A DNA stretch of 64,000 nt from Aggregatibacter kilianii (GTDB taxonomy: Bacteria; Pseudomonadota; Gammaproteobacteria; Enterobacterales; Pasteurellaceae). Each line of letters begins with the position of its first letter. Positions within the stretch are counted from its first letter, which is position 1. Shown one piece after another: positions 1 through 64,000 of the stretch. The notes beneath the pieces are model-generated. The model was given only the letters and a program-made list of their open reading frames with translations. It was not told the origin of the DNA and made no database searches. Position numbers and translations under genes: made by a program. The stretch lies in the NCBI RefSeq assembly GCF_003129965.1, contig NZ_NRCJ01000002.1:124001-188000 (forward strand), given 5' to 3'.

Positions 1-1438
1 GCACTTCGCCGAAGCCGACGCCTTTAAATTCGCCGTTTGCCGGGATGTCCGTTTTGATGTAAGCGGTAGTGTCGCCTTTGCCGATGTTATCAATGAGCAT
101 TTGCCATTGGGCGCTTAAAATGTCGTTGATGGCGCAGCAATGCACGGTGCGGCCGATAATGCGTCCGAGGGTGGAGTGCAGTTGGTCGGTGGTTAAGCTG
201 TTGCCCGTTAATTTTTCGTAAATGCCTTTTAATTCATTGAAATGGCTGACAGTCGGTTTGTTGTCGGACGCCAAGCCACACATTAAGTAGGCGAGCGGGC
301 CCACTTCCACCACTTTACCGTAGAACGTCGGCGCTTTTACCCAGGAATATTTGCCGTCGTCCTGCCAGCCGGTGTATTTCGGACGGGTTAATCCTGCCCA
401 AGGTTCCAACGCTTCGTCGTCTTCATACCAAGCGTGTTTGCCGCTTTCTTTGATGCCTTTCACCACAAAGTCGTCTTTTTGTCGGTCGATGGCGCGGAAG
501 GTGGAGAGATCGGCGTTTTCGATGTAACCGCCTTTCAGCATAAATTGGGAATTGTCCGCGTCAATCGGGTATTCCGGCACGGACAAATAATTGCCGGAGG
601 TTTTGCCGAGGCTGAGCCATTCCGGATAGTAGGCGGCGAACACGGCGGCATCCACTTTATATACTTGATTGATAAAGTCGGTGAGGCGATCAATACAGGC
701 TTTTACGAACATCAGGCGTTCAAGATTGAGTACCGCTTGAGAATCCAAATTAATCGGGTTCGCCACGCCGCCGATAGCCAAGTTTTGAATGTGCGGGGTT
801 TTACTGCCGAGCAACGCCACCACGCGATTGGCGTCACGTTGACATTCAAGGGCTTGCAAATAGTGCGCCACAGCGATGAGGTTCACTTCCGGCGGCAGTT
901 TCATTGCCGGATGCCCGAAATAGCCGTTGGCGAAAATGCCGAGCTGTCCGCTATCCACCAATGCCTGAATTTTTTTCTGCACATTGCGGAATTCATTGGC
1001 ACTGTTGAGCGACCAAGTAGAAACGCCTTTCAGCATATCGGCGGCTTTTTCCGGATCCGCTTGTAGCGCAGCGGTGATGTCCACCCAGTCCATGGCAGAA
1101 AGTTGATAAAAATGCACGATATGGTCGTGAATGCTGTGCGCAGCAAGAATCATGTTGCGAATATATTGGGCGTTTACCGGCACTTTGGCGCCGATAGCGT
1201 CTTCCACGGCTCGCACGCTGATGATGGCGTGCACGGTGGTGCATACGCCGCAGATACGTTGCATGATCATCCAAGCGTCACGGGGATCCGCACCTTTGAC
1301 GATATTCTCCATGCCGCGCCACATGGTGCCGGAGGACCAGGCGTTGGTGACTTTGCCGTCTTCAATTTCGCAATCAATACGCAAATGGCCTTCGATACGG
1401 GTAATCGGGTCAATTGAGATACGTTTTTTTTCTGACAT
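1..1438 (-). CDS. hybC: Hydrogenase-2 large subunit HybC (C-terminus beyond the window)
   Basis: Catalytic subunit of the periplasm-facing, membrane-bound [NiFe] hydrogenase-2, which oxidises H2 and passes electrons to the quinone pool. About 479 codons are present, starting [18 protein letters not shown]; the family is about 567 residues, so roughly the last 90 lie left of the window. The N-terminal nickel-ligand motif RICGVC is seen near residue 60. The second motif, DPCxxCxxH, would lie outside. The start ATG overlaps the hybB stop (TAATG), so the two are translationally coupled. No frameshift is seen in the visible part. Confidence 0.95.
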   Translation of the reverse strand, partial: MSEKKRISIDPITRIEGHLRIDCEIEDGKVTNAWSSGTMWRGMENIVKGADPRDAWMIMQRICGVCTTVHAIISVRAVEDAIGAKVPVNAQYIRNMILAAHSIHDHIVHFYQLSAMDWVDITAALQADPEKAADMLKGVSTWSLNSANEFRNVQKKIQALVDSGQLGIFANGYFGHPAMKLPPEVNLIAVAHYLQALECQRDANRVVALLGSKTPHIQNLAIGGVANPINLDSQAVLNLERLMFVKACIDRLTDFINQVYKVDAAVFAAYYPEWLSLGKTSGNYLSVPEYPIDADNSQFMLKGGYIENADLSTFRAIDRQKDDFVVKGIKESGKHAWYEDDEALEPWAGLTRPKYTGWQDDGKYSWVKAPTFYGKVVEVGPLAYLMCGLASDNKPTVSHFNELKGIYEKLTGNSLTTDQLHSTLGRIIGRTVHCCAINDILSAQWQMLIDNIGKGDTTAYIKTDIPANGEFKGVGFGEV

Positions 1439-2664
1439 TATTCTGCTCCGCTAAGTTTTTTACTGAATGCCGCTTTTTCGGCAATAATTTTTTCTGATTC
1501 TTCTGTGTGTTTTTCTTTAAAGACCGGCAAAACCGGGAACAGACGAACAATCAAGATGTAGGCGCACACCTCAATGGAGACGAAACCGATTGAGATAAGC
1601 AATTCTTCCGCTGACGGGAAATATTTGTAGCCGTTGCCCGGATCGTACATGATGAGCGAGTAGTTCATCCGCCACAATGCGGCGCCGAGTAGCATGCTTA
1701 ACGCCGAAATAAACAACCAGCGGGAATCGGATTTTTTCTCCCCGAGGAAAAGGGTGAGTAACGGCAACACCATCAACCAGATTTCCATCCAGAACATCCA
1801 GGCTTCAAATTTGGTTAATTTGTCAAAACCGAACACCAATTTGAGTTTGTCGTGATAAATCAATTCGCCGAAGCGCACTACAAGGAAACAGAAAATTAAG
1901 CCTGCGGTGACGCGTGCCAGTTGGGTGAATAAGTGTCGTTCGTCCGGCGTTTTACCGGCAAGACCGGCTTTCACCAAGGAGCCTTCGAAAATCACAATGG
2001 AAAAGCCCATAATGAAGGCAGTCAGTAAGGATAAAATCGGCAGCACCTCATAACTTTGCCATACCGGATGGACTTTATGACCCGCAACAATCATCAAAGA
2101 ACCCATGGACGATTGGTGCATCATCGGCAACAAGGCGCCCAGGGCGATAATGAAAAACATGATTTTGTTAAGCTTGTTAAACCATTTTTTCAAACCGAGG
2201 AAACCGAGCCACACGGGGGCGAATTCCAATGTCACCACAATGATATACACGGTCATACAAAATGCCGTTTCAAACAGCACGGAGTTGGTGTTGAATTGAC
2301 CCGGTACATAGAAATACGGCAAATGCCAGTAACGACCCATATCAATGGTGATGGATAAACCGCCGAGGGAATAACCGAACAGGCTGGCAAGCAGGGCGGG
2401 GCGCACCAAAGCGTGATATTTCCCTTTGTTGAAAATATATACCGTCCAGGCTAACGCCCAACCGCCGCAGGCAAATCCTGTGCCGACGAGCAAGTCAAAG
2501 GCGATCCATAACCCCCAAGGATAGCCGCCGTTTAAGGCGGTAACGGAACCGATACCGAAAACCAGCCGTTTGATAATCAACAAAGCACATAATACGGCTA
2601 ACGGCGCGAAGAAAATAATGGCGGCAGAAATCAGGCGACCGCCCACCGGACGTGGATTACTCAT
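1438..2664 (-). CDS. hybB: Hydrogenase-2 integral membrane subunit HybB
   Basis: Multi-spanning NrfD/PsrC-type membrane protein that anchors hydrogenase-2 and carries electrons to menaquinone. It has about 408 residues with many hydrophobic helices and closely matches E. coli HybB in segments such as [13 protein letters not shown] and [10 protein letters not shown]. The start is placed at MSNPRPVGG because GGAGG lies 9 bases upstream; an ATG three codons earlier is too close to that ribosome site. It overlaps the end of hybA by 8 bases and the hybC start by one base, typical of a tightly coupled operon. Confidence 0.93.
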
Positions 2665-3697
2665 GATGCTCATCCTCCGCTTCTTCAATTTCTTTGCGCG
2701 CCTGACGCATCGCCTCTTTTTGCGCGGCAATGCGTTCGGCAATTTTATCGCCGTGCATATTTTTGTAGGTCATGATGGTCAGCCCGGCAAGCGCTACTAA
2801 CGGTAACGCCAGACCGCGATAGAGGAAATGCTGTAAATGCGCCGCACGGGTGCCGGTGGCGATTTCATCTAACGGCGGCAAACCGAGATTTTCAAAGGGC
2901 ACGCCGCTTAATGCCAGCACCTGCGTGCCGCCGCCTTCCGTTTCGCCGTAAATGTGATATTGATACGCCGGCACGGTGGCGCGGTATTTGTCGCTGCTGT
3001 TGACGTGCTGGCGCGGGTAGTCGTATTCCGTGCCGCGAATTAAACGCAAGCGGCGTTTGGCTTCCGCTAATAATTCTTCCCGCGTACCGAAAATGATGGC
3101 ACCCGTCGGGCAAACGTGACAACAGCCGGGCAATTCGCCTTTGTCGATACGTTCCAAGCCTTTTTGGTTACATAGCTCACATTTGCTGATTTCGCCGAAA
3201 GGATTGTCGTAGTCGTATTTCGGCACATCGAACGGGCAACCCACCATGCAATAACGGCAGCCGGTGCAAATGTCGGGGTCGTATTTCACAATGCCGGTTT
3301 TCGGATCTTTGGTCAGCGCCTGCACCGGGCAAACGGCGACACAGTTCGGGTCAACACAGTGCATACATTGTTTTTTAATGTAAGCGTAGCCGTTTTCCGT
3401 TTGGTCTTTGTTTTTACCGTCTCCGTCGCTCCAAACCTGAATGATATTGCGCGTGAAGGGTGTGAGCTTGTCGTTATTCGACCAAGTTTGTTCGCCTTTC
3501 GGATTCACTGCCGTACGATTTACATTTTGGCATTCGGCGACACAAGCCTGACAACCGACACAGAGTGTAGAGTCATACAGCATACCAAGTGCGGTCGGAA
3601 TCGGCGGTAAATTTTCGTTTGCCCGAACGTTCGCCACAGGTAAACCGGAAGCGATTCCGCCAAGCAAACCTGCTTTCAGAAATTTGCGTCTATCCAT
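2657..3697 (-). CDS. hybA: Hydrogenase-2 ferredoxin-type subunit HybA
   Basis: Periplasmic iron-sulfur protein passing electrons from HybO to HybB. The N-terminus is a Tat signal ([14 protein letters not shown], cleavage probably after VRA). Four cysteine clusters of [4Fe-4S] type follow: [31 protein letters not shown] and the CELC...CCHVC region. A hydrophobic C-terminal anchor lies around residues 293-310 ([14 protein letters not shown]), then a charged tail. It sits one base downstream of hybO. Length (346) is near the E. coli protein. A DNA uptake signal is embedded near 3586-3594. Confidence 0.95.
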
Positions 3698-3698
3698 C

Positions 3699-4847
3699 TT
3701 ATTTACCTGTATGTTGTTCGTTTTCCGCCGCTTTAGCTTCGGCGCGGGCTTTGTGTTGAACGCTTAATTCACGCAAGGTCACCACCGCGACGCCCGCCAA
3801 AATTGCCGCCGCACCGCCCAATAAGCCGATGGCGGTCATGGTGGCGCCGGTGCCTTCCGTGTTATTCACATCGGGTTTTTCCACGCGTGGCGTCGGGTTT
3901 TCTACATTGGCTAATTGGAAGATGCCTTTGGTGAAACCGATGCCTTTTTCGTTACAACCGTAGCAAGGATGCCCGATCCCCACCGGCCAGTTATTGCCGC
4001 CCACATCGCAAAATTCGAGGGTAGAGCAGTTGCCGTAGGTTTCCGGCCCTTTGCAGCCCAGATGATATAAACACCAGCCGTGGCGATGGCCGTAATCGCC
4101 GTATTCTTTGGCGAAACGTCCGGCATCAAAGTGCGGTCGGCGATAGCAGTTTTCGTGAATTAGGCGATCGTAAGCAAACAACGGACGATTGAGATGATCC
4201 ATTGCCGGCAGTTTTTTGTAGGTAATGATGTATGCCACGGTGGCGAGGAAATTGTGCGGATTAGGCGGACAGCCGGGAATGTTGATAATCGGTGTGCCTT
4301 TCGGTAACACTTCCGCCAAACTGCTGGCGCCTGTCGGATTGCCGCCGCTGGACGGCACACCGCCCCAGGCAGCGCAGGAACCGATGGCAATGATGGCGGC
4401 AGCATCTTTGGCGGCATCGCGAATATGTTCCACAATAGGTTTGCCTGCAACCATGCAATACACGCCGCCGTCTTTCACCGGAATGGAACCGTCAACTACC
4501 AAAACATATTTGCCTTTGTATTTATGCAACGCGTTATGTTTATTTTCTTCCGCTTGCTCGCCAAAGGCGGCGGAAAGGACCTCATGGTATTCCAGCGAAA
4601 TTAAATCCAGCACCAGATTTTCCACTGTCGGGTGGGTGGCGCGTAATAAAGATTCGGTACAACCGGTACATTCTTGCGCGCCAATCCAAATCACCGGCGG
4701 GCGTGCCGGCGCGGTTAACGCTGCCGTCATTTCCGCGCCGGCTTTATTGCTCAACCCCATTGTTGCCGCCAGTGCGGTACATAATTTCATAAAATCCCGA
4801 CGGGAAACATCCGCCAACGCGGAAAATAAACCATCACTTCGTTGCAT
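3699..4847 (-). CDS. hybO: Hydrogenase-2 small subunit HybO
   Basis: Small [NiFe] hydrogenase subunit carrying the iron-sulfur relay. It starts with a Tat signal containing SRRDFMK (residues 15-21) and AGA before the mature region. The proximal-cluster motif [10 protein letters not shown] is near residue 59, and further cysteines occur in [24 protein letters not shown] and PCYGCNEK. A hydrophobic anchor ([16 protein letters not shown]) lies near the C-terminus, as expected for hydrogenase-2. It is the first gene of hybOABC; the promoter and an FNR box lie just upstream. Confidence 0.95.
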
Positions 4848-4890
4848 ATCATCACTCCAAATTCACACGTTTTATATGGTTATTGTGAAT

Positions 4891-4932
4891 ATGATATGCC
4901 TGAGACAATGAAATTTATTTGATCGTTATCAA
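4891..4932 (-). promoter_or_regulatory. hyb promoter with a perfect FNR box
   Basis: On the minus strand the FNR site TTGATCGTTATCAA (4919-4932) matches the consensus TTGATN4ATCAA at every defined base. A -10-like TATCAT lies at 4896-4891. With transcription starting near 4884 the box centre would be at about -41.5, the class II activator position. This predicts anaerobic activation of hybOABC. The match is seen directly; activation is inferred. Confidence 0.8.
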
Positions 4933-5151
4933 AAATGACCGCACTTTTTGTAAGAGGATACGATGTAACTTATTGTTTTTGTTGTTTAATTGAGATTTAT
5001 TCTCATTTGTTAATAGATTGTAACTAGAAATGGGTATGGGATTTCATTTGGAGTGAAAATATGCATAGAGACAGTTAATAAAAAATAAAGGCACTTTGAT
5101 AGCGCACATCTCCCGACACATGCTTGCAATAAAAAATGGATTTTTCAAGAT
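4933..5151. other. Gene-free stretch between hyb and trp operons
   Basis: AT-rich and without a convincing gene. It holds one uptake signal (about 4938-4948) and an imperfect Fur-like palindrome TGAGATTTATTCTCA at 4991-5005 (11 of 14 positions of a 7-1-7 Fur box). A 5-codon open frame after GGAG near 5060-5080 is too short to support. Confidence 0.4.
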
Positions 5152-5181
5152 AAAAAAGGCACGCGTCAGGAGACGCGCGCC
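5152..5181 (-). terminator. Rho-independent terminator of the trp operon
   Basis: Read on the minus strand, a 10-bp stem (GGCGCGCGTC pairing with GACGCGTGCC, one G-U pair) with loop TCCT is followed by six T. It lies 26 bases beyond the trpCF stop and closes the operon. Confidence 0.9.
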
Positions 5182-5206
5182 ATCATTTATTCGTTGAAAT
5201 ATAGCG

Positions 5207-6637
5207 CTATAAAATCTTCGCAAAAACCGACCGCACTTTTTCCGCTTCTTTAATGCCCGGTGCGCTTTCTACGCCGGAATTTAAATCCACACCTGCGCAA
5301 TGTTGCGCTAATGCCGATTCGATGTTGTCGGAATTAATGCCGCCGGCGAGGAGGATTTTGTGCTTCAAATGCGGCGGAATCAGCGACCAATCGAAAGTGG
5401 CGCCGGTGCCGCCTTGTTGGTTGCCGGATTTGCTGTCGAACACGAAACGATCAATCTCGGAAACGTCGTCAAAAACCACCGCACTTTTATGGGTGACATC
5501 CACAGAAACGGCTTTCCAAATGCGCGTGGTTTCAGGCAATCGTGCGCGAAGTGCGGTGATAAATGCCAATGTTTCGTCGCCGTGCAGTTGAACGGCATAA
5601 AGTTGTAACTGCTGCGCGATTTTCACAATAAAGTCCATGTCCTGATTCTGGAATACACCCACAAAACGCAACAGCGCGGCGGTGACAAGCTCTTGCGCCT
5701 GACGCAAACTCACGCAACGTTTGGAGTTTTCCACGAAAATCAGCCCGCCGTATAATGCACCGTTTTCGTACACGGTTTTCACGTCTTGCGCACGGGTTAA
5801 GCCGCATACTTTGTTTTCGCCGAAAATCACTTCTCGTACGGCGTTATTTAAATCGGGGCTGCCCATTAAACTGCTGCCGATTAAGAAACCGTGAGCGATT
5901 TGTTGCAATTCGCGCACTTGTTGATGGTTATAGATACCTGATTCGCTGATAATGCGCACATCGGCAGGGATGCGGTCGGCATATTTGGCGGTTAATGCCA
6001 CCACGCGGTTTAAATCGACGCTTAAATCATGCAAATCGCGATTGTTTACGCCGATAATTTTTGCGCCTAACGCCAAGGCGCGTTCAAATTCTTCTTCGTT
6101 GCCGGTTTCCGTCAACACGCCCATGCCGAGGGAATGCGCCAAATCTGCCAAGATGCGATAAGTGTCGTCGTTCACCACGGAAAGCATGAGTAAAATAGCG
6201 TCCGCTTGGTGGTAACGCGCCAAATACACCTGATATTCGCTGATCATGAAGTCCTTGCATAACACCGGTTGTGTGACAACGTCGCGCACCTGTTTGATAT
6301 AGGCGAAATCCCCTTGGAAGTATTTTTCATCGGTGAGCACGGAAATCACGCTCGCGTAATTTTTATACACCAGCGCAATTTCCATCGGCTTAAATTCGCT
6401 GCGAATTAATCCTTTGGAAGGGGAGGCTTTTTTACATTCCAAAATGTACGCCGGTTTTTGGTGTGTGCCTTTTGCCAATGCGTCATAAAAAGAGCGGTCG
6501 GATTTTTCGATGTTTTTTTGAAATTCGCTTAACGGAAATGCCGCCGCTTTGGCTTTCACCCAGTCAGCTTTGTCGAGCACGATTTTTTGTAGCACCGTGG
6601 CAGCCTCAAGGGGTTTGGAGAAGTCTTGTGTGATCAT
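5207..6637 (-). CDS. trpCF: Bifunctional indole-3-glycerol phosphate synthase / phosphoribosylanthranilate isomerase
   Basis: Catalyses two successive steps of tryptophan synthesis: isomerisation of phosphoribosylanthranilate (TrpF) and ring closure to indole-3-glycerol phosphate (TrpC). Residues about 1-255 form the TrpC barrel, with [23 protein letters not shown] and IISESGIY as substrate-site motifs. Residues about 275-476 form the TrpF barrel, starting at VCGLTRAQD and ending with [10 protein letters not shown] and DLNSGVES. The 476-residue fused form is usual in gammaproteobacteria. It is the last gene of the trp operon but is separated from trpD by a toxin-antitoxin pair. It contains several uptake signals, one encoding THKSAVVF. 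Confidence 0.96.
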
Positions 6638-6645
6638 GTTATTCG

Positions 6646-6924
6646 TTAATTAAATAAAGGTTGTACATTGAAGACGGCGTGTTGCTGTTCGATTTGCCAT
6701 AGATCATAATCCGCTTGCATACCCAGCCATAATTTAGGTGTTGTATTATTTAATAATTCGCTTAACCGCACTGCCATTTCGGGTGTAATACTAGCCTTTC
6801 CGTTCAAGATCCGAGAAAGCGTGACGCGTGAAACACCTAATTTTTTAGCGACATCCGTTACGCTAATACCATCAATATATTCTTTTAAAAGTTCTCCCGG
6901 ATGAGGTGGGTTATACATTCTCAT
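6646..6924 (-). CDS. higA: HigA-family antitoxin, XRE helix-turn-helix
   Basis: Predicted antitoxin that neutralises the preceding toxin and represses their shared promoter. The 92-residue protein has the HigA/VapI signature [13 protein letters not shown] at the N-terminus and a helix-turn-helix ([20 protein letters not shown], about residues 22-41). It follows the toxin by 9 bases, the toxin-first order typical of higBA. It ends 8 bases before trpCF, so trpCF may also be read from the toxin-antitoxin promoter. The family call rests on motifs; activity is untested. Confidence 0.85.
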
Positions 6925-6933
6925 TTTTGCTCC

Positions 6934-7212
6934 TTAATGGTAATCCTGATAATCCACAACTTCAGCATGACCATTTTCAAATTTAAACGTTAAACGCCAA
7001 TTTCCATTTACACTCACAGACCAGTGATCTTCCAAATCACCTTTGAGTTTATGCAAATTCCAACTGGGAACACTCATCGCAAGCGGCGTTTCCGCATTGT
7101 TTAAAGTTGCAAGTTGAAGACTTAATTTCTTGGCGTGTTTAGCTTGAATACCTACAGTTGAACCGGTTTTGAAAAAAAGTTCAAGACCTTTATGTTTGAA
7201 AGATAAAATCAT
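6934..7212 (-). CDS. higB: HigB/RelE-family toxin
   Basis: Predicted ribosome-dependent mRNA interferase. The 92 residues show the HigB pattern: F..KGLELFF near the N-terminus, LHKLKGD in the middle, then WSVSVNGNWRLTFKFENGHAEVVDYQDYH at the end, where the NWR...F core and DYQDYH tail are characteristic (segment split here by its parts). It is intact and paired with a HigA-type antitoxin, with its own promoter upstream inside the trp operon. Confidence 0.85.
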   Translation of the reverse strand: MILSFKHKGLELFFKTGSTVGIQAKHAKKLSLQLATLNNAETPLAMSVPSWNLHKLKGDLEDHWSVSVNGNWRLTFKFENGHAEVVDYQDYH

Positions 7213-7237
7213 TAGTTATGCCTATTTGTATCGGGAG

Positions 7238-7279
7238 ACTATACAATTCAGAACGCTGACTGTAAAGTGATTCTTTACA
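7238..7279 (-). promoter_or_regulatory. Promoter and palindromic operator of the higBA pair
   Basis: On the minus strand, -35 TTTACA (7266-7261) and -10 TATAGT (7243-7238) are separated by exactly 17 bases. A perfect inverted repeat TGTAAAG-N5-CTTTACA spans 7261-7279 and covers the -35. It is the likely HigA operator. The layout indicates transcription of the pair independent of TrpR. Confidence 0.75.
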
Positions 7280-7308
7280 ATTAATAAAAAGAAAAGTCCC
7301 TTCTGTAA

Positions 7309-8313
7309 TCAATACTCCGTCAATTTCTGCAATGTTTCAAGCGGCTTACCCTGTGCAATGACATCCAATACCTGCTGCGCATTATGTTTAATGTCTTCTT
7401 GTCCGAACAATTTCAATAAGAGGGCGGTGTTCATGGCGACGGCTTGGTTGTGTTCTGCTTTTCCTTTGCCTTGTAAAAGTGCGGTGATCATTTGCGCATT
7501 TTCTTTCGGTTCGCCGCCGCGCAGGCTTTCCAGCGGTTTGATTGGGAAACCGAAATCTTCAGGCGTTAAGGTATAACGTTCGATCTTGCCGTTGCGCACT
7601 TCCGCCACTTCCGTCGTACCATGGATCGCCACTTCGTCTAAGCCGCTACCGTGCACAATAATGGTGTGTTCATGACCTAATTGGGCGACGGTTTGTGCGT
7701 AAACCTCAATGAGGTTCGGCGAATAAACACCGAGCAACTGACGTTTTGGGCGCGCTGGGTTAATGAGCGGGCCTAAAATATTAAACAGCGTACGGGTTTT
7801 TAAAGCTTGGCGCACGGGCACGACATATTTGAAGCCCGGGTGATATTGTTGTGCGAACAGGAAGCAGATGCCGATGTCGTCTAACGCGCGGCGGGCTTGT
7901 TCTGCGCTCATAGAAATATTCACACCAAGTGCGGTTAATAAATCGCTCGAACCGGTTTTACTGGAAACGCTGCGGTTGCCGTGTTTTGCCACTTTGGCAC
8001 CGCAACTTGCCGCTACAATTGCGGAGGCAGTGGAAATATTGATGGTATTGGCGCCGTCCCCGCCCGTGCCCACGATGTCGGCGAACGGGTAGTCCGGCGT
8101 CGGAAATGGTTTGGCGTTTTTCACGGCGGCTAAGACGGCGCCGTTGATGTCGTCAATGGTTTCGCCGCGCACTTTTAAGGCGATTAACATGGCGGCGATT
8201 TGCTCGTTGCTTAATTCGCCCAGCATAATGGCGTTAAATAAGGTTTCGCTTTCGGCGGCGGTTAAAGTTTGTGCGCTATAAAGTTTTTCTAACAGAGCTT
8301 GGTTTTCCATCAT
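7309..8313 (-). CDS. trpD: Anthranilate phosphoribosyltransferase
   Basis: Transfers phosphoribose from PRPP to anthranilate. The 334-residue protein has the PRPP-binding loop [17 protein letters not shown] (about residues 79-95), [17 protein letters not shown] and the anthranilate-site region [20 protein letters not shown] (about 165-184). The first two codons are both ATG; an AGGA site lies 5 bases before the first. It is separated from the tautomerase-like gene by 8 bases. Confidence 0.96.
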
Positions 8314-8321
8314 CGTTGTCC

Positions 8322-9355
<1,034 letters not shown>

Positions 9356-9365
9356 GCTTGAACTC

Positions 9366-10913
9366 CTATTGATTCGCTTTATGGTTGGTTTGCACGATGG
9401 CGTTAATTACCGCGCGGGCTTTGTGGCGGGTTTCGTCCGCTTCCATTTGCGGATCGGAATCCAGCACCGTGCCGCAGCCCGCCTGCACATGAGCGATACC
9501 GTTTTGCACGAAAGCGGAACGAATCACGATACAGGTATCAAAATTGCCGTCGGATTGCAAATACCCCACCGCACCGCCGTAACTGTGGCGTTTTTGTTGT
9601 TCAAATTGATAAATTAACTGCATGGCTTTGATTTTCGGCGCACCGGTCAGCGTACCCATGTTCATACAGGCTTGGTAGGTGTGTAAGGCGTCCAACTCAG
9701 GGCGCAGTTTGCCTACCACGCGGGAAACCAGGTGCATAATGTGCGAATAGCGATCCACCTGCATTAAATCTTTTACATGGCGGGTTTTGCTTTCGCATAC
9801 GCGGGCAATGTCGTTACGCGCCAAATCCACCAACATCAGATGTTCCGCCTGTTCTTTATGATCCAAACGCAATTCCAGTTCTAAGCGGGAATCCAATTCC
9901 GGATCAATATTGCCGTGGGCATCAAAACCGCGCGGACGGGAACCGGCGATAGGATAGATTTCCAGTTGACGGGTGGCTTGCGAATATTTCAGCGCACTTT
10001 CCGGCGACGCACCGAACAGGGTGAAATCCTCGTCCTGAATGAAGAACATATACGGGCTCGGATTGTTTTGTTTGAGCTGACGATAAGTTGCCAAAGTATT
10101 TGGGCATTCCAGTGAAAAACGGCGGGACGGCACGATCTGGAACACGTCGCCGCAATAAATATGCTGTTTCAGGCGTTCGATAATTTTCTTAAATTTATCG
10201 TCATCCAAGTTGATGGAAACCTCGGTAGACGCCGGTTTGAGATTTAAGTGCGGTCGAATTTCGAGGAGTTTTTTCGCAATGTCTTGTGCGTTTTGTTGCA
10301 AGCTCGCTAATGAATTTTGCGCGAAGCAGAAAGTTTGCAATTCCGCCTGTTGCAATTGATGGTCGATCACCAGTAACTGTTCCGCTAAATAAAAACAGTA
10401 ATCCGGGCAGTTGATGCCGTCGTCCTGCAATTTGATGTTTCCCATCGGGATGAAATTCGCCACCAAATCATAGGCGAACAAACCGCCTAAGAACACCGGC
10501 AACGGGCTTGCTTGATAAAGTTCGGTGAAGCAACGTAATCCGTCGAAAATGCCCGCCGCCAATAATTTGCTGTCTTCGTCTGCATTGCTGTCGGCAGGTT
10601 TGAATTCCACTTGCAATTCATGATTGATTTTGGATACCACGTTCACATGCGCCGAGAGTTTTTGCTCGATGAAAGGCAATACTGCTGCGCCGTTGTCGGT
10701 TAAGGCGTAAAAGGTCACGCGTTGCCCCAAGCAGGAAATTTTCATGGCGGCGCTGACGAGTAATAAACTTTTCAGGCTGTTTTTGCTGGCAATTTCGGCG
10801 GATTCTAAAAGCAGGGTATTCGGTTTGTTTTCACATAATGTGGCGAAAATCGCGGTCGGATCGCTGTGATAAGACACGTTTTGCGTAAAAGTTTGGATAA
10901 AAGCGGAGGACAT
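9366..10913 (-). CDS. trpE: Anthranilate synthase component I
   Basis: Makes anthranilate from chorismate together with TrpG. The chorismate-binding domain fills the C-terminal half, with IVPSRRFS, PSPYMFF, SPESAL, IAGSRPRG, LVDLARND, TGAPKIKAM and a closing ..GCGTVLDSDPQ.E...K motif. N-terminal feedback residues LLLESAEI (about 33-40) match the Trp-sensitive type. The start is set at MSSAF (10913) because AGGA is 7 bases upstream; a second ATG at 10919 is only 2 bases from it. First gene of the trp operon. Confidence 0.96.
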   Translation of the reverse strand: MSSAFIQTFTQNVSYHSDPTAIFATLCENKPNTLLLESAEIASKNSLKSLLLVSAAMKISCLGQRVTFYALTDNGAAVLPFIEQKLSAHVNVVSKINHELQVEFKPADSNADEDSKLLAAGIFDGLRCFTELYQASPLPVFLGGLFAYDLVANFIPMGNIKLQDDGINCPDYCFYLAEQLLVIDHQLQQAELQTFCFAQNSLASLQQNAQDIAKKLLEIRPHLNLKPASTEVSINLDDDKFKKIIERLKQHIYCGDVFQIVPSRRFSLECPNTLATYRQLKQNNPSPYMFFIQDEDFTLFGASPESALKYSQATRQLEIYPIAGSRPRGFDAHGNIDPELDSRLELELRLDHKEQAEHLMLVDLARNDIARVCESKTRHVKDLMQVDRYSHIMHLVSRVVGKLRPELDALHTYQACMNMGTLTGAPKIKAMQLIYQFEQQKRHSYGGAVGYLQSDGNFDTCIVIRSAFVQNGIAHVQAGCGTVLDSDPQMEADETRHKARAVINAIVQTNHKANQ

Positions 10914-10943
10914 TCTCATTTCCTTAAAACTGAAATAAATTTT

Positions 10944-10977
10944 GCACTATTAAACTAGTACAAGAATTGAAAGTCAA
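10944..10977 (-). promoter_or_regulatory. trp promoter overlapped by a TrpR operator
   Basis: On the minus strand, -35 TTGACT (10977-10972), a 17-base spacer, then -10 TTTAAT (10954-10949). The operator GTACTAGTTTAATAGTGC (10961-10944) agrees at 15 of 18 bases with the symmetrical TrpR target GTACTAGTTAACTAGTAC and covers the -10. Transcription should start near 10942, about 29 bases before trpE, leaving no room for a leader-peptide attenuator. Confidence 0.85.
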
Positions 10978-11029
10978 GGAGAAATCAATATTTTGTTGAA
11001 GAATTGTGGGAATTGTTGAGAGAAGACTA

Positions 11030-11052
11030 GGGGCGGGTTCCGTGCCCGCCCG
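11030..11052. repeat. Dispersed GC-rich inverted repeat, copy 1
   Basis: A 23-base element starting GGGGCGGGTTCCGTG and ending CCCGCCCG. Read on the other strand, the element at 20659-20681 agrees at 20 of 23 positions. Both are intergenic. Confidence 0.7.
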
Positions 11053-11088
11053 TTGTATCAATCAAAAAGTGCGGTCACAAAAAACAAC

Positions 11089-11165
11089 GTTTTTTGAACG
11101 TTGGCTATGCCAACGGCTCCGAAGGAGCGAGTAAATCACATAAGTGATTTATGAGTAATTTTTAA
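11089..11165. repeat. Run of short palindromes downstream of kdsC
   Basis: Three small hairpins in a row: TTGGCTATGCCAA, GCTCCGAAGGAGC and AAATCACATAAGTGATTT. They are bounded by AACGTTTT-like segments. They lie just beyond the kdsC stop and may act as its 3' end structure. The same modular style recurs between purE and purK. Confidence 0.6.
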
Positions 11166-11173
11166 AACGTTTT

Positions 11174-11728
11174 TCATTGCGCCATCTTCTTCACCGTTTT
11201 CAAAAATCCCTGCGCGGAGTTATAAATTGCCGCCTTACCTTGGGCGTTGAGAATCATGTCGGACATTTCACGAAAGGCGCCTTTACCGCCGCCTAACCCT
11301 AAGGTGTAATCGGCGCAGTCTTTGACGTATTCCGGTGCGTCGGCAACGGCGAAGGACACACCGCAAACGGCGAAGGCGGGGAGGTCAACGCTGTCGTCGC
11401 CGATGTAGGCGGTTTGTGCAGGTTCAATGCCCGCCTGAAGGCATAATTCCAAACAGGCGCTTTCTTTTTCCAGTTTACCTAAAAACGCTAATTTAATGCC
11501 TAAATCGGCAATGCGTTTGCGTAAAATTGCGGAATCGCGTCCTGATAATACGGCGACCTGAACGCCGGCTTCCATCAACATCCGAATGCCTAAACCGTCG
11601 CGCACATGAAAACTTTTGAGGGCTTCGCCGTTGGCGTCGTAATGCAATAAACCGTCCGTTAAAACACCGTCCACGTCGGTGATGACAAACTTCACCTGTT
11701 TTAATTTTTCCATTAATTCCGTTGTCAT
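11174..11728 (-). CDS. kdsC: 3-deoxy-D-manno-octulosonate 8-phosphate phosphatase
   Basis: HAD-family phosphatase releasing KDO from KDO 8-phosphate for lipooligosaccharide core. Motif I DVDGVLTDG has the catalytic Asp18 and Asp20; motif II is LSGRDS, and motif IV is YIGDDSVDLPAF. The glycine-rich GLGGGKGAFRE tail is typical. At 184 residues it is a compact, cap-less, tetrameric type. The start overlaps the kdsD stop (TAATG). Confidence 0.95.
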   Translation of the reverse strand: MTTELMEKLKQVKFVITDVDGVLTDGLLHYDANGEALKSFHVRDGLGIRMLMEAGVQVAVLSGRDSAILRKRIADLGIKLAFLGKLEKESACLELCLQAGIEPAQTAYIGDDSVDLPAFAVCGVSFAVADAPEYVKDCADYTLGLGGGKGAFREMSDMILNAQGKAAIYNSAQGFLKTVKKMAQ

Positions 11729-12663
11729 TAGCTTGAGAACTCCACTAAACCCACGACATTTTGTGCGTCATCCACCACAACCAAAGAATGAATTTTATGC
11801 GCTTTCATATAATTTTCCGCTTCGGAAAGGTAAGTGTCTTGATGAATGGTTTTCGGGTGGGATGTCATCAATTCCTGTGCGGTTTTATTTAAGGTGTTGG
11901 CACCGTTGGCTGTTAAAGCGCGACGAATGTCGCCGTCGGTGATAATGCCGCGTAATTGCTGTTGTTCCATCACCAACGCCACGCCCATTCTGCCTTCGTT
12001 CATGATGGTTAAGCAGTCGGTGAAGGTAGTATTTAAAGCTGCAACCGGCAAGCGGGTTTGCATTTGATCTTTCACGCGACACAACAAACGACGACCCAAA
12101 CTGCCGCCTGGATGAAATTTGGCGAAATCTTCCGGTTGGAAATCGCGGGCGCGCATTAAACACACGGCAAGCGCATCGCCTAACGCCATGGTGACAACTA
12201 CGGAAGTGGTCGGCGCCAAATTATTCGGGCAAACTTCCCGTTCTACGGTGATGTCCAACACATAATCCGCATGACGCGCCAAGGTAGAATTTTTATTGGA
12301 GGTGAGTGCGATGATTTTATTACCGAAGTTTTTCAAGCTTGGAATCAGTTTGTTGACATCGTCCGTTTCGCCGCTGTAAGAAATGAGCATGACCACATCA
12401 ATGGGTTTCAGCATCCCCAAATCGCCGTGAAAGGCTTCCGTCGGGTGTAAGAAGAAACTTGGCGTGCCGGTGGAGGCAAAGGTGGCGACCATTTTCTTGC
12501 CAACCAAGCCTGATTTGCCGATCCCGCCAATGACTAAGCGTCCCTTGCAGTTCAGAATCAAATCCACCACGTCGGCAAACGTGCCGTCCAATCTTTCTTT
12601 CAGCTGCCCGAGGGCGTTTTCTTCAACGCTCAGGGTCTCCCGGGCGATTTGTAAATAATCCAT
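11728..12663 (-). CDS. kdsD: D-arabinose 5-phosphate isomerase
   Basis: Converts ribulose 5-phosphate to arabinose 5-phosphate, the first step of KDO synthesis. A SIS sugar-isomerase domain (about residues 30-170; GGIGKSGLVGKK, ISYSGETDDV) is followed by two CBS motifs (about 200-311; RGIITDGDIRRAL and SLVVVDDAQNVVG). The 311-residue length fits. It heads a two-gene unit with kdsC; an uptake signal lies in the upstream gap. Confidence 0.95.
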   Translation of the reverse strand: MDYLQIARETLSVEENALGQLKERLDGTFADVVDLILNCKGRLVIGGIGKSGLVGKKMVATFASTGTPSFFLHPTEAFHGDLGMLKPIDVVMLISYSGETDDVNKLIPSLKNFGNKIIALTSNKNSTLARHADYVLDITVEREVCPNNLAPTTSVVVTMALGDALAVCLMRARDFQPEDFAKFHPGGSLGRRLLCRVKDQMQTRLPVAALNTTFTDCLTIMNEGRMGVALVMEQQQLRGIITDGDIRRALTANGANTLNKTAQELMTSHPKTIHQDTYLSEAENYMKAHKIHSLVVVDDAQNVVGLVEFSS

Positions 12664-12743
12664 TGAAGTTTCCTTGTGTTAGCGCAAAAAGTGCGGTCAT
12701 TTTCAGGCGTGTTTTTTCATGGCGCTCATTCTAGCCTAACTTT

Positions 12744-13526
12744 CTACTTAACACTATATTTCTTATACGCCACGTTTTTCACATCTTTGTTCATGCGAAT
12801 CATGGCGTTGGCGTACAAGCCGAGGGTTAAATTCATGGAATCCATCAAATCGGGGCTGAGGCGTTTGGCAACCCGTTCCAGATTTTTTTGTACGGCGATA
12901 TTAGGATTGATTTTATCGGCTAAGGTGTAGGAGCGAAATGCGCGGTAAAAATCCAACTGAAATTCGCAGATTTCCCCTTTCAGTTTGAGGGCTTCGCTGA
13001 TTTTTGAGAGGGCGTGCAGATGGCGTTGATGGCTATAAATATAGCTGTCCAACTCGCATTGATACCAAAGTAGGGCGTCGTAAGATTGGTCGATTTTTTC
13101 AAATAATTCGCGTAGCGGCGGGATAATATCGATTGCGCCGGTTTCTACCCAAGCGCGCAGAAAAGCCGTTCTGTCCTTCAATTTCCCTTCCTCGTTAATG
13201 GCAAATTCGCCATAAGGGAGCACCACAAAAAGTTGATGATCGCGCCATTTGAATTTTTTTTGACGACCGAATTCCGGTGTGACACAAAACTGCGTTTTCC
13301 CGCTTGGCATATCGATAAACATCAGCTTTCCGCTTTCTTGCTGACCTTTGCAGTTGCAAAATTGAATCAATAGTTTACCGTCAAAGTTTTTATACATGTA
13401 TTCAAAGGCGTTGAAAACGCGATGAAAAATAACCTCATTGCCCCGTTGATACGTCACGTCGGTTTTTTGTCGGTTGTAATGCGTATTCACCGTAAGGGTC
13501 GGTGTCATTGTCGTATTCGATTTCAT
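12744..13526 (-). CDS. Protein of unknown function
   Basis: An intact frame of 260 residues from MKSNTTMTPT; a longer frame to 13628 begins inside an uptake signal and is less likely. I do not recognise a family. It is soluble-looking, without signal peptide or membrane segment, and has an all-beta-looking first half and a helical second half rich in aromatic residues (YDALLWYQCELDSYIY). The ribosome site is weak (AAGC). It lies alone between kdsD and the RNase P RNA gene. Confidence 0.65.
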   Translation of the reverse strand: MKSNTTMTPTLTVNTHYNRQKTDVTYQRGNEVIFHRVFNAFEYMYKNFDGKLLIQFCNCKGQQESGKLMFIDMPSGKTQFCVTPEFGRQKKFKWRDHQLFVVLPYGEFAINEEGKLKDRTAFLRAWVETGAIDIIPPLRELFEKIDQSYDALLWYQCELDSYIYSHQRHLHALSKISEALKLKGEICEFQLDFYRAFRSYTLADKINPNIAVQKNLERVAKRLSPDLMDSMNLTLGLYANAMIRMNKDVKNVAYKKYSVK

Positions 13527-13703
13527 AGTTTGCTTATCAATATTCAATATCAGAGTTCCGCAGTAGGTTATACGCTTTAGCGCGCGGTAATTCAATATTT
13601 GCAGGCAAAAAGTGCGGTCATTTTTCACGAAATTTTTTAATGCGAAAAAACATTTAAGAAAACAACCGCACTTTTAACGCTATATTTCGCGCTGAATTTA
13701 TAC

Positions 13704-13709
13704 TATACT
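13704..13709 (+). promoter_or_regulatory. -10 element of rnpB
   Basis: TATACT lies 8 bases before the mapped RNA start; no good -35 is visible at 17 bases. Confidence 0.5.
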
Positions 13710-13717
13710 GCGCGTCT

Positions 13718-14100
<383 letters not shown>

Positions 14101-14272
14101 TATTTTCTTTTCAAAAAACATCGCTAAAACCAACCGCACTTTTCAGCGCAATTTCCAAGCAACATCACCGTTCTTTTTTATAAAATTCATCGGCATACTT
14201 GATTTTCCCGTTTTTATCGCCATTATAAGCAAGCGTATTTTCGTTATTATTTTATTTAGGGAGTTTTTGTCT

Positions 14273-15148
14273 ATGATGCGCATTTTACTTTTCTTAGCGA
14301 CCAACATGGCGGTTTTGTTGGTTTTTAATATCATTTTATCCTTAACCGGCATTCAAGCCCGTGATGCGTCAGGCTTAATGATTTTCGCGGCGTTATTCGG
14401 TTTCGCCGGTTCCATTATTTCCTTATTCATGTCCAAAACCATGGCGATTCGTGCTGTGGGTGCGGAAGTGATTCAACAACCGCGCAATGAAACGGAACGT
14501 TGGTTGATGGATACCGTGTATTCTCAAGCGGAACGTGCCGGTTTGCCGCGCCCTGAAGTGGCGATTTATCATTCTGCCGATGTGAACGCCTTTGCCACCG
14601 GCGCGAGTAAAAATAACTCCTTAGTCGCAGTGAGCACCGGGCTGTTAAATAAAATGACCCGTGGCGAAGCGGAAGCCGTATTAGCGCACGAAGTGAGCCA
14701 CATCAAAAACGGCGATATGGTCACCATGGCGTTATTGCAAGGCGTACTCAATACCTTCGTGATCTTCTTATCCCGTATAATCGCCAACGTCGTCGCCAAT
14801 TCCCGTAATCAAGGCAGCGAAAGCTCAAGCAATTCCGGCATTTATTTCCTGGTTTCCATGGTGTTGGAAGTGGTATTCGGTTTCTTAGCAAGCATCATCG
14901 CCATGTGGTTCTCCCGCCAGCGCGAATTCAGAGCGGATGCCGGTTCGGCAGAGTTGGTGGGCAAACAAAAAATGATTGATGCGTTAAAGCGCTTGCAAAG
15001 TTTGCATGAACCGCAGGAATTGGAAGGCTCCGCCTTAGCGGCATTTGCCATTAACGGTAAACGCGGCGGCGGTTTGAAAGAGTTATTTCTAAGCCACCCG
15101 CCGTTAGAAAAACGCATTGAAGCGTTACAACAATTACGTCAACTGTAA
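14273..15148 (+). CDS. htpX: Membrane zinc metalloprotease HtpX
   Basis: Inner-membrane M48 protease in quality control of membrane proteins. The start is [14 protein letters not shown], as in E. coli, with GGGAG 9 bases upstream, giving 291 residues. Two N-terminal membrane helices, the zinc motif HEVSH (about residue 140), two further helices ([13 protein letters not shown] and [18 protein letters not shown]) and the [10 protein letters not shown] glutamate motif follow in order. A strong terminator follows. Confidence 0.95.
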
Positions 15149-15164
15149 AATTTGATTCCAATCT

Positions 15165-15194
15165 ATAGAGGCTTTTTTAAGCCTCTATTTTTTT
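15165..15194 (+). terminator. Terminator after htpX
   Basis: ATAGAGGCTT-TTTT-AAGCCTCTAT is a perfect 10-bp stem followed by a run of T. Confidence 0.92.
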
Positions 15195-15390
15195 GTCCAT
15201 AAGAAATGAGCTTAATAGATTCAGCACCAAAACTTCCTTCAATACCAAAAGTGCGGTCATTTTTTACGGTGTTTTTCATCCGCATTCTCTCCACATAACG
15301 ATTAATTTGCTAGAAACCTGATAAATCGCGTGATTTTCTAAGCAGTTAATATTATCATTGCAGGCATTTTTTCAGATAAATCGAACATGA

Positions 15391-16392
<1,002 letters not shown>

Positions 16393-16411
16393 TTTTGAGT
16401 GAGAGATAGGT

Positions 16412-18802
16412 ATGAAATTTAGTGAACAATGGGTACGCGAATGGGTTAATCCGGCAATTTCCACGGAACAACTTTGCGACCAAATTACGATGTTAGGTTT
16501 GGAAGTTGACGGTGTGGAAAACGTTGCCGGCGATTTCAGCGGCGTTGTTGTTGGCGAAGTGGTGGAATGCGCGCAACATCCCGATGCGGATAAATTACGT
16601 GTCACCAAAGTCAATGTGGGCGGCGAGCGTTTATTGGACATCGTATGCGGCGCACCGAATTGCCGTCAAGGCTTGAAAGTGGCTTGTGCCGTGGAAGGCG
16701 CAGTATTACCGGGCGATTTTAAAATCAAGAAAACCAAATTACGCGGACAACCTTCCGAAGGCATGCTTTGCTCATTTAGTGAGTTGGGCATTTCTGACGA
16801 CCACAACGGCATTATCGAATTACCGCAAGATGCGCCGATTGGTGTGAACTTGCGTGATTATTTGAAATTAGACGACAACGCCGTTGAAATCAGTTTGACG
16901 CCGAACCGCGCCGATTGTTTAAGCATTGCCGGCGTGGCGCGCGAATTGGCGGTAGTAAACAAACTCCACGAAAATCCACCGCACTTTGATACGGTTCAAC
17001 CGACCATCAGTGATAAAGTGCAAATTGAGGTATCGGCGCCTGAAGCCTGTCCGCGTTATTTATTGCGTGTGGTAAAAAATGTGAATGTCAAAGCTCAATC
17101 ACCGATGTGGATGCAGGAAAAATTACGCCGTTGCGGCATTCGTTCCATTGACCCGATTGTAGATGTGACGAACTACGTGTTACTTGAATTAGGTCAACCG
17201 ATGCACGCTTTCGATATGGCGAAAGTCGCGCAGCCTGTTCAGGTGCGTATGGCGAAAGAAAATGAAGAATTGGTGTTATTGGACGGCACAACGGCGAAAC
17301 TGCAGCCGAACACTTTAGTTATTGCCGATCAAAACGGCGCATTGGCAATGGCGGGCATTTTCGGTGGCGAAGCAAGTGGTGTGAATGCAGAAAGCACAAA
17401 AGACGTGATTTTAGAAGCCGCATTCTTTGCACCGTTAGCGATTACCGGTCGCGCCCGTCAATATGGTTTGCACACTGATTCCTCCCACCGTTTTGAACGT
17501 GGTGTGGATTTTGAATTGCCACGTAAAGCGATGGAAAGAGCAACCGCACTTTTACTCGACATCTGCGGCGGTGAGGCCGGTGAAATCTGTGAAGTGGCTC
17601 ATGCACAATATTTACCGAAACGCGAGCAAGTAACATTACAACGTCACAAATTAGATGCGTTACTCGGACATCATATTGATACCGAAACCGTCACAGATAT
17701 CTTACGACGTCTTGGCTTACAGGTTTCTTATGCTAACGACACTTGGACGGCAATTGCGCCATCTTGGCGTTTCGATATTGAAATCGCTGAAGATTTGATT
17801 GAAGAAATCGCCCGTATTTACGGCTATAACAGCATTCCGAATAATGCACCGCTGGCGCATTTACGTATGCGCGAACATAAAGAAGCGGATATTGAACTAT
17901 CTCGCATTAAATCCGCTCTAACCAGTTGTGACTTTTATGAAGCCATTACTTATAGCTTCGTTGATCCTAAAGTACAAAGTCTGTTGCATCCTGAAATTAA
18001 ACCGATGGTGTTACCGAATCCGATTTCCGTTGAAATGTCTGCAATGCGGGTTTCCTTATTAACCGGGTTATTGGGTGCGGTGATTTATAACCAAAATCGC
18101 CAACAAAATCGCGTTCGCTTGTTTGAACACGGGTTACGCTTTATTCCGGATGAAAATGCCGAATTCGGCGTGCGTCAGGAGCAGGTGTTTGCCGCCGTGA
18201 TGACGGGTTCCAAAGCAAACGAGCAGTGGAGCGAAAAAGCGGTTCCGGCAGATTTTTATGATCTGAAAGGTTACATTGAAAACTTACTTTCGTTAAGTTC
18301 TGCTGGAAATCGAGCAAAATTTGTAGCAAAATCATACACAGCATTGCATCCGGGTCAATCTGCGGCAATTATGTTGGACGGTGAAGAAATCGGATTTATC
18401 GGTCAGCTTCATCCGACCATCGCGCAAAAAATTGGTCTTACCGGAAAGGCATTTGTATGTGAAATTTCGGTTGCACATATTTCTCATCGAGAAGTCGCCC
18501 GTGCGAAAGAAATTTCCCGTTTCCCGGCTAACCGTCGCGATTTAGCGGTTGTGGTTGCGGATAATGTCCCTGCAAATGATGTGTTGGAAGCGTGTCGGGT
18601 GGCAGGAGGAGACAAACTCACCCAAATCAATTTATTTGATGTTTACCACGGAACCGGTGTTGCTACAGGCCATAAGAGCTTAGCGATCAGCTTAGTAATT
18701 CAAGATAATGAAAAAACCCTTGAAGAAGATGAAATCAACGCGGTAATTTCAACGGTATTATCTGAGTTAAAACAACGTTTTAATGCTTACTTGAGAGATT
18801 AA
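16412..18802 (+). CDS. pheT: Phenylalanine-tRNA ligase beta subunit
   Basis: Structural and editing subunit of PheRS. The 796 residues show the N-terminal tRNA-binding fold ([20 protein letters not shown]), the B3/B4 editing domain ([39 protein letters not shown]), the catalytic-like core ([25 protein letters not shown]) and the C-terminal ferredoxin-anticodon domain ([14 protein letters not shown]). Located in the pheST-ihfA operon as in E. coli. Confidence 0.97.
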
Positions 18803-18805
18803 ACT

Positions 18806-19102
18806 ATGACATTAACTAAAGTAGAACTCGCCGAAAATCTTATTGAGAAATTCCATCTCAGTAAACGTGAAGCAAAGGATTTGGTCGAAAGCTTTTTTGA
18901 AGAAATCCGTGTTGCTTTGGAAACAGGAAATGACGTGAAATTATCCGGTTTTGGTAATTTTGAATTACGCGATAAAGCGTCCCGTCCGGGCAGAAATCCG
19001 AAAACCGGCGAAAGCGTACCGGTTTCCGCCCGTCGCGTGGTGGTGTTCAAGCCGGGACAAAAATTACGCAATCGGGTTGAAAAGGTTAAACCGAAAGCGT
19101 AA
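18806..19102 (+). CDS. ihfA: Integration host factor alpha subunit
   Basis: DNA-bending nucleoid protein forming IHF with IhfB. All 98 residues align with the family: [32 protein letters not shown] and the beta-arm [14 protein letters not shown] with its intercalating proline. It begins 3 bases after pheT and ends in a terminator. Confidence 0.97.
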
Positions 19103-19109
19103 CTCAATT

Positions 19110-19142
19110 AGCTACCGCAGTGTTTTGTCGGTAGCTTTTTAT
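19110..19142 (+). terminator. Terminator after ihfA
   Basis: AGCTACCG pairs with CGGTAGCT around an 11-base loop, followed by TTTTATT. It closes the pheST-ihfA operon. Confidence 0.85.
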
Positions 19143-19154
19143 TATGGATGATTT

Positions 19155-19643
19155 ATGCGTATTTCTTTGAAATCTTTAGTGATCTGTGTTGGCGTTTTCA
19201 CATTGGCAGCCTGTTCCGGCGGAACTTATAAATCCTCGCGGATTAATTATAAAGGTCAAATTAACGATCCCATTATGGCGATTGCGTTATTAAGCGAGCA
19301 GCAATATGAATGGGCTGGCACGCCTTATCGTATCGGCGGACAAAGCCGTAGCGGGGTGGATTGTTCGGGCTTCGTGCAAACCACGTTCTTTGATCGTTTC
19401 GGCATTAAATTGCCGCGTCAAACCAAAGATCAGGCAAATTACGGTCAATATATCGAAAAAGGCGATATTCAAACCGGTGATTTGGTGTTCTTTAAAACCG
19501 GTCGCGGTCCACACGGTTATCATGTGGGGATTTATGTGAAAGAAGATAAATTCCTGCACGCGTCAACCAAAGGCGGTGTGATTTATTCTTCCTTGAATAG
19601 CGACTATTGGCGCAAAGTCTATTGGCAGGCGAGACGAATCTAG
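19155..19643 (+). CDS. nlpC: NlpC/P60 peptidoglycan hydrolase lipoprotein
   Basis: Secreted cysteine endopeptidase cutting D-Glu-mDAP cross-bridge stems. The signal peptide ends in the lipobox LAAC (Cys about residue 20). Catalytic Cys is in GVDCSGFVQT, His in HVGIYV and the third polar residue in LHAST. The 162-residue length and the closing WQARRI match E. coli NlpC. It has its own terminator downstream. Confidence 0.92.
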   Translation: MRISLKSLVICVGVFTLAACSGGTYKSSRINYKGQINDPIMAIALLSEQQYEWAGTPYRIGGQSRSGVDCSGFVQTTFFDRFGIKLPRQTKDQANYGQYIEKGDIQTGDLVFFKTGRGPHGYHVGIYVKEDKFLHASTKGGVIYSSLNSDYWRKVYWQARRI

Positions 19644-19663
19644 TCCTGTATAAATTCTCTATC

Positions 19664-19694
19664 AAAAAATCGTGGTGTAATACCGCGATTTTTT
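19664..19694 (+). terminator. Terminator after nlpC
   Basis: AAAAAATCGTGGT pairs with ACCGCGATTTTTT (one G-U pair) around GTAAT, giving a stem with its own T-run. Confidence 0.85.
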
Positions 19695-19845
19695 GTTTTG
19701 ATAGTTTAAAAAGTGCGGTGCTTTTTGGCGGCGTTTTATTAATTATTAACCATCAGTAAATACATCTATTCTAAAACCACTCTTTATTTCCAAATAAATA
19801 ACATCATAATACTCCCACCAAATTAATTTTTTAGGAGAGAATGTT

Positions 19846-20652
19846 ATGAATAATAAAATGCCTGCATTGTTTGTAGGACACGGTAGCCCAATGAATGCGC
19901 TTGATGCACAGAATCCGTTTAACCAAAATTTTGCCCATGTCACCGCAAGTTTTGCCAAACCAAAAGCCATTTTATGTATTTCCGCCCATTGGTACGGCAA
20001 AGGATTGCACATCATGAGCCACCCGAATCCGCCGATGATTTATGACTTTTACGGATTCCCGGAAGCCTTGAGCCAAGTGGACTATCCTGCGCCAGGCAGT
20101 GCCGAACTGGTAACACAGGTGCAAGAATTGCTGAAAGATGAGGCGTTACAGTTAGATCCGGAACGCGGTTTTGACCACGGTGCTTGGGCGGTGTTGAAGC
20201 ATTTATATCCGGCAGCCGATATACCTGTGGTGCAACTGAGTTTAGACGCTACGAAATCGCCACAATGGCATGTTGAACTCGCCAAAAAATTAGCCCCGTT
20301 ACGGGAGCAGGGCGTGCTGATTTTAGGTAGCGGCGACATCGTGCATAATTTGCGTGCCATGAGTCGTGAACATGTCGATGAAATCGGCGCCGGTTATGAT
20401 TGGGCATTTGCTTTCCGCGATCAAATTAACCAGGCAATTGCCGAAAATAATTTGAACGCCTTGGTTCATTTTGAACAATTCGGCGAGGCGGCGCAGTTAT
20501 CCGTACCGACACCGGAGCATTATTTGCCGCTGTTATATGTGATGGCGATGCGGGAGGAGACCGATGATGTCACGATTTTTAATGATGTGCTGGTGGGCGG
20601 TTCGATTAGTATGACGTCCGTATTAGTGGGAGAAACATCGTTAAATTCATGA
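19846..20652 (+). CDS. ygiD: LigB-type extradiol dioxygenase, YgiD family
   Basis: Class III extradiol ring-cleaving dioxygenase related to DOPA 4,5-dioxygenase. Metal-site histidines are visible in FVGHGSPMN (His12), SAHWYGKG (about 47) and FDHGAWAVL (about 118); GSGDIVHNL and the C-terminal H of PTPEHYLPLL (about 224) complete the family pattern. It has 268 residues and a good AGGAG site. Its natural substrate here is unknown; the family name comes from homology. Confidence 0.85.
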   Translation: MNNKMPALFVGHGSPMNALDAQNPFNQNFAHVTASFAKPKAILCISAHWYGKGLHIMSHPNPPMIYDFYGFPEALSQVDYPAPGSAELVTQVQELLKDEALQLDPERGFDHGAWAVLKHLYPAADIPVVQLSLDATKSPQWHVELAKKLAPLREQGVLILGSGDIVHNLRAMSREHVDEIGAGYDWAFAFRDQINQAIAENNLNALVHFEQFGEAAQLSVPTPEHYLPLLYVMAMREETDDVTIFNDVLVGGSISMTSVLVGETSLNS

Positions 20653-20658
20653 TTTGCA

Positions 20659-20681
20659 GGGGCGGGCACAGAATCCGCCCC
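20659..20681. repeat. Dispersed GC-rich inverted repeat, copy 2
   Basis: A 23-base element starting GGGGCGGGCACAG and ending ATCCGCCCC, between convergent ygiD-like and ttcA. It is the reverse-oriented relative of 11030-11052. Confidence 0.7.
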
Positions 20682-20718
20682 AAGGAAAGAAAAGTGCGGT
20701 GGTTTTTCCCAACGTTTT

Positions 20719-21651
20719 TTACTTCACCTCTTTAAACGCAATCATTTCATGTTCGCTGAAATCAGCCTGATCTTCATCATCAAATTGCATCGGTGTGATG
20801 TTTTCTTCATCGAATGCCGTATCGCCTTCCACGCCCTCAAGGGTTTGCCCGTGCTTAATGCCTTTGAAATCAAACAGTTTCGGGTCGCATAAATGGGAAA
20901 GGGTAATGTTTTGCATGGCGCTGAACATGGTTTCCAAACGCCCCGGATATTGGCGATCCCAGGTATTCAACATATCTTTCACCACTTGGCGTTGCAAATT
21001 CGGTTGCGAGCCGCACAGATTACAAGGAATAATCGGGAATTGTTTCGCCACGGCGTATTTTTCGATGTCCTTTTCTTTGCAATATGCCAGCGGGCGAATG
21101 ACGATTTGTTTGCTGTCATCGGAAATCAGTTTCGGTGGCATGGATTTCAATTTTCCGCCGTAGAACATATTGAGAAAGAGGGTGGCGAGCATGTCGTCAC
21201 GATGGTGTCCCAAGGCGATTTTGGTGGCGCCGAGTTCCGTTGCGGTGCGGTATAAAATGCCGCGACGCAAGCGGGAGCAAAGGGAGCAGGTGGTTTTGCC
21301 TTTCGGAATTTTTTCTTTCACGATGCCGTAAGTGTTTTCTTCCACGATTTTGTAATCCACACCGATACTTTGCAAATATTCAGGCAAAATGTGCTCCGGA
21401 AATCCCGGTTGTTTTTGGTCTAAATTCACCGCCACAATGTCGAAATTCACCGGCGCATTTTGTTGTAAATTTAGCAGAATATCCAACAAGGTATAGCTGT
21501 CTTTCCCACCGGAAAGGCACACCATCACCTTGTCGCCTTCTTCAATCATATTGAAATCGGCAATAGCATTGCCCACGTTGCGGCGTAGGCGTTTTTGTAA
21601 TTTGTTGAAATTGTAGCTTTGTTTCTTTTCGGTTTGCGTTGTCGTCATCAT
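20719..21651 (-). CDS. ttcA: tRNA 2-thiocytidine(32) synthetase
   Basis: ATP-dependent tRNA thiolase that modifies C32. The PP-loop SGGKDS is at residues 47-52; the cluster/catalytic cysteines are in [12 protein letters not shown] and PCNLCGSQ. Closely follows E. coli TtcA over the whole length, with a divergent acidic C-terminus. Convergent with ygiD. The first two codons are both ATG. Confidence 0.95.
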
Positions 21652-21683
21652 TGATTTGTATCGGGTTGCTTAAAAAACGGCTA

Positions 21684-21713
21684 ATTATATATGAGCCGAT
21701 AGGGTTTGTGTAA
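21684..21713 (-). promoter_or_regulatory. Likely ttcA promoter
   Basis: On the minus strand, -35 TTACAC (21713-21708) and -10 TATAAT (21689-21684) are separated by 18 bases, 32 bases upstream of ttcA. Confidence 0.6.
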
Positions 21714-21724
21714 TTTTCTTGTTA

Positions 21725-21762
21725 CGCAAAAAAGAATCGAGCCCCGAGAAATACAGGGCTCA
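21725..21762 (-). terminator. Terminator of the TonB-receptor operon
   Basis: On the minus strand GAGCCCTG pairs with CGGGGCTC around TATTTCT (one wobble pair), followed by GATTCTTTTTTG. It lies 26 bases after the receptor stop. Confidence 0.85.
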
Positions 21763-21787
21763 ATAATTAATGCCGTTAATAAAGAGA

Positions 21788-23782
21788 TTAGAAGCTATAT
21801 TTCAAATTCGAGAAATATACACGACCTTCTTCCGGATAGCCTGCTTGATAGTAGTAGTTTTTATCAAATAGGTTGGACACACCGGCTTCTACGGTAAATT
21901 GGTCTGTCACGTTATAGGTGACTTTTGCATTAGTGTTGCTGAAGCCTGAGAGTTTGACGGTGTTGTTACCATCAAGATAATAACGACCATGTTCAGCTTC
22001 TTGGCTGATGTAAAGGGACACATTCGGTACAATTTTCCAATCCGCATAAGCGAAGAATTTGTGTTTCGGCACATCGGTAACAATACGATCGTCCGTTCTA
22101 TTTTTGGCTAAGAGGTAAGTATAGTTTGCCCCGAAGGTGAGGTTATCGGTGGCAAAAATCGCTGCCGCAAGTTCAACGCCTTTGAAAGTTTCTTTGCCGA
22201 CGTTTTGGAATTGATTGGTGCTACGACCAATATTGACTTCATTAATCGCCTCCCTCACTTCGGAATAAAATAGCGCGCCGTCTAATCTTAACCAATCACC
22301 AAATGTCCGCATATAACCGGCTTCATAGTGATAAGCGCTTTCCGGGTTTAAGAATGGATTCGGCGCTTTAGGGCGTCTGCCTAAACCTCGGGAATAACGT
22401 TCTTTCATGGTAGCGAAGCGGGTTTTCTTGGCGAAACCGAGAGTAAATTCGTCCCGTTGATCAAAGCTATGTGACAATTTAATTTGGTAATTAAACGCGT
22501 GTTTATTGCCAATATCAAACGGGCAGATGACATGACGTTGTCCGCTTGAAACACATTGGCCTTCATATTTTTCTGCGCGGTTTGATTGCCGTTTATCGTA
22601 GCTTGCGCCGGCAATCAGCTTCGTTTGGTCGGTGAAACGGTAAGTATTTTCCAAACCGAAGCTGTAAGTGTGGTCTTTATCTACCGCGACCGGATCATTG
22701 TTATCATGTTCGCGATGAACGTCATATTTGATAATCGTGGAAAATTTTACACTGTCTTTTTCCGTTAAATCGCCTCCTAAATCAAAGCCTGCACCATAGG
22801 AATAATCACGGTAATAGCTATTGAAACTTGAATTTCTTCGTTGAGTGCTAAAAGAAGCATCGTCAAAAGCGCGCAAATCGTTTTTGAAAGCGTCATAGAA
22901 CACTTTGGTATTTAAATAAAGGTTATTCGTGCCGAATTCCGTGTGTGATAAGAAATAAATACTGTCTTTATCCCACATCGGCCAGCGCCAATATCTTGCA
23001 AAATTATCTTCACCGGAATAGCGCGGCGATTGTTTTCTGCCTTTTTGCGTAGAAAGCACCAACGCATATTCATCAGTCGTATTCGGTGTGAACGCCACTT
23101 TCAAGCTCAATTTTTTATCCCGTTGTACTGAATTTTCCGCACGACCGCCGTCATCGCCGTTCGGGTTAACTTGACGATAATGACGGGAAAGCTGTAGTCC
23201 TTGCTTTTTAAGGAAGGAGCCGCTTAATTGCGCGTAGAAATAGTCTTGTTTCGTACCCAAGTTAAAATAAGTTTGGTTGGTGGCGGTGTCGCCGCTTCTA
23301 CCGTGGGCAAAACCGTAACCGATAGAACCTTCAAAAGGTTTGGTCGGTTTTTGGGTAATCAGATTTACTGCGCCACCTAAGGTATTGGCGCCGTAGAGAA
23401 CGGAGCTTGCGCCTTTGGAAATATCAATGCGGGATAAATCGAAAGTGGTGAAACGCCCGATGTCCATATTGCCGTCATAAGGTACATACACGGGAATGCC
23501 GTCGATAAAAATCGGCACGCGACGTGAATCAAAACCGCGCACCAACAAATTATATTCATTGCGCGCCCCGCTACGATCTAAAAAGACGCCGGGTGTGGTT
23601 TTGGCTACGTCGGAGACGCGGATTTGGTTGTTTTTTTGCAAATCAGATCGCTCAATACGGGCTGTGCTTAAATCCGTAGATTTCTCGGCAATCACCTCAA
23701 TTTGTCCGAGGGTGAAAACCTCTTCGGCATACGTTGTTGCGCAAGCCATGGCGATGGCGGTGCAAAGCAGTGTTTTTTTCAT
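21788..23782 (-). CDS. TonB-dependent outer-membrane receptor
   Basis: Energy-coupled outer-membrane transporter. A 19-residue signal peptide ends at TYA; the mature end FTLGQIEVIAEK contains a TonB-box-like IEVIA. The plug follows (DVAKTTPGVFLD, LVRGFDSRRVPIFIDG, SSVLYGANTLGGAVNL; about residues 50-170), then a beta barrel ending in aromatic YFSNLKYSF. Two barrel cysteines (QCVSSGQRHVIC) may form a disulfide. It is downstream of, and 12 bases from, a small membrane-protein gene, and divergent from an ABC importer with Mo-box-like sites between. The substrate is not shown by sequence alone; molybdate/tungstate or a complex is inferred from context. Confidence 0.93.
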   Translation of the reverse strand: MKKTLLCTAIAMACATTYAEEVFTLGQIEVIAEKSTDLSTARIERSDLQKNNQIRVSDVAKTTPGVFLDRSGARNEYNLLVRGFDSRRVPIFIDGIPVYVPYDGNMDIGRFTTFDLSRIDISKGASSVLYGANTLGGAVNLITQKPTKPFEGSIGYGFAHGRSGDTATNQTYFNLGTKQDYFYAQLSGSFLKKQGLQLSRHYRQVNPNGDDGGRAENSVQRDKKLSLKVAFTPNTTDEYALVLSTQKGRKQSPRYSGEDNFARYWRWPMWDKDSIYFLSHTEFGTNNLYLNTKVFYDAFKNDLRAFDDASFSTQRRNSSFNSYYRDYSYGAGFDLGGDLTEKDSVKFSTIIKYDVHREHDNNDPVAVDKDHTYSFGLENTYRFTDQTKLIAGASYDKRQSNRAEKYEGQCVSSGQRHVICPFDIGNKHAFNYQIKLSHSFDQRDEFTLGFAKKTRFATMKERYSRGLGRRPKAPNPFLNPESAYHYEAGYMRTFGDWLRLDGALFYSEVREAINEVNIGRSTNQFQNVGKETFKGVELAAAIFATDNLTFGANYTYLLAKNRTDDRIVTDVPKHKFFAYADWKIVPNVSLYISQEAEHGRYYLDGNNTVKLSGFSNTNAKVTYNVTDQFTVEAGVSNLFDKNYYYQAGYPEEGRVYFSNLKYSF

Positions 23783-23794
23783 CTTAATGTCCTT

Positions 23795-24277
23795 TTAAGT
23801 TAATGATAAATGAGAAGTGAAGCGAAGTTGCAGCGCAATGGTGACGGCGGCAAAAATCTTTTCATCATTGTGCGGAAAATTCTCCCGTAAAGTGCAGTGG
23901 AAATTTTTAACGTTTATTTTTCCTTCTGCGAGTTCTTTCAGCAAAGTATCTAAATCGAGATTTAACTGTTCGGCAATTTGTGCGATGGAAAAATGCTCGA
24001 AAGTCATAATCAGCCGGTCCAAATTGCAATAACTCGGGTATTTGTTGTGTCGCACCAAATCGGCGAATTGCGTATTGATTTTCACCAGTTTGTTTTTTCG
24101 ATTAAGAATATGCAGTAATAAAGCGACGACCAACAATACGGCAAAGCTCACATGAATATTAAAGAGCGCCCCCATTTGCCAACCGTAAAACAGTCCCGCG
24201 CCGCTTATCACCACGCACAATAAACTGATAACCAGCGTACACAACAGCAAGAATTTGTAGATCACTTCAAATTTCAT
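23795..24277 (-). CDS. Small inner-membrane protein with a cytoplasmic-looking tail, unknown function
   Basis: 160 residues. Two hydrophobic helices (about 8-32 and 40-58) are followed by a soluble region with a helix-turn-helix-like stretch (IAQIAEQLNLDLDTLLKEL, about 97-115). In the second helix His42 and His56 are 14 residues apart, the spacing of heme-b ligands in cytochrome-b-type helices and similar to DUF4405 proteins; this is a pattern only. First gene of the unit with the TonB receptor, directly next to the Mo-box-like promoter. Function not recognised. Confidence 0.75.
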   Translation of the reverse strand: MKFEVIYKFLLLCTLVISLLCVVISGAGLFYGWQMGALFNIHVSFAVLLVVALLLHILNRKNKLVKINTQFADLVRHNKYPSYCNLDRLIMTFEHFSIAQIAEQLNLDLDTLLKELAEGKINVKNFHCTLRENFPHNDEKIFAAVTIALQLRFTSHLSLT

Positions 24278-24309
24278 GATGCCTCCAACAGAACTTTAGA
24301 AAAATTTAA

Positions 24310-24333
24310 CGATATATATCAAAAGATATAGCA
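24310..24333. promoter_or_regulatory. ModE-like Mo-box 1 in the divergent promoter
   Basis: CGATATATA-N6-GATATAGCA. The left arm fits the ModE arm CGNTATATA completely; the right arm fits TATATANCG at 6 of 8 defined bases. Expected occupant: molybdate-bound ModE repressor, if the genome encodes it. Confidence 0.6.
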
Positions 24334-24354
24334 GAAATATTCTAGCAAATTTTT

Positions 24355-24378
24355 CGTTATATATTCAAAAATACAGAG
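24355..24378. promoter_or_regulatory. ModE-like Mo-box 2 in the divergent promoter
   Basis: CGTTATATA-N6-AATACAGAG. The left arm is a full ModE match and is preceded by T as in the longer consensus; the right arm keeps 5 of 8 bases. A plus-strand -10 TAAAAT at 24387-24392 would place a weak -35 (TTCAAA, 24364-24369) inside this box, the geometry of a repressor site. Confidence 0.55.
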
Positions 24379-24436
24379 TGTTTCGGTAAAATTTAAACCC
24401 ACCGGATTTTATGACCGCACTTTTAAGGACATTTAG

Positions 24437-25438
24437 ATGAAAAAATGGATAATGTTGTTTTTCTTGCTATTCACCGCAAATCTTTGGGCGGAAGAACGTC
24501 CCGTTTTCTTTCTTGCCGGAGAGTTACCGACGCCACAGCGTATCGAAAAAGTGTTAAGCGCAGGTAATCCGAGCGATGTATTGTTGCTGTCTGTTGCACC
24601 GCAAAAAATGGTGGGACTGGCGGGCTTTAACATGGCATCGCAAGGCGGCAAATTATTTCCTGCCGAACAGCAGACCTTGCCGACCATCGGTAAAATCGCC
24701 GGTAAGGGCAGCACGCTTTCCGCCGAAAAAATCGTGGCGTTGCAGCCGAATTTGATTATTGATGCGGGCAATGTGACACCCAATTACATCGACCAAGCCA
24801 AACGCACGTTCGCGCAAACGGGCGTGCCGTATTTATTGTTAGACGGCAGACTTGCCGAAACGCCGAACACGTTGCGTGAACTGGGAAAATTGTTAGGGGA
24901 GGAGAAAACAACGGAAGAACAGGCGCAATATGCGGAAGAAACTCTAAAAAGTGCGGTCGTTTTTGCCGGTGTTTTACAGCCAACCGCGTATTTGGCGCGC
25001 AGCGCCGACGGATTGCAAACAGGACAAAAAGGGTCCATTCATACAGAAGCTATGGAGCTGGTGGGGTTGCGCAATGTGGTGGAAGGGGAGCACAAGGGTT
25101 TAACGCAAGTCTCGATGGAACAGCTTCTGTTGTGGGATCCCGATATTATCCTGACTCAATATGCCGAATTTTTCCAAACCATCAAAGATAATCCGCAGTG
25201 GCAACAATTAAGTGCGGTCAAAAATCAGCGCGTTTTTTTCATTCCGAATCAGCCTTTCGGTTGGCTGGACTCGCCGCCGAGTTTGAATCGCCTGCTTGGC
25301 GTGCGTTGGTTGCAGCATCTGTTAAGCAATAAGCCTATAGCGGATTTTGTGCCGGAAGTGCAACGATTCTATCAATTGTTTTACCACATTGAACTGTCAA
25401 ACGCGCAGGCGGAACAACTGCTGAAACAAGGAAAATAA
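24437..25438 (+). CDS. Periplasmic substrate-binding protein of a FecB/BtuF-type ABC importer
   Basis: A 333-residue exported protein with a signal peptide (cleavage probably after NLWA) and no lipobox. Domain organisation is that of class III (metal-chelate/B12) binding proteins: first lobe with LLLSVAPQKMVGLAGF, ALQPNLIIDAG, then a long helix, then second lobe with LLWDPDIILTQY and FGWLDSPPSLNRLLG. Its stop overlaps the permease start (TAATG), so it is the dedicated partner. It is 159 bases from a divergent receptor operon. Ligand is unproven; molybdate, tungstate or an iron/metal complex are the options. Confidence 0.88.
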   Translation: MKKWIMLFFLLFTANLWAEERPVFFLAGELPTPQRIEKVLSAGNPSDVLLLSVAPQKMVGLAGFNMASQGGKLFPAEQQTLPTIGKIAGKGSTLSAEKIVALQPNLIIDAGNVTPNYIDQAKRTFAQTGVPYLLLDGRLAETPNTLRELGKLLGEEKTTEEQAQYAEETLKSAVVFAGVLQPTAYLARSADGLQTGQKGSIHTEAMELVGLRNVVEGEHKGLTQVSMEQLLLWDPDIILTQYAEFFQTIKDNPQWQQLSAVKNQRVFFIPNQPFGWLDSPPSLNRLLGVRWLQHLLSNKPIADFVPEVQRFYQLFYHIELSNAQAEQLLKQGK

Positions 25439-26451
25439 TGCAACGATTTATCCAGCGTTCCCCACATCTTTTCTTTTTGCTGCTGATTGGATTGTTCATC
25501 AGCAGTATTTTGCTTGCGTTGAACGTCGGCAAATTTCCCGTTTCACCCGGGCAATTATGGCAAACGATCACCTGTTCGTTGGATTCCCAATGTCATGCGG
25601 ATTCGCCGATTCATACCGTATTGTGGCAAATCCGCTCTCCGCGTATTATCGTGGCGTGTTTGGTTGGTGCGGCGTTGGCTTGTGCGGGCGCGACGTATCA
25701 AGGTATGTTTAAAAACCCGCTGGTGTCGCCGGATATTTTGGGCGTATCCGCCGGCGCGGGATTTGGCGCATCGCTGGCGATTTTTTACAATTTGCCGATG
25801 TTTTATATTCAGCTTTTTGCCTTTCTCGGCGGTATTTTTGCGGTGTTTTGCGTTTCTCTCATCGCCACCCGCAGCAAAGATCAAGACCCGATTTTAGTGC
25901 TCGTCCTTGCGGGCATTGCCATCGGCTCCTTACTTGGCGCCGGTATTTCTTTGCTGAAAATCCTCGCGGATCCCTTCACCCAACTGCCTTCCATTACCTT
26001 TTGGCTATTGGGCAGTTTAACCGCCATCAGTCCGCAGGATGTATTGCAACTGGCGCCGATTTTAATTCTCGGCATGGCACCGTTATTTTTACTGCGCTGG
26101 CGATTAAATTTGCTTTCTTTGGAGGAAGAAGAAGCCCGCAGTTTGGGCGTGCCGATTAAAGCCACCCGTTACATTTTGATTATTTTCACCACCATTTGCA
26201 CAGCAAGTGCGGTCTCCGTGACGGGCATTATCGGCTGGGTCGGTTTACTGGTGCCGCACATCGCCCGTTTATTGGTGGGCGCGAATTTCATTTTGCTATT
26301 GCCGACCTCCTTGTTACTCGGCGCAAGTTTCTTACTCTTAACGGACACTTTAGCGCGCACCGTCGCCCACATCGAATTGCCACTCGGCATTCTCACCTCC
26401 GCCTGCGGTGCGCCGTTCTTCCTTTACTTATTATTGCGGGGCAGACAATGA
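25438..26451 (+). CDS. molB: FecCD-family ABC importer permease
   Basis: Ten-helix BtuC/FecCD-type permease of 337 residues. Family motifs: LWQIRSPRIIVACLVGAALACAGA (split: RSPRIIVA and GAALACAGATYQG), NPLVSPDILGVSAGAGFGA and GIIGWVGLLVPHIAR. It is translationally coupled to the binding protein upstream and the ATPase downstream (ATGA overlap). Similar overall to the H. influenzae MolB (HI1471) group; that assignment, and the gene symbol, rest on family resemblance plus the Mo context. Confidence 0.85.
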   Translation: MQRFIQRSPHLFFLLLIGLFISSILLALNVGKFPVSPGQLWQTITCSLDSQCHADSPIHTVLWQIRSPRIIVACLVGAALACAGATYQGMFKNPLVSPDILGVSAGAGFGASLAIFYNLPMFYIQLFAFLGGIFAVFCVSLIATRSKDQDPILVLVLAGIAIGSLLGAGISLLKILADPFTQLPSITFWLLGSLTAISPQDVLQLAPILILGMAPLFLLRWRLNLLSLEEEEARSLGVPIKATRYILIIFTTICTASAVSVTGIIGWVGLLVPHIARLLVGANFILLLPTSLLLGASFLLLTDTLARTVAHIELPLGILTSACGAPFFLYLLLRGRQ

Positions 26452-27197
26452 AGTTAATGGAAACCCGTGAGTTAGCCATCGGTTACGGCGATAACATTTT
26501 AGTTAACCGCATCAACTTTTCTTTACAGGAAAAGCAAATTTGTTGCCTGCTGGGCGCAAACGGCGCGGGAAAAAGTACGTTTCTAAAAACCTTACTCGGT
26601 TTACAGCCGCCGTTAATGGGCGGCGTGTATTGGCGACAACAGCCGCTTTCGACTTACAGCCAAGGGGAATTGGCTCGTAATATCGCCTATGTGCCGCAGG
26701 CACACCAACATTTGTTTCCGTTTTTGGTGCAGGACATGGTGCTGATGGGGCGTTCGGCGTTTTTGAAGTGGTATCAAACACCGAAAGCGGAAGACAAAGA
26801 ACTGGCACTGTCCGCCCTTGCCGAACTGCAAATCGAGCATCTCGCCAAGCGGTATTATCATCAGTTGAGCGGGGGAGAGAAGCAACTGGTGCTCATCGCC
26901 CGCGCCATTGCGCAGCAGGCAAAGTTACTGGTGATGGATGAGCCGACGGCGAGCCTGGATTTCGGCAATCAAATTCGCGTGCTGGAAAAAATCAAACAAT
27001 TACAAGCGCAAAATTTGGCTTTACTGATCACCACCCACAACCCGCAACAAGCTTTGTACTTAGCGGAAAATATCTTATTGCTCGATCAGGAATACGGCTT
27101 TCAACAAGGCTCAAGGGAAGAACTCTTAACCTTAGAAAACTTGGCGAAAATCTACCGCACTTCAACGGAGCAGTTAAAAGAACATTTGCTTTTCTAA
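26448..27197 (+). CDS. molC: ABC importer ATPase, metal-chelate type
   Basis: 249-residue nucleotide-binding subunit. Walker A GANGAGKST (about residues 37-45), Q-loop in YVPQAHQ, signature LSGGEKQ, Walker B LLVMDEPTAS and the switch His in ITTHNPQ are intact. The start ATG overlaps the permease stop. It completes a one-permease, one-ATPase importer, with homodimers expected. The symbol is used by analogy with H. influenzae MolC (HI1470). Confidence 0.85.
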   Translation: MKLMETRELAIGYGDNILVNRINFSLQEKQICCLLGANGAGKSTFLKTLLGLQPPLMGGVYWRQQPLSTYSQGELARNIAYVPQAHQHLFPFLVQDMVLMGRSAFLKWYQTPKAEDKELALSALAELQIEHLAKRYYHQLSGGEKQLVLIARAIAQQAKLLVMDEPTASLDFGNQIRVLEKIKQLQAQNLALLITTHNPQQALYLAENILLLDQEYGFQQGSREELLTLENLAKIYRTSTEQLKEHLLF

Positions 27198-27199
27198 TC

Positions 27200-27472
27200 T
27201 GTTTATTACCTATTTTCCAACATTATTGCCAAACCACAGGGTGTAACCTTAAGTACTGTGCACCGGGCGGTGCGCGAGGTAAACGCCGGATGGATATTCG
27301 TGCAATATGGCATTTGGGGGCAAACGTCGGCTATAAATTTAACGACAATTTCAGCCTACGCGTCGATGTGAATAATATTTTAGATAAACGTATTTATCGT
27401 AATGCCGGCACGGCGCGTACCTATAATGAACGCGGACGTTCCTATTTTGCGAATCTGAAATATAGCTTCTAA
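27200..27472 (+). pseudogene. Remnant of a second TonB-dependent receptor (C-terminal end only)
   Basis: The frame from about 27200 to the stop at 27472 encodes a barrel end: GANVGYKFNDNFSLRVDVNN, ILDKRIYRNAGTARTYNERG and the terminal SYFANLKYSF, close to the YFSNLKYSF of the intact receptor at 21788. There is no plug, signal peptide or start with a ribosome site. It directly follows the ATPase gene. Probably the leftover of a deleted or recombined receptor gene. Confidence 0.8.
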
Positions 27473-27532
27473 AAATGTAGTGAAAAGTGCGGTGTGTTTT
27501 CATCGCATTTTTTATGGACGTAAAACACATAA

Positions 27533-27567
27533 AAAAACAACCGCACTTTTTCAAGTACGGTTGTTTC
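27533..27567. terminator. Bidirectional terminator between the receptor remnant and mop
   Basis: AACAACCGCACTT pairs with AAGTACGGTTGTT (one mismatch) around TTTC, with T-rich flanks on both strands. One arm is an uptake signal. A second, inverted uptake signal lies at about 27483-27493. Confidence 0.8.
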
Positions 27568-27587
27568 GTTTTTAAATAGGGAATGAA

Positions 27588-27797
27588 TTATTCTACGCCA
27601 ACCATCACGGATGTGGCTTTGATAATCGCATAAGCATCTTTGCCTACGGTTAGACCTAATTCTTTCACCGCTTCAATTGAAATAGTGGAAGAAATCACGT
27701 TGCCACCACCGATGTCAATTTGAACGATAGCGTTGACGGAACCTGTTTCGATTGAAACGACTTTACCTTTTAATTGGTTTCTTGCGCTGATTTTCAT
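27588..27797 (-). CDS. mop: Mop, small molybdenum-binding protein (single TOBE/Mop domain)
   Basis: A 69-residue protein from MKISARNQLKGKVVSI; the start is chosen because AAGG lies 8 bases upstream, and an ATG two codons earlier is too close. The complete Mop fold is visible: RNQLKGKVV, ..GSVNAIVQIDIGGG, ISSTIS, AVKELGL and YAIIKATSVMVG. Members assemble as hexamers and store or buffer molybdate/tungstate in the cytoplasm. It is near-identical in length to the H. influenzae protein. Its presence beside the importer supports a Mo/W role for the island. Confidence 0.95.
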   Translation of the reverse strand: MKISARNQLKGKVVSIETGSVNAIVQIDIGGGNVISSTISIEAVKELGLTVGKDAYAIIKATSVMVGVE

Positions 27798-27877
27798 ATG
27801 CATATCCTTATGAGAATGCCTAAATAGGCGGGTTAAAAGAGTTTGTATTTTATAGAGAATTCACAAAAAAACCAATA

Positions 27878-28912
27878 CTACTTAATAGGTGGAAGCCCTT
27901 TTAAAATCTGCTGAACGTTCTCTCTGGTAAGGCTGTAATTATAATATCTTTGGTAAAAATCCTGTATTTTTGTCACCATATCCAAGTCAGCGAAGCGTTC
28001 AGGGTGGAATAATTGTGCAGCCCAGAGAATTTGTAAAGCTTCTTCCACGCTGTAACGATCCCAAGGGAACGTGCCTGTCGGGTTGGCATAAATACGATTA
28101 TTTCTCACGGCACGGATGGATTGCCAATTTGGATCCGCTTTGATTTTCTCAATGGCAGCTTGAGCCCGATTGCCGCTACTGCCGATAATAATCACGTCAG
28201 GATTCGCTTGCACAATCGATTCCATGGTGACAGCCACCATATTGGCTTCATCCGGAAACGCACTTTTGCCACCGGCCATACGAATCCATTCGCCGATCAT
28301 GGAATTACCGCCGTCAATTTTCAGTAAATCGGCACCGCCGGTAATGTGTAGCACAGTCGGTTTTTGTGAATCTTTCACGTCTTTAATACGTGAGTGCACA
28401 AAGTTGATATTATTATTTAATTCTCTAATATACTTTTTCGCTACTCCGGGTGCCTTCCCGCCCATTACCTCCGATGTAATCCGCACAGCTTTCTTTAGTC
28501 CGTCGAAGTCTTGAAAGTTTACTCGCACGCCTTTTAGACCTGCCTGATTAACTTTATTTAACATGGATTTTTTAGAAACGAGTACAACATCAGGGTTTTG
28601 TGCCAATAATTTCTCAATTAGAACCGTTTCGTCTCCGGTTAATACCGGCACGTTTTTTCCTTCCGGATAAACCTCGTTGTGCCAAGGTGTTGTTTTAGCT
28701 AAGGGAGTAGTTATTACCAGTTTATCGGCACCACCTAAAAGCAATACGATTTGGTTATTGTCTTGTTGAAGATCGGCAATGCGCTCAACGCGGTCAGGGA
28801 TGTCCACTTTGTTACCGTCCGTATCGGTAATAATTTTGGCTTGTGCGGAAAATGCTAATAGCGTAACGGCAAAAAGTGCGGTCGGTTTTAATGTTATTTT
28901 TTTCATCGTCAT
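27878..28912 (-). CDS. molA: MolA-like periplasmic metal-oxyanion binding protein
   Basis: 344-residue class III binding protein. The signal peptide MTMKKITLKPTALFA.. ends near SAQA; the start at 28912 has AGGAGG 5 bases upstream. Motifs: TDTDGNKVDIPDRVERIADL, LLLGGADKL, HITGGADLLKIDGGNSMIGE, and FPWDRYSVEEALQILWAAQL. These resemble H. influenzae MolA (HI1472), which binds molybdate and tungstate; this is from memory of the family. It has no adjacent permease on its strand, so it would have to share MolBC-like proteins at 25438-27197. A USS lies in the signal peptide region. Confidence 0.75.
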   Translation of the reverse strand: MTMKKITLKPTALFAVTLLAFSAQAKIITDTDGNKVDIPDRVERIADLQQDNNQIVLLLGGADKLVITTPLAKTTPWHNEVYPEGKNVPVLTGDETVLIEKLLAQNPDVVLVSKKSMLNKVNQAGLKGVRVNFQDFDGLKKAVRITSEVMGGKAPGVAKKYIRELNNNINFVHSRIKDVKDSQKPTVLHITGGADLLKIDGGNSMIGEWIRMAGGKSAFPDEANMVAVTMESIVQANPDVIIIGSSGNRAQAAIEKIKADPNWQSIRAVRNNRIYANPTGTFPWDRYSVEEALQILWAAQLFHPERFADLDMVTKIQDFYQRYYNYSLTRENVQQILKGLPPIK

Positions 28913-28944
28913 AAGTACCTCCTTAAAAATGTCTAATAGTGCAA

Positions 28945-28972
28945 ATTTTACGTTGTAATTCAGGCACGTCAA
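28945..28972 (-). promoter_or_regulatory. Promoter of the MolA-like gene
   Basis: On the minus strand, -35 TTGACG (28972-28967), a 16-base spacer, -10 TAAAAT (28950-28945). No Mo-box half-site is seen near it. Confidence 0.6.
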
Positions 28973-29144
28973 TAAACATAAATCCATTTAGCAAATTTCT
29001 TGCAGCTTAATGTTAATAGTTAAATAGAGTTAATGGATTTTTATACATTATTTTTATCTTGCTATCTTTAAATCGTATGTTCGGATACTAATTAAGCTCT
29101 ATTTATTTGATAAAAGTGCGGTCATATTTCTAAGTGTTTTACAC

Positions 29145-30560
29145 TCACTCCTGCCAACCGCCCCCCAACGCTTTATACAAATTCACCAAATTCTTCGCAC
29201 GGGCTAATCGGCTTTGAATCAGTTGGTTTTGGTAATCCAGTGCGGTTAATCGTGCCGTTAAGGCATTATCTAAGGTTTTTTCGCCGTATCGGAATAATTT
29301 TTGTGCGTTGCCGGCTTGTTTTTGGGCTTGTTGGTAGGCAGTTTGCAGTAGTTGGGTTTGCCGATTTAAGGCGGCTTGAGCTTGGTAGCTGTTATCCACG
29401 TCCGCAAGGGCTTGTAATAAGGCTTTGTCGTATTGTAACAGCGCCGCTTTCAGGCGGGCGTCGGCGGCGTCAATATTGGCTTGAATGCGTCCGTTGGTGA
29501 AAATCGGCAGATTCATGTCTAAGCTCAGTAAATTCCCCCAACCTTTTAAATCGGGAATGTCCGTGTTGATGTCGATACGTCCGGTTTGTCCTAAAAATTG
29601 AATGTCAAAGCGCGGATAGAGATCGGCTTTGGCGGAGGCGAGTTTGGCTGCAAGAGCCTGCACTTGGGCGCGATAGGCGCGTAAATCAGGGCGACGTTCC
29701 AGTACATCACCAGGCATGACGCCATTTGGTGCGGCGGGTAAAACGCCAAGAAAATCAACCGCACTTTTATTCAGTTTAAAGCCTTGCGGCGGTTTGCCGA
29801 TAAGAATGGCGATAGCGCGTTCGTTGCCGGTAATTTGTGCGCCAAGTGTCGCCTGTTGCGCCAGCACGGCGCTGATTCGACTTTCCACCTGCAATACATC
29901 ATTGGCATTGGCTTGTCCCGCTTGGAAACGCCCTTCGACATAGTGTTTTAATTGACGCAGAAGTTTTTCGTTTTGTTGCAGTAGGGCGTTTTGTTGGGTG
30001 AGCGCGGCAATATTGGCGTAGCTTTCGGCGATTTGTCCGGCAACCAGCATTTGCGCAGCGTAAACCTGTTGTTGCGCACCGAGCGCAGCGGCTTGTGCAG
30101 CATCGCGCTCTCTACGTTTTTTGCCGAAAAAATCCAATTCCCAGCTTGCCGTTAATCCCGCCGATTGCACATTGCCTGACCGATCATAAGATTGGTGGGT
30201 GAGGGGATTTTCCACATGAGAATGAATTAAGCCGGCGGAAGCTTGGGCACCGACTTTCGGCCCGAGATCCGCTTGGGTATATTGGCTGTTTGCCTGCGCT
30301 TCCAACAGGCGGGCTTTGGCGATTTCAATGTCAAGGTTATGTTGCAATCCCTGTTCGATTAATTGTGTCAGTTGCGGATCTTGCCAGTTTTGCCACCAAC
30401 GGGCGATTTCCGTCGCATTTTTAGCGGTGGCGGCATTCTGTGTTTGTTCAAACTGCGTAGGGATTTCCACCCTGGAGGATAAATCAACCTTTGTCGTACA
30501 AGCGGAGAGCGAAATAAACGCCGCGATTAACGTTAATTTAAAACCGAATTGATGAGTCAT
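29145..30560 (-). CDS. Outer-membrane efflux lipoprotein (TolC/NodT family)
   Basis: Trimeric outer-membrane channel subunit. The signal peptide ends in a lipobox (ISLSAC, Cys about residue 21). The two repeated OEP domains show the usual long helices and motifs (WWQNWQDPQLTQLI; DVLERRPDLRAYRAQV; PIFTNGRIQANI). Length of 471 residues fits. It is the last gene of a four-gene export operon. A USS encodes the segment NKSAVDFLGV in it. Confidence 0.92.
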   Translation of the reverse strand: MTHQFGFKLTLIAAFISLSACTTKVDLSSRVEIPTQFEQTQNAATAKNATEIARWWQNWQDPQLTQLIEQGLQHNLDIEIAKARLLEAQANSQYTQADLGPKVGAQASAGLIHSHVENPLTHQSYDRSGNVQSAGLTASWELDFFGKKRRERDAAQAAALGAQQQVYAAQMLVAGQIAESYANIAALTQQNALLQQNEKLLRQLKHYVEGRFQAGQANANDVLQVESRISAVLAQQATLGAQITGNERAIAILIGKPPQGFKLNKSAVDFLGVLPAAPNGVMPGDVLERRPDLRAYRAQVQALAAKLASAKADLYPRFDIQFLGQTGRIDINTDIPDLKGWGNLLSLDMNLPIFTNGRIQANIDAADARLKAALLQYDKALLQALADVDNSYQAQAALNRQTQLLQTAYQQAQKQAGNAQKLFRYGEKTLDNALTARLTALDYQNQLIQSRLARAKNLVNLYKALGGGWQE

Positions 30561-30580
30561 ACTTTTGTCCTTCTTAACCT

Positions 30581-31708
30581 TTAGCCTTGGCGTGACAGCA
30601 TGGATTTAAACTGTGCAAGCGCGATGCCTAAAAATAACGCGCCTAATGCTGCAATTTGTAATAATTTGTCCCACACCACATCCAATCCTGCGCCTCGGAA
30701 TAACACATCCTGCGCATAAGCGCCGAAAATCGCGGTAGGGGAGAACTGAACCAGTTTTTGCATGAATTCCGGCATATTTTCCAGTGGCGACATCGTGCCG
30801 GAAAGCAGGTACATCACGATATACACGGGCAATACCAATAAGCCGAATTGCGGCATGGTGGGGGCAAAAATCGCCAACATGATGCCCAGTGAGGCAATGG
30901 CGAAAATAAACACCGCCGAGCCCAAGATATATAAGAAAAACGCACCGTCCGGCAAGGGCGTGCCGATAATTTTATGCACCACAAAATAGAGCGAAAACGC
31001 CACCACTGTGAGCAGAACCAATTCGTTTGCCAGAATTTTAGCCATGGCAATTTCGCTGGAACGCACGGGCATGACCAAAATATGCTCCAGCGTGCCGCGT
31101 TCCCGTTCACGAATTACCGCCGCCCCCACTAACAACATGGTGAGCAAATTTAAATATCCCACAATATTCATGCCGCCCATAAACCAATTACCGGAAAAAT
31201 TAGGGTTATACAGCACGTTAATGGTCGGTTGAATGAGAAAGCTATTGTTCGTTCGAATGTGCAAAAAATCGTTAATTTCCCCGCGAAAAATTTGGGAAAT
31301 ATAGGATGCGCCGATGGCGGCTTGAGTCATTGCCGTGGCGTCGGATAATAGCTGAATCGGCGGATTACGCCCTGCCAGTACGTCACGCGCATAATTAGGC
31401 GGAATATCCAAAATGAACGTATATTCGCCCGTATCCATTAAACGATCCGCCTGAGGGGCGTTAATCGTGTGCACTTTGCGGAAGTTGGGCGGAATTAGGC
31501 TTTGTTGCAGGCGATAAGATAATGCGGAACGGTCGTTATCCACGATGGCGACGGACGCATTTTTTACTTCCAACGTAATGGAATTGGCGACGGTGTAAAT
31601 GGCAACGGTGAACATATAAATGATGAGCACCACAAGCACTGGATCGGAGAACAAGCTACGCAATTCTTTGCCCGATAAATAAAGTACGTTTTTTATCCAT
31701 CTGAACAT
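30581..31708 (-). CDS. yhhJ: ABC-2 type export permease, YhhJ-like
   Basis: 375-residue membrane subunit starting MFRWIKNVLYLSGKEL, with GGAG 8 bases upstream. One N-terminal helix, a large periplasmic domain (about 50-175; RSALSYRLQQSLIPP, ARDVLAGRNPPIQLL) and five C-terminal helices with the ABC-2 signature RERERGTLEHILVMPV. E. coli YhhJ is about the same size. The start is 1 base after the RbbA-like stop, so the two are co-translated. Confidence 0.88.
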   Translation of the reverse strand: MFRWIKNVLYLSGKELRSLFSDPVLVVLIIYMFTVAIYTVANSITLEVKNASVAIVDNDRSALSYRLQQSLIPPNFRKVHTINAPQADRLMDTGEYTFILDIPPNYARDVLAGRNPPIQLLSDATAMTQAAIGASYISQIFRGEINDFLHIRTNNSFLIQPTINVLYNPNFSGNWFMGGMNIVGYLNLLTMLLVGAAVIRERERGTLEHILVMPVRSSEIAMAKILANELVLLTVVAFSLYFVVHKIIGTPLPDGAFFLYILGSAVFIFAIASLGIMLAIFAPTMPQFGLLVLPVYIVMYLLSGTMSPLENMPEFMQKLVQFSPTAIFGAYAQDVLFRGAGLDVVWDKLLQIAALGALFLGIALAQFKSMLSRQG

Positions 31709-31709
31709 G

Positions 31710-34457
31710 TTATTTCTCCTGTTTCTTGAGCAGGGCGACCGCACCGCAGAAATACACGACATAAATTGCTAACAATGCGGCATAGCTGCTAAGGAAATCC
31801 GTGAAGCCCAGCCCTTTTGTGAAACCGCCTAAACAAATGAGCAAGAACCAATAGCCAGGAAACAACTGTGCCATCATATAAACATGCGACGGCAAAGTGG
31901 AGGTCGGGTAGAGCATGCCGGAGAAGTTCATGGTCGGGATAATTACGATGATCGCCGTGGCAAAAATCGCCGCAATCTGTGATTTCACGAAGCTGGATAC
32001 GAACAAACCGAATGCCGTTGACGCGGTGATGATAAAAATCGCCCCCAAGGTCATTGCCCACATGGAGCCTTTCACAGGCACGTTAAAGACCATCACCGAA
32101 ATCCACACCATAATCAGGTAACTGATAAACGCCAGCAGAATATAAGGCAGTTGCTTTCCAAGTAAAAATTGCACCGTGTCGGCAGGGGAGCCGTAAAGGT
32201 TCATAATGGAACCGATTTCTTTCTCCCGCACCACACCTAACGCCGTCATCATAGACGGAATCAACATCATGGCGAGCATAATCACGCCCGGCGTCATGGC
32301 GAAAATACTTTTGAAATCCTGGTTATAGACAAAACGGGTTTCCAGCAAGTTATTGTTTGGAATGCGAATGCCTTGCTGCGTCAAGGTTTCCTGTACATAT
32401 TGTGTGATCACGCCGACTACCGAACCGCGCAGGTTTTCAGCAGTGGACGGAAACGCACCGTCTATGAAAATCCCCACTTCCGGCATTTCTTGCCGTAAGA
32501 CTTTTTTGCCGAAATTCGGTGGAATTTCAATCACCAGTTTGACTTTTGAGGCTTGTAACACGGCATTAATTTCCTGCTCGGAATGAATGTCCGGTTGCCG
32601 TACAAAATAGCGGGAGCCATCAAAATATTCGATAAAACGGCGGCTTTCCGAACTGTTGTCATAATCCAGCACAGTAAAATTAGAAGGATGCACATCAAAA
32701 GAAATACTCGATGCCATGGCGAACAGCATAATCACCGGTCCGAGCAAGGCAAAAAATAAACGGATTCTGTCCCGTAACAACTCTTTGCCTTCGCGCACGG
32801 CAAATGTACGCACCAACGACCACCAAGCAATGAAGCCTTTTCTCGGTGAAGTCGCAGAAACACCGGAAAAATCCACCGCACTTTTATCGGTTTGCGGCGC
32901 GGTAATGTCGTCCGCCTGTTCTTCCAAATAGCGGATAAAGGCTTCTTCCAGCGTCGGTGCTTTCTTTTCCAGACGTAATTGCTCCGGCGTACCCACCGCC
33001 AACACGCGCCCGCGGTGCATAAAGGAAATGCGATCGCAACGCGCCGCCTCGTTCATAAAGTGGGTCGTGACGAAAATGGTGATGTTATCTTCACGGGATA
33101 ATTTAATGAGGTATTCCCAAAACATATCCCGAGCGGCAGGATCGACACCCGACGTCGGTTCATCCAAAATCAGCACTTCAGGTTTATGCAAGCAGGCGGC
33201 GGCAAGCTGCAAACGCTGACGAATGCCGAGGGGCAGGGAAGAGGGATATTCATCGGCAAGATGCACCAAGTCGAATTGTTGCATGACGGCTTGCACATAT
33301 TGCGCCCATTGTGCGCGCGGAATTTGGTAGAGTTTGGCGTGCAACTCCAGATTTTGATAAACGGAAAGTTCTTCATAAAGGGAAAATGCCTGCGACATAT
33401 AACCCACCCGTTTGCGGGTTTCGATATTGCTTGCATCAATGGGCTGTCCGAGCAGTGTTGCTGTGCCTTCCGTCGGTTCAAGTAGCCCGGTGAGCATTTT
33501 CATGGTGGTGGATTTGCCGCAACCGTTGGAACCTAAAAAACCGAAAATTTCCCCTTTCGGAATGGTGAAGCTGACGTTATCGACGGAAACAAAATCACCG
33601 AATTTTTTCGTTAGCCCTTTTGCCGTGATAACCGGTGGTTCATTGGGAGCAGGCTGGAAGGGCGGAATCTGCAAGCCGTTTTCTGCACCGCGTTTTTCCG
33701 GTGGCAATAATTTGACATAGGCTTCTTCCAAATTTTTACTTTGCGTTTCGGCAATCACTTGTTTGGTCGGATTGTCGGCAATCAGCTTGCCGTCGTCCAT
33801 GGCGAGAATATGTTCAAAACGTTCCGCCTCATCAATATAGGCTGTTGCCACAATAACCGTCATACCGTCTTCTTCTCGGCGTAAATCGTCCACTAATTGC
33901 CAAAACTGGCGACGGGAGAGCGGATCCACGCCGGTGGTGGGCTCATCTAAAATCAATAAGTCGGGGCTGTGTACCAAGGCGCAACACAGGCTAAGTTTTT
34001 GTTTCATGCCACCCGATAATTTACCTGCCGCGCGATCGGCAAAAGGCGCCAAGCCTGTGGCATTGAGTAAACGCTGAATGCGAGCTTTTCGTTGTGCTTT
34101 GGCCAGCCCGAACAAGCGGGCGTGGAAATCGATATTTTCATAAATGGAAAGGGTGAGATACAGGTTTTTCCCCAATCCTTGCGGCATAAACGCGATTTTA
34201 TGGGAAAGGGCGTTGCGGGCTTTTTTCTCCGCAACATTTAAATCAAAAACCTGAACCGTGCCCGTTTGAATTATTTTCACGCCGGCGATGAGGGAAAGCA
34301 GCGTCGATTTGCCTACACCGTCAGGGCCGATTAAGCCGACGGTGCTACCTCGCGGAATATGTAGGCTGACATCGGAAAGTGCGGTGGTTTTTCCGTATGA
34401 ATGTGAGAGATGCTCCACTGTTACTGCAAGGGGGACAGCCGAAGGTGCAACATTCAT
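31710..34457 (-). CDS. rbbA: RbbA-like fused ABC-ABC-permease protein
   Basis: 915 residues: two ATPase domains followed by an ABC-2 permease. Domain 1: Walker A GPDGVGKST (about 43-51), signature LSGGMKQK, Walker B LLILDEPTTGVDP. Domain 2: Walker A GSNGCGKST (about 308), signature weakened to LPLGIRQR, Walker B VLILDEPTSGVDP. Membrane part from about 555 (FALLGPVIMLFAMAS) with REKEIGSIMNLYGSP. The build and size match E. coli RbbA/YhiH. Whether it works on ribosomes or exports a substrate is not settled by sequence; with the adaptor and outer-membrane channel next to it, export is likelier. A USS encodes KSAVDFSGV between domains. Confidence 0.9.
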   Translation of the reverse strand: MNVAPSAVPLAVTVEHLSHSYGKTTALSDVSLHIPRGSTVGLIGPDGVGKSTLLSLIAGVKIIQTGTVQVFDLNVAEKKARNALSHKIAFMPQGLGKNLYLTLSIYENIDFHARLFGLAKAQRKARIQRLLNATGLAPFADRAAGKLSGGMKQKLSLCCALVHSPDLLILDEPTTGVDPLSRRQFWQLVDDLRREEDGMTVIVATAYIDEAERFEHILAMDDGKLIADNPTKQVIAETQSKNLEEAYVKLLPPEKRGAENGLQIPPFQPAPNEPPVITAKGLTKKFGDFVSVDNVSFTIPKGEIFGFLGSNGCGKSTTMKMLTGLLEPTEGTATLLGQPIDASNIETRKRVGYMSQAFSLYEELSVYQNLELHAKLYQIPRAQWAQYVQAVMQQFDLVHLADEYPSSLPLGIRQRLQLAAACLHKPEVLILDEPTSGVDPAARDMFWEYLIKLSREDNITIFVTTHFMNEAARCDRISFMHRGRVLAVGTPEQLRLEKKAPTLEEAFIRYLEEQADDITAPQTDKSAVDFSGVSATSPRKGFIAWWSLVRTFAVREGKELLRDRIRLFFALLGPVIMLFAMASSISFDVHPSNFTVLDYDNSSESRRFIEYFDGSRYFVRQPDIHSEQEINAVLQASKVKLVIEIPPNFGKKVLRQEMPEVGIFIDGAFPSTAENLRGSVVGVITQYVQETLTQQGIRIPNNNLLETRFVYNQDFKSIFAMTPGVIMLAMMLIPSMMTALGVVREKEIGSIMNLYGSPADTVQFLLGKQLPYILLAFISYLIMVWISVMVFNVPVKGSMWAMTLGAIFIITASTAFGLFVSSFVKSQIAAIFATAIIVIIPTMNFSGMLYPTSTLPSHVYMMAQLFPGYWFLLICLGGFTKGLGFTDFLSSYAALLAIYVVYFCGAVALLKKQEK

Positions 34458-34459
34458 GG

Positions 34460-35437
34460 CTATTCACCTTTCGGCAGTTTCACCGCCAACCCTTCCGGCC
34501 ACTGCGCCTGCGGATCGTATTTCACATAACCCAACGCCGTCATGCCACCTTTAAGCAATGGCTTATATTTAAGGGCGGTCTCCACAGGAATTTGCAATTT
34601 CACTTTAAACATCAATTTGGCGCGTTCTTCCGTGGTTTCCACGGATTTCGGTGTGAATTGCGCGTTGTTGGCGACAAAGGTGATTTTTGCCGGGAACACG
34701 GCGCTCATGCCATCCACCACAATACGGGCATCATCACCCAATTGGATTTGATTCATTTGATTGGCGGTGAGGAACACATTGATATAGGTGTCGGTCGGAT
34801 CAAGCAAACTGACCACTTTGCCACCGGCACCAAGCACATTGCCAACCTCTGCGATTTGATATTCCACCCGTCCGGCTTTCGGGGCTTTAATCAGCATATC
34901 GGTATTTTGCGATTGGGCTTGTTCTAACTGCGCTTGAGCTTGTTCAACAGCGGCCTCCGCCTCGGATTTGGCAGCTTCTGCGGTATTCACGGCGGCAAGC
35001 GTAGCATTATAAGAGGCTTGGCGACGTTCTAATTCGCTGCTTGAAATGAGATTATCACGGCGTAGTTTGGCAGCGTTATCCAATTCCAACTTCGCCACTT
35101 TGGCTTGTTGCCGACGGGCATCCATTTCCGCAAGGGCGCGTTTTACGGTATCTTCCGCCCGTTTCTTTTGTGCTTGCGCGCCGGAAACCTGTGTTTGAGA
35201 AATGCTGGAGGAAAGGCGTGCCAGCGGTTGATCGGCTTTTACTTCATCGCCTTCCTGCACCAAGATTTCCTCCACGCGGCCGGGATACAGGGTGGCAATG
35301 TCCAACCGTTTTAATTCCAAGCGTCCGTTGACGGCGGCAATACCGCTCAATTCATCGGCTTGTAATTGTTGATTTTTCCAGATGGCAACAGCCACCATAC
35401 CAACGATAAAACCTAACACGAAATGTCTTTTTTTCAT
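34460..35437 (-). CDS. HlyD-family periplasmic adaptor
   Basis: 325-residue membrane-fusion protein: N-terminal signal anchor (HFVLGFIVGMVAVAIW), first biotinyl-lipoyl half, a long coiled coil (about 85-190, rich in Q, A, E and K), second lipoyl half (AGRVEYQIAEVGNVLGAGGK) and a beta barrel (YINVFLTANQMNQIQLG). It is the first gene of the export operon, 2 bases before the RbbA-like gene, and is YhiI-like in context. Confidence 0.9.
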   Translation of the reverse strand: MKKRHFVLGFIVGMVAVAIWKNQQLQADELSGIAAVNGRLELKRLDIATLYPGRVEEILVQEGDEVKADQPLARLSSSISQTQVSGAQAQKKRAEDTVKRALAEMDARRQQAKVAKLELDNAAKLRRDNLISSSELERRQASYNATLAAVNTAEAAKSEAEAAVEQAQAQLEQAQSQNTDMLIKAPKAGRVEYQIAEVGNVLGAGGKVVSLLDPTDTYINVFLTANQMNQIQLGDDARIVVDGMSAVFPAKITFVANNAQFTPKSVETTEERAKLMFKVKLQIPVETALKYKPLLKGGMTALGYVKYDPQAQWPEGLAVKLPKGE

Positions 35438-35492
35438 GTTTCTATCCTTATGTAATGAGGTTTATGCGAATGATTATAGAGAGAGGGCAAAA

Positions 35493-35557
35493 GTTGCTCA
35501 ACCATCAAAAAGCAACGATTTGTTGCTTAAGTAGATAAAAGGGCGTAATTTGTTGCT
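35493..35557. promoter_or_regulatory. Probable TetR operator in the divergent export/regulator promoter
   Basis: Four GTTGCT half-sites: inverted pair AAGCAAC-GATTT-GTTGCTT at 35510-35528 (perfect 7-bp arms), plus single copies at 35493-35498 and 35552-35557. The symmetry and position between the divergent TetR and HlyD-like genes make it the natural regulator site. Confidence 0.75.
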
Positions 35558-35580
35558 TAACTCGGACAATTTGAGGAGAA

Positions 35581-36141
35581 ATGATGAATAATCAAGATAT
35601 TCGTGTGCTTAGAACGGATAAATTCATTCGCGAAGCGTTCTTAACCTTACTGGAGAAAAAGGGTTTTGACGCCATGACCGTGCAGGATATTTTAGATGTG
35701 GCGCAAATTAACCGTTCTACCTTTTATAAGCACTTCGCCAATAAAAATGCGGTAGCGAAAGTGTTGGTAGATGAACTTAAAGCCTTGGTGAAAGCGCGTT
35801 TGAAAGAGCGTTTTTCCGTGCCGACCACCGCATTTATTGATAGTAATCGGGTTCTTTTTGAACGGTATCGCCAGCTGATTTACCTGATAGGTCAAATCGA
35901 AACGCCGACTATTCATTTATACAAAGACATTCATCATATGGTGAAAGAAAAGTATGTGGAGCATTTGAAAACGGAAAATGTCCCTACGGAAAAAGACTTA
36001 GATTTCCAAGGGCATCTGTTTGCTACGATTACGCTGGGTATATTGAAGTACATTATTGAAAAAAATGAAATGCCGCAGGTGGAGGCGTTAATCAGAAATG
36101 TGAATTCGGTGTTTGATATGTTTGTTGTTCAGGAAGCGTGA
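35581..36141 (+). CDS. TetR-family transcriptional regulator
   Basis: 186 residues. The N-terminal helix-turn-helix is clear (MTVQDILDVAQINRSTFYKHFANK, about residues 31-54, split as VQDILDVAQINRSTFYKHF). The C-terminal ligand domain is TetR_C-like. Two ATG codons start the frame; GAGGAG is 4 to 7 bases before them. Divergent from the export operon, which it probably represses. Confidence 0.9.
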   Translation: MMNNQDIRVLRTDKFIREAFLTLLEKKGFDAMTVQDILDVAQINRSTFYKHFANKNAVAKVLVDELKALVKARLKERFSVPTTAFIDSNRVLFERYRQLIYLIGQIETPTIHLYKDIHHMVKEKYVEHLKTENVPTEKDLDFQGHLFATITLGILKYIIEKNEMPQVEALIRNVNSVFDMFVVQEA

Positions 36142-36157
36142 AAACGTCGGAAAAAGA

Positions 36158-36193
36158 GACCGCACTTTGGATTTTCATCGCGAAAGTGCGGTC
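36158..36193. terminator. Inverted uptake-signal pair acting as a bidirectional terminator
   Basis: GACCGCACTTT and AAAGTGCGGTC form an 11-bp stem with T-rich tails, between the convergent tetR-like gene and the semiSWEET gene. Confidence 0.85.
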
Positions 36194-36209
36194 ATCTTTT
36201 TATGTGTTT

Positions 36210-36470
36210 TTACAGTGCCGTGGCGAAGCTAATCAACCCTAAAATCACACCCGGCGAATTGGCAAGCGCCACCGGGTAATCCCGTTCTTTTTTCAATAAT
36301 CCGTAAGCCACCCATAAACTACAATTTATCGCCGTTGCCAGAGGTTGTAATGTGCCGCCTTTTATCCCGTCAAGATTCAGGCTGATTTGCTCAAGATAAG
36401 ACACATACATACACACTGCCGTAAAGGTGGCAACCCAGCTTAAAATCGTAATAAAACGTTGGTCTGTCAT
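36210..36470 (-). CDS. SemiSWEET-family transporter
   Basis: 86-residue three-helix sugar transporter half that works as a dimer. Helices: about 7-25, 38-57 and 66-85. Family marks include the QISLNLDGIKGGTLQPLAT loop, W in CSLWVAYG and the N of ALANSPGV. Length is exactly that of bacterial semiSWEETs. Transcribed alone. Confidence 0.85.
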   Translation of the reverse strand: MTDQRFITILSWVATFTAVCMYVSYLEQISLNLDGIKGGTLQPLATAINCSLWVAYGLLKKERDYPVALANSPGVILGLISFATAL

Positions 36471-36605
36471 TAATGTTGTTCTCCTTTAGATCATGAAAAA
36501 TAAGTAAATAACGGAGTGTATTATAGCTTATTTTTAACCAAAAGTAAAAAAATATAAATTTTAATGAGGAATTATCACGATTTTAAGAGGTAATCAAATA
36601 AGAAA

Positions 36606-36637
36606 AAACGGCATCAAATTTTCCTTTGATGCCGTTT
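36606..36637 (-). terminator. Terminator after aspC
   Basis: AAACGGCATCAAA pairs with TTTGATGCCGTTT around 6 bases (13-bp perfect stem); on the minus strand it is followed by TTTTTTC. Confidence 0.92.
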
Positions 36638-36663
36638 ATTTGCTTTAAAAGTGCGGTGAAAAA

Positions 36664-37854
36664 TTACAACACGTTGACGATGCTTTCGCAGAGGTAACGA
36701 ACGTTGTCTTCAGTGATTCCGGCGACGTTGATACGTCCGGAACGCACGGCGTAAATAGCGAATTCATTTTTCAAGCGATCAACCTGTTCCGCAGTTAAGC
36801 CGCTGAAAGAGAACATGCCGTTTTGATTGATAATAAAACTGAAATCTTGTTGCGCGCCGTATTCTTTCAATAATTGCACGAAAAGGTGACGCATTTGTTT
36901 AATACGGTCACGCATTTCGGTGAGCTCGTTTTCCCAATCCTGACGTAGCTGCGCGTCGTTTAACACAAGAGCAACGGCGGCGGCACCATGTGCGGACGGG
37001 TTGGAGTAGAGGGTACGAACGATGGTTTTAATTTGAGTTAATGCGGTTGCGGCGATGTCAGAAGTTTCCGCCACCACAGTGAAAGCACCCACACGTTCGT
37101 TATATAGCCCGAAGTTTTTGGAGAAAGAGCTCGCCACCAACAATTCTTTGTGATTTTTGGCAAACGCGCGCAAACCGTAGGCGTCTTCTTCCAAACCGTT
37201 GGCGAAACCTTGATAAGCGAAATCAAAGAGCGGTAACCAACCGTTTTTCGCTGACATTTCAGCCAATTTGTCCCATTGTTCCGGTGTCGGGTCAATCCCC
37301 GTCGGGTTGTGGCAGCAGCCGTGTAATAACACCACATCGCCTTCGCCGGCTTGGCTTAAATCGGCGATAAGATTATCCCAATCCAAGCCTTTGGTCTGCG
37401 GGTTGTAATAACGATATTCACGAATAGTCATCCCTACGGCGTTGAAAATAGCGTTGTGATTCGGCCAGGTCGGCGTGCTAATCCAGACATTCTGGGCTTT
37501 GGTTTGACGTTTGATAAATTCCGCTGCAATACGTAACGCGCCGGTACCGCCTAAACTTTGTACGGTTCTGGCTCGATTATTTTTCACGATGTCGGAGTCG
37601 GTGCCGAATAACAATTCTTTGGTGCGCGCGTTGAAATCGGCAACACCGTCAATCGGCAGGTAGTTTTTGGTATTTTCTTGTGCCAATAAGCGTTTTTCCG
37701 CTTCTTTTACCGCTTTTACGATAGGTGTATTGCCCTTGGCGTCTTTATATACGCCAATGCCTAAATTGATTTTGTTATCGCGGGTTTCCGCTTTGAATGC
37801 TTCACCTAAACCTAAAATCGGATCTGCCGGAGCGGCAACAATATTTTCAAACAT
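36664..37854 (-). CDS. aspC: Aspartate aminotransferase
   Basis: PLP enzyme converting oxaloacetate and glutamate to aspartate and 2-oxoglutarate, with some aromatic activity likely. 396 residues starting [16 protein letters not shown], as in E. coli AspC. PLP lysine in [15 protein letters not shown] (about 246); substrate arginine region [13 protein letters not shown] at the end. TyrB is the alternative paralogue, but the N-terminus fits AspC better. Confidence 0.93.
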
Positions 37855-37943
37855 AGAATAATCCTCGTGATGTTGTGTTGTTGTGTAAAAATCTGTTTAT
37901 TTATACTGCTGTAACAGAGGTTTGACAAGCCGTCGCCCGTCAT

Positions 37944-39032
37944 TTAACGCAATTTATTTTTTGCCCATTGCAAGCCGGATTGATAGTCTTCCGGTAATTC
38001 GCGGGAGAGTTTATTTAGTTGTGCAATGATGACATTTTTATCCGGGTGGGAAAGGTTAATATGACCGACTTTGCGCCCCGGACGAACCTCTTTGCCATAC
38101 CAATGAAGTTGGGCAAACGGCGTATTTAACCATTGCGCATTATGCTCGGTGCCGATTAAATTCACCATCACGCTCGGCGCAAAGACGTTTAATTCCGGTG
38201 TCGGTAAATCCAGCAAGGCGCGCAAATGCAATTCAAATTGGCTAACGGCGCAGCCGAGTTGCGTCCAGTGTCCGCTGTTGTGTACGCGTGGTGCCAACTC
38301 GTTCACCAGAAGCTGATCGCCCACCACGAAGCATTCCATCGCCATTACGCCCACATAATTCAGCTCGTGCATGATTTTGCTTAACATAGCTTCTGCCTGC
38401 TGCTGTTGAACGGCTTGTTGCGGGAAATTCGGATCCATCACGCTGTAACGCAAAATACCGTTTTGTTGCAAATTGTGGGTGACCGGATAAAAGCGGGTTT
38501 CGCCGTTACGGAAACGGGCGCCCACCAAAGAAATTTCATAATCGAACGGAATAAATTGCTCGGCAATGGTTTCGCCGAATAAATCGTCGGTAATTTGCTC
38601 TTTATTTGCCTCGGTAACAATCCATTGCCCACGACCGTCGTAACCGCCCATGCGGCGTTTTACCACCACTTTCTCACCGATATGTTGAAACACCTCCGAC
38701 CATTGGGCTTTTTCTTTTAATAAACACCAAGGGGACGTGGCGATATTGAGCTTATCCAATAGATTTTTTTGACTTAAGCGATCGGCTAATTGTGCGAAGA
38801 CTTTTTGATTGACGAAGTTGGCGTGGTTGCCGAGTAGTGTTGTCAACGGTGTTTGTTCCCAACGTTCGATTTCGGCGGTAATGATGTCATTCGGCGACAG
38901 TTCAAACACTGGCGCATCGAAAGGCAAGGGTTGCACATGAATATCTAAAGGCGCGCCGGCATAGCGTAACATCCTGCCGAGCTGTCCGTTGCCAAGAACG
39001 TAAACGGTTGGGTAGAGAGCGGATTTTTGCAT
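37944..39032 (-). CDS. purK: N5-carboxyaminoimidazole ribonucleotide synthase
   Basis: ATP-grasp enzyme of purine synthesis, forming N5-CAIR from AIR, bicarbonate and ATP. The start is MQKSALYPTVYVLGNGQLGRM (GNGQLGRML motif), 362 residues; an upstream in-frame ATG at 39053 has no support. Other marks: VVKRRMGGYDGRGQ (ATP lid), VELAPRVHNSGHWT-like segment NELAPRVHNSGHW. It follows purE but with a 277-base gap filled with repeats, which is unusual. Confidence 0.94.
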   Translation of the reverse strand: MQKSALYPTVYVLGNGQLGRMLRYAGAPLDIHVQPLPFDAPVFELSPNDIITAEIERWEQTPLTTLLGNHANFVNQKVFAQLADRLSQKNLLDKLNIATSPWCLLKEKAQWSEVFQHIGEKVVVKRRMGGYDGRGQWIVTEANKEQITDDLFGETIAEQFIPFDYEISLVGARFRNGETRFYPVTHNLQQNGILRYSVMDPNFPQQAVQQQQAEAMLSKIMHELNYVGVMAMECFVVGDQLLVNELAPRVHNSGHWTQLGCAVSQFELHLRALLDLPTPELNVFAPSVMVNLIGTEHNAQWLNTPFAQLHWYGKEVRPGRKVGHINLSHPDKNVIIAQLNKLSRELPEDYQSGLQWAKNKLR

Positions 39033-39054
39033 AGGGATCTCAATGGTTAACAAT

Positions 39055-39240
39055 ATATTGGCTCCCTCCGTTTACGGGGGGAGCTGCCGAAGGCTGAGGG
39101 GGGAATATTTGCCCCCTTCTGCCCTTTGGGCACGTTATTCGCAAGTTCGCACGGCTTACTTGCTCACCCCTTTGGGGTCGTTGGCAAAGCCAACGCTCAA
39201 AACGCTTTGCGTTTTGTCCCCCGCAAGCAGGGGAAGGAAA
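39055..39240. repeat. Modular GC-rich hairpin array between purE and purK
   Basis: About 186 bases with at least six palindromes: CTCCCTCCGT/GGGGGGAG, GCCCTTTGGGC, CCCCTTTGGGG, TTGGCAAAGCCAA, AAAACGCTTTGCGTTTT and CCCCCGCAAGCAGGGG. No gene is seen. It resembles dispersed intergenic repeats and shares the CGTTGGCNANGCCAACG module with 11089-11165. Confidence 0.7.
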
Positions 39241-39257
39241 GATTTACGAAAAAAATG

Positions 39258-39291
39258 ACCGCACTTTTATCTTCAACATGAAAAGTGCGGT
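39258..39291 (-). terminator. Inverted uptake-signal pair after purE
   Basis: ACCGCACTTTT and AAAAGTGCGGT (11-bp stem) lie 19 bases after the purE stop, so purE and purK may be partly uncoupled in transcription. Confidence 0.7.
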
Positions 39292-39309
39292 TAAAATTTT
39301 AGGTGTTTT

Positions 39310-39807
39310 TTACAGGCGCGGATCAGGATTCTCCAATACGCTTTGCGTTTGTGCCTGTCTAAACTGTTGCAGGCGTTGTGCCAATTCTGTGTTGTTCATC
39401 GCCAGAATTTGTGCTGCCAGCAAACCGGCATTCGCTGCGCCGGCAGGCCCGATAGCAAGGGTTCCCACCGGAATACCTTTCGGCATTTGCACGATGGAAT
39501 AGAGGCTGTCCACACCGCTTAAAATAGAACTTTTCACCGGCACGCCAAGTACCGGCACGATCGTTTTGGCGGCAATCATGCCCGGCAAATGCGCCGCGCC
39601 GCCGGCTCCGGCAATAATGACTTGGTAGCCGTTTTGCTGTGCGTTTTCGGCGAACTGAAACAACTTGTCCGGCGTGCGGTGGGCGGAGACGATTTCAACG
39701 TGATAAGGAACCTGTAATTGATCTAAAATTTGAGTGGCTTCCTGCATGGTTGCCCAATCACTTTTTGAGCCCATGACGATGGCGATTTTCGGGGAGGTTG
39801 AAGGCAT
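39310..39807 (-). CDS. purE: N5-carboxyaminoimidazole ribonucleotide mutase
   Basis: Converts N5-CAIR to CAIR. 165 residues, class [10 protein letters not shown] (about 13-21), [20 protein letters not shown] and VPVGTLAIG are all present. First gene of the purE-purK pair; a PurR operator lies upstream. Confidence 0.96.
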
Positions 39808-39867
39808 GATTTCCTCATTATCAAATAGAAAAACGAATAGAAAAAACGGCGCTAGGATAGCATAACG

Positions 39868-39881
39868 CGCAAACGTTTGCG
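39868..39881 (-). promoter_or_regulatory. PurR operator upstream of purE
   Basis: CGCAAACGTTTGCG is a perfect palindrome matching the 14-base core of the PurR site ACGCAAACGTTTGCGT, about 61 bases before purE. It predicts purine repression of purE (and purK). Confidence 0.85.
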
Positions 39882-39971
39882 ATAAATTTACGGAAGAAAA
39901 TCCATTTGCAACCGAGGGCTAAAAATCATATCCTTAACAGCAATTTTTAGCCCTTAGAATTAGGTCGTTTT

Positions 39972-42581
39972 ATGTACGCTAAAGCCAAATACAGAAAAGA
40001 TTACCAAACCCCCGATTTCACCGTCACCGATATTTACCTTGATTTCCAATTAGAGCCGGAAAAAACCTTAGTGGTTGCTACAAGTCAATATCAACGTCTC
40101 AACGAAAAGAGCACCACATTACGTTTAGACGGACACGATTTCCAATTTTCTTCCATTAAATTAAACGGCAAGCCGTTTTCCCAATATCAACAGGATCACG
40201 AAAGCTTAACCTTAGACTTGGCGCAAGTGGATGCAGACCAATTTGAATTGGAAATTACCACCATTTTAAATCCTGCGGCAAATACGTCATTACAAGGCTT
40301 GTATCAATCCGGCGAGGCTTTTTGCACCCAGTGTGAAGCGGAAGGTTTTCGTCAAATAACCTATATGTTAGACCGCCCGGATGTATTGGCGCGTTACACC
40401 ACCAAAATCACTGCCGACAAAGCTAAATACCCGTTTCTACTTTCCAACGGCAACCGTATTGCCGAAGGCGATTTTGATGACGGACGTCATTGGGTGGAAT
40501 GGAATGACCCGTTTCCGAAACCAAGCTATTTGTTTGCCTTAGTGGCAGGGGATTTTGATGTTCTGCAAGATAAATTCGTGACTAAAAGCGGACGTGAAGT
40601 GGCGTTGGAGTTGTATGTTAATCGAGGCAATTTAGACCGTGCAGACTGGGCGATGCAAAGTCTGAAGCGCGCTATGAAATGGGATGAAGAACGCTTCGAT
40701 TTGGAATACGATCTGGATATTTACATGATTGTCGCCGTTGACTTCTTCAACATGGGCGCCATGGAAAACAAAGGGCTGAACATTTTTAACGATAAATATG
40801 TGCTGGCGAATCCGCAAACGGCAACGGACGATGATTATCTGGCGATTGAAAGTGTGATCGCGCACGAATATTTCCACAACTGGACGGGCAATCGCGTGAC
40901 CTGCCGCGACTGGTTCCAGTTAAGTTTGAAAGAAGGGTTGACGGTATTCCGCGATCAGGAATTCTCTTCCGACACCGGTTCCCGCCCGGTGAATCGCATT
41001 AATAACGTAAAATTCCTGCGTACCGTGCAATTCGCCGAAGACGCCGGTCCGATGGCGCATCCGATTCGCCCGGAAAAAGTCATTGAAATGAATAACTTCT
41101 ATACGGTTACCGTGTATGAAAAAGGCGCGGAAGTGATTCGTATGTTGCATACCTTGTTGGGCGAAAAAGGCTTCCAAAAGGGCATGAAGTTATATATTTC
41201 GGAAAACGACGGCAAAGCGGCGACCTGCGAGGATTTTGTGTCTGCCATGGAGCGTGCCAATGATTTGGATTTAGCACAATTCCGCCGTTGGTATAGCCAA
41301 TCCGGTACGCCTGAGCTGACCATCAGCGATCGTTATGACGAAAAAAACCACGTATATCAATTACAAGTGTCTCAATTAACGCCGCCGACCGCTGATCAAA
41401 TGGAAAAAGTGAATTTACACATTCCGTTGAAAATCGCCTTATATGATGAAAACGGCGTTGCGCAAACCTTGTATGATTCCGAGGGCGTTGTGGGCAATGT
41501 GCTGAACATCACACAAAAAGATCAAACTTTTGAATTCCACAATATTTATACCAAACCGGTGCCGGCGCTGTTATGCGATTTCTCTGCCCCGGTGAAATTA
41601 GATTACGACTATAAAACTCAGCAGTTGATAACCTTGGTGAAATTCGCCGAAAACGGCTTTATTCGATGGGATGCGGCACAGATGTTACTGAATGCGGAAT
41701 TACGCCGTAACGTAACAAACTATCAGCAAGGCGTGGAATTGGATTTCTCTGCCGAAACCGTAGCCGTATTGCAGCAAATTCTGACCAATTATCAAAAAGA
41801 TGTCGAACTTACCAGCTTGATTTTAACTTTACCGAAAGCCACGGAATTCGCCGAGTTATTCAAAACCATTGACCCTGATGCGATCAGTGCGGTGCGTGAA
41901 TTTATGGCGCGCGCCATTGCGGAAAATCTGCAGGAATTGTTGTTTAAAACCTACAATCAAATTCGCTTGGACGAGTACAAAATCGAGCGCCAAGACATCG
42001 CCTTGCGCAAACTGCGCAATGTTTGCTTGAGCTATTTGGCTTATACCAATATCGGCAATAATTTGGTGAATAAACATTACACTTATTCCAATAACATGAC
42101 CGATACATTAGCGGCGTTAACTGCGGCGACACAAGCAAAACTGCCTTGTCGTGATAATCTGTTGTCCGATTTTGAACAAAAATGGCAACATGACGGCTTG
42201 GTGATGGATAAATGGTTTGCATTACAAGCTACCCGTCCGGAAGACAATGTGTTGCAAAATGTGATGCAGTTAATGGATCATCCGAGCTTTAATTTCAACA
42301 ATCCGAATCGCGTGCGTTCCCTAATCGGCGCCTTTGCGGGGCAAAACCTGAAAGCCTTCCACGCAATTGACGGTTCCGGCTATCGTTTCTTAACGGATAT
42401 TTTGATTAAACTGAATAAAACCAACCCGCAGGTGGCTTCCCGTTTAATTGAACCGTTAATTCGTTTCGCCCGTTATGACGCACAGCGCCAAACTTTGATG
42501 AAACGCGCGCTGGAGCGTATTAGCGAAACGGAAGATTTATCCCGCGATTTATACGAAAAAATCGAAAAAGCGTTACAGTAA
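39972..42581 (+). CDS. pepN: Aminopeptidase N (M1 family)
   Basis: Cytoplasmic zinc aminopeptidase, 869 residues. GAMEN motif (NMGAMENKGLNIF, about 257) and zinc motif HEYFHNW with the distal Glu in LKEGLTVF (about 294-325). C-terminal helical domain extends to the end. Divergent from purE; the promoter of both lies in a 164-base gap. Confidence 0.96.
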   Translation: MYAKAKYRKDYQTPDFTVTDIYLDFQLEPEKTLVVATSQYQRLNEKSTTLRLDGHDFQFSSIKLNGKPFSQYQQDHESLTLDLAQVDADQFELEITTILNPAANTSLQGLYQSGEAFCTQCEAEGFRQITYMLDRPDVLARYTTKITADKAKYPFLLSNGNRIAEGDFDDGRHWVEWNDPFPKPSYLFALVAGDFDVLQDKFVTKSGREVALELYVNRGNLDRADWAMQSLKRAMKWDEERFDLEYDLDIYMIVAVDFFNMGAMENKGLNIFNDKYVLANPQTATDDDYLAIESVIAHEYFHNWTGNRVTCRDWFQLSLKEGLTVFRDQEFSSDTGSRPVNRINNVKFLRTVQFAEDAGPMAHPIRPEKVIEMNNFYTVTVYEKGAEVIRMLHTLLGEKGFQKGMKLYISENDGKAATCEDFVSAMERANDLDLAQFRRWYSQSGTPELTISDRYDEKNHVYQLQVSQLTPPTADQMEKVNLHIPLKIALYDENGVAQTLYDSEGVVGNVLNITQKDQTFEFHNIYTKPVPALLCDFSAPVKLDYDYKTQQLITLVKFAENGFIRWDAAQMLLNAELRRNVTNYQQGVELDFSAETVAVLQQILTNYQKDVELTSLILTLPKATEFAELFKTIDPDAISAVREFMARAIAENLQELLFKTYNQIRLDEYKIERQDIALRKLRNVCLSYLAYTNIGNNLVNKHYTYSNNMTDTLAALTAATQAKLPCRDNLLSDFEQKWQHDGLVMDKWFALQATRPEDNVLQNVMQLMDHPSFNFNNPNRVRSLIGAFAGQNLKAFHAIDGSGYRFLTDILIKLNKTNPQVASRLIEPLIRFARYDAQRQTLMKRALERISETEDLSRDLYEKIEKALQ

Positions 42582-42585
42582 CACC

Positions 42586-42617
42586 AAAAAGTGCGGTTAA
42601 TTTTGACCGCACTTTTT
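42586..42617 (+). terminator. Inverted uptake-signal pair after pepN
   Basis: AAAAAGTGCGGT and ACCGCACTTTTT flank an 8-base TAATTTTG loop. A clear stem with T-run; it separates pepN from pyrD. Confidence 0.85.
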
Positions 42618-42653
42618 CATTCGACAGTTAACTATCCGGAGAGATAAACGAGT

Positions 42654-43673
42654 ATGTATTCTTTGATTCGCAAAGGGATTTTCGCCCTTGATGCCGAAAA
42701 CGCCCATAACTTAGCCATAAAAGCCCTCGGTTTGGCGGCATATCCGCCGTTTCATTTCCTGTTAAAACAGCTTTTAAATTGCCCGCAAGGTACACCAAAA
42801 ACCGTCATGGGCATTAAATTTAAAAACCCTATCGGTTTGGCGGCGGGGGCGGATAAAAACGGTGAAGCTATCGACGGTTTCGGCGCCATGGGCTTTGGCT
42901 TTATTGAAGTGGGAACGGTGACCCCTTTGGCGCAAGAAGGGAATGCCAAACCGCGCCAATTTCGCTTAATTGAGGCGGAAGGCATTATCAATCGTAACGG
43001 TTTCAATAATTATGGTATCGATCACCTGATTGAAAACGTCAAAAAAGCCAACTATGACGGCGTGCTTGGCATTAATATCGGAAAAAATAAACTGACGCCG
43101 TTAGAGCAGGGCAAAGACGATTATTTGATTTGTTTGAATAAAGCCTATAACTACGCTGGCTACATCACCGTCAATATTTCTTCGCCGAACACGCCTGATC
43201 TGCGCCAATTACAATACGGTGATTACTTTGATGATTTGCTGCAAAGTATCAAAACCCGCCAAAAAGAACTGGCAACGCAATACAACAAATATGTTCCCAT
43301 TGCAGTGAAAATTGCACCGGATTTAACGGAGGCGGAACTGATTCAAATTGCCGATACCTTATTACGGCATAAAATGGACGGTGTGATTGCCACCAATACG
43401 ACCATTTCGCGCGACAACGTCACAAACTTAAAGAATGCCGAACAGCAGGGCGGATTAAGCGGAAAACCATTACAACACAAAAGCACGGCAATTATCGGTC
43501 GCTTGTACCAAGAGCTAAAAGGACAAATCCCGATTATCGGCAGCGGCGGCATTGACGGCGTACAAAATGCCCAAGAAAAAATCCAAGCGGGCGCTGAACT
43601 GTTACAGGTGTATTCAGGCTTGATTTACCACGGACCAAAACTTGTGAAAGACTTGGTTCAGGCGATTAAGTAA
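42654..43673 (+). CDS. pyrD: Dihydroorotate dehydrogenase (quinone), class 2
   Basis: Membrane-associated FMN enzyme of pyrimidine synthesis, 339 residues. An N-terminal helical segment for quinone access is followed by [15 protein letters not shown], the catalytic Ser in [14 protein letters not shown] (about 175), [10 protein letters not shown] and IGSGGIDGV. First of three tightly spaced plus-strand genes. Confidence 0.96.
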
Positions 43674-43685
43674 CGGAGAAATAAT

Positions 43686-44306
43686 ATGAAAACATTATTT
43701 TTAGCCTCTTATTTTGCGGGCGTAGAAAATCTTTTTACACAATTTCTACAACAACATTCCCTATCGCAAAAGGTGTTGTTTATCCCCACTGCCGGTAATA
43801 TGGAAAGCTACGTTGAATACATCAATGAGGCAAAAAATATTTTTCAGACATTAGGTTTTGAAGTCGATGTTTTGGATATTGCCCAAGAAACGGAAGAAGT
43901 GATTAAAGAGAAACTAAATCATACGCCGTACCTTTACATTTCCGGCGGCAATACCTTTTATTTATTGCAAGAATTAAAAAGAAAGCATTTATTATCCGCT
44001 ATAAAAAGCCGAATTAATGAGGGCATGATTTATCTCGGTGAATCTGCCGGCGCCATTATTACTGCCCTAGATATTGAATATAATCAAATTATGGATGATA
44101 AAAATGTGGCTACCGATTTGAGCGATTATACGGCATTAAATTTAGTTGATTTTGCCGTTGTTCCGCATTATGGCGAATTTCCTTTTGAAGAAAGCGCAAA
44201 GGAAACCGTTCAGACTTATCAATCCAAATTGAATTTATTGCCTTTAACCAATAGCCAAGCCGTAATTGTTGATGAGGATAATTACGTCATTCAAAATAAT
44301 TCATAG
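43686..44306 (+). CDS. Peptidase S51 family protein (dipeptidase E-like)
   Basis: 206 residues. The nucleophilic Ser is in YLGESAGAII (about 121) and the glycine loop in ISGGNTFYLLQEL (about 82-94); FAVVPHYGEFP contains the catalytic His region. Related to PepE, but shorter and closer to the uncharacterised Type 1 glutamine amidotransferase-like group, so substrate is unclear. 12 bases after pyrD. Confidence 0.8.
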   Translation: MKTLFLASYFAGVENLFTQFLQQHSLSQKVLFIPTAGNMESYVEYINEAKNIFQTLGFEVDVLDIAQETEEVIKEKLNHTPYLYISGGNTFYLLQELKRKHLLSAIKSRINEGMIYLGESAGAIITALDIEYNQIMDDKNVATDLSDYTALNLVDFAVVPHYGEFPFEESAKETVQTYQSKLNLLPLTNSQAVIVDEDNYVIQNNS

Positions 44307-44314
44307 GAAAGCCG

Positions 44315-45151
44315 ATGACCAAATACGATTTACATTGCCACAGCACCGCTTCCGATGGCGTATTGTCGCCGACAGAAGTGGTATTGCGTGCCCATGAAAA
44401 AGGCGTGAACGTGTTGGCGCTGACCGATCATGATACCGTTGCCGGTATGGCGGAGGCGCGACAACAGGCGGAAAAATTAGGTATTCGGCTGATTAACGGT
44501 GTAGAAATTTCAACTTTGTGGGAAAATCGCTCCATTCATATTGTCGGCTTGGGATTTGATATTTCACATGAAAAAATGACCGCACTTTTAATTGAACAAG
44601 CCCGCTTACGTGATATTCGAGCGCAGGAGATCGGTGCAAAACTGGAAAAAATCGGCGTGGAAAATGCTTACGCGGAAGCTAAAAAATTAGCCGGAGAAGG
44701 CGAAGTGACCCGCGCCCATTATGCCCGTCATTTGGTGCAAATCGGTAAGGTTTCCAATGACGGACAAGCCTTTAAGCGTTATTTGGGGCAGGGCAAATCC
44801 GCTTATGTGAAGCCGCAATGGGCGGATATTCCGACCACCATCGACATTATTCACCAAGCGGGCGGCGTGGCGGTGTTGGCGCACCCGTTGCGTTATACCA
44901 TGACGATGAAATGGGTACGTAAACTGGCGGAAAATTTCAAAGGATGGGGCGGTGATGCGATGGAAATTTCCGGTTGCGGACAAAGCCGCGATCAGTATCA
45001 GCTATTGGTGAAACTGGCGGAAGAACACCAACTTGCAGCTTCCATGGGATCGGATTTTCACTTTCCTTGCGCCTGGGTGGAATTGGGCAGATTAGCCCCG
45101 TTACCTGAACATATTCCTTTTGTTCTGAATATAAAAAATGACCTTGCTTAA
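44315..45151 (+). CDS. rnm: PHP-domain 5'-3' exonuclease (RNase AM / YciV)
   Basis: 278 residues of the PHP family. Metal-site motifs: DLHCHSTASDG (residues about 5-15), LTDHDTVAGM (about 37), GVEIST (about 67), AHPLRYTM (about 190) and SDFHFP near the end. E. coli YciV trims 5' ends of rRNA and RNAs. 8 bases after the S51 gene. A USS codes for part of MTALLIEQ. Confidence 0.88.
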   Translation: MTKYDLHCHSTASDGVLSPTEVVLRAHEKGVNVLALTDHDTVAGMAEARQQAEKLGIRLINGVEISTLWENRSIHIVGLGFDISHEKMTALLIEQARLRDIRAQEIGAKLEKIGVENAYAEAKKLAGEGEVTRAHYARHLVQIGKVSNDGQAFKRYLGQGKSAYVKPQWADIPTTIDIIHQAGGVAVLAHPLRYTMTMKWVRKLAENFKGWGGDAMEISGCGQSRDQYQLLVKLAEEHQLAASMGSDFHFPCAWVELGRLAPLPEHIPFVLNIKNDLA

Positions 45152-45195
45152 AATAAACAAGGTCATAAAAAACACCTAAAAAAACAACCGCACTT

Positions 45196-46092
45196 TTACG
45201 GCTTCGCCTTACACAAATCCAGCTGGCTGATGAAATCGATGAAGGCTTTGACTTTCGCTGCCAGATGGCGACGGTGCGGATAGACAATATGTAAATCCAA
45301 ATCTTGTTGGCGATAATCCGCCAGAATTTCCACTAATTTACCTGAAGCCAGTTCTTCCTCAATAAAAAAGCGTGGTGAATTAATAATGCCAAGCCCGGCA
45401 ACACATAAAGAGGTAAGCGTTAAGCCGTTGTTACACACCAGCTTTGAGCGCATTTTGATGCGCTGAATTTTATTGTATTTACTGAATTCCCAATAAATTT
45501 GATTACCGGTGGCTTTATATAAAAGGCAGTCGTGGTGTTCCAATTCTTCCGGCGTTTGCGGGATGCCGTGTGTTGCCAGATAGTCGGGAGACGCCACAAA
45601 GTGCATGGAGGAGGTAGCAATCTTTTTCGCCACCAATGAGCTGTCCTGTAAATAACCGATCCGCAAGGCTAAATCAAATCCCTCGCTCACCAAATCAATG
45701 ACCCGATCATTAAATTCAATTTCCATGTGCAAATTCGGGTGCGCCTTAATAAATTGGGCAAGATTCGGGGTGATGAATCGCAAGCCGAAATCCCGTGGTA
45801 CGGAAACGGTTAAATTGCCTTGCAGGGAGGTAGAGAGGTTGCTGATGCTGGATTCGGCATCTTCCAGTTCCAACAAAATAGGCTGGCAACGTTGATAATA
45901 GATACTACCGGCCTCCGTCGGCACGATTTTGCGGGTGGTACGTTGTAACAAACGGGTTTTTAGTTGTTCTTCCAGTTGAGAAACCAGTTTGCTCGCCATG
46001 GCGACAGAAATATTTTGTAATGCCGCCGCTTGGGTGAAACTTTGTGTTTCAACGACTTTGCAAAAAATTGAAATTGCATTGAGTTTGTCCAT
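45196..46092 (-). CDS. LysR-family transcriptional regulator
   Basis: 298 residues. The N-terminal winged helix-turn-helix (KVVETQSFTQAAALQNISVA, about 12-31) precedes a substrate-binding domain. The class is the small-molecule CrgA/AaeR-like subgroup. Divergent from topA across 98 bases; target unknown. Confidence 0.88.
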   Translation of the reverse strand: MDKLNAISIFCKVVETQSFTQAAALQNISVAMASKLVSQLEEQLKTRLLQRTTRKIVPTEAGSIYYQRCQPILLELEDAESSISNLSTSLQGNLTVSVPRDFGLRFITPNLAQFIKAHPNLHMEIEFNDRVIDLVSEGFDLALRIGYLQDSSLVAKKIATSSMHFVASPDYLATHGIPQTPEELEHHDCLLYKATGNQIYWEFSKYNKIQRIKMRSKLVCNNGLTLTSLCVAGLGIINSPRFFIEEELASGKLVEILADYRQQDLDLHIVYPHRRHLAAKVKAFIDFISQLDLCKAKP

Positions 46093-46190
46093 TTATTGCG
46101 CCTTTTGGAAAAAAGTAGTTGACCTGCTTGAAGATAGTTAGCAATATAGCGGGCAATTTTACACAAATTAATCGGAATTAGGTAATAATA

Positions 46191-48797
46191 ATGAGTAAAT
46201 CCTTGGTTATTGTGGAGTCGCCGGCGAAGGCGAAAACCATTAATAAATATTTAGGAAACAATTATGTAGTGAAATCCAGTGTGGGGCATATTCGCGATTT
46301 GCCGACCGTGGGTTCCGCTACCGGAGAAAAAGCCAAAGCCATTTCCACCAAAGGACTCAGTGCGGAAGAAAAACAGGCTGTAAAACAAAAGAAAGAACAG
46401 GATGCACTGGTCAAACGCATGGGCATTGATCCTTATCACAGTTGGAAAGCCAACTATCAAATTTTACCCGGCAAAGAAAAAGTGGTTGCCGAACTGAAGT
46501 CCCTCGCCAAAAAAGCTGATCATATTTATCTCGCAACCGATTTGGATAGAGAAGGGGAAGCCATCGCTTGGCACTTACGTGAAGTGATTGGCGGCGATGA
46601 CGATCGTTATAGCCGTGTGGTGTTCAACGAAATCACTAAAAACGCCATTAAGCAAGCCTTTGAGCATCCGGAACATTTGAACATGGATCGCGTTAATGCA
46701 CAGCAAACCCGTCGCTTTTTAGACCGTGTCGTGGGCTTTATGGTGTCGCCGTTACTTTGGAAAAAAGTGGCGCGCGGTTTGTCTGCCGGTCGTGTGCAAT
46801 CGGTGGCGGTCAAGCTTATTGTTGAACGGGAGCGTGAAATTAAGGCATTTGTGCCACAGGAGTACTGGGAAGTTGCGGTTTTAACCAACACACCGAAAGG
46901 CAATGAAATTCGCTTGGATGTCACGCAATTTAAAGGCAAAAAATTCGAACCGAAGAATGCCGAACAAGCGCAAAGTGTGGTGGATTTTTTAAGTAAATCC
47001 GACTATGTAATTTCCGATTTGGAAACCAAGCCGACCAGTTCCAGACCAAGAGCGCCGTTTATTACTTCAACCTTACAACAAACCGCCAGCACCCGCTTGG
47101 GCTTTGGTGTAAAAAAAACAATGATGTTGGCGCAACGTTTGTATGAGGCAGGCTACATCACCTATATGCGTACCGACTCCACTAATTTGAGCCAAGACGC
47201 GTTAAACATGGTGCGCGGTTATATCGAAAAACATTACGGACAAACTTATTTACCGGCAAAACCCAATTTCTATTCCAGCAAAGACAATGCACAGGAAGCT
47301 CACGAAGCCATTCGACCATCCGATATTAACGTCGGTTTGGATGACTTAACGGGAATGGAAAAAGATGCTGTGCGTTTATACGATTTAATTTGGCGTCAGT
47401 TCGTCGCTTGCCAAATGCCTGCGGCACAATATGACAGCACCACATTAACCGTAGCAGCAGGGGACTACACTTTAACGGCGAAAGGACGCATTTTACGCTT
47501 TGACGGTTGGACGAAAGTGTTGCCGCAACAAAGTAAATCTTCCGAAGATCAGGCATTACCGGCTGTTGCCGTTAATGACAAACTGAATTTACAGGACGTT
47601 CAGCCACAACAATATTTCACCAAACCGCCGGCACGTTTTTCTGAAGCGGCGCTAGTTAAAGAGTTGGAAAAACGCGGTATCGGTCGTCCTTCCACTTATG
47701 CAGCGATCATTTCCACCATTCAGGAACGCGGTTATGTACGCACGGAAAACCGCCGTTTTTATGCGGAAAAAATGGGCGAAATCGTCACCGATCGCTTGAA
47801 TCAGTCTTTCGCTGATTTAATGAACTATGATTTCACCGCCAACATGGAAGATGTGCTGGACCAAATTGCTTCCGGCGAGAAAAACTGGAAAACCGAATTA
47901 AATCAGTTTTTCAAAGATTTCTCTACGCAACTGACAAAAGCGGAATTAGACGAATTGGAAGGCGGTATGCGCCCGAATAATTTGGTCGAGACGAATATCA
48001 GTTGCCCGACTTGTAGTCGCAATATGGCAATCAGAACCGCCAGCACGGGCGTGTTCTTAGGTTGTACCGGATACTCCTTGCCGCCGAAAGAGCGTTGCAA
48101 AACCACCATTAATTTGATTCCGGAAGCAGAATTGTTAAACGTATTAGACGATGCTTCGGAAACCAAAGCACTGATGGAGCGTAAACGCTGCCCGAAATGC
48201 GGTACGGCGATGGACAGCTACATTATCGATCCGCATCGTAAACTGCATATTTGCGGCAATAACCCGAATTGTGACGGTTATTTGGTCGAGGAAGGCAAGT
48301 TTAAGATTAAAGGCTATGACGGTCCGATTGTGGAATGTGATAAATGCGGCGGCGAGATGCACCTCAAACTGGGGCGTTTTGGCAAATACATGGCGTGCAC
48401 GCAGTGCGATAATACGCGTAAAATTCTGAAAAACGGTGAAGTCGCGCCGCCGAAAGAAGAACCGATTCATTTCCCTGAATTGAAATGCGAAAAATCCGAT
48501 GCCTATTTTGTGTTACGGGATGGCGCCGGCGGTGTGTTTATGTCAGCCCATAACTTCCCGAAATCCCGCGAAACCCGTGCGCCTAAAGTGGCGGAGTTAG
48601 CGTTATATCGTGATCGTTTACCGGAAAAGTTAAGCTATTTGGCGGATGCGCCGCAAACTGATCCGGAAGGCAACGAAGCGATTATTCGTTTTAGCCGTAA
48701 GGAAAAACGTCAATATGTGACTTCTGAAAAGAATGGCAAAGCGACGAAATGGATTGTAGATTTTATTGATGGAAAATGGGTAGAGCGGAAGAAATAA
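46191..48797 (+). CDS. topA: DNA topoisomerase I
   Basis: Relaxes negative supercoils. 868 residues: TOPRIM domain ([34 protein letters not shown]), active-site Tyr in [12 protein letters not shown] (about 320), then three C4 zinc modules starting at about 604 (CPTCSRNM...), 666 (CPKCGTAM...) and 719 (CDKCGGEM...CTQC). Like E. coli TopA in length and order. Confidence 0.97.
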
Positions 48798-48822
48798 CTT
48801 AAATTCCCTTTCATCTTTTGTG

Positions 48823-48869
48823 AAAAAAGTGCGGTCGAAAAAATACTTAAATTTTTGACCGCACTTTTT
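48823..48869. terminator. Inverted uptake-signal pair between topA and the DUF4198 gene
   Basis: AAAAAGTGCGGTC and GACCGCACTTTTT form a 13-bp stem around a 20-base loop, serving the convergent genes on both sides. Confidence 0.8.
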
Positions 48870-48884
48870 ATTCATAAAGCTATG

Positions 48885-49718
48885 TTAGTGGTGGTGATGG
48901 TGCTCGCGAGGTTTATATTCGGCACGTTTTTCACCGACCGGTAGCACGATAGTGGCGTAATTTGCCGAATGCTGACACACCTTAGGGTCATTAAACGGTG
49001 TTTTATGTACCACTTTTACCTTCCATAATCCTTCAACCAATGGCAGGAAATTCACCTTGCCGTTTTTATCGGTTTTGTTGGAAAAACCTTGCACTTCACG
49101 GTGATCGTCCGTTGATTCAGGGTCTTTCGCCACAACGGTATCTGCCGTTGCAATAACGGTTTCACCGGCAAGCGGTTTACCACGGTAGAAAATTTGCAGC
49201 GGGAAAAGCTCGCCTTCTTTTAATTCAGATAGCGGTTTTAATGGCACAATTTCCAATTCCTGACCTAATTTTTCTTTATAGAGCGTTGGATCAACTTTAT
49301 TTCCCACCGTAACCAAACTTTTGCTAAACATTTGGGTTTGTTCGCAATAAACGGCATCTTTCATTTGTTGCATATTTTCCTGCTTCCAGCCTTTTGCATT
49401 TTTTGACCAGAATGTCGGGCGATATGTCGCTGTAATCCAATAAGAACCTTCCTCTAACGGTTTTTCTGCGGTGTATTGATAATTTTCCCCTTGCTGTTTT
49501 AATGCGGTCGAATTGCCGTTTTTATCGTTTAATTCAAGGGGAGGGAAGATGTGCAGACGGTCATCGGCAATTTTCTCCGCATAAGGGAAATCTCCGTATG
49601 CCAGATCGGCTTTTAACACGTCTTGAGCGCCAATATGTGATGGTGCAGATACCCAAACTTCATGAGCTTGCGCTAAACCTGCCAGTCCTAATAATGTGAT
49701 CAATAATGATTTTTTCAT
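48885..49718 (-). CDS. Exported DUF4198 protein with a natural five-histidine tail
   Basis: 277 residues with a signal peptide (MKKSLLITLLGLAGLAQA, cleaved before HEVW). The mature end starts with His and the last residues are PREHHHHH, both likely metal ligands. The body matches the DUF4198 family of periplasmic proteins, which includes the NikK-like proteins seen beside nickel importers. Internal His and Cys are few (YCEQTQ, KVCQHSANY). Alone here, not beside nikLMQO. Nickel or cobalt handling is plausible given hydrogenase genes, but unproven. Confidence 0.82.
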   Translation of the reverse strand: MKKSLLITLLGLAGLAQAHEVWVSAPSHIGAQDVLKADLAYGDFPYAEKIADDRLHIFPPLELNDKNGNSTALKQQGENYQYTAEKPLEEGSYWITATYRPTFWSKNAKGWKQENMQQMKDAVYCEQTQMFSKSLVTVGNKVDPTLYKEKLGQELEIVPLKPLSELKEGELFPLQIFYRGKPLAGETVIATADTVVAKDPESTDDHREVQGFSNKTDKNGKVNFLPLVEGLWKVKVVHKTPFNDPKVCQHSANYATIVLPVGEKRAEYKPREHHHHH

Positions 49719-49838
49719 TGTTTTTCCTTTGTTGGTTGAATAAGTTAAATGAATAGAAAGTAATTTTGCAGAGAAAAAAAAGTAAAGCAAAAAAAGGGCG
49801 TAGTCAATATAAAAATACGTACTACGCCAAAATTTTCA

Positions 49839-50771
49839 TTAATCGTCTTTTTTAGACGGCTTAATCGCCAATAAATTGCAGTTTAATTTACTAATCACAT
49901 GCTCCGCAGTATTACCTAAGAATGCCGCTGAAAGCCCGGTTCTGCCGATAGTACCTAAAATCACCAATTCGGCTTCAATTTGTTCCGCCACTTGCGGAAT
50001 GACATCTTCCGGGAAACCTTCAAGCACATGGGTGTGATCTTCATTAATGCCATATTTTTGACGTAACGCCTTCATATTAATCAAATATTGTCCGCGTAAA
50101 CCACTACTGTATTCACCTGAGCTAAATTCCGGCAAATCGATTGCCATATTAATCGGTGTCGGCGGATAAGCGGTAACAAGGTGGATATTGCCGCGATCAA
50201 GGGAATCCGCTAAATCCATACTTAACGACACTAATTCGTCGTTAAATGAGCTGTGCGCTTCGTTTTCGTCATCGGACACGTTGACGGCAACTAGAATTCG
50301 CCGTTGATGTTTCCAATCGCCGTCCTTCACCACTAAAATCGGCACCGGACATTTACGCAGTAATTGCCAGTCAACCGGTGTCACAATAAGTGATTTCAGG
50401 CTTTCTTCGGCTTTGGTATATTTCACGACTAAATCATAGCCTTGAGTTTCCACTTCAGTCGCAATGGCTTCTGCTTCATTGCTGTTCCAAACGACTGTCG
50501 TTGCAAATTCAATGCCATCGGAGGCATACTTTTCAATATAGGGTTGAATGGCTAGTTTACGCTGTTCAATGACATTTCTGTGCATCTCTGACCTTTCTTC
50601 CGAAGAAAGCAATGCGGACATTTCATAAGACAAATCGTAAATTGCGAGGAAAAGCGTAATTTTGACAGGGGATTGGCTTTTTTGCTCTTGAGCTAAACGA
50701 ACTGCTCTGGCAAGGGCATATTGTTTATCATTTTCGGGATTTAAAACCACCAGTATATTATTGAATTTCAT
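49839..50771 (-). CDS. uspE: Universal stress protein UspE
   Basis: 310 residues: two tandem Usp domains (about 1-150 and 155-310). The nucleotide-binding-like G-rich segment LGTIGRTGLSAAFLGNTAEHV is in the second domain. Start MKFNNILVVL has GGAGG 6 bases upstream. It is downstream of fnr, as in E. coli. Confidence 0.93.
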   Translation of the reverse strand: MKFNNILVVLNPENDKQYALARAVRLAQEQKSQSPVKITLFLAIYDLSYEMSALLSSEERSEMHRNVIEQRKLAIQPYIEKYASDGIEFATTVVWNSNEAEAIATEVETQGYDLVVKYTKAEESLKSLIVTPVDWQLLRKCPVPILVVKDGDWKHQRRILVAVNVSDDENEAHSSFNDELVSLSMDLADSLDRGNIHLVTAYPPTPINMAIDLPEFSSGEYSSGLRGQYLINMKALRQKYGINEDHTHVLEGFPEDVIPQVAEQIEAELVILGTIGRTGLSAAFLGNTAEHVISKLNCNLLAIKPSKKDD

Positions 50772-50893
50772 ATACAACCTCCATTTGTTGGCTTTAAATA
50801 GAGTAGAACATTATTGAAAAAATAACAAGGCGGGCATCTTAAAAAGGTGATTCGATGCGACATTTTATGCCACATCGAATAAAAGAGAGAAGA

Positions 50894-51667
50894 TTAGATA
50901 ACCATTTTGATTTTGGTTTTATTGGTGCCGGAGAGTTCGATTAATTCCGCCATGTTATTAATCGTAATGTATTTTCCTTGCACCGACAAAACACCCAGTT
51001 TTTGAAAGCGTCCAAGCAGGCGACTGATCGTTTCAACGGTTAATCCAAGATAATTACCAATATCACCACGCGTCATGGTTAAGCGGAATTCTCTAGCAGA
51101 AAAACCACGCGCAGAGTAGCGTTGTGACAAGTTATAAATAAAGGCGGCGAGACGTTCTTCCGCATTCATCTTGGAAAGTAATAAAATCATTTCCTGATCA
51201 CTTTTAATTTCATTGCTCATCAGGCGCATAATTTGCTGGCGCAATTTAGGCATTTTGCCGGACAAGTCATCTAAAATATCAAAAGGAATCTCGCACACCA
51301 TTGCGGTCTCTAATGCCTGGGCAAAACTCGGGTGTTGCATATTCATGATGGCATCAAAACCGACCAAATCGCCGGGCAAATGAAAAGACGTAATTTGTTC
51401 CTCACCGGTTTCACTGATGGTATAAGATTTGATTGTGCCGGAGCGAATAGCGTAGAGTGAGGTAAGTTCATCACCGGCCTTAAAAAGCACTTGGGATTTC
51501 TGGATAGGTTTTTTACGTTCAATAATGTTATCTAATTGATCTAACTCATGTTCATTCAATGTAAAAGGAATACATAGTTGGCTAATACTACAATTTTGAC
51601 AATGAATGGCACATCCCCCGGATTGAACTCGACGTCCTAATTTTGTCTCTGTCGCTAAAATTTTCAT
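50894..51667 (-). CDS. fnr: Fumarate and nitrate reduction regulator FNR
   Basis: Oxygen-sensing CRP-family regulator. Cysteines 19, 23, 26 and 32 ([16 protein letters not shown]) and the central Cys of AMVCEIP match the E. coli cluster ligands (Cys16 is non-ligand equivalent). A cyclic-nucleotide-like beta roll, dimer helix (LRQQIMRLM..) and the DNA-recognition helix [12 protein letters not shown] are identical or near-identical to E. coli, so it should bind TTGATN4ATCAA. 257 residues. Near-perfect FNR box upstream. Confidence 0.97.
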
Positions 51668-51711
51668 TTATTCCCCAAATTCCAGAAAAATTGAAAAAAA
51701 ATCGTGTAAAA

Positions 51712-51725
51712 TTGATCTAGCTCAA
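51712..51725. promoter_or_regulatory. FNR box in the fnr / small-gene divergent region
   Basis: TTGATCTAGCTCAA matches TTGATN4ATCAA at 9 of 10 defined bases. It is 45 bases upstream of fnr and 51 bases upstream of the small gene at 51776, so it could autoregulate fnr, control the small gene, or both. Confidence 0.75.
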
Positions 51726-51775
51726 TAATACCACTAATTCATTAATTTAAGAAGCATAAACATAGGTGAGGATAT

Positions 51776-51952
51776 ATGGCTGCTGAAAAACTAACTAAAA
51801 AACGCTTAGCTCAAATTGTGTTGATGCTGGTAATTCTACTTGTTGCATTTTTTTATCGCACATTTCATCATGAGGCTAATGAAACGCCATTAAAAACGCA
51901 CGAAAAAAACACCGCACTTTCAGAGAATAGCAAGAGAGCAATAGATAACTAA
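51776..51952 (+). CDS. 58-residue membrane-anchored protein, unknown function
   Basis: Starts MAAEKLTKKRLAQIV after GAGG at 4 bases; a single hydrophobic helix (about residues 14-27: IVLMLVILLVAFFY) with a positive cytoplasmic start and a polar tail rich in K, E, T and N. A uptake signal is embedded in the tail codons. It is too short to be found by most gene finders. Divergent from fnr and near an FNR box; function not known. Confidence 0.7.
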   Translation: MAAEKLTKKRLAQIVLMLVILLVAFFYRTFHHEANETPLKTHEKNTALSENSKRAIDN

Positions 51953-51963
51953 TAAACAAAAAG

Positions 51964-51991
51964 AAAGGCTAAGTTATTTAACTTAGCCTTT
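51964..51991. terminator. Terminator between the small gene and the ferritin pair
   Basis: AAAGGCTAAGTT pairs with AACTTAGCCTTT around ATTT, with T-runs on both strands. Confidence 0.88.
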
Positions 51992-52002
51992 TAAATCATC
52001 AT

Positions 52003-52500
52003 TTAGTTACTTTCTGCTAAAGCACCTAAATCTTTATCAACCAAGAATAAACCTTTGCCATCTTCACCAAGAAGATTCAATTTATCCAAAATTCCGCTGA
52101 ATAATTTTTCTTCTTCGTGTTGTTCCGCAACATACCATTGCAAGAAGTTGAAGGCAGAGTAGTCTTTTTCCTCAAATGTTCTACCAACCAATGCATTAAT
52201 CTTAGACGTGATTAACTTTTCATGTTCATAAGTCAATTCAAGCACTTGTTTCAATGACGAAAATTGATGCGGTGGCTCATCAATTTGAGTGATGATTGCC
52301 AATGCTCCGGTTTCATTCAAATAAGTGAATAACTTACGCATATGCTGCATTTCTTCTGCCGCATGAGCCGATAAGAATTTCGCTGCGCCCTCAAAACCTT
52401 GTTGCTCGCACCAAGCGCTCATTTGCAAGTATAAATTAGAAGAGTAAAACTCTAAATTCATTTGGTCGTTTAATAGTTTAACTACGTCATTTGATAACAT
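52003..52500 (-). CDS. ftnB: Ferritin, second of the pair
   Basis: Iron-storage 24-mer subunit, 165 residues, four-helix bundle. Ferroxidase residues visible: Glu in [11 protein letters not shown] (17), Glu and His in [11 protein letters not shown] (about 50, 53), Glu in [10 protein letters not shown] (about 94), and [10 protein letters not shown]. No heme-ligand Met typical of bacterioferritin. Follows ftnA by 18 bases. Confidence 0.93.
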
Positions 52501-52518
52501 TTTATATCTCCTAATCCA

Positions 52519-53004
52519 TTATAAAGTTTTTAAATCACGATCAATGTAGTAAAGCGCAGTACCGCTTTCGCCAAGAAGTTTAAATTTATCTACAATACTA
52601 TTGAATAATTTTTCTTCTTCATGCTGTTCAGCAACGTACCATTGCAGGAAGTTAAAGCTAGAGTAGTCTTTTTCTGCAAAAGTGCATTCAACCAATTCGT
52701 TGATTTTGGACGTAACTAATTTTTCATGCTCAAGCGTCGTTTCAAAAACCTCTTTTAATGAAGCATAATCATGTTTAGGTGCTTCAATTTTACCCAATAA
52801 CGGCATACCGCTGGTTTCACTTACATAAGTGAATAATTTTTGCATATGCTCTAATTCCTCATCTGCATGGCGAAGTAAAAATGCCGCAGCACCTTCATAA
52901 CCGTGTTTATAGCACCATGCGCTCATTTGTAAATAAACGTTTGATGAATAGAATTCAAGATTAATTTGTTCATTTAATTTTGCTGTAATCGCTTTGCTCA
53001 GCAT
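52519..53004 (-). CDS. ftnA: Ferritin, first of the pair
   Basis: 161 residues from [18 protein letters not shown], start set by GGAG at 6 bases. It carries the same ferroxidase set as its neighbour ([40 protein letters not shown]). The two ferritins are about half identical and probably form mixed 24-mers. The pair is also found together in H. influenzae. Confidence 0.93.
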
Positions 53005-53360
53005 AACCAACTCCTTTCCTTAATTGTTAATAGATAGATCACAATACAACTTAATTTGTTGCGTGCATTTTATTCTTGTTATTGAGAATAGTCAAACAAA
53101 AATTCATTAAAAATTTAAATAAGTGTTTAATTTTAAATGAGTTTTGTAATAACAACAATTCTCATTTAGTTACTGCTAGTGAAATAAATTCTCAATTGTA
53201 ACTAAATTGTTAATTTGAAGTCGGCGTCAGCTTTATAGAGTAGTCTTTCTGTATTATTCCTGTATCTATCTAAATAAATGCTATTTATCAAGCTACATTT
53301 ATTAAAGCTCAATACTTAGTATGGGAATGATTAATTGAAAAGAAAATAAACCCATCTTAT

Positions 53361-53474
53361 TCAAACGACTTTCATATATTCAATCCAGTCTTTGAAGTTT
53401 TGTTTCTCAGTTATGCTAAAAGAAGAATAGTTTTCCTTTTTTGTAAGTGACATTTCATTTATATTATTTAACAT
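53361..53474 (-). CDS. Possible small protein of 37 residues
   Basis: The frame MLNNINEMSLTKKENYSSFS... ends with WIEYMKVV and is directly downstream of the AT palindrome near 53472-53487, which resembles a -10 region. No good ribosome site. May be a decayed antitoxin-like gene or chance. Recorded for completeness. Confidence 0.15.
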   Translation of the reverse strand: MLNNINEMSLTKKENYSSFSITEKQNFKDWIEYMKVV

Positions 53475-53845
53475 AATATACATTATGCGAAGTTAGTGAC
53501 AAAGTAAACGAACGCTACGAATTAACAAAAACACAGACTTATGCACAAGTCACTCTTACTAGTCAAACTGGATGAAAACTGATATTTGTAAGGTATGTAA
53601 CAAATTAATAAATGAAGTTATAGACTTTAATTTTGAAATGTAAATATTTATTCAACAAGCAATAAGTGAGAAAAGCACGTTATTAATCTTCACTATAAAT
53701 TATATTAGCCTTATTTTAATGCTATGTTTTTATTATGAAATTTACTTAATTCCATAGATAAATCACATAAAACTGATTGCGCTACGCGAAATCTGAGATG
53801 ATTATCTGATTCATCATGCTGAATTTTTAAGATAAGCACTCATAA

Positions 53846-53880
53846 AAAAAGCACGCTGAATTTCTCCAGCATGCTTTTTA
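53846..53880 (-). terminator. Terminator after sbcB
   Basis: AAAAAGCATGCTG pairs with CAGCGTGCTTTTT on the minus strand with a G-T pair, then a T-run. Confidence 0.88.
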
Positions 53881-53945
53881 TAGATTGAATTTAGTGACGT
53901 TGTCTCTTTTTAATTGGGAAACACTTAAAAATATGCCCGCACTTT

Positions 53946-55370
53946 TTAGCCGATTATCTTTTCTCCATATTCATAGACTTTTCTCAATAAGGTCAGTTTT
54001 TCTTCATTATTGCTATATTGATCTGCTAACACTTGAAGGCTTTGCTCAAATCGCAAGATTTCCGAATCTAATTTTTTACGGCAATACTTTTGCCATTTGA
54101 TTTGTTCGGCACGGTTTAATGTTCGATAGAAATGTCTCGCACGATAATGAAACAACAATTGAGGAATTCTCGGATCTTGGAAACTAAGGTTATGTTCAGC
54201 CAATTTCTCCGGTTCTAAGCTTCGTAAAATCGCCATATTGTTTTTATCGGCGTCGCTAAAGAAACCATTGTAAAGTTCGGTTTCAACGTTATCAGAGGCT
54301 TCAAACTCGCGTTCCTGATGAAAAATATCCATTACTTTTTGGCGAATATCTTTGGAAGCCAGCAAACGCTGTTGGTTTTGTCGGCACAATTCTCTATCAA
54401 TGCCTAAACGTTCGGCATTTTGTGGTAATAAGGTTTTTGCCGACGCGACGATCGGGCATTTATTGATATGAATGAGTTTCAACGGCACAGGTAATATACC
54501 TGCATTTAACAATTCTTCTTTTCTGGTATAAAGATTTTCACGTAACTCCTCTGCCGATTTTGTCAATAAATCATCAATATTGGCGGTTAGATCGCACACA
54601 ATAACGGCGTTCTTATTGGTCGGATGCCAGGCTAAAGGTGCAACTAACGTCGTATTTCCACGATAATTCCCCAACATTCCCGACACATGAACTAACGGTG
54701 TCATTTCAGCAGTATCAACCTGCCTTTCTATCTCCTTTTTACCTCGATTTTCAAAGAAATATTGAAATAATTTGGGTTGTTTTTGTTTAATCAACTTCGC
54801 CATTTCAATGGTGGCATAGACATCAGACATCGCATCATGGGCATTATCGTGTGCTATTCCATTGGCTTCCGTCAATTTTTCCAAACGAAAGCTCGGCATT
54901 CCCTCATCATCTAAAGGCCATTCAATGCCATCTGGACGCAAGGCATAACAAGCACGTACCAAATCCAACAAATCCCAGCGTGAATTACCGTTTTTCCAAC
55001 TATATTCATAAGGATCAATAAAGTTACGATAAAAGGTATAGCGCGTCATTTCATCGTCATAACGGATATTATTGAAACCCATGACGCAAGTATTCGGTTG
55101 ACTAAAAGCCTGCAAAATCTGCGCAGCAAATTCCGGTTCCGATAAGCCTTTTTCATTGCATTCCTGCGGCGTAATGCCTGTAACTAAAACGGCTTCCGGC
55201 GCCGGCAAATAATCGTTGGTTTGCTTGCAATACAGCACTATCGGTTCGCCAATAATATTGAAATCGGCATCTGTGCGAATACCGCCGAATTGCGCCGGGC
55301 GGTCGGTTGCCGGATTTACACCAAAGCTTTCATAGTCATAAATGAAAAAACTGAAATCGTTTTTTGCCAT
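53946..55370 (-). CDS. sbcB: Exodeoxyribonuclease I
   Basis: DEDDh 3'-5' single-strand exonuclease. Exo motifs: IYDYESFGVNP (catalytic Asp and Glu, about 9-13), VMGFNNIRYDDEMTRYTF (Exo II, about 96) and NAHDAMSDVYATIEMA (Exo III, about 180). An SH3-like middle and helical C-terminus complete 474 residues. Start MAKNDFSFFIYD is preferred over an upstream TTG; it is 13 bases after the DMT transporter stop. Confidence 0.95.
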   Translation of the reverse strand: MAKNDFSFFIYDYESFGVNPATDRPAQFGGIRTDADFNIIGEPIVLYCKQTNDYLPAPEAVLVTGITPQECNEKGLSEPEFAAQILQAFSQPNTCVMGFNNIRYDDEMTRYTFYRNFIDPYEYSWKNGNSRWDLLDLVRACYALRPDGIEWPLDDEGMPSFRLEKLTEANGIAHDNAHDAMSDVYATIEMAKLIKQKQPKLFQYFFENRGKKEIERQVDTAEMTPLVHVSGMLGNYRGNTTLVAPLAWHPTNKNAVIVCDLTANIDDLLTKSAEELRENLYTRKEELLNAGILPVPLKLIHINKCPIVASAKTLLPQNAERLGIDRELCRQNQQRLLASKDIRQKVMDIFHQEREFEASDNVETELYNGFFSDADKNNMAILRSLEPEKLAEHNLSFQDPRIPQLLFHYRARHFYRTLNRAEQIKWQKYCRKKLDSEILRFEQSLQVLADQYSNNEEKLTLLRKVYEYGEKIIG

Positions 55371-55383
55371 AATTTTTCTCAAA

Positions 55384-56256
55384 TTAAGCCAGAATTTTAT
55401 CCAAATAATACAAACAGAAAATTGCCGTCAAGCTGAATACAATCCCTAACCAGTTAATTTTGCTTATTTTTTCTTTAAAAATTAACGCACCGGTAATGGT
55501 TCCTAAGCAAATGACGCCGATGTTCATACCGGCAAAAACTAAGGTCGGATTCGAGCCAAAACTTTGATGCGCTTTAATGTAGAACAAAATATTGAAGAAA
55601 TTCAGCACACCTAAAATAATGCCGCCCACAAAGCTTGCCACATTCCATTGGATTCGCTTAAACAGCAAATAAATAAACATAATGCACGCAGCTAAAGAGA
55701 ATGCGATGAACAGCGTCGTTGGGAATACTCCTCCGCTTTTTGCCACTTGCTTGAATAAAATATCAATAATGCCGTAGCCGAACCATACGCCGATTAAGCC
55801 TAAAACACCTTTAAAATCAACCGCACTTTGTTGGTTCGGTTTGCTTAATAAGCAAAATAACCCAATAAACGCTAACACAATACCGATTAATTTTGATTGG
55901 CTTAAGGTTTCATGGAAAATTAAAAAGGCGGCAAGAATCGGTAAAAATAAGGATAAACGCTGTGCCGCGTCGGAACGCACGATACCGGCAAATTCCACGG
56001 CTTTAGACATGATAATAAATACGCTTGGCAATAAAATACCCAACGCCAAGAAAATCGGCGTATTTTCACTTTGCGCAATAAAATCGGTAAATTGAAGTCC
56101 TTTAAAATCCGGTTCTAACAAAAACCAACTAAGTGACAACGCCACAATATAGTTAAAGGCAATGGCTTGTTGAATAACGATATTGCGTTTACGGGCGACT
56201 TTTAATAGTACGGACACCGCAACGCTACATAGAACGGCGATAATGAGGTTGTGCAT
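55384..56256 (-). CDS. EamA/DMT-family transporter
   Basis: 290 residues, ten hydrophobic helices in two EamA halves (NYIVALSLSWFLL..; FVGGIILGVLNFFNILFYIK). Drug/metabolite transporter superfamily; substrate unknown. Start MHNLIIAVL has AAGGAGC upstream. Upstream of sbcB in the same direction. A USS encodes QQSAVDFKGVLG. Confidence 0.88.
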   Translation of the reverse strand: MHNLIIAVLCSVAVSVLLKVARKRNIVIQQAIAFNYIVALSLSWFLLEPDFKGLQFTDFIAQSENTPIFLALGILLPSVFIIMSKAVEFAGIVRSDAAQRLSLFLPILAAFLIFHETLSQSKLIGIVLAFIGLFCLLSKPNQQSAVDFKGVLGLIGVWFGYGIIDILFKQVAKSGGVFPTTLFIAFSLAACIMFIYLLFKRIQWNVASFVGGIILGVLNFFNILFYIKAHQSFGSNPTLVFAGMNIGVICLGTITGALIFKEKISKINWLGIVFSLTAIFCLYYLDKILA

Positions 56257-56273
56257 TTTTGCTCCTTGCAAAT

Positions 56274-56672
56274 TTAGACAATATGAAATGCTGTTAAGAA
56301 TTCTTTCCTTTTTAGTTCAAAAAACCTATGTTCCGCATGATTTAACATTCTTTTGTTTTCTGAAAAAGCCGGAAGGATATAGCCCCACTCACCTTCCCTT
56401 GCAAAATAAATAACATAGTCTATTTTTGAATCCCCCCAACAATTCTCAATTTCTGTCTTTTTACCTTTTTCTGCACTAAGCGTTTTAATTTGGATTCTGA
56501 AATATTGTTCTCCATCGGAAATTAAAATATCTGTCTTGTGCCAATTATCCAAAACAGGAGTAAAAACCTGCCATCCGTCATGCATTAACCATGCAACAAC
56601 TTGACTTTCAAAAGCAACATTTTTCATTGTACTATGCGTATTTACTGGTGTTTGTGTTAAGCGTCTAGGCAT
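56274..56672 (-). CDS. PD-(D/E)XK nuclease-like protein
   Basis: 132 residues. The pattern WHKTDILISDG...YFRIQIKTLSAE fits the catalytic D-x(n)-(D/E/Q)xK fold of the PDDEXK_5 / group-I-intron-endonuclease-like family, with Q-I-K at the last position. Length suits a stand-alone domain. The start has AGGAGAG 3 bases upstream. Function unknown; not obviously linked to restriction. Confidence 0.6.
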   Translation of the reverse strand: MPRRLTQTPVNTHSTMKNVAFESQVVAWLMHDGWQVFTPVLDNWHKTDILISDGEQYFRIQIKTLSAEKGKKTEIENCWGDSKIDYVIYFAREGEWGYILPAFSENKRMLNHAEHRFFELKRKEFLTAFHIV

Positions 56673-56703
56673 AAACTCTCCTTAGGTTATTATTTTTTAT
56701 AAT

Positions 56704-56745
56704 AAAAGTGCGGTCAAAAAACACTTTATTTTTTAACCGCACTTT
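56704..56745 (-). terminator. Inverted uptake-signal pair after mukB
   Basis: AAAGTGCGGTCAAAAAA pairs with TTTTTTAACCGCACTTT (one mismatch). Long stem and T-run on the mukB side, 14 bases after the stop. Confidence 0.85.
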
Positions 56746-56758
56746 CCTTTTGTTCAAA

Positions 56759-59700
56759 CTACTCTGTTGCGCCGAATCCGCGTAATCCGACCACATGAAC
56801 GTGTTCGTGGTTACCGGAAATTTTTCGCACAAGTTTGTAGGTCGTACCTTTTTCCGGACTGATATTTTCCGGGGCGGCAATCAGCAATTGCATATCCAGG
56901 CGTTCGCATAGCTCGAATAAGGTGGAGATAGATTTGGCGTCGAGACGCGCCGCTTCATCTAAGAATAATAAACGGCACGGCACGATGTCTTTGCCGCGAA
57001 TACGCCGGCTTTCTTCTTCCCAGCTTTGTACCACCATTAAGAGGATGGACATCCCCGTACCGATGGCCTCCCCGGTGGATAGTGCGCCGCTTTCCGCACG
57101 TAACCAGCCGTCTGCACCACGGTATACTTCCACTTCCAAGTCAAGGTAATTACGATAATCCAGTAATTCTTCGCCGATGGTTTGTGCGGTGCGCTGCCCT
57201 ACATCAATATGCGGGTTGAGGCGTTGATACAATTTCGCAATGGCTTCGGAGAATGTCATGCGGTTATCGGTGAACAAATCTTGGTAATCCGATTGATTGC
57301 CGGACAACGCATCCAACAACATGGCGTGCGTATCGCGAATATTCACCACCAAGCGCACCGATTTCACCTGACCGAAGGCGATATTTTGTAGCCCTTGATT
57401 CAGCATACGAATACGATTTTGTTCGCGTTGAATGGTTTTACGCATGATATTCGCCACGCTTTCGGAACTGATCGCCAATTTTTGTTCACGCCCTGTCAGT
57501 TCTTCCGTTAAACGGGAAAGCTCGATTTCCATTTGCTCGATAGCGTCAATCGGGTCATCGGTTTTTAGAATATCTTGACGAATACGCTCGCGCAGATGTT
57601 GATATACGGCGATAAAGAACCGCACTTTATTTTCCGGTTTACGGCTGTCTTCCGATAAACGCAAGGCGTCACGCAGATATTCGTTGTCGGCAACCGCCGT
57701 GCGTAATGCACCAAGGGCTTTATCCGACATAGAACGCAATTCGTCGGCGGATAAATATGCTAATTCACGACGATTTAAGCGTTTTTCTACGTCGGAATTA
57801 CGGGATAACCGAAGCACCACGCACCAGCTCATCTTCGCCGCCGTGACCAGTTCGCGTTGGGTTTTATAGTCACGTTCCGCTTTACGAATGTGACGGGTCA
57901 GATTTTCCGCTTCACTTTCAATCAACGTAAGTTGTTTTTCAATGTAGGAACGACGTTGGCGATTAGTGGAAAGTTGTTGATATAACTCGTCACGACGAAT
58001 TTTCGCACGCTCTTCTGCGCCCTCGTCGGCACGTACGCCCAACTCGCCGATTTCCTGTATTAATTCCTGCAACATTTGATTTTTACTGTTGAAAGAACTT
58101 TGCAACTGAATCAGCACTTGGTTGTATTGGGCATATTGCGCTTGAACTTGGCGTAATTGTTCGCGCTGAACTTCCCGTTGTTGTTGCATTTGTTCTAAAC
58201 GGGCGCGCAACTGTTCGTTGAGTTCGGAGGTTTCCGTTTGCACGCTTTCTGCATAATTAAAATGCGCTTTACGCTGCACCACATCCGCCAAAGCAAACAC
58301 TTTTTGCTGCACTTGTTTTTGCAACTGAATGGCTTGTTCATAATCGGCTTTTAAATGTTCGTAATTTTCCGGATCGCTTTGCAACGTATTGGCAATCGGT
58401 TCTAATTGTGACAACGTGACGCCGTGTTGACGGATAAACAATTCATCCTGCTCGGCTAAATCCAACTGCTCACGGCATTCTTCAATGCGATCGGTTAAAC
58501 TGTCGTCGGCCAATAACGGTAACTGCGGAATCAATTTGTTCAACAATTGCATTCTTTCTTTGGCATCATCTAACCGAATGCGGATTTGCTGTTCACCGGT
58601 CGCTAATTGATTAAGTTCACGCTCAATTTCATTACGCTGTTGATTGGTTTGCGCCATCACTTGTTCCGGATTAGCTTGGAACGCCAGCGCTAAATGCAAA
58701 CCGACAAACTGGCTGAAATGCTCGTGTAAACGCTGGCATTTTTGCACGTCAAAAGCACGTTGCGCGTATTGCTCCGCCACTTCTTCGCGTTTTGCCTGCA
58801 ATTCTTCCAAATGTTTTTCACGTGCGGCTCGGCCGAACAGCGGAATTTCAGGGAATTTGGAATAACGTAATTCACGATCGGACACCTGAACCACAACGCC
58901 CAGCTCCAATTCCTGAGCGGAAAGTACGCTGTCGTCAAATGCCGCCGGATCGCCTTCGATTAAATACAAGTCTTCCGGGCAATCTTCCAAATTGGCAAGC
59001 TGCTCTTTCACCGCGTTCAAATCGCGTACCACAATGGCGTGGCGGGCCGGACCGTATAAGGCGGAGAAATAAGGCGCATCTTCAATCGGCACATCATCGT
59101 ACAATTCGGACAACAGTACGCCTCCGAAACGTTCCGCAAGCACATTCAAACGGGCATCTTCCGAACCGTCAGGCTGACTTAAACGGCTGATTTGTTCATC
59201 TAATTGCTGGCGTTGCAGTTCTAACTGGTCGCGCTCCATGGTCAATTCGCGTTCTTTGGTCAGTTGCGATTGCATGAAATTCATCACATCCTGACTGTCG
59301 GAGAACTGCTTACCGCTTTGCTCCTGCAAACGTTCCAATGCCGCTTGTGCGGTCAACCACGCCGGCGCTTTACGGGCATTTTCCTCGTAAAGTGCGGTCA
59401 GATTTTCACGCTTTTGACGCAGGGTCGAACGGTTTTCCACTAAATCGGAGAGCTCGGAGGATAAATCCTCAATTAAAGCTTCTTGTTCGCCGTAAAACGC
59501 TTCTAATTCATCGGCGGTTTCCAAGTTCAAATTAGCACGGTGATTAAAATCGTTTAATAATCTGACCGCACTTTGTTGTTGATTCAGACGCTGTTCCAAT
59601 TCATGTAATTTAGCGTGTAATTGTGGGGTTTGTTGCGCTTGGAGTTTTTGTGTCGGATATTCGCGTAACAATTCTTTTGCGCTTTCCCAGGCGGCAGAAC

Positions 59701-61252
59701 GAGGCACATCACCGGCAATTTTACAAACCAACTGATAGGCTTTATCAAATTGCGTTTTTGCCGCTTCGGAAATAGACATTTTTTGTTCTAATTCAAGCAC
59801 TTTATCCGTCAGCACTTCCGCTTGCGCTTCAAATTCTTCGTGATATACATCTACGTTTTTCACGGCTAAATCTGCCAAACCACACAACGTTTTGGCTTTT
59901 TCTAAGGCTTGAATGGCTTGTTGATATTGTAATGCGCGGGTTTGTTGCGCATCCAATGCCTGTTGATAATCCGCCAATTGCGAACGCAGATTATCCACTT
60001 CCTGTTCCGTTTGCTCAAATTGCGCTTGGCTTTCTTCCAACTGCTCGTTGGCCGTTTCCACCACCATTTTTTGCTCTTCCAAACGTTCGGTCAGTTCATT
60101 GACATCTTCTTGATAGCGGGAAATTTTTTCCTGATGGCGTAAGGCATTTAACACCAAATTCAGGTGATCTAATGCGCTTTGATGATCCACTTCCAACGTT
60201 TTTTCGTTTTCCGCCAATTCGGCGGCTTCACGACTTAAATCCACCAAACGATGTTGTGATAAATCCTGTTCAGATTTGGCTTTATACCACTCTTGACGAA
60301 AACCTAATGCACTTTCGATGTTGCCACGACGTTCGTTAGCATTGCGCATATAATCCGCCGCCACATAATTGGTGGATTCGGTGATTAAATGTTTGAATAA
60401 ATCGCGATCCGCCTGAGTAACCTTAATGGCTTCCAACGTCATACGGTTTTCACGCAAAGCACTTTCCATGTCTTGGAAGGCTTTTTTCACCCCAAGATTT
60501 TCCGGCAATAAATAATCCCGCAAAGAACGGGTAATGGCACTGGAAATACCGCCATATAAAGACGCTTCGATGAGTTTGTAGAATTTGCTACGGTCGGAAG
60601 AAGAACGTAAACGTTTCGGAATAATGCCCAAGTCGAACATCATGCCGTGGTAATCGGTGATGGAATGATATTGTTTAAATTGCGCGCCGCCCAACTCTAC
60701 TTTGTCTTTGAGTTCATTTAAGGTAAGTACGCGGGCTTGGCGTTCGTTAATGGTTTCGGTGAAAAGTGCGGTCAGATTGACGGACAATTCTACACCTTGA
60801 ATAGAAAAGGTTTTTAAATCCACTTTCTTGTCACGTCCGGCAACCTGTTGCAGACGCACGCCGACGATAATTCGTTGATGACGGGAATTGATGGTATCTA
60901 ACGCCGCGTAACAAACGCCGGGACGTAATTTCCCGTGCAAACCTTTATCGCGCGAACCGCTTGTAGCACCGGCTTCCGTAGTATTGCGGAAATGCAATAA
61001 AGTTAAGTCCGGAATCAACGCCGTCACAAAGCCTGCCATGGTGGTGGATTTCCCGGCACCGTTACCACCGGAAAGCGTGGTAACCAATTCGTCTAAATCA
61101 AAGGTGCGGGCAAAAAAGCCGTTCCAGTTGATGAGAGTTAAAGAACGGAATTTACCGCGTTCTACCCCGCTGTTTTGGCTAAAGATAACCGGCGCGGCTT
61201 CAGACGCCGACGTATCCATTACTTCATTTTCCAGGGATAATTCTTCAGTCAT
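56759..61252 (-). CDS. mukB: Chromosome condensin subunit MukB
   Basis: SMC-like condensin, 1497 residues. Walker [10 protein letters not shown] (62-70) in the head, a long coiled coil from about 300 to 1200 with a hinge around 660-790 ([20 protein letters not shown]), then the C-terminal head with [12 protein letters not shown] (signature-like) and [11 protein letters not shown] (Walker B). Its start overlaps the mukE stop by one base. Slightly longer than E. coli MukB (about 1486). Confidence 0.97.
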
Positions 61253-61992
61253 TATTCTTGTTCCTCTTCTACTAATTCTTCTTCAACATCCGCCTCGTTT
61301 TCGCTGTTTTCCGCATCATTTTGTAAGGCTTGTTTTTCCGCCTGTAAAGACTGCGGTGTTGCCGCTTCACCATCGCGAATTAAGCGTAATTGCGCTTCAA
61401 TCGGATCATCGCCGGCACGCACTTCCGCACCGAAGCGGAAAACGGATTCGGAAATGGTGAATTTGCCGCTGTTCGGCTCGCCTACGGTATAAATCATGCC
61501 CAAACGGCGCAAACGACCGATTGCCGCCCGCACTTTTTCCGCTAATTTTTGCTTATCCAAATCGGAACCGCTGGAACGTTGATTCACTGCTTTCAGCAAT
61601 TTGCCTTCATCCGCCAAATTAAGCAGTTCGTCATACACTTCCTGCGTGCTGAAAATCCCCTGTTGCGCTAAACGTTCCGGGCTTAAATACAAATAACACA
61701 ACACTTTGCCCACCAACATCTCTAACTCCGTTAACACGGAGCGGGCGATTAACGTGGTCGCTTTCGGACGCAAATAGAAAAAACCTTCCGGCGCACGAAT
61801 TAACTCCACGTTATAACGACGATAGAACAAATCCAGTTCCGTTTGAAAATCTAACAAAAAGGCGTGGTTATCCAAATGCTCCGCGCCGATATGCTTACCG
61901 GATCGCAGTTGGCTATCCACAGCCGGAAATAACGGATTGGCGATGGCAGCTGCCAGTTTTGGGGAGATTACTTCGAGGTTATTTTCTGTCAT
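61252..61992 (-). CDS. mukE: Chromosome condensin subunit MukE
   Basis: 246-residue kite-type subunit with tandem winged helices. Start [17 protein letters not shown], and a C-terminal acidic tail ([12 protein letters not shown]-like). Coupled to mukB. The gene immediately upstream is not mukF but the Aas-like gene, so the operon lacks the usual mukF-mukE-mukB order within this window. Confidence 0.95.
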
Positions 61993-62013
61993 GTTGTTTC
62001 TCTGTTTTGTGTT

Positions 62014-62049
62014 TATTCGTTAGTTTGCAGCTATTCGTTAGTTTGTAGC
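62014..62049. repeat. 18-base tandem duplication at the end of the Aas-like gene
   Basis: TATTCGTTAGTTTGCAGC (62014-62031) and TATTCGTTAGTTTGTAGC (62032-62049), 17 of 18 identical. The last codons and stop of the gene are doubled: LLQTNE-TAG is followed in frame by LQTNE-TAA. Confidence 0.95.
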
Positions 62050-64000
62050 AAGGCGACGGCAAGTTTTTTCGCCCCTTTGAAATCGACTTTGCCACTTGCC
62101 AACGTCGGGATTTCATCCACTTTAAAGACGAAAGACGGTTGCATTAACGGCGGTATGGCTGAATTTTTTAAGGTGTTGATGACATCATGGATGTCTAATT
62201 CGGTTTTCACCAAAAGCACCACGGCCTCGCCTTTTTTCTCATCGGGCACATTGGCGGCAGTGAACTGGACGTCGTCATTTAACACTTGTGCGATTTGTTC
62301 TTCCACGCTACCCAGACTAATCATCTCGCCCCCGACTTTGGCAAAGCGGGAATAGCGGTCAACAATGGTAATAAAACCGTTTTCGTCAATATGACCTTTG
62401 TCGCCCGTTTTGTAATAACGTACGCCGTCGATTTCGGCAATCACATCGGCAGTTTTTTCCGCATCATTTAAGTAGCCTTTCATCACCTGCCCGCCGCCGA
62501 TTAAAATCAATCCGTCTTCGCCGGTTACCAACTCCTGCAAGGTTTCCGGATCAACGATTTTAATAATAGTACCCGGCAATGGCAGCCCGACGGAACCTTG
62601 TTTATTAAACGTCAGTTCTTTTAAGGTTTCTTTTTCTAAAATATTCGGCATATTCACTGCGGCAACCGGTGCGGTTTCCGTCGTGCCGTAACCTTCATAA
62701 ATCTCCAAACCGAATTTCAAACGGAAAGCTTCTTTCACGTCGGCTTTCAGTTTTTCCGCGCCTGCAACTACCATGCGGATATTCTGGAACATCAACGGAT
62801 GCAGTTTTTTATTCTTAATGTAAAGACGGAAGAACGTTGAAGTGCCGAATAAAATGCTGGCGTTGTGTCGTGCCGCCATTTTACCCACCGTTGCGCCGTC
62901 CGTCGGATCAGGCACGCTAACCATTTTCACGCCCTCGCATAACGGAAGTAACGTTGTCACAGTCAAACCGAAGGAATGGAAAATCGGCAATGAATTTAAA
63001 ATCACATCATCTTTTCTAAAGTTCAATAAGTCACTGATTTGACGAATATTAGTCAGTAAATTTTTATGCGTTAATTCAATGCCTTTCGGCTCCCCTTCAC
63101 TGCCACTACTGAACAAAATGGTTGCCGTATCTTCTAAGCTTACATCGGCAAAATTCATTAATTTGATCCAGCTTGTCGGGACAAAAAGTGCGGTCAAAAA
63201 TGCCAGCGTTTTTTGTGTTTTGCTGACGGACTTGCCTAATTCTTCCATCATCACCGCTTTATCAGCCAGCAATGTCTGATAATCAAAGCCTTTGCCGCTT
63301 AATTTTACGAGGAATTTCTCGGAAGTAATAACCTGTTGAATATTGGCTTTTTTCAGCGCTAACGCCATGCTTTGTTCACTTAAGGTGTAATTCAAATTCA
63401 CCGGCACTTTACCGTTCACAAACAACGCCATATTCACAATGGCGCCCATGGCGGAGCTTGGCAACAACACACCGATATTTTTTTCGTTATTCAGGGTTTG
63501 TTTGAATAATTTGCTGAAAATCAGTACCGCACTGATAAATTTCCCATTAGTCAACTCCGTACCCATGCTGTCGGCGACGCATTCACGGAATAAATTCGCT
63601 TTTGCCATATCCAACCAGTAATGGGTCAACGGTTGTTGGCGGGAAATGAAACTTTCCCAAGAGGAGAAAGACAATTCCACGACTTTTTGTTTCATGGCAA
63701 CATGATCGATAAACTCGCGAATCGGCTTGCCGAACGCCACGATAATGTCGCGCTTGCCGCGTTGTTTGGTGAGCGCCTTATAATGTTCGTCCGCACGGGA
63801 AAAGCTGGACCCCCACAAGCCACGCAAATAAAACGGCACCACACACACATCTTGCCAGTCTTTAATGCTTAATTCATAGCCGCGTTGAAATTCGTTAATT
63901 TGACCGTTATAGCTGATATGTCCTTCCGGGAACAACGCCACTACTTCGCCGTTTTCCAAATATTGACGGATGATTTCGATGCTTTCTTTGCTGGAACCCG
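62031..64000 (-). CDS. aas: Aas-like acyltransferase / acyl-ACP synthetase (N-terminus beyond the window)
   Basis: At least 656 residues visible, open at 64000. Domain order: end of a PlsC-type lysophospholipid acyltransferase with VVALFPEGHIS (motif III), then an AMP-forming ligase with ILFSSGSEGEPKGIELTHKN (A3; split as SSGSEGEPKG), GYGTTETAPVA, YYKTGDKG and the GGEMISLG/ASGKVDFKG end. Aas reacylates lyso-PE with fatty acids. It may also have an upstream membrane transporter domain, as in some Pasteurellaceae; that cannot be seen. C-terminal end duplicated. Immediately upstream of mukE. Confidence 0.88.
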   Translation of the reverse strand, partial: GSSKESIEIIRQYLENGEVVALFPEGHISYNGQINEFQRGYELSIKDWQDVCVVPFYLRGLWGSSFSRADEHYKALTKQRGKRDIIVAFGKPIREFIDHVAMKQKVVELSFSSWESFISRQQPLTHYWLDMAKANLFRECVADSMGTELTNGKFISAVLIFSKLFKQTLNNEKNIGVLLPSSAMGAIVNMALFVNGKVPVNLNYTLSEQSMALALKKANIQQVITSEKFLVKLSGKGFDYQTLLADKAVMMEELGKSVSKTQKTLAFLTALFVPTSWIKLMNFADVSLEDTATILFSSGSEGEPKGIELTHKNLLTNIRQISDLLNFRKDDVILNSLPIFHSFGLTVTTLLPLCEGVKMVSVPDPTDGATVGKMAARHNASILFGTSTFFRLYIKNKKLHPLMFQNIRMVVAGAEKLKADVKEAFRLKFGLEIYEGYGTTETAPVAAVNMPNILEKETLKELTFNKQGSVGLPLPGTIIKIVDPETLQELVTGEDGLILIGGGQVMKGYLNDAEKTADVIAEIDGVRYYKTGDKGHIDENGFITIVDRYSRFAKVGGEMISLGSVEEQIAQVLNDDVQFTAANVPDEKKGEAVVLLVKTELDIHDVINTLKNSAIPPLMQPSFVFKVDEIPTLASGKVDFKGAKKLAVALLQTNE

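Follow-up and report, generated by a model that had tools for sequence, protein, structure and literature searches.

ModE is the cytoplasmic sensor of molybdate and tungstate, and moaA is one of its known targets in E. coli. The E. coli consensus is the inverted repeat ATCGNTATATA-N6-TATATANCGAT (PMC545781). In Haemophilus influenzae, the MolBC-A system (HI1470-HI1472) is a low-affinity molybdate importer, and molybdate represses molB 10-fold, the repressing factor having been left open (PMC4031551). The locus described here lies in a window of 64,000 nucleotides of Aggregatibacter kilianii DNA, by which is meant the whole stretch that was analysed. It resembles the E. coli ModE regulon in its inverted repeat, in the full-length ModE of the same genome, in a box at moaA and in a putative operator placed over transporter promoter elements. 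It differs in that its predicted targets include a TonB-dependent receptor with a 160-residue partner and FecCD-type importers and, at one of its two boxes, in scoring best with a spacer of 8 rather than the N6 of the consensus. Like MolBC-A, the importer has a FecCD-type permease, an ATPase and a binding protein, 2nq2 being the nearest solved permease; unlike MolBC-A, it is not an orthologue (about 43% permease identity) and it is divergent from a TonB receptor operon. The receptor, finally, shares its Plug and beta-barrel architecture with FepA, CirA and BtuB but, unlike them, falls under no equivalog model, and control by ModE, not by Fur or a riboswitch, is suggested for it.

We consider it probable (approximately 0.85) that both boxes are ModE operators, that the divergent receptor and importer operons are subject to molybdate-dependent repression, and that together they constitute an uptake route for molybdenum or tungsten. 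The features of the locus are as follows.

21788-23782, minus strand: TonB-dependent outer-membrane receptor (Plug and beta-barrel domains), predicted molybdate/tungstate (or chelate) receptor
23795-24277, minus strand: P160, a 160-aa membrane protein, first gene of the leftward operon
24278-24436: divergent gap between the back-to-back genes, 159 bases, 70% AT
24310-24333: ModE-like box 1, 9-6-9, 15.3 bits, matrix rank 1 in the window
24339-24368, minus strand: predicted leftward promoter, -35 TTGAAT (24368-24363), 18-bp spacer, extended -10 TAGAAT (24344-24339)
24355-24380: ModE-like box 2, 9-8-9 register, 15.2 bits, matrix rank 2 in the window
24364-24392, plus strand: predicted importer promoter, -35 TTCAAA (24364-24369), 17-bp spacer, -10 TAAAAT (24387-24392)
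24437-25438, plus strand: periplasmic binding protein of the FecCD-type importer (Peripla_BP_2)
25438-26451, plus strand: FecCD-family permease, nearest solved structure MolB HI1471 (2nq2, E 1.2e-64)
26448-27197, plus strand: ATP-binding subunit of the importer (domain match)

The two boxes and their score

The left arms are CGATATATA from 24310 and CGTTATATA from 24355. The first-pass annotation had described two such arms on one strand, 45 bases apart from start to start within the 159-base gap, with right arms agreeing at 6 of 8 (box 1) and 5 of 8 (box 2) positions; the positions are confirmed, and the same counts are obtained against TATATANCG. The right arm of box 1 is GATATAGCA, which fits a spacer of 6, and that of box 2 can be read as AATACAGAG (spacer 6) or TACAGAGTG (spacer 8), the latter register being best here and a spacer of 6 being favoured in some congeners. 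The right arms of this strain are degenerate, and several congeners have stronger ones: at box 2, for instance, these read TATATAGTG or TATATAGCG, the fuller form being TATATAG(T/C)G.

A scan with a ModE weight matrix had been proposed in that annotation. The matrix used here was trained independently: modA promoters were drawn from other genera, the site in each that best fitted the consensus of PMC545781 was picked, 13 with at least 12/16 positions agreeing were kept, and a symmetric half-site matrix (spacers 6-8, maximum possible score 29.4) was derived. The window offers 191,928 combinations of position and spacer; the boxes come first and second among them, and the next best site reaches 12.1 bits. 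When the gap was dinucleotide-shuffled 5,000 times, 23 shuffles contained one site as good and none contained two. The inverted repeat CGNTATATA-N6 to 8-TATATANCG thus stands above background by both matrix and shuffles.

Conservation points the same way. Both boxes persist in seven congeners (eight including this genome) while the surrounding bases change, and the -10 stretch GTA(A/G)AATT of the importer promoter is kept in all eight. The reading of the sites as ModE boxes, which had been made from the letters alone, is accordingly upheld by the matrix, by the full-length ModE of the genome and by the conservation of the boxes in orthologous promoters.

ModE and other ModE-like boxes in the genome

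The genome encodes a cognate ModE. A single protein exceeds the curated cut-off; its gene adjoins modA, it has HTH and TOBE domains (the HTH match scoring 25.5 bits, where the cut-off is 26.6) and it matches E. coli ModE over the full length (E 3e-64). As a positive control, the box upstream of moaA in the same genome scores 19.1 bits, and a second MolB-like operon has an upstream box of 18.9 bits. It may be noted separately that queE-like and NIF3-like genes flank a further ModE-like box, of 19.4 bits (L240:1501-1524; G000:C11:106627), with no evident link to molybdenum.

The two operons

P160 is predicted to have, at its N-terminus, a membrane hairpin of two helices, in which His42 and His56 are invariant, and after it a small helical domain (model pLDDT 83). 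No Pfam model matches it above the cut-off, the matches to DUF4405 and cytochrome b561 being weak, and a fold search with it gave no match. Its orthologues are 30-79% identical, and the receptor gene nearly always adjoins, with P160 in front. The receptor is of the TonB-dependent type with Plug and beta-barrel domains; against NCBIfam, no equivalog reaches its cut-off, and the siderophore and vitamin B12 receptor models match below threshold.

The rightward operon combines a FecCD permease, a BtuF-like binding protein and an ATPase, as in MolBC-A. The likeness of the permease to others of the MolB type is only about 43-44%. The model of the binding protein retrieves 4pag first and the molybdate-binding MolA (3psa) as the second distinct entry, the identity to MolA being approximately 20%. 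The operon is not orthologous to HI1470-HI1472, as the orthologues of HI1471 are other genes, found in ten other genomes and in no Aggregatibacter. The gene at G000:C22:192435 (L062) was considered as an HI1471 orthologue and rejected: it belongs to a separate MolB-like operon, and the true orthologues are in other genera. A second binding protein encoded in the window (27878-28987), with no permease gene beside it, is 74% identical to that of the same MolB-like operon (G000:C22:192435-195249). A plasmid comparison gave no match.

The HI1471-type operons themselves also appear to be preceded by ModE boxes. In ten genomes (H. influenzae not being among those identified) there are permeases 52-95% identical to HI1471, and the best-scoring box of each locus, at 9.7-22.7 bits, is directly upstream of molA. 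MolBC-A is repressed by molybdate, and a ModE-like box precedes molA in the HI1471-type operons of other Pasteurellaceae, just as one precedes the first gene of the importer described here. ModE is therefore a natural candidate for the factor that represses molABC in H. influenzae. The gene that follows the HI1471-type operon has a product that begins like ModA (SAGSFR.AL; L252, L254, L255, L256 and L260, near 3250).

Promoters and operator assignment

The -35 elements of the two divergent promoters, as predicted, overlap. Box 2 overlaps both of them; the claim that it covers the probable -35 of the importer holds for the predicted TTCAAA at 24364-24369. Box 1 lies across the position at which leftward transcription is predicted to start. 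Five of the eight congeners have the boxes 44-45 bp apart and the other three 58 bp apart; other genera that share this layout show 47-60 bp. In genomes with the two operons at separate places, each is accompanied by its own box: in Cricetibacter, the receptor box scores 25.7 and the importer box 23.6; in Glaesserella, the boxes score 15.1 (receptor), 21.2 (importer) and 24.3 (second MolB-like operon). It is because of this arrangement that we regard box 1 as serving the receptor operon and box 2 as serving the importer. On this sequence evidence, the two boxes are independent operators, one for each divergent operon, a conclusion that goes beyond the first-pass annotation.

The boxes, their conservation, their assignment to one operon each, the ModE gene and the overlap with the predicted promoters are all read from the DNA. 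Beyond these, we infer binding by ModE, repression, and molybdenum or tungsten as the substrate of both operons. The position of the boxes over promoter elements suggests that repression would be by occlusion. With ample molybdate, ModE-molybdate would sit on box 2, across the two -35 elements, and on box 1, across the point at which the leftward transcript begins, and would block RNA polymerase; under molybdate shortage, the two operons would be switched on. The products would then form a route across the envelope by which molybdate or tungstate, probably in chelated form, passes from the TonB receptor via the periplasmic binding protein to the ABC importer.

The receptor family beyond this genome

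The receptor occurs in 26 of 140 Pasteurellaceae genomes, representing 12 genera. Of these 26, 25 have a box ahead of the receptor operon (scores 12.4-25.7), and in the 26th the contig ends at this point; the box is still present in several of the 12 genera in which the importer is absent beside the receptor operon. ModE exceeds the cut-off in all 26 receptor genomes, as opposed to 104 of the 140 overall, these counts ignoring kinship. When the 700 bp upstream of 30 Plug-domain loci in near genomes were scored, the values were 12.4-18.3 for three members of the receptor family, 15.4-22.2 for four FepA-family receptors next to the mol cluster, and at most 10.4 for the 23 other TonB receptors.

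A scan of named genomes revealed relatives of the receptor in Burkholderiales, Methylococcales, Desulfuromonas, Campylobacter and many Bacteroidota. A box of at least 15 bits lies upstream of 29 of the 64 relatives outside the Pasteurellaceae, compared with 6 of 1,185 random windows, and four Pandoraea relatives have boxes of 24-29 bits. A ModE homologue is encoded within 5 kb of 23 of the 64. Many of the 35 relatives that have no box of at least 15 bits have a homologue of ModE, ModA or the importer in their vicinity. The receptor of the leftward operon therefore has the appearance of being regulated by ModE in many lineages, which the first-pass annotation had not proposed.

Two further observations concern these receptor genes. 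In six of the 26 genomes, a deletion, stops or a frameshift has disrupted the receptor gene, the upstream box being retained (L066 9120-9906, L067 3105-4342, L081, L084, L096 and L100). Congeners in Aggregatibacter also encode, in the interval from the importer to the second MolB-like operon, a TonB receptor of the FepA family (828 bits against a cut-off of 493; L066:3166-5571, L067:7907-10303 and L068); it has its own ModE-like box of 15.4-22.2 bits, approximately 67-93 bp upstream, and the gene is disrupted in L067.

Alternative explanations

As the TA-rich -10 and -35 regions of an AT-rich promoter may look like ModE half-sites, the boxes might be the product of chance. The left arm CGNTATATA by itself is not significant in the window (four occurrences against 1.4 expected, with 8 of 100 shuffles reaching four), and a genome-wide search for the consensus with three mismatches gave 12 sites, compared with 16 for the reversed control pattern, without enrichment; consensus matching alone thus does not discriminate. 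The first two ranks in the matrix scan, the shuffles, the conservation, the control receptors and the relatives in other lineages nevertheless make chance very improbable. We give still less credence to an operator of FNR, Fur or CRP: an FNR-like match of 8/10, ACGATATATATCAA, is present at box 1 in this strain but is not kept by the congeners, and the best matches to Fur (12/19) and CRP (8/10) compare with 14/16 for ModE in all eight congeners. The occurrence of two sites in the same orientation, 45 bp apart in a single gap, could also indicate a tandem operator at which two ModE dimers are obliged to bind cooperatively, adjacent and at a fixed phase. This is not supported, because the spacing varies from 44 to 60 bp across species, and a single box is found at each operon where the operons are separated; we regard such an arrangement as decidedly improbable.

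A different question is whether the boxes might be true ModE operators and the cargo an iron-siderophore or some other ligand, with ModE merely cross-regulating. TonB receptors that work with FecCD importers usually carry iron-siderophores, haem or vitamin B12; the receptor has its sub-threshold likeness to siderophore and B12 receptor models, and the FepA-family receptor beside the cluster in congeners is boxed too. Against this, no Fur-like site is present in the gap (best match 10-12/19 in congeners), the linkage to ModE extends to other phyla, often with ModE or ModA nearby, and boxes precede the HI1471-type relatives, a type shown to transport molybdate in H. influenzae. An iron or other ligand is, on balance, unlikely. 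Molybdate or tungstate is the substrate suggested by the regulation, the gene company and distant homology.

Implications

We are inclined to believe that the receptors form a ModE-controlled TonB-dependent family, spread over Proteobacteria and Bacteroidota, through which molybdate or tungstate, probably chelated, would be taken up across the outer membrane in an energised manner and passed to FecCD-type or ModABC importers; the apparent co-control of the Aggregatibacter FepA-family receptor hints at catecholate-bound molybdate. No description of TonB-dependent uptake in connection with molybdate or ModE was found in the open-access literature, and an earlier prediction is possible. For the Pasteurellaceae, the boxes before the HI1471-type operons provide a testable candidate for the repressor question of PMC4031551. 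If the reading is true, a TonB receptor family regulated by ModE would mean that molybdenum or tungsten oxyanions, or their chelates, are actively taken up across the outer membrane.
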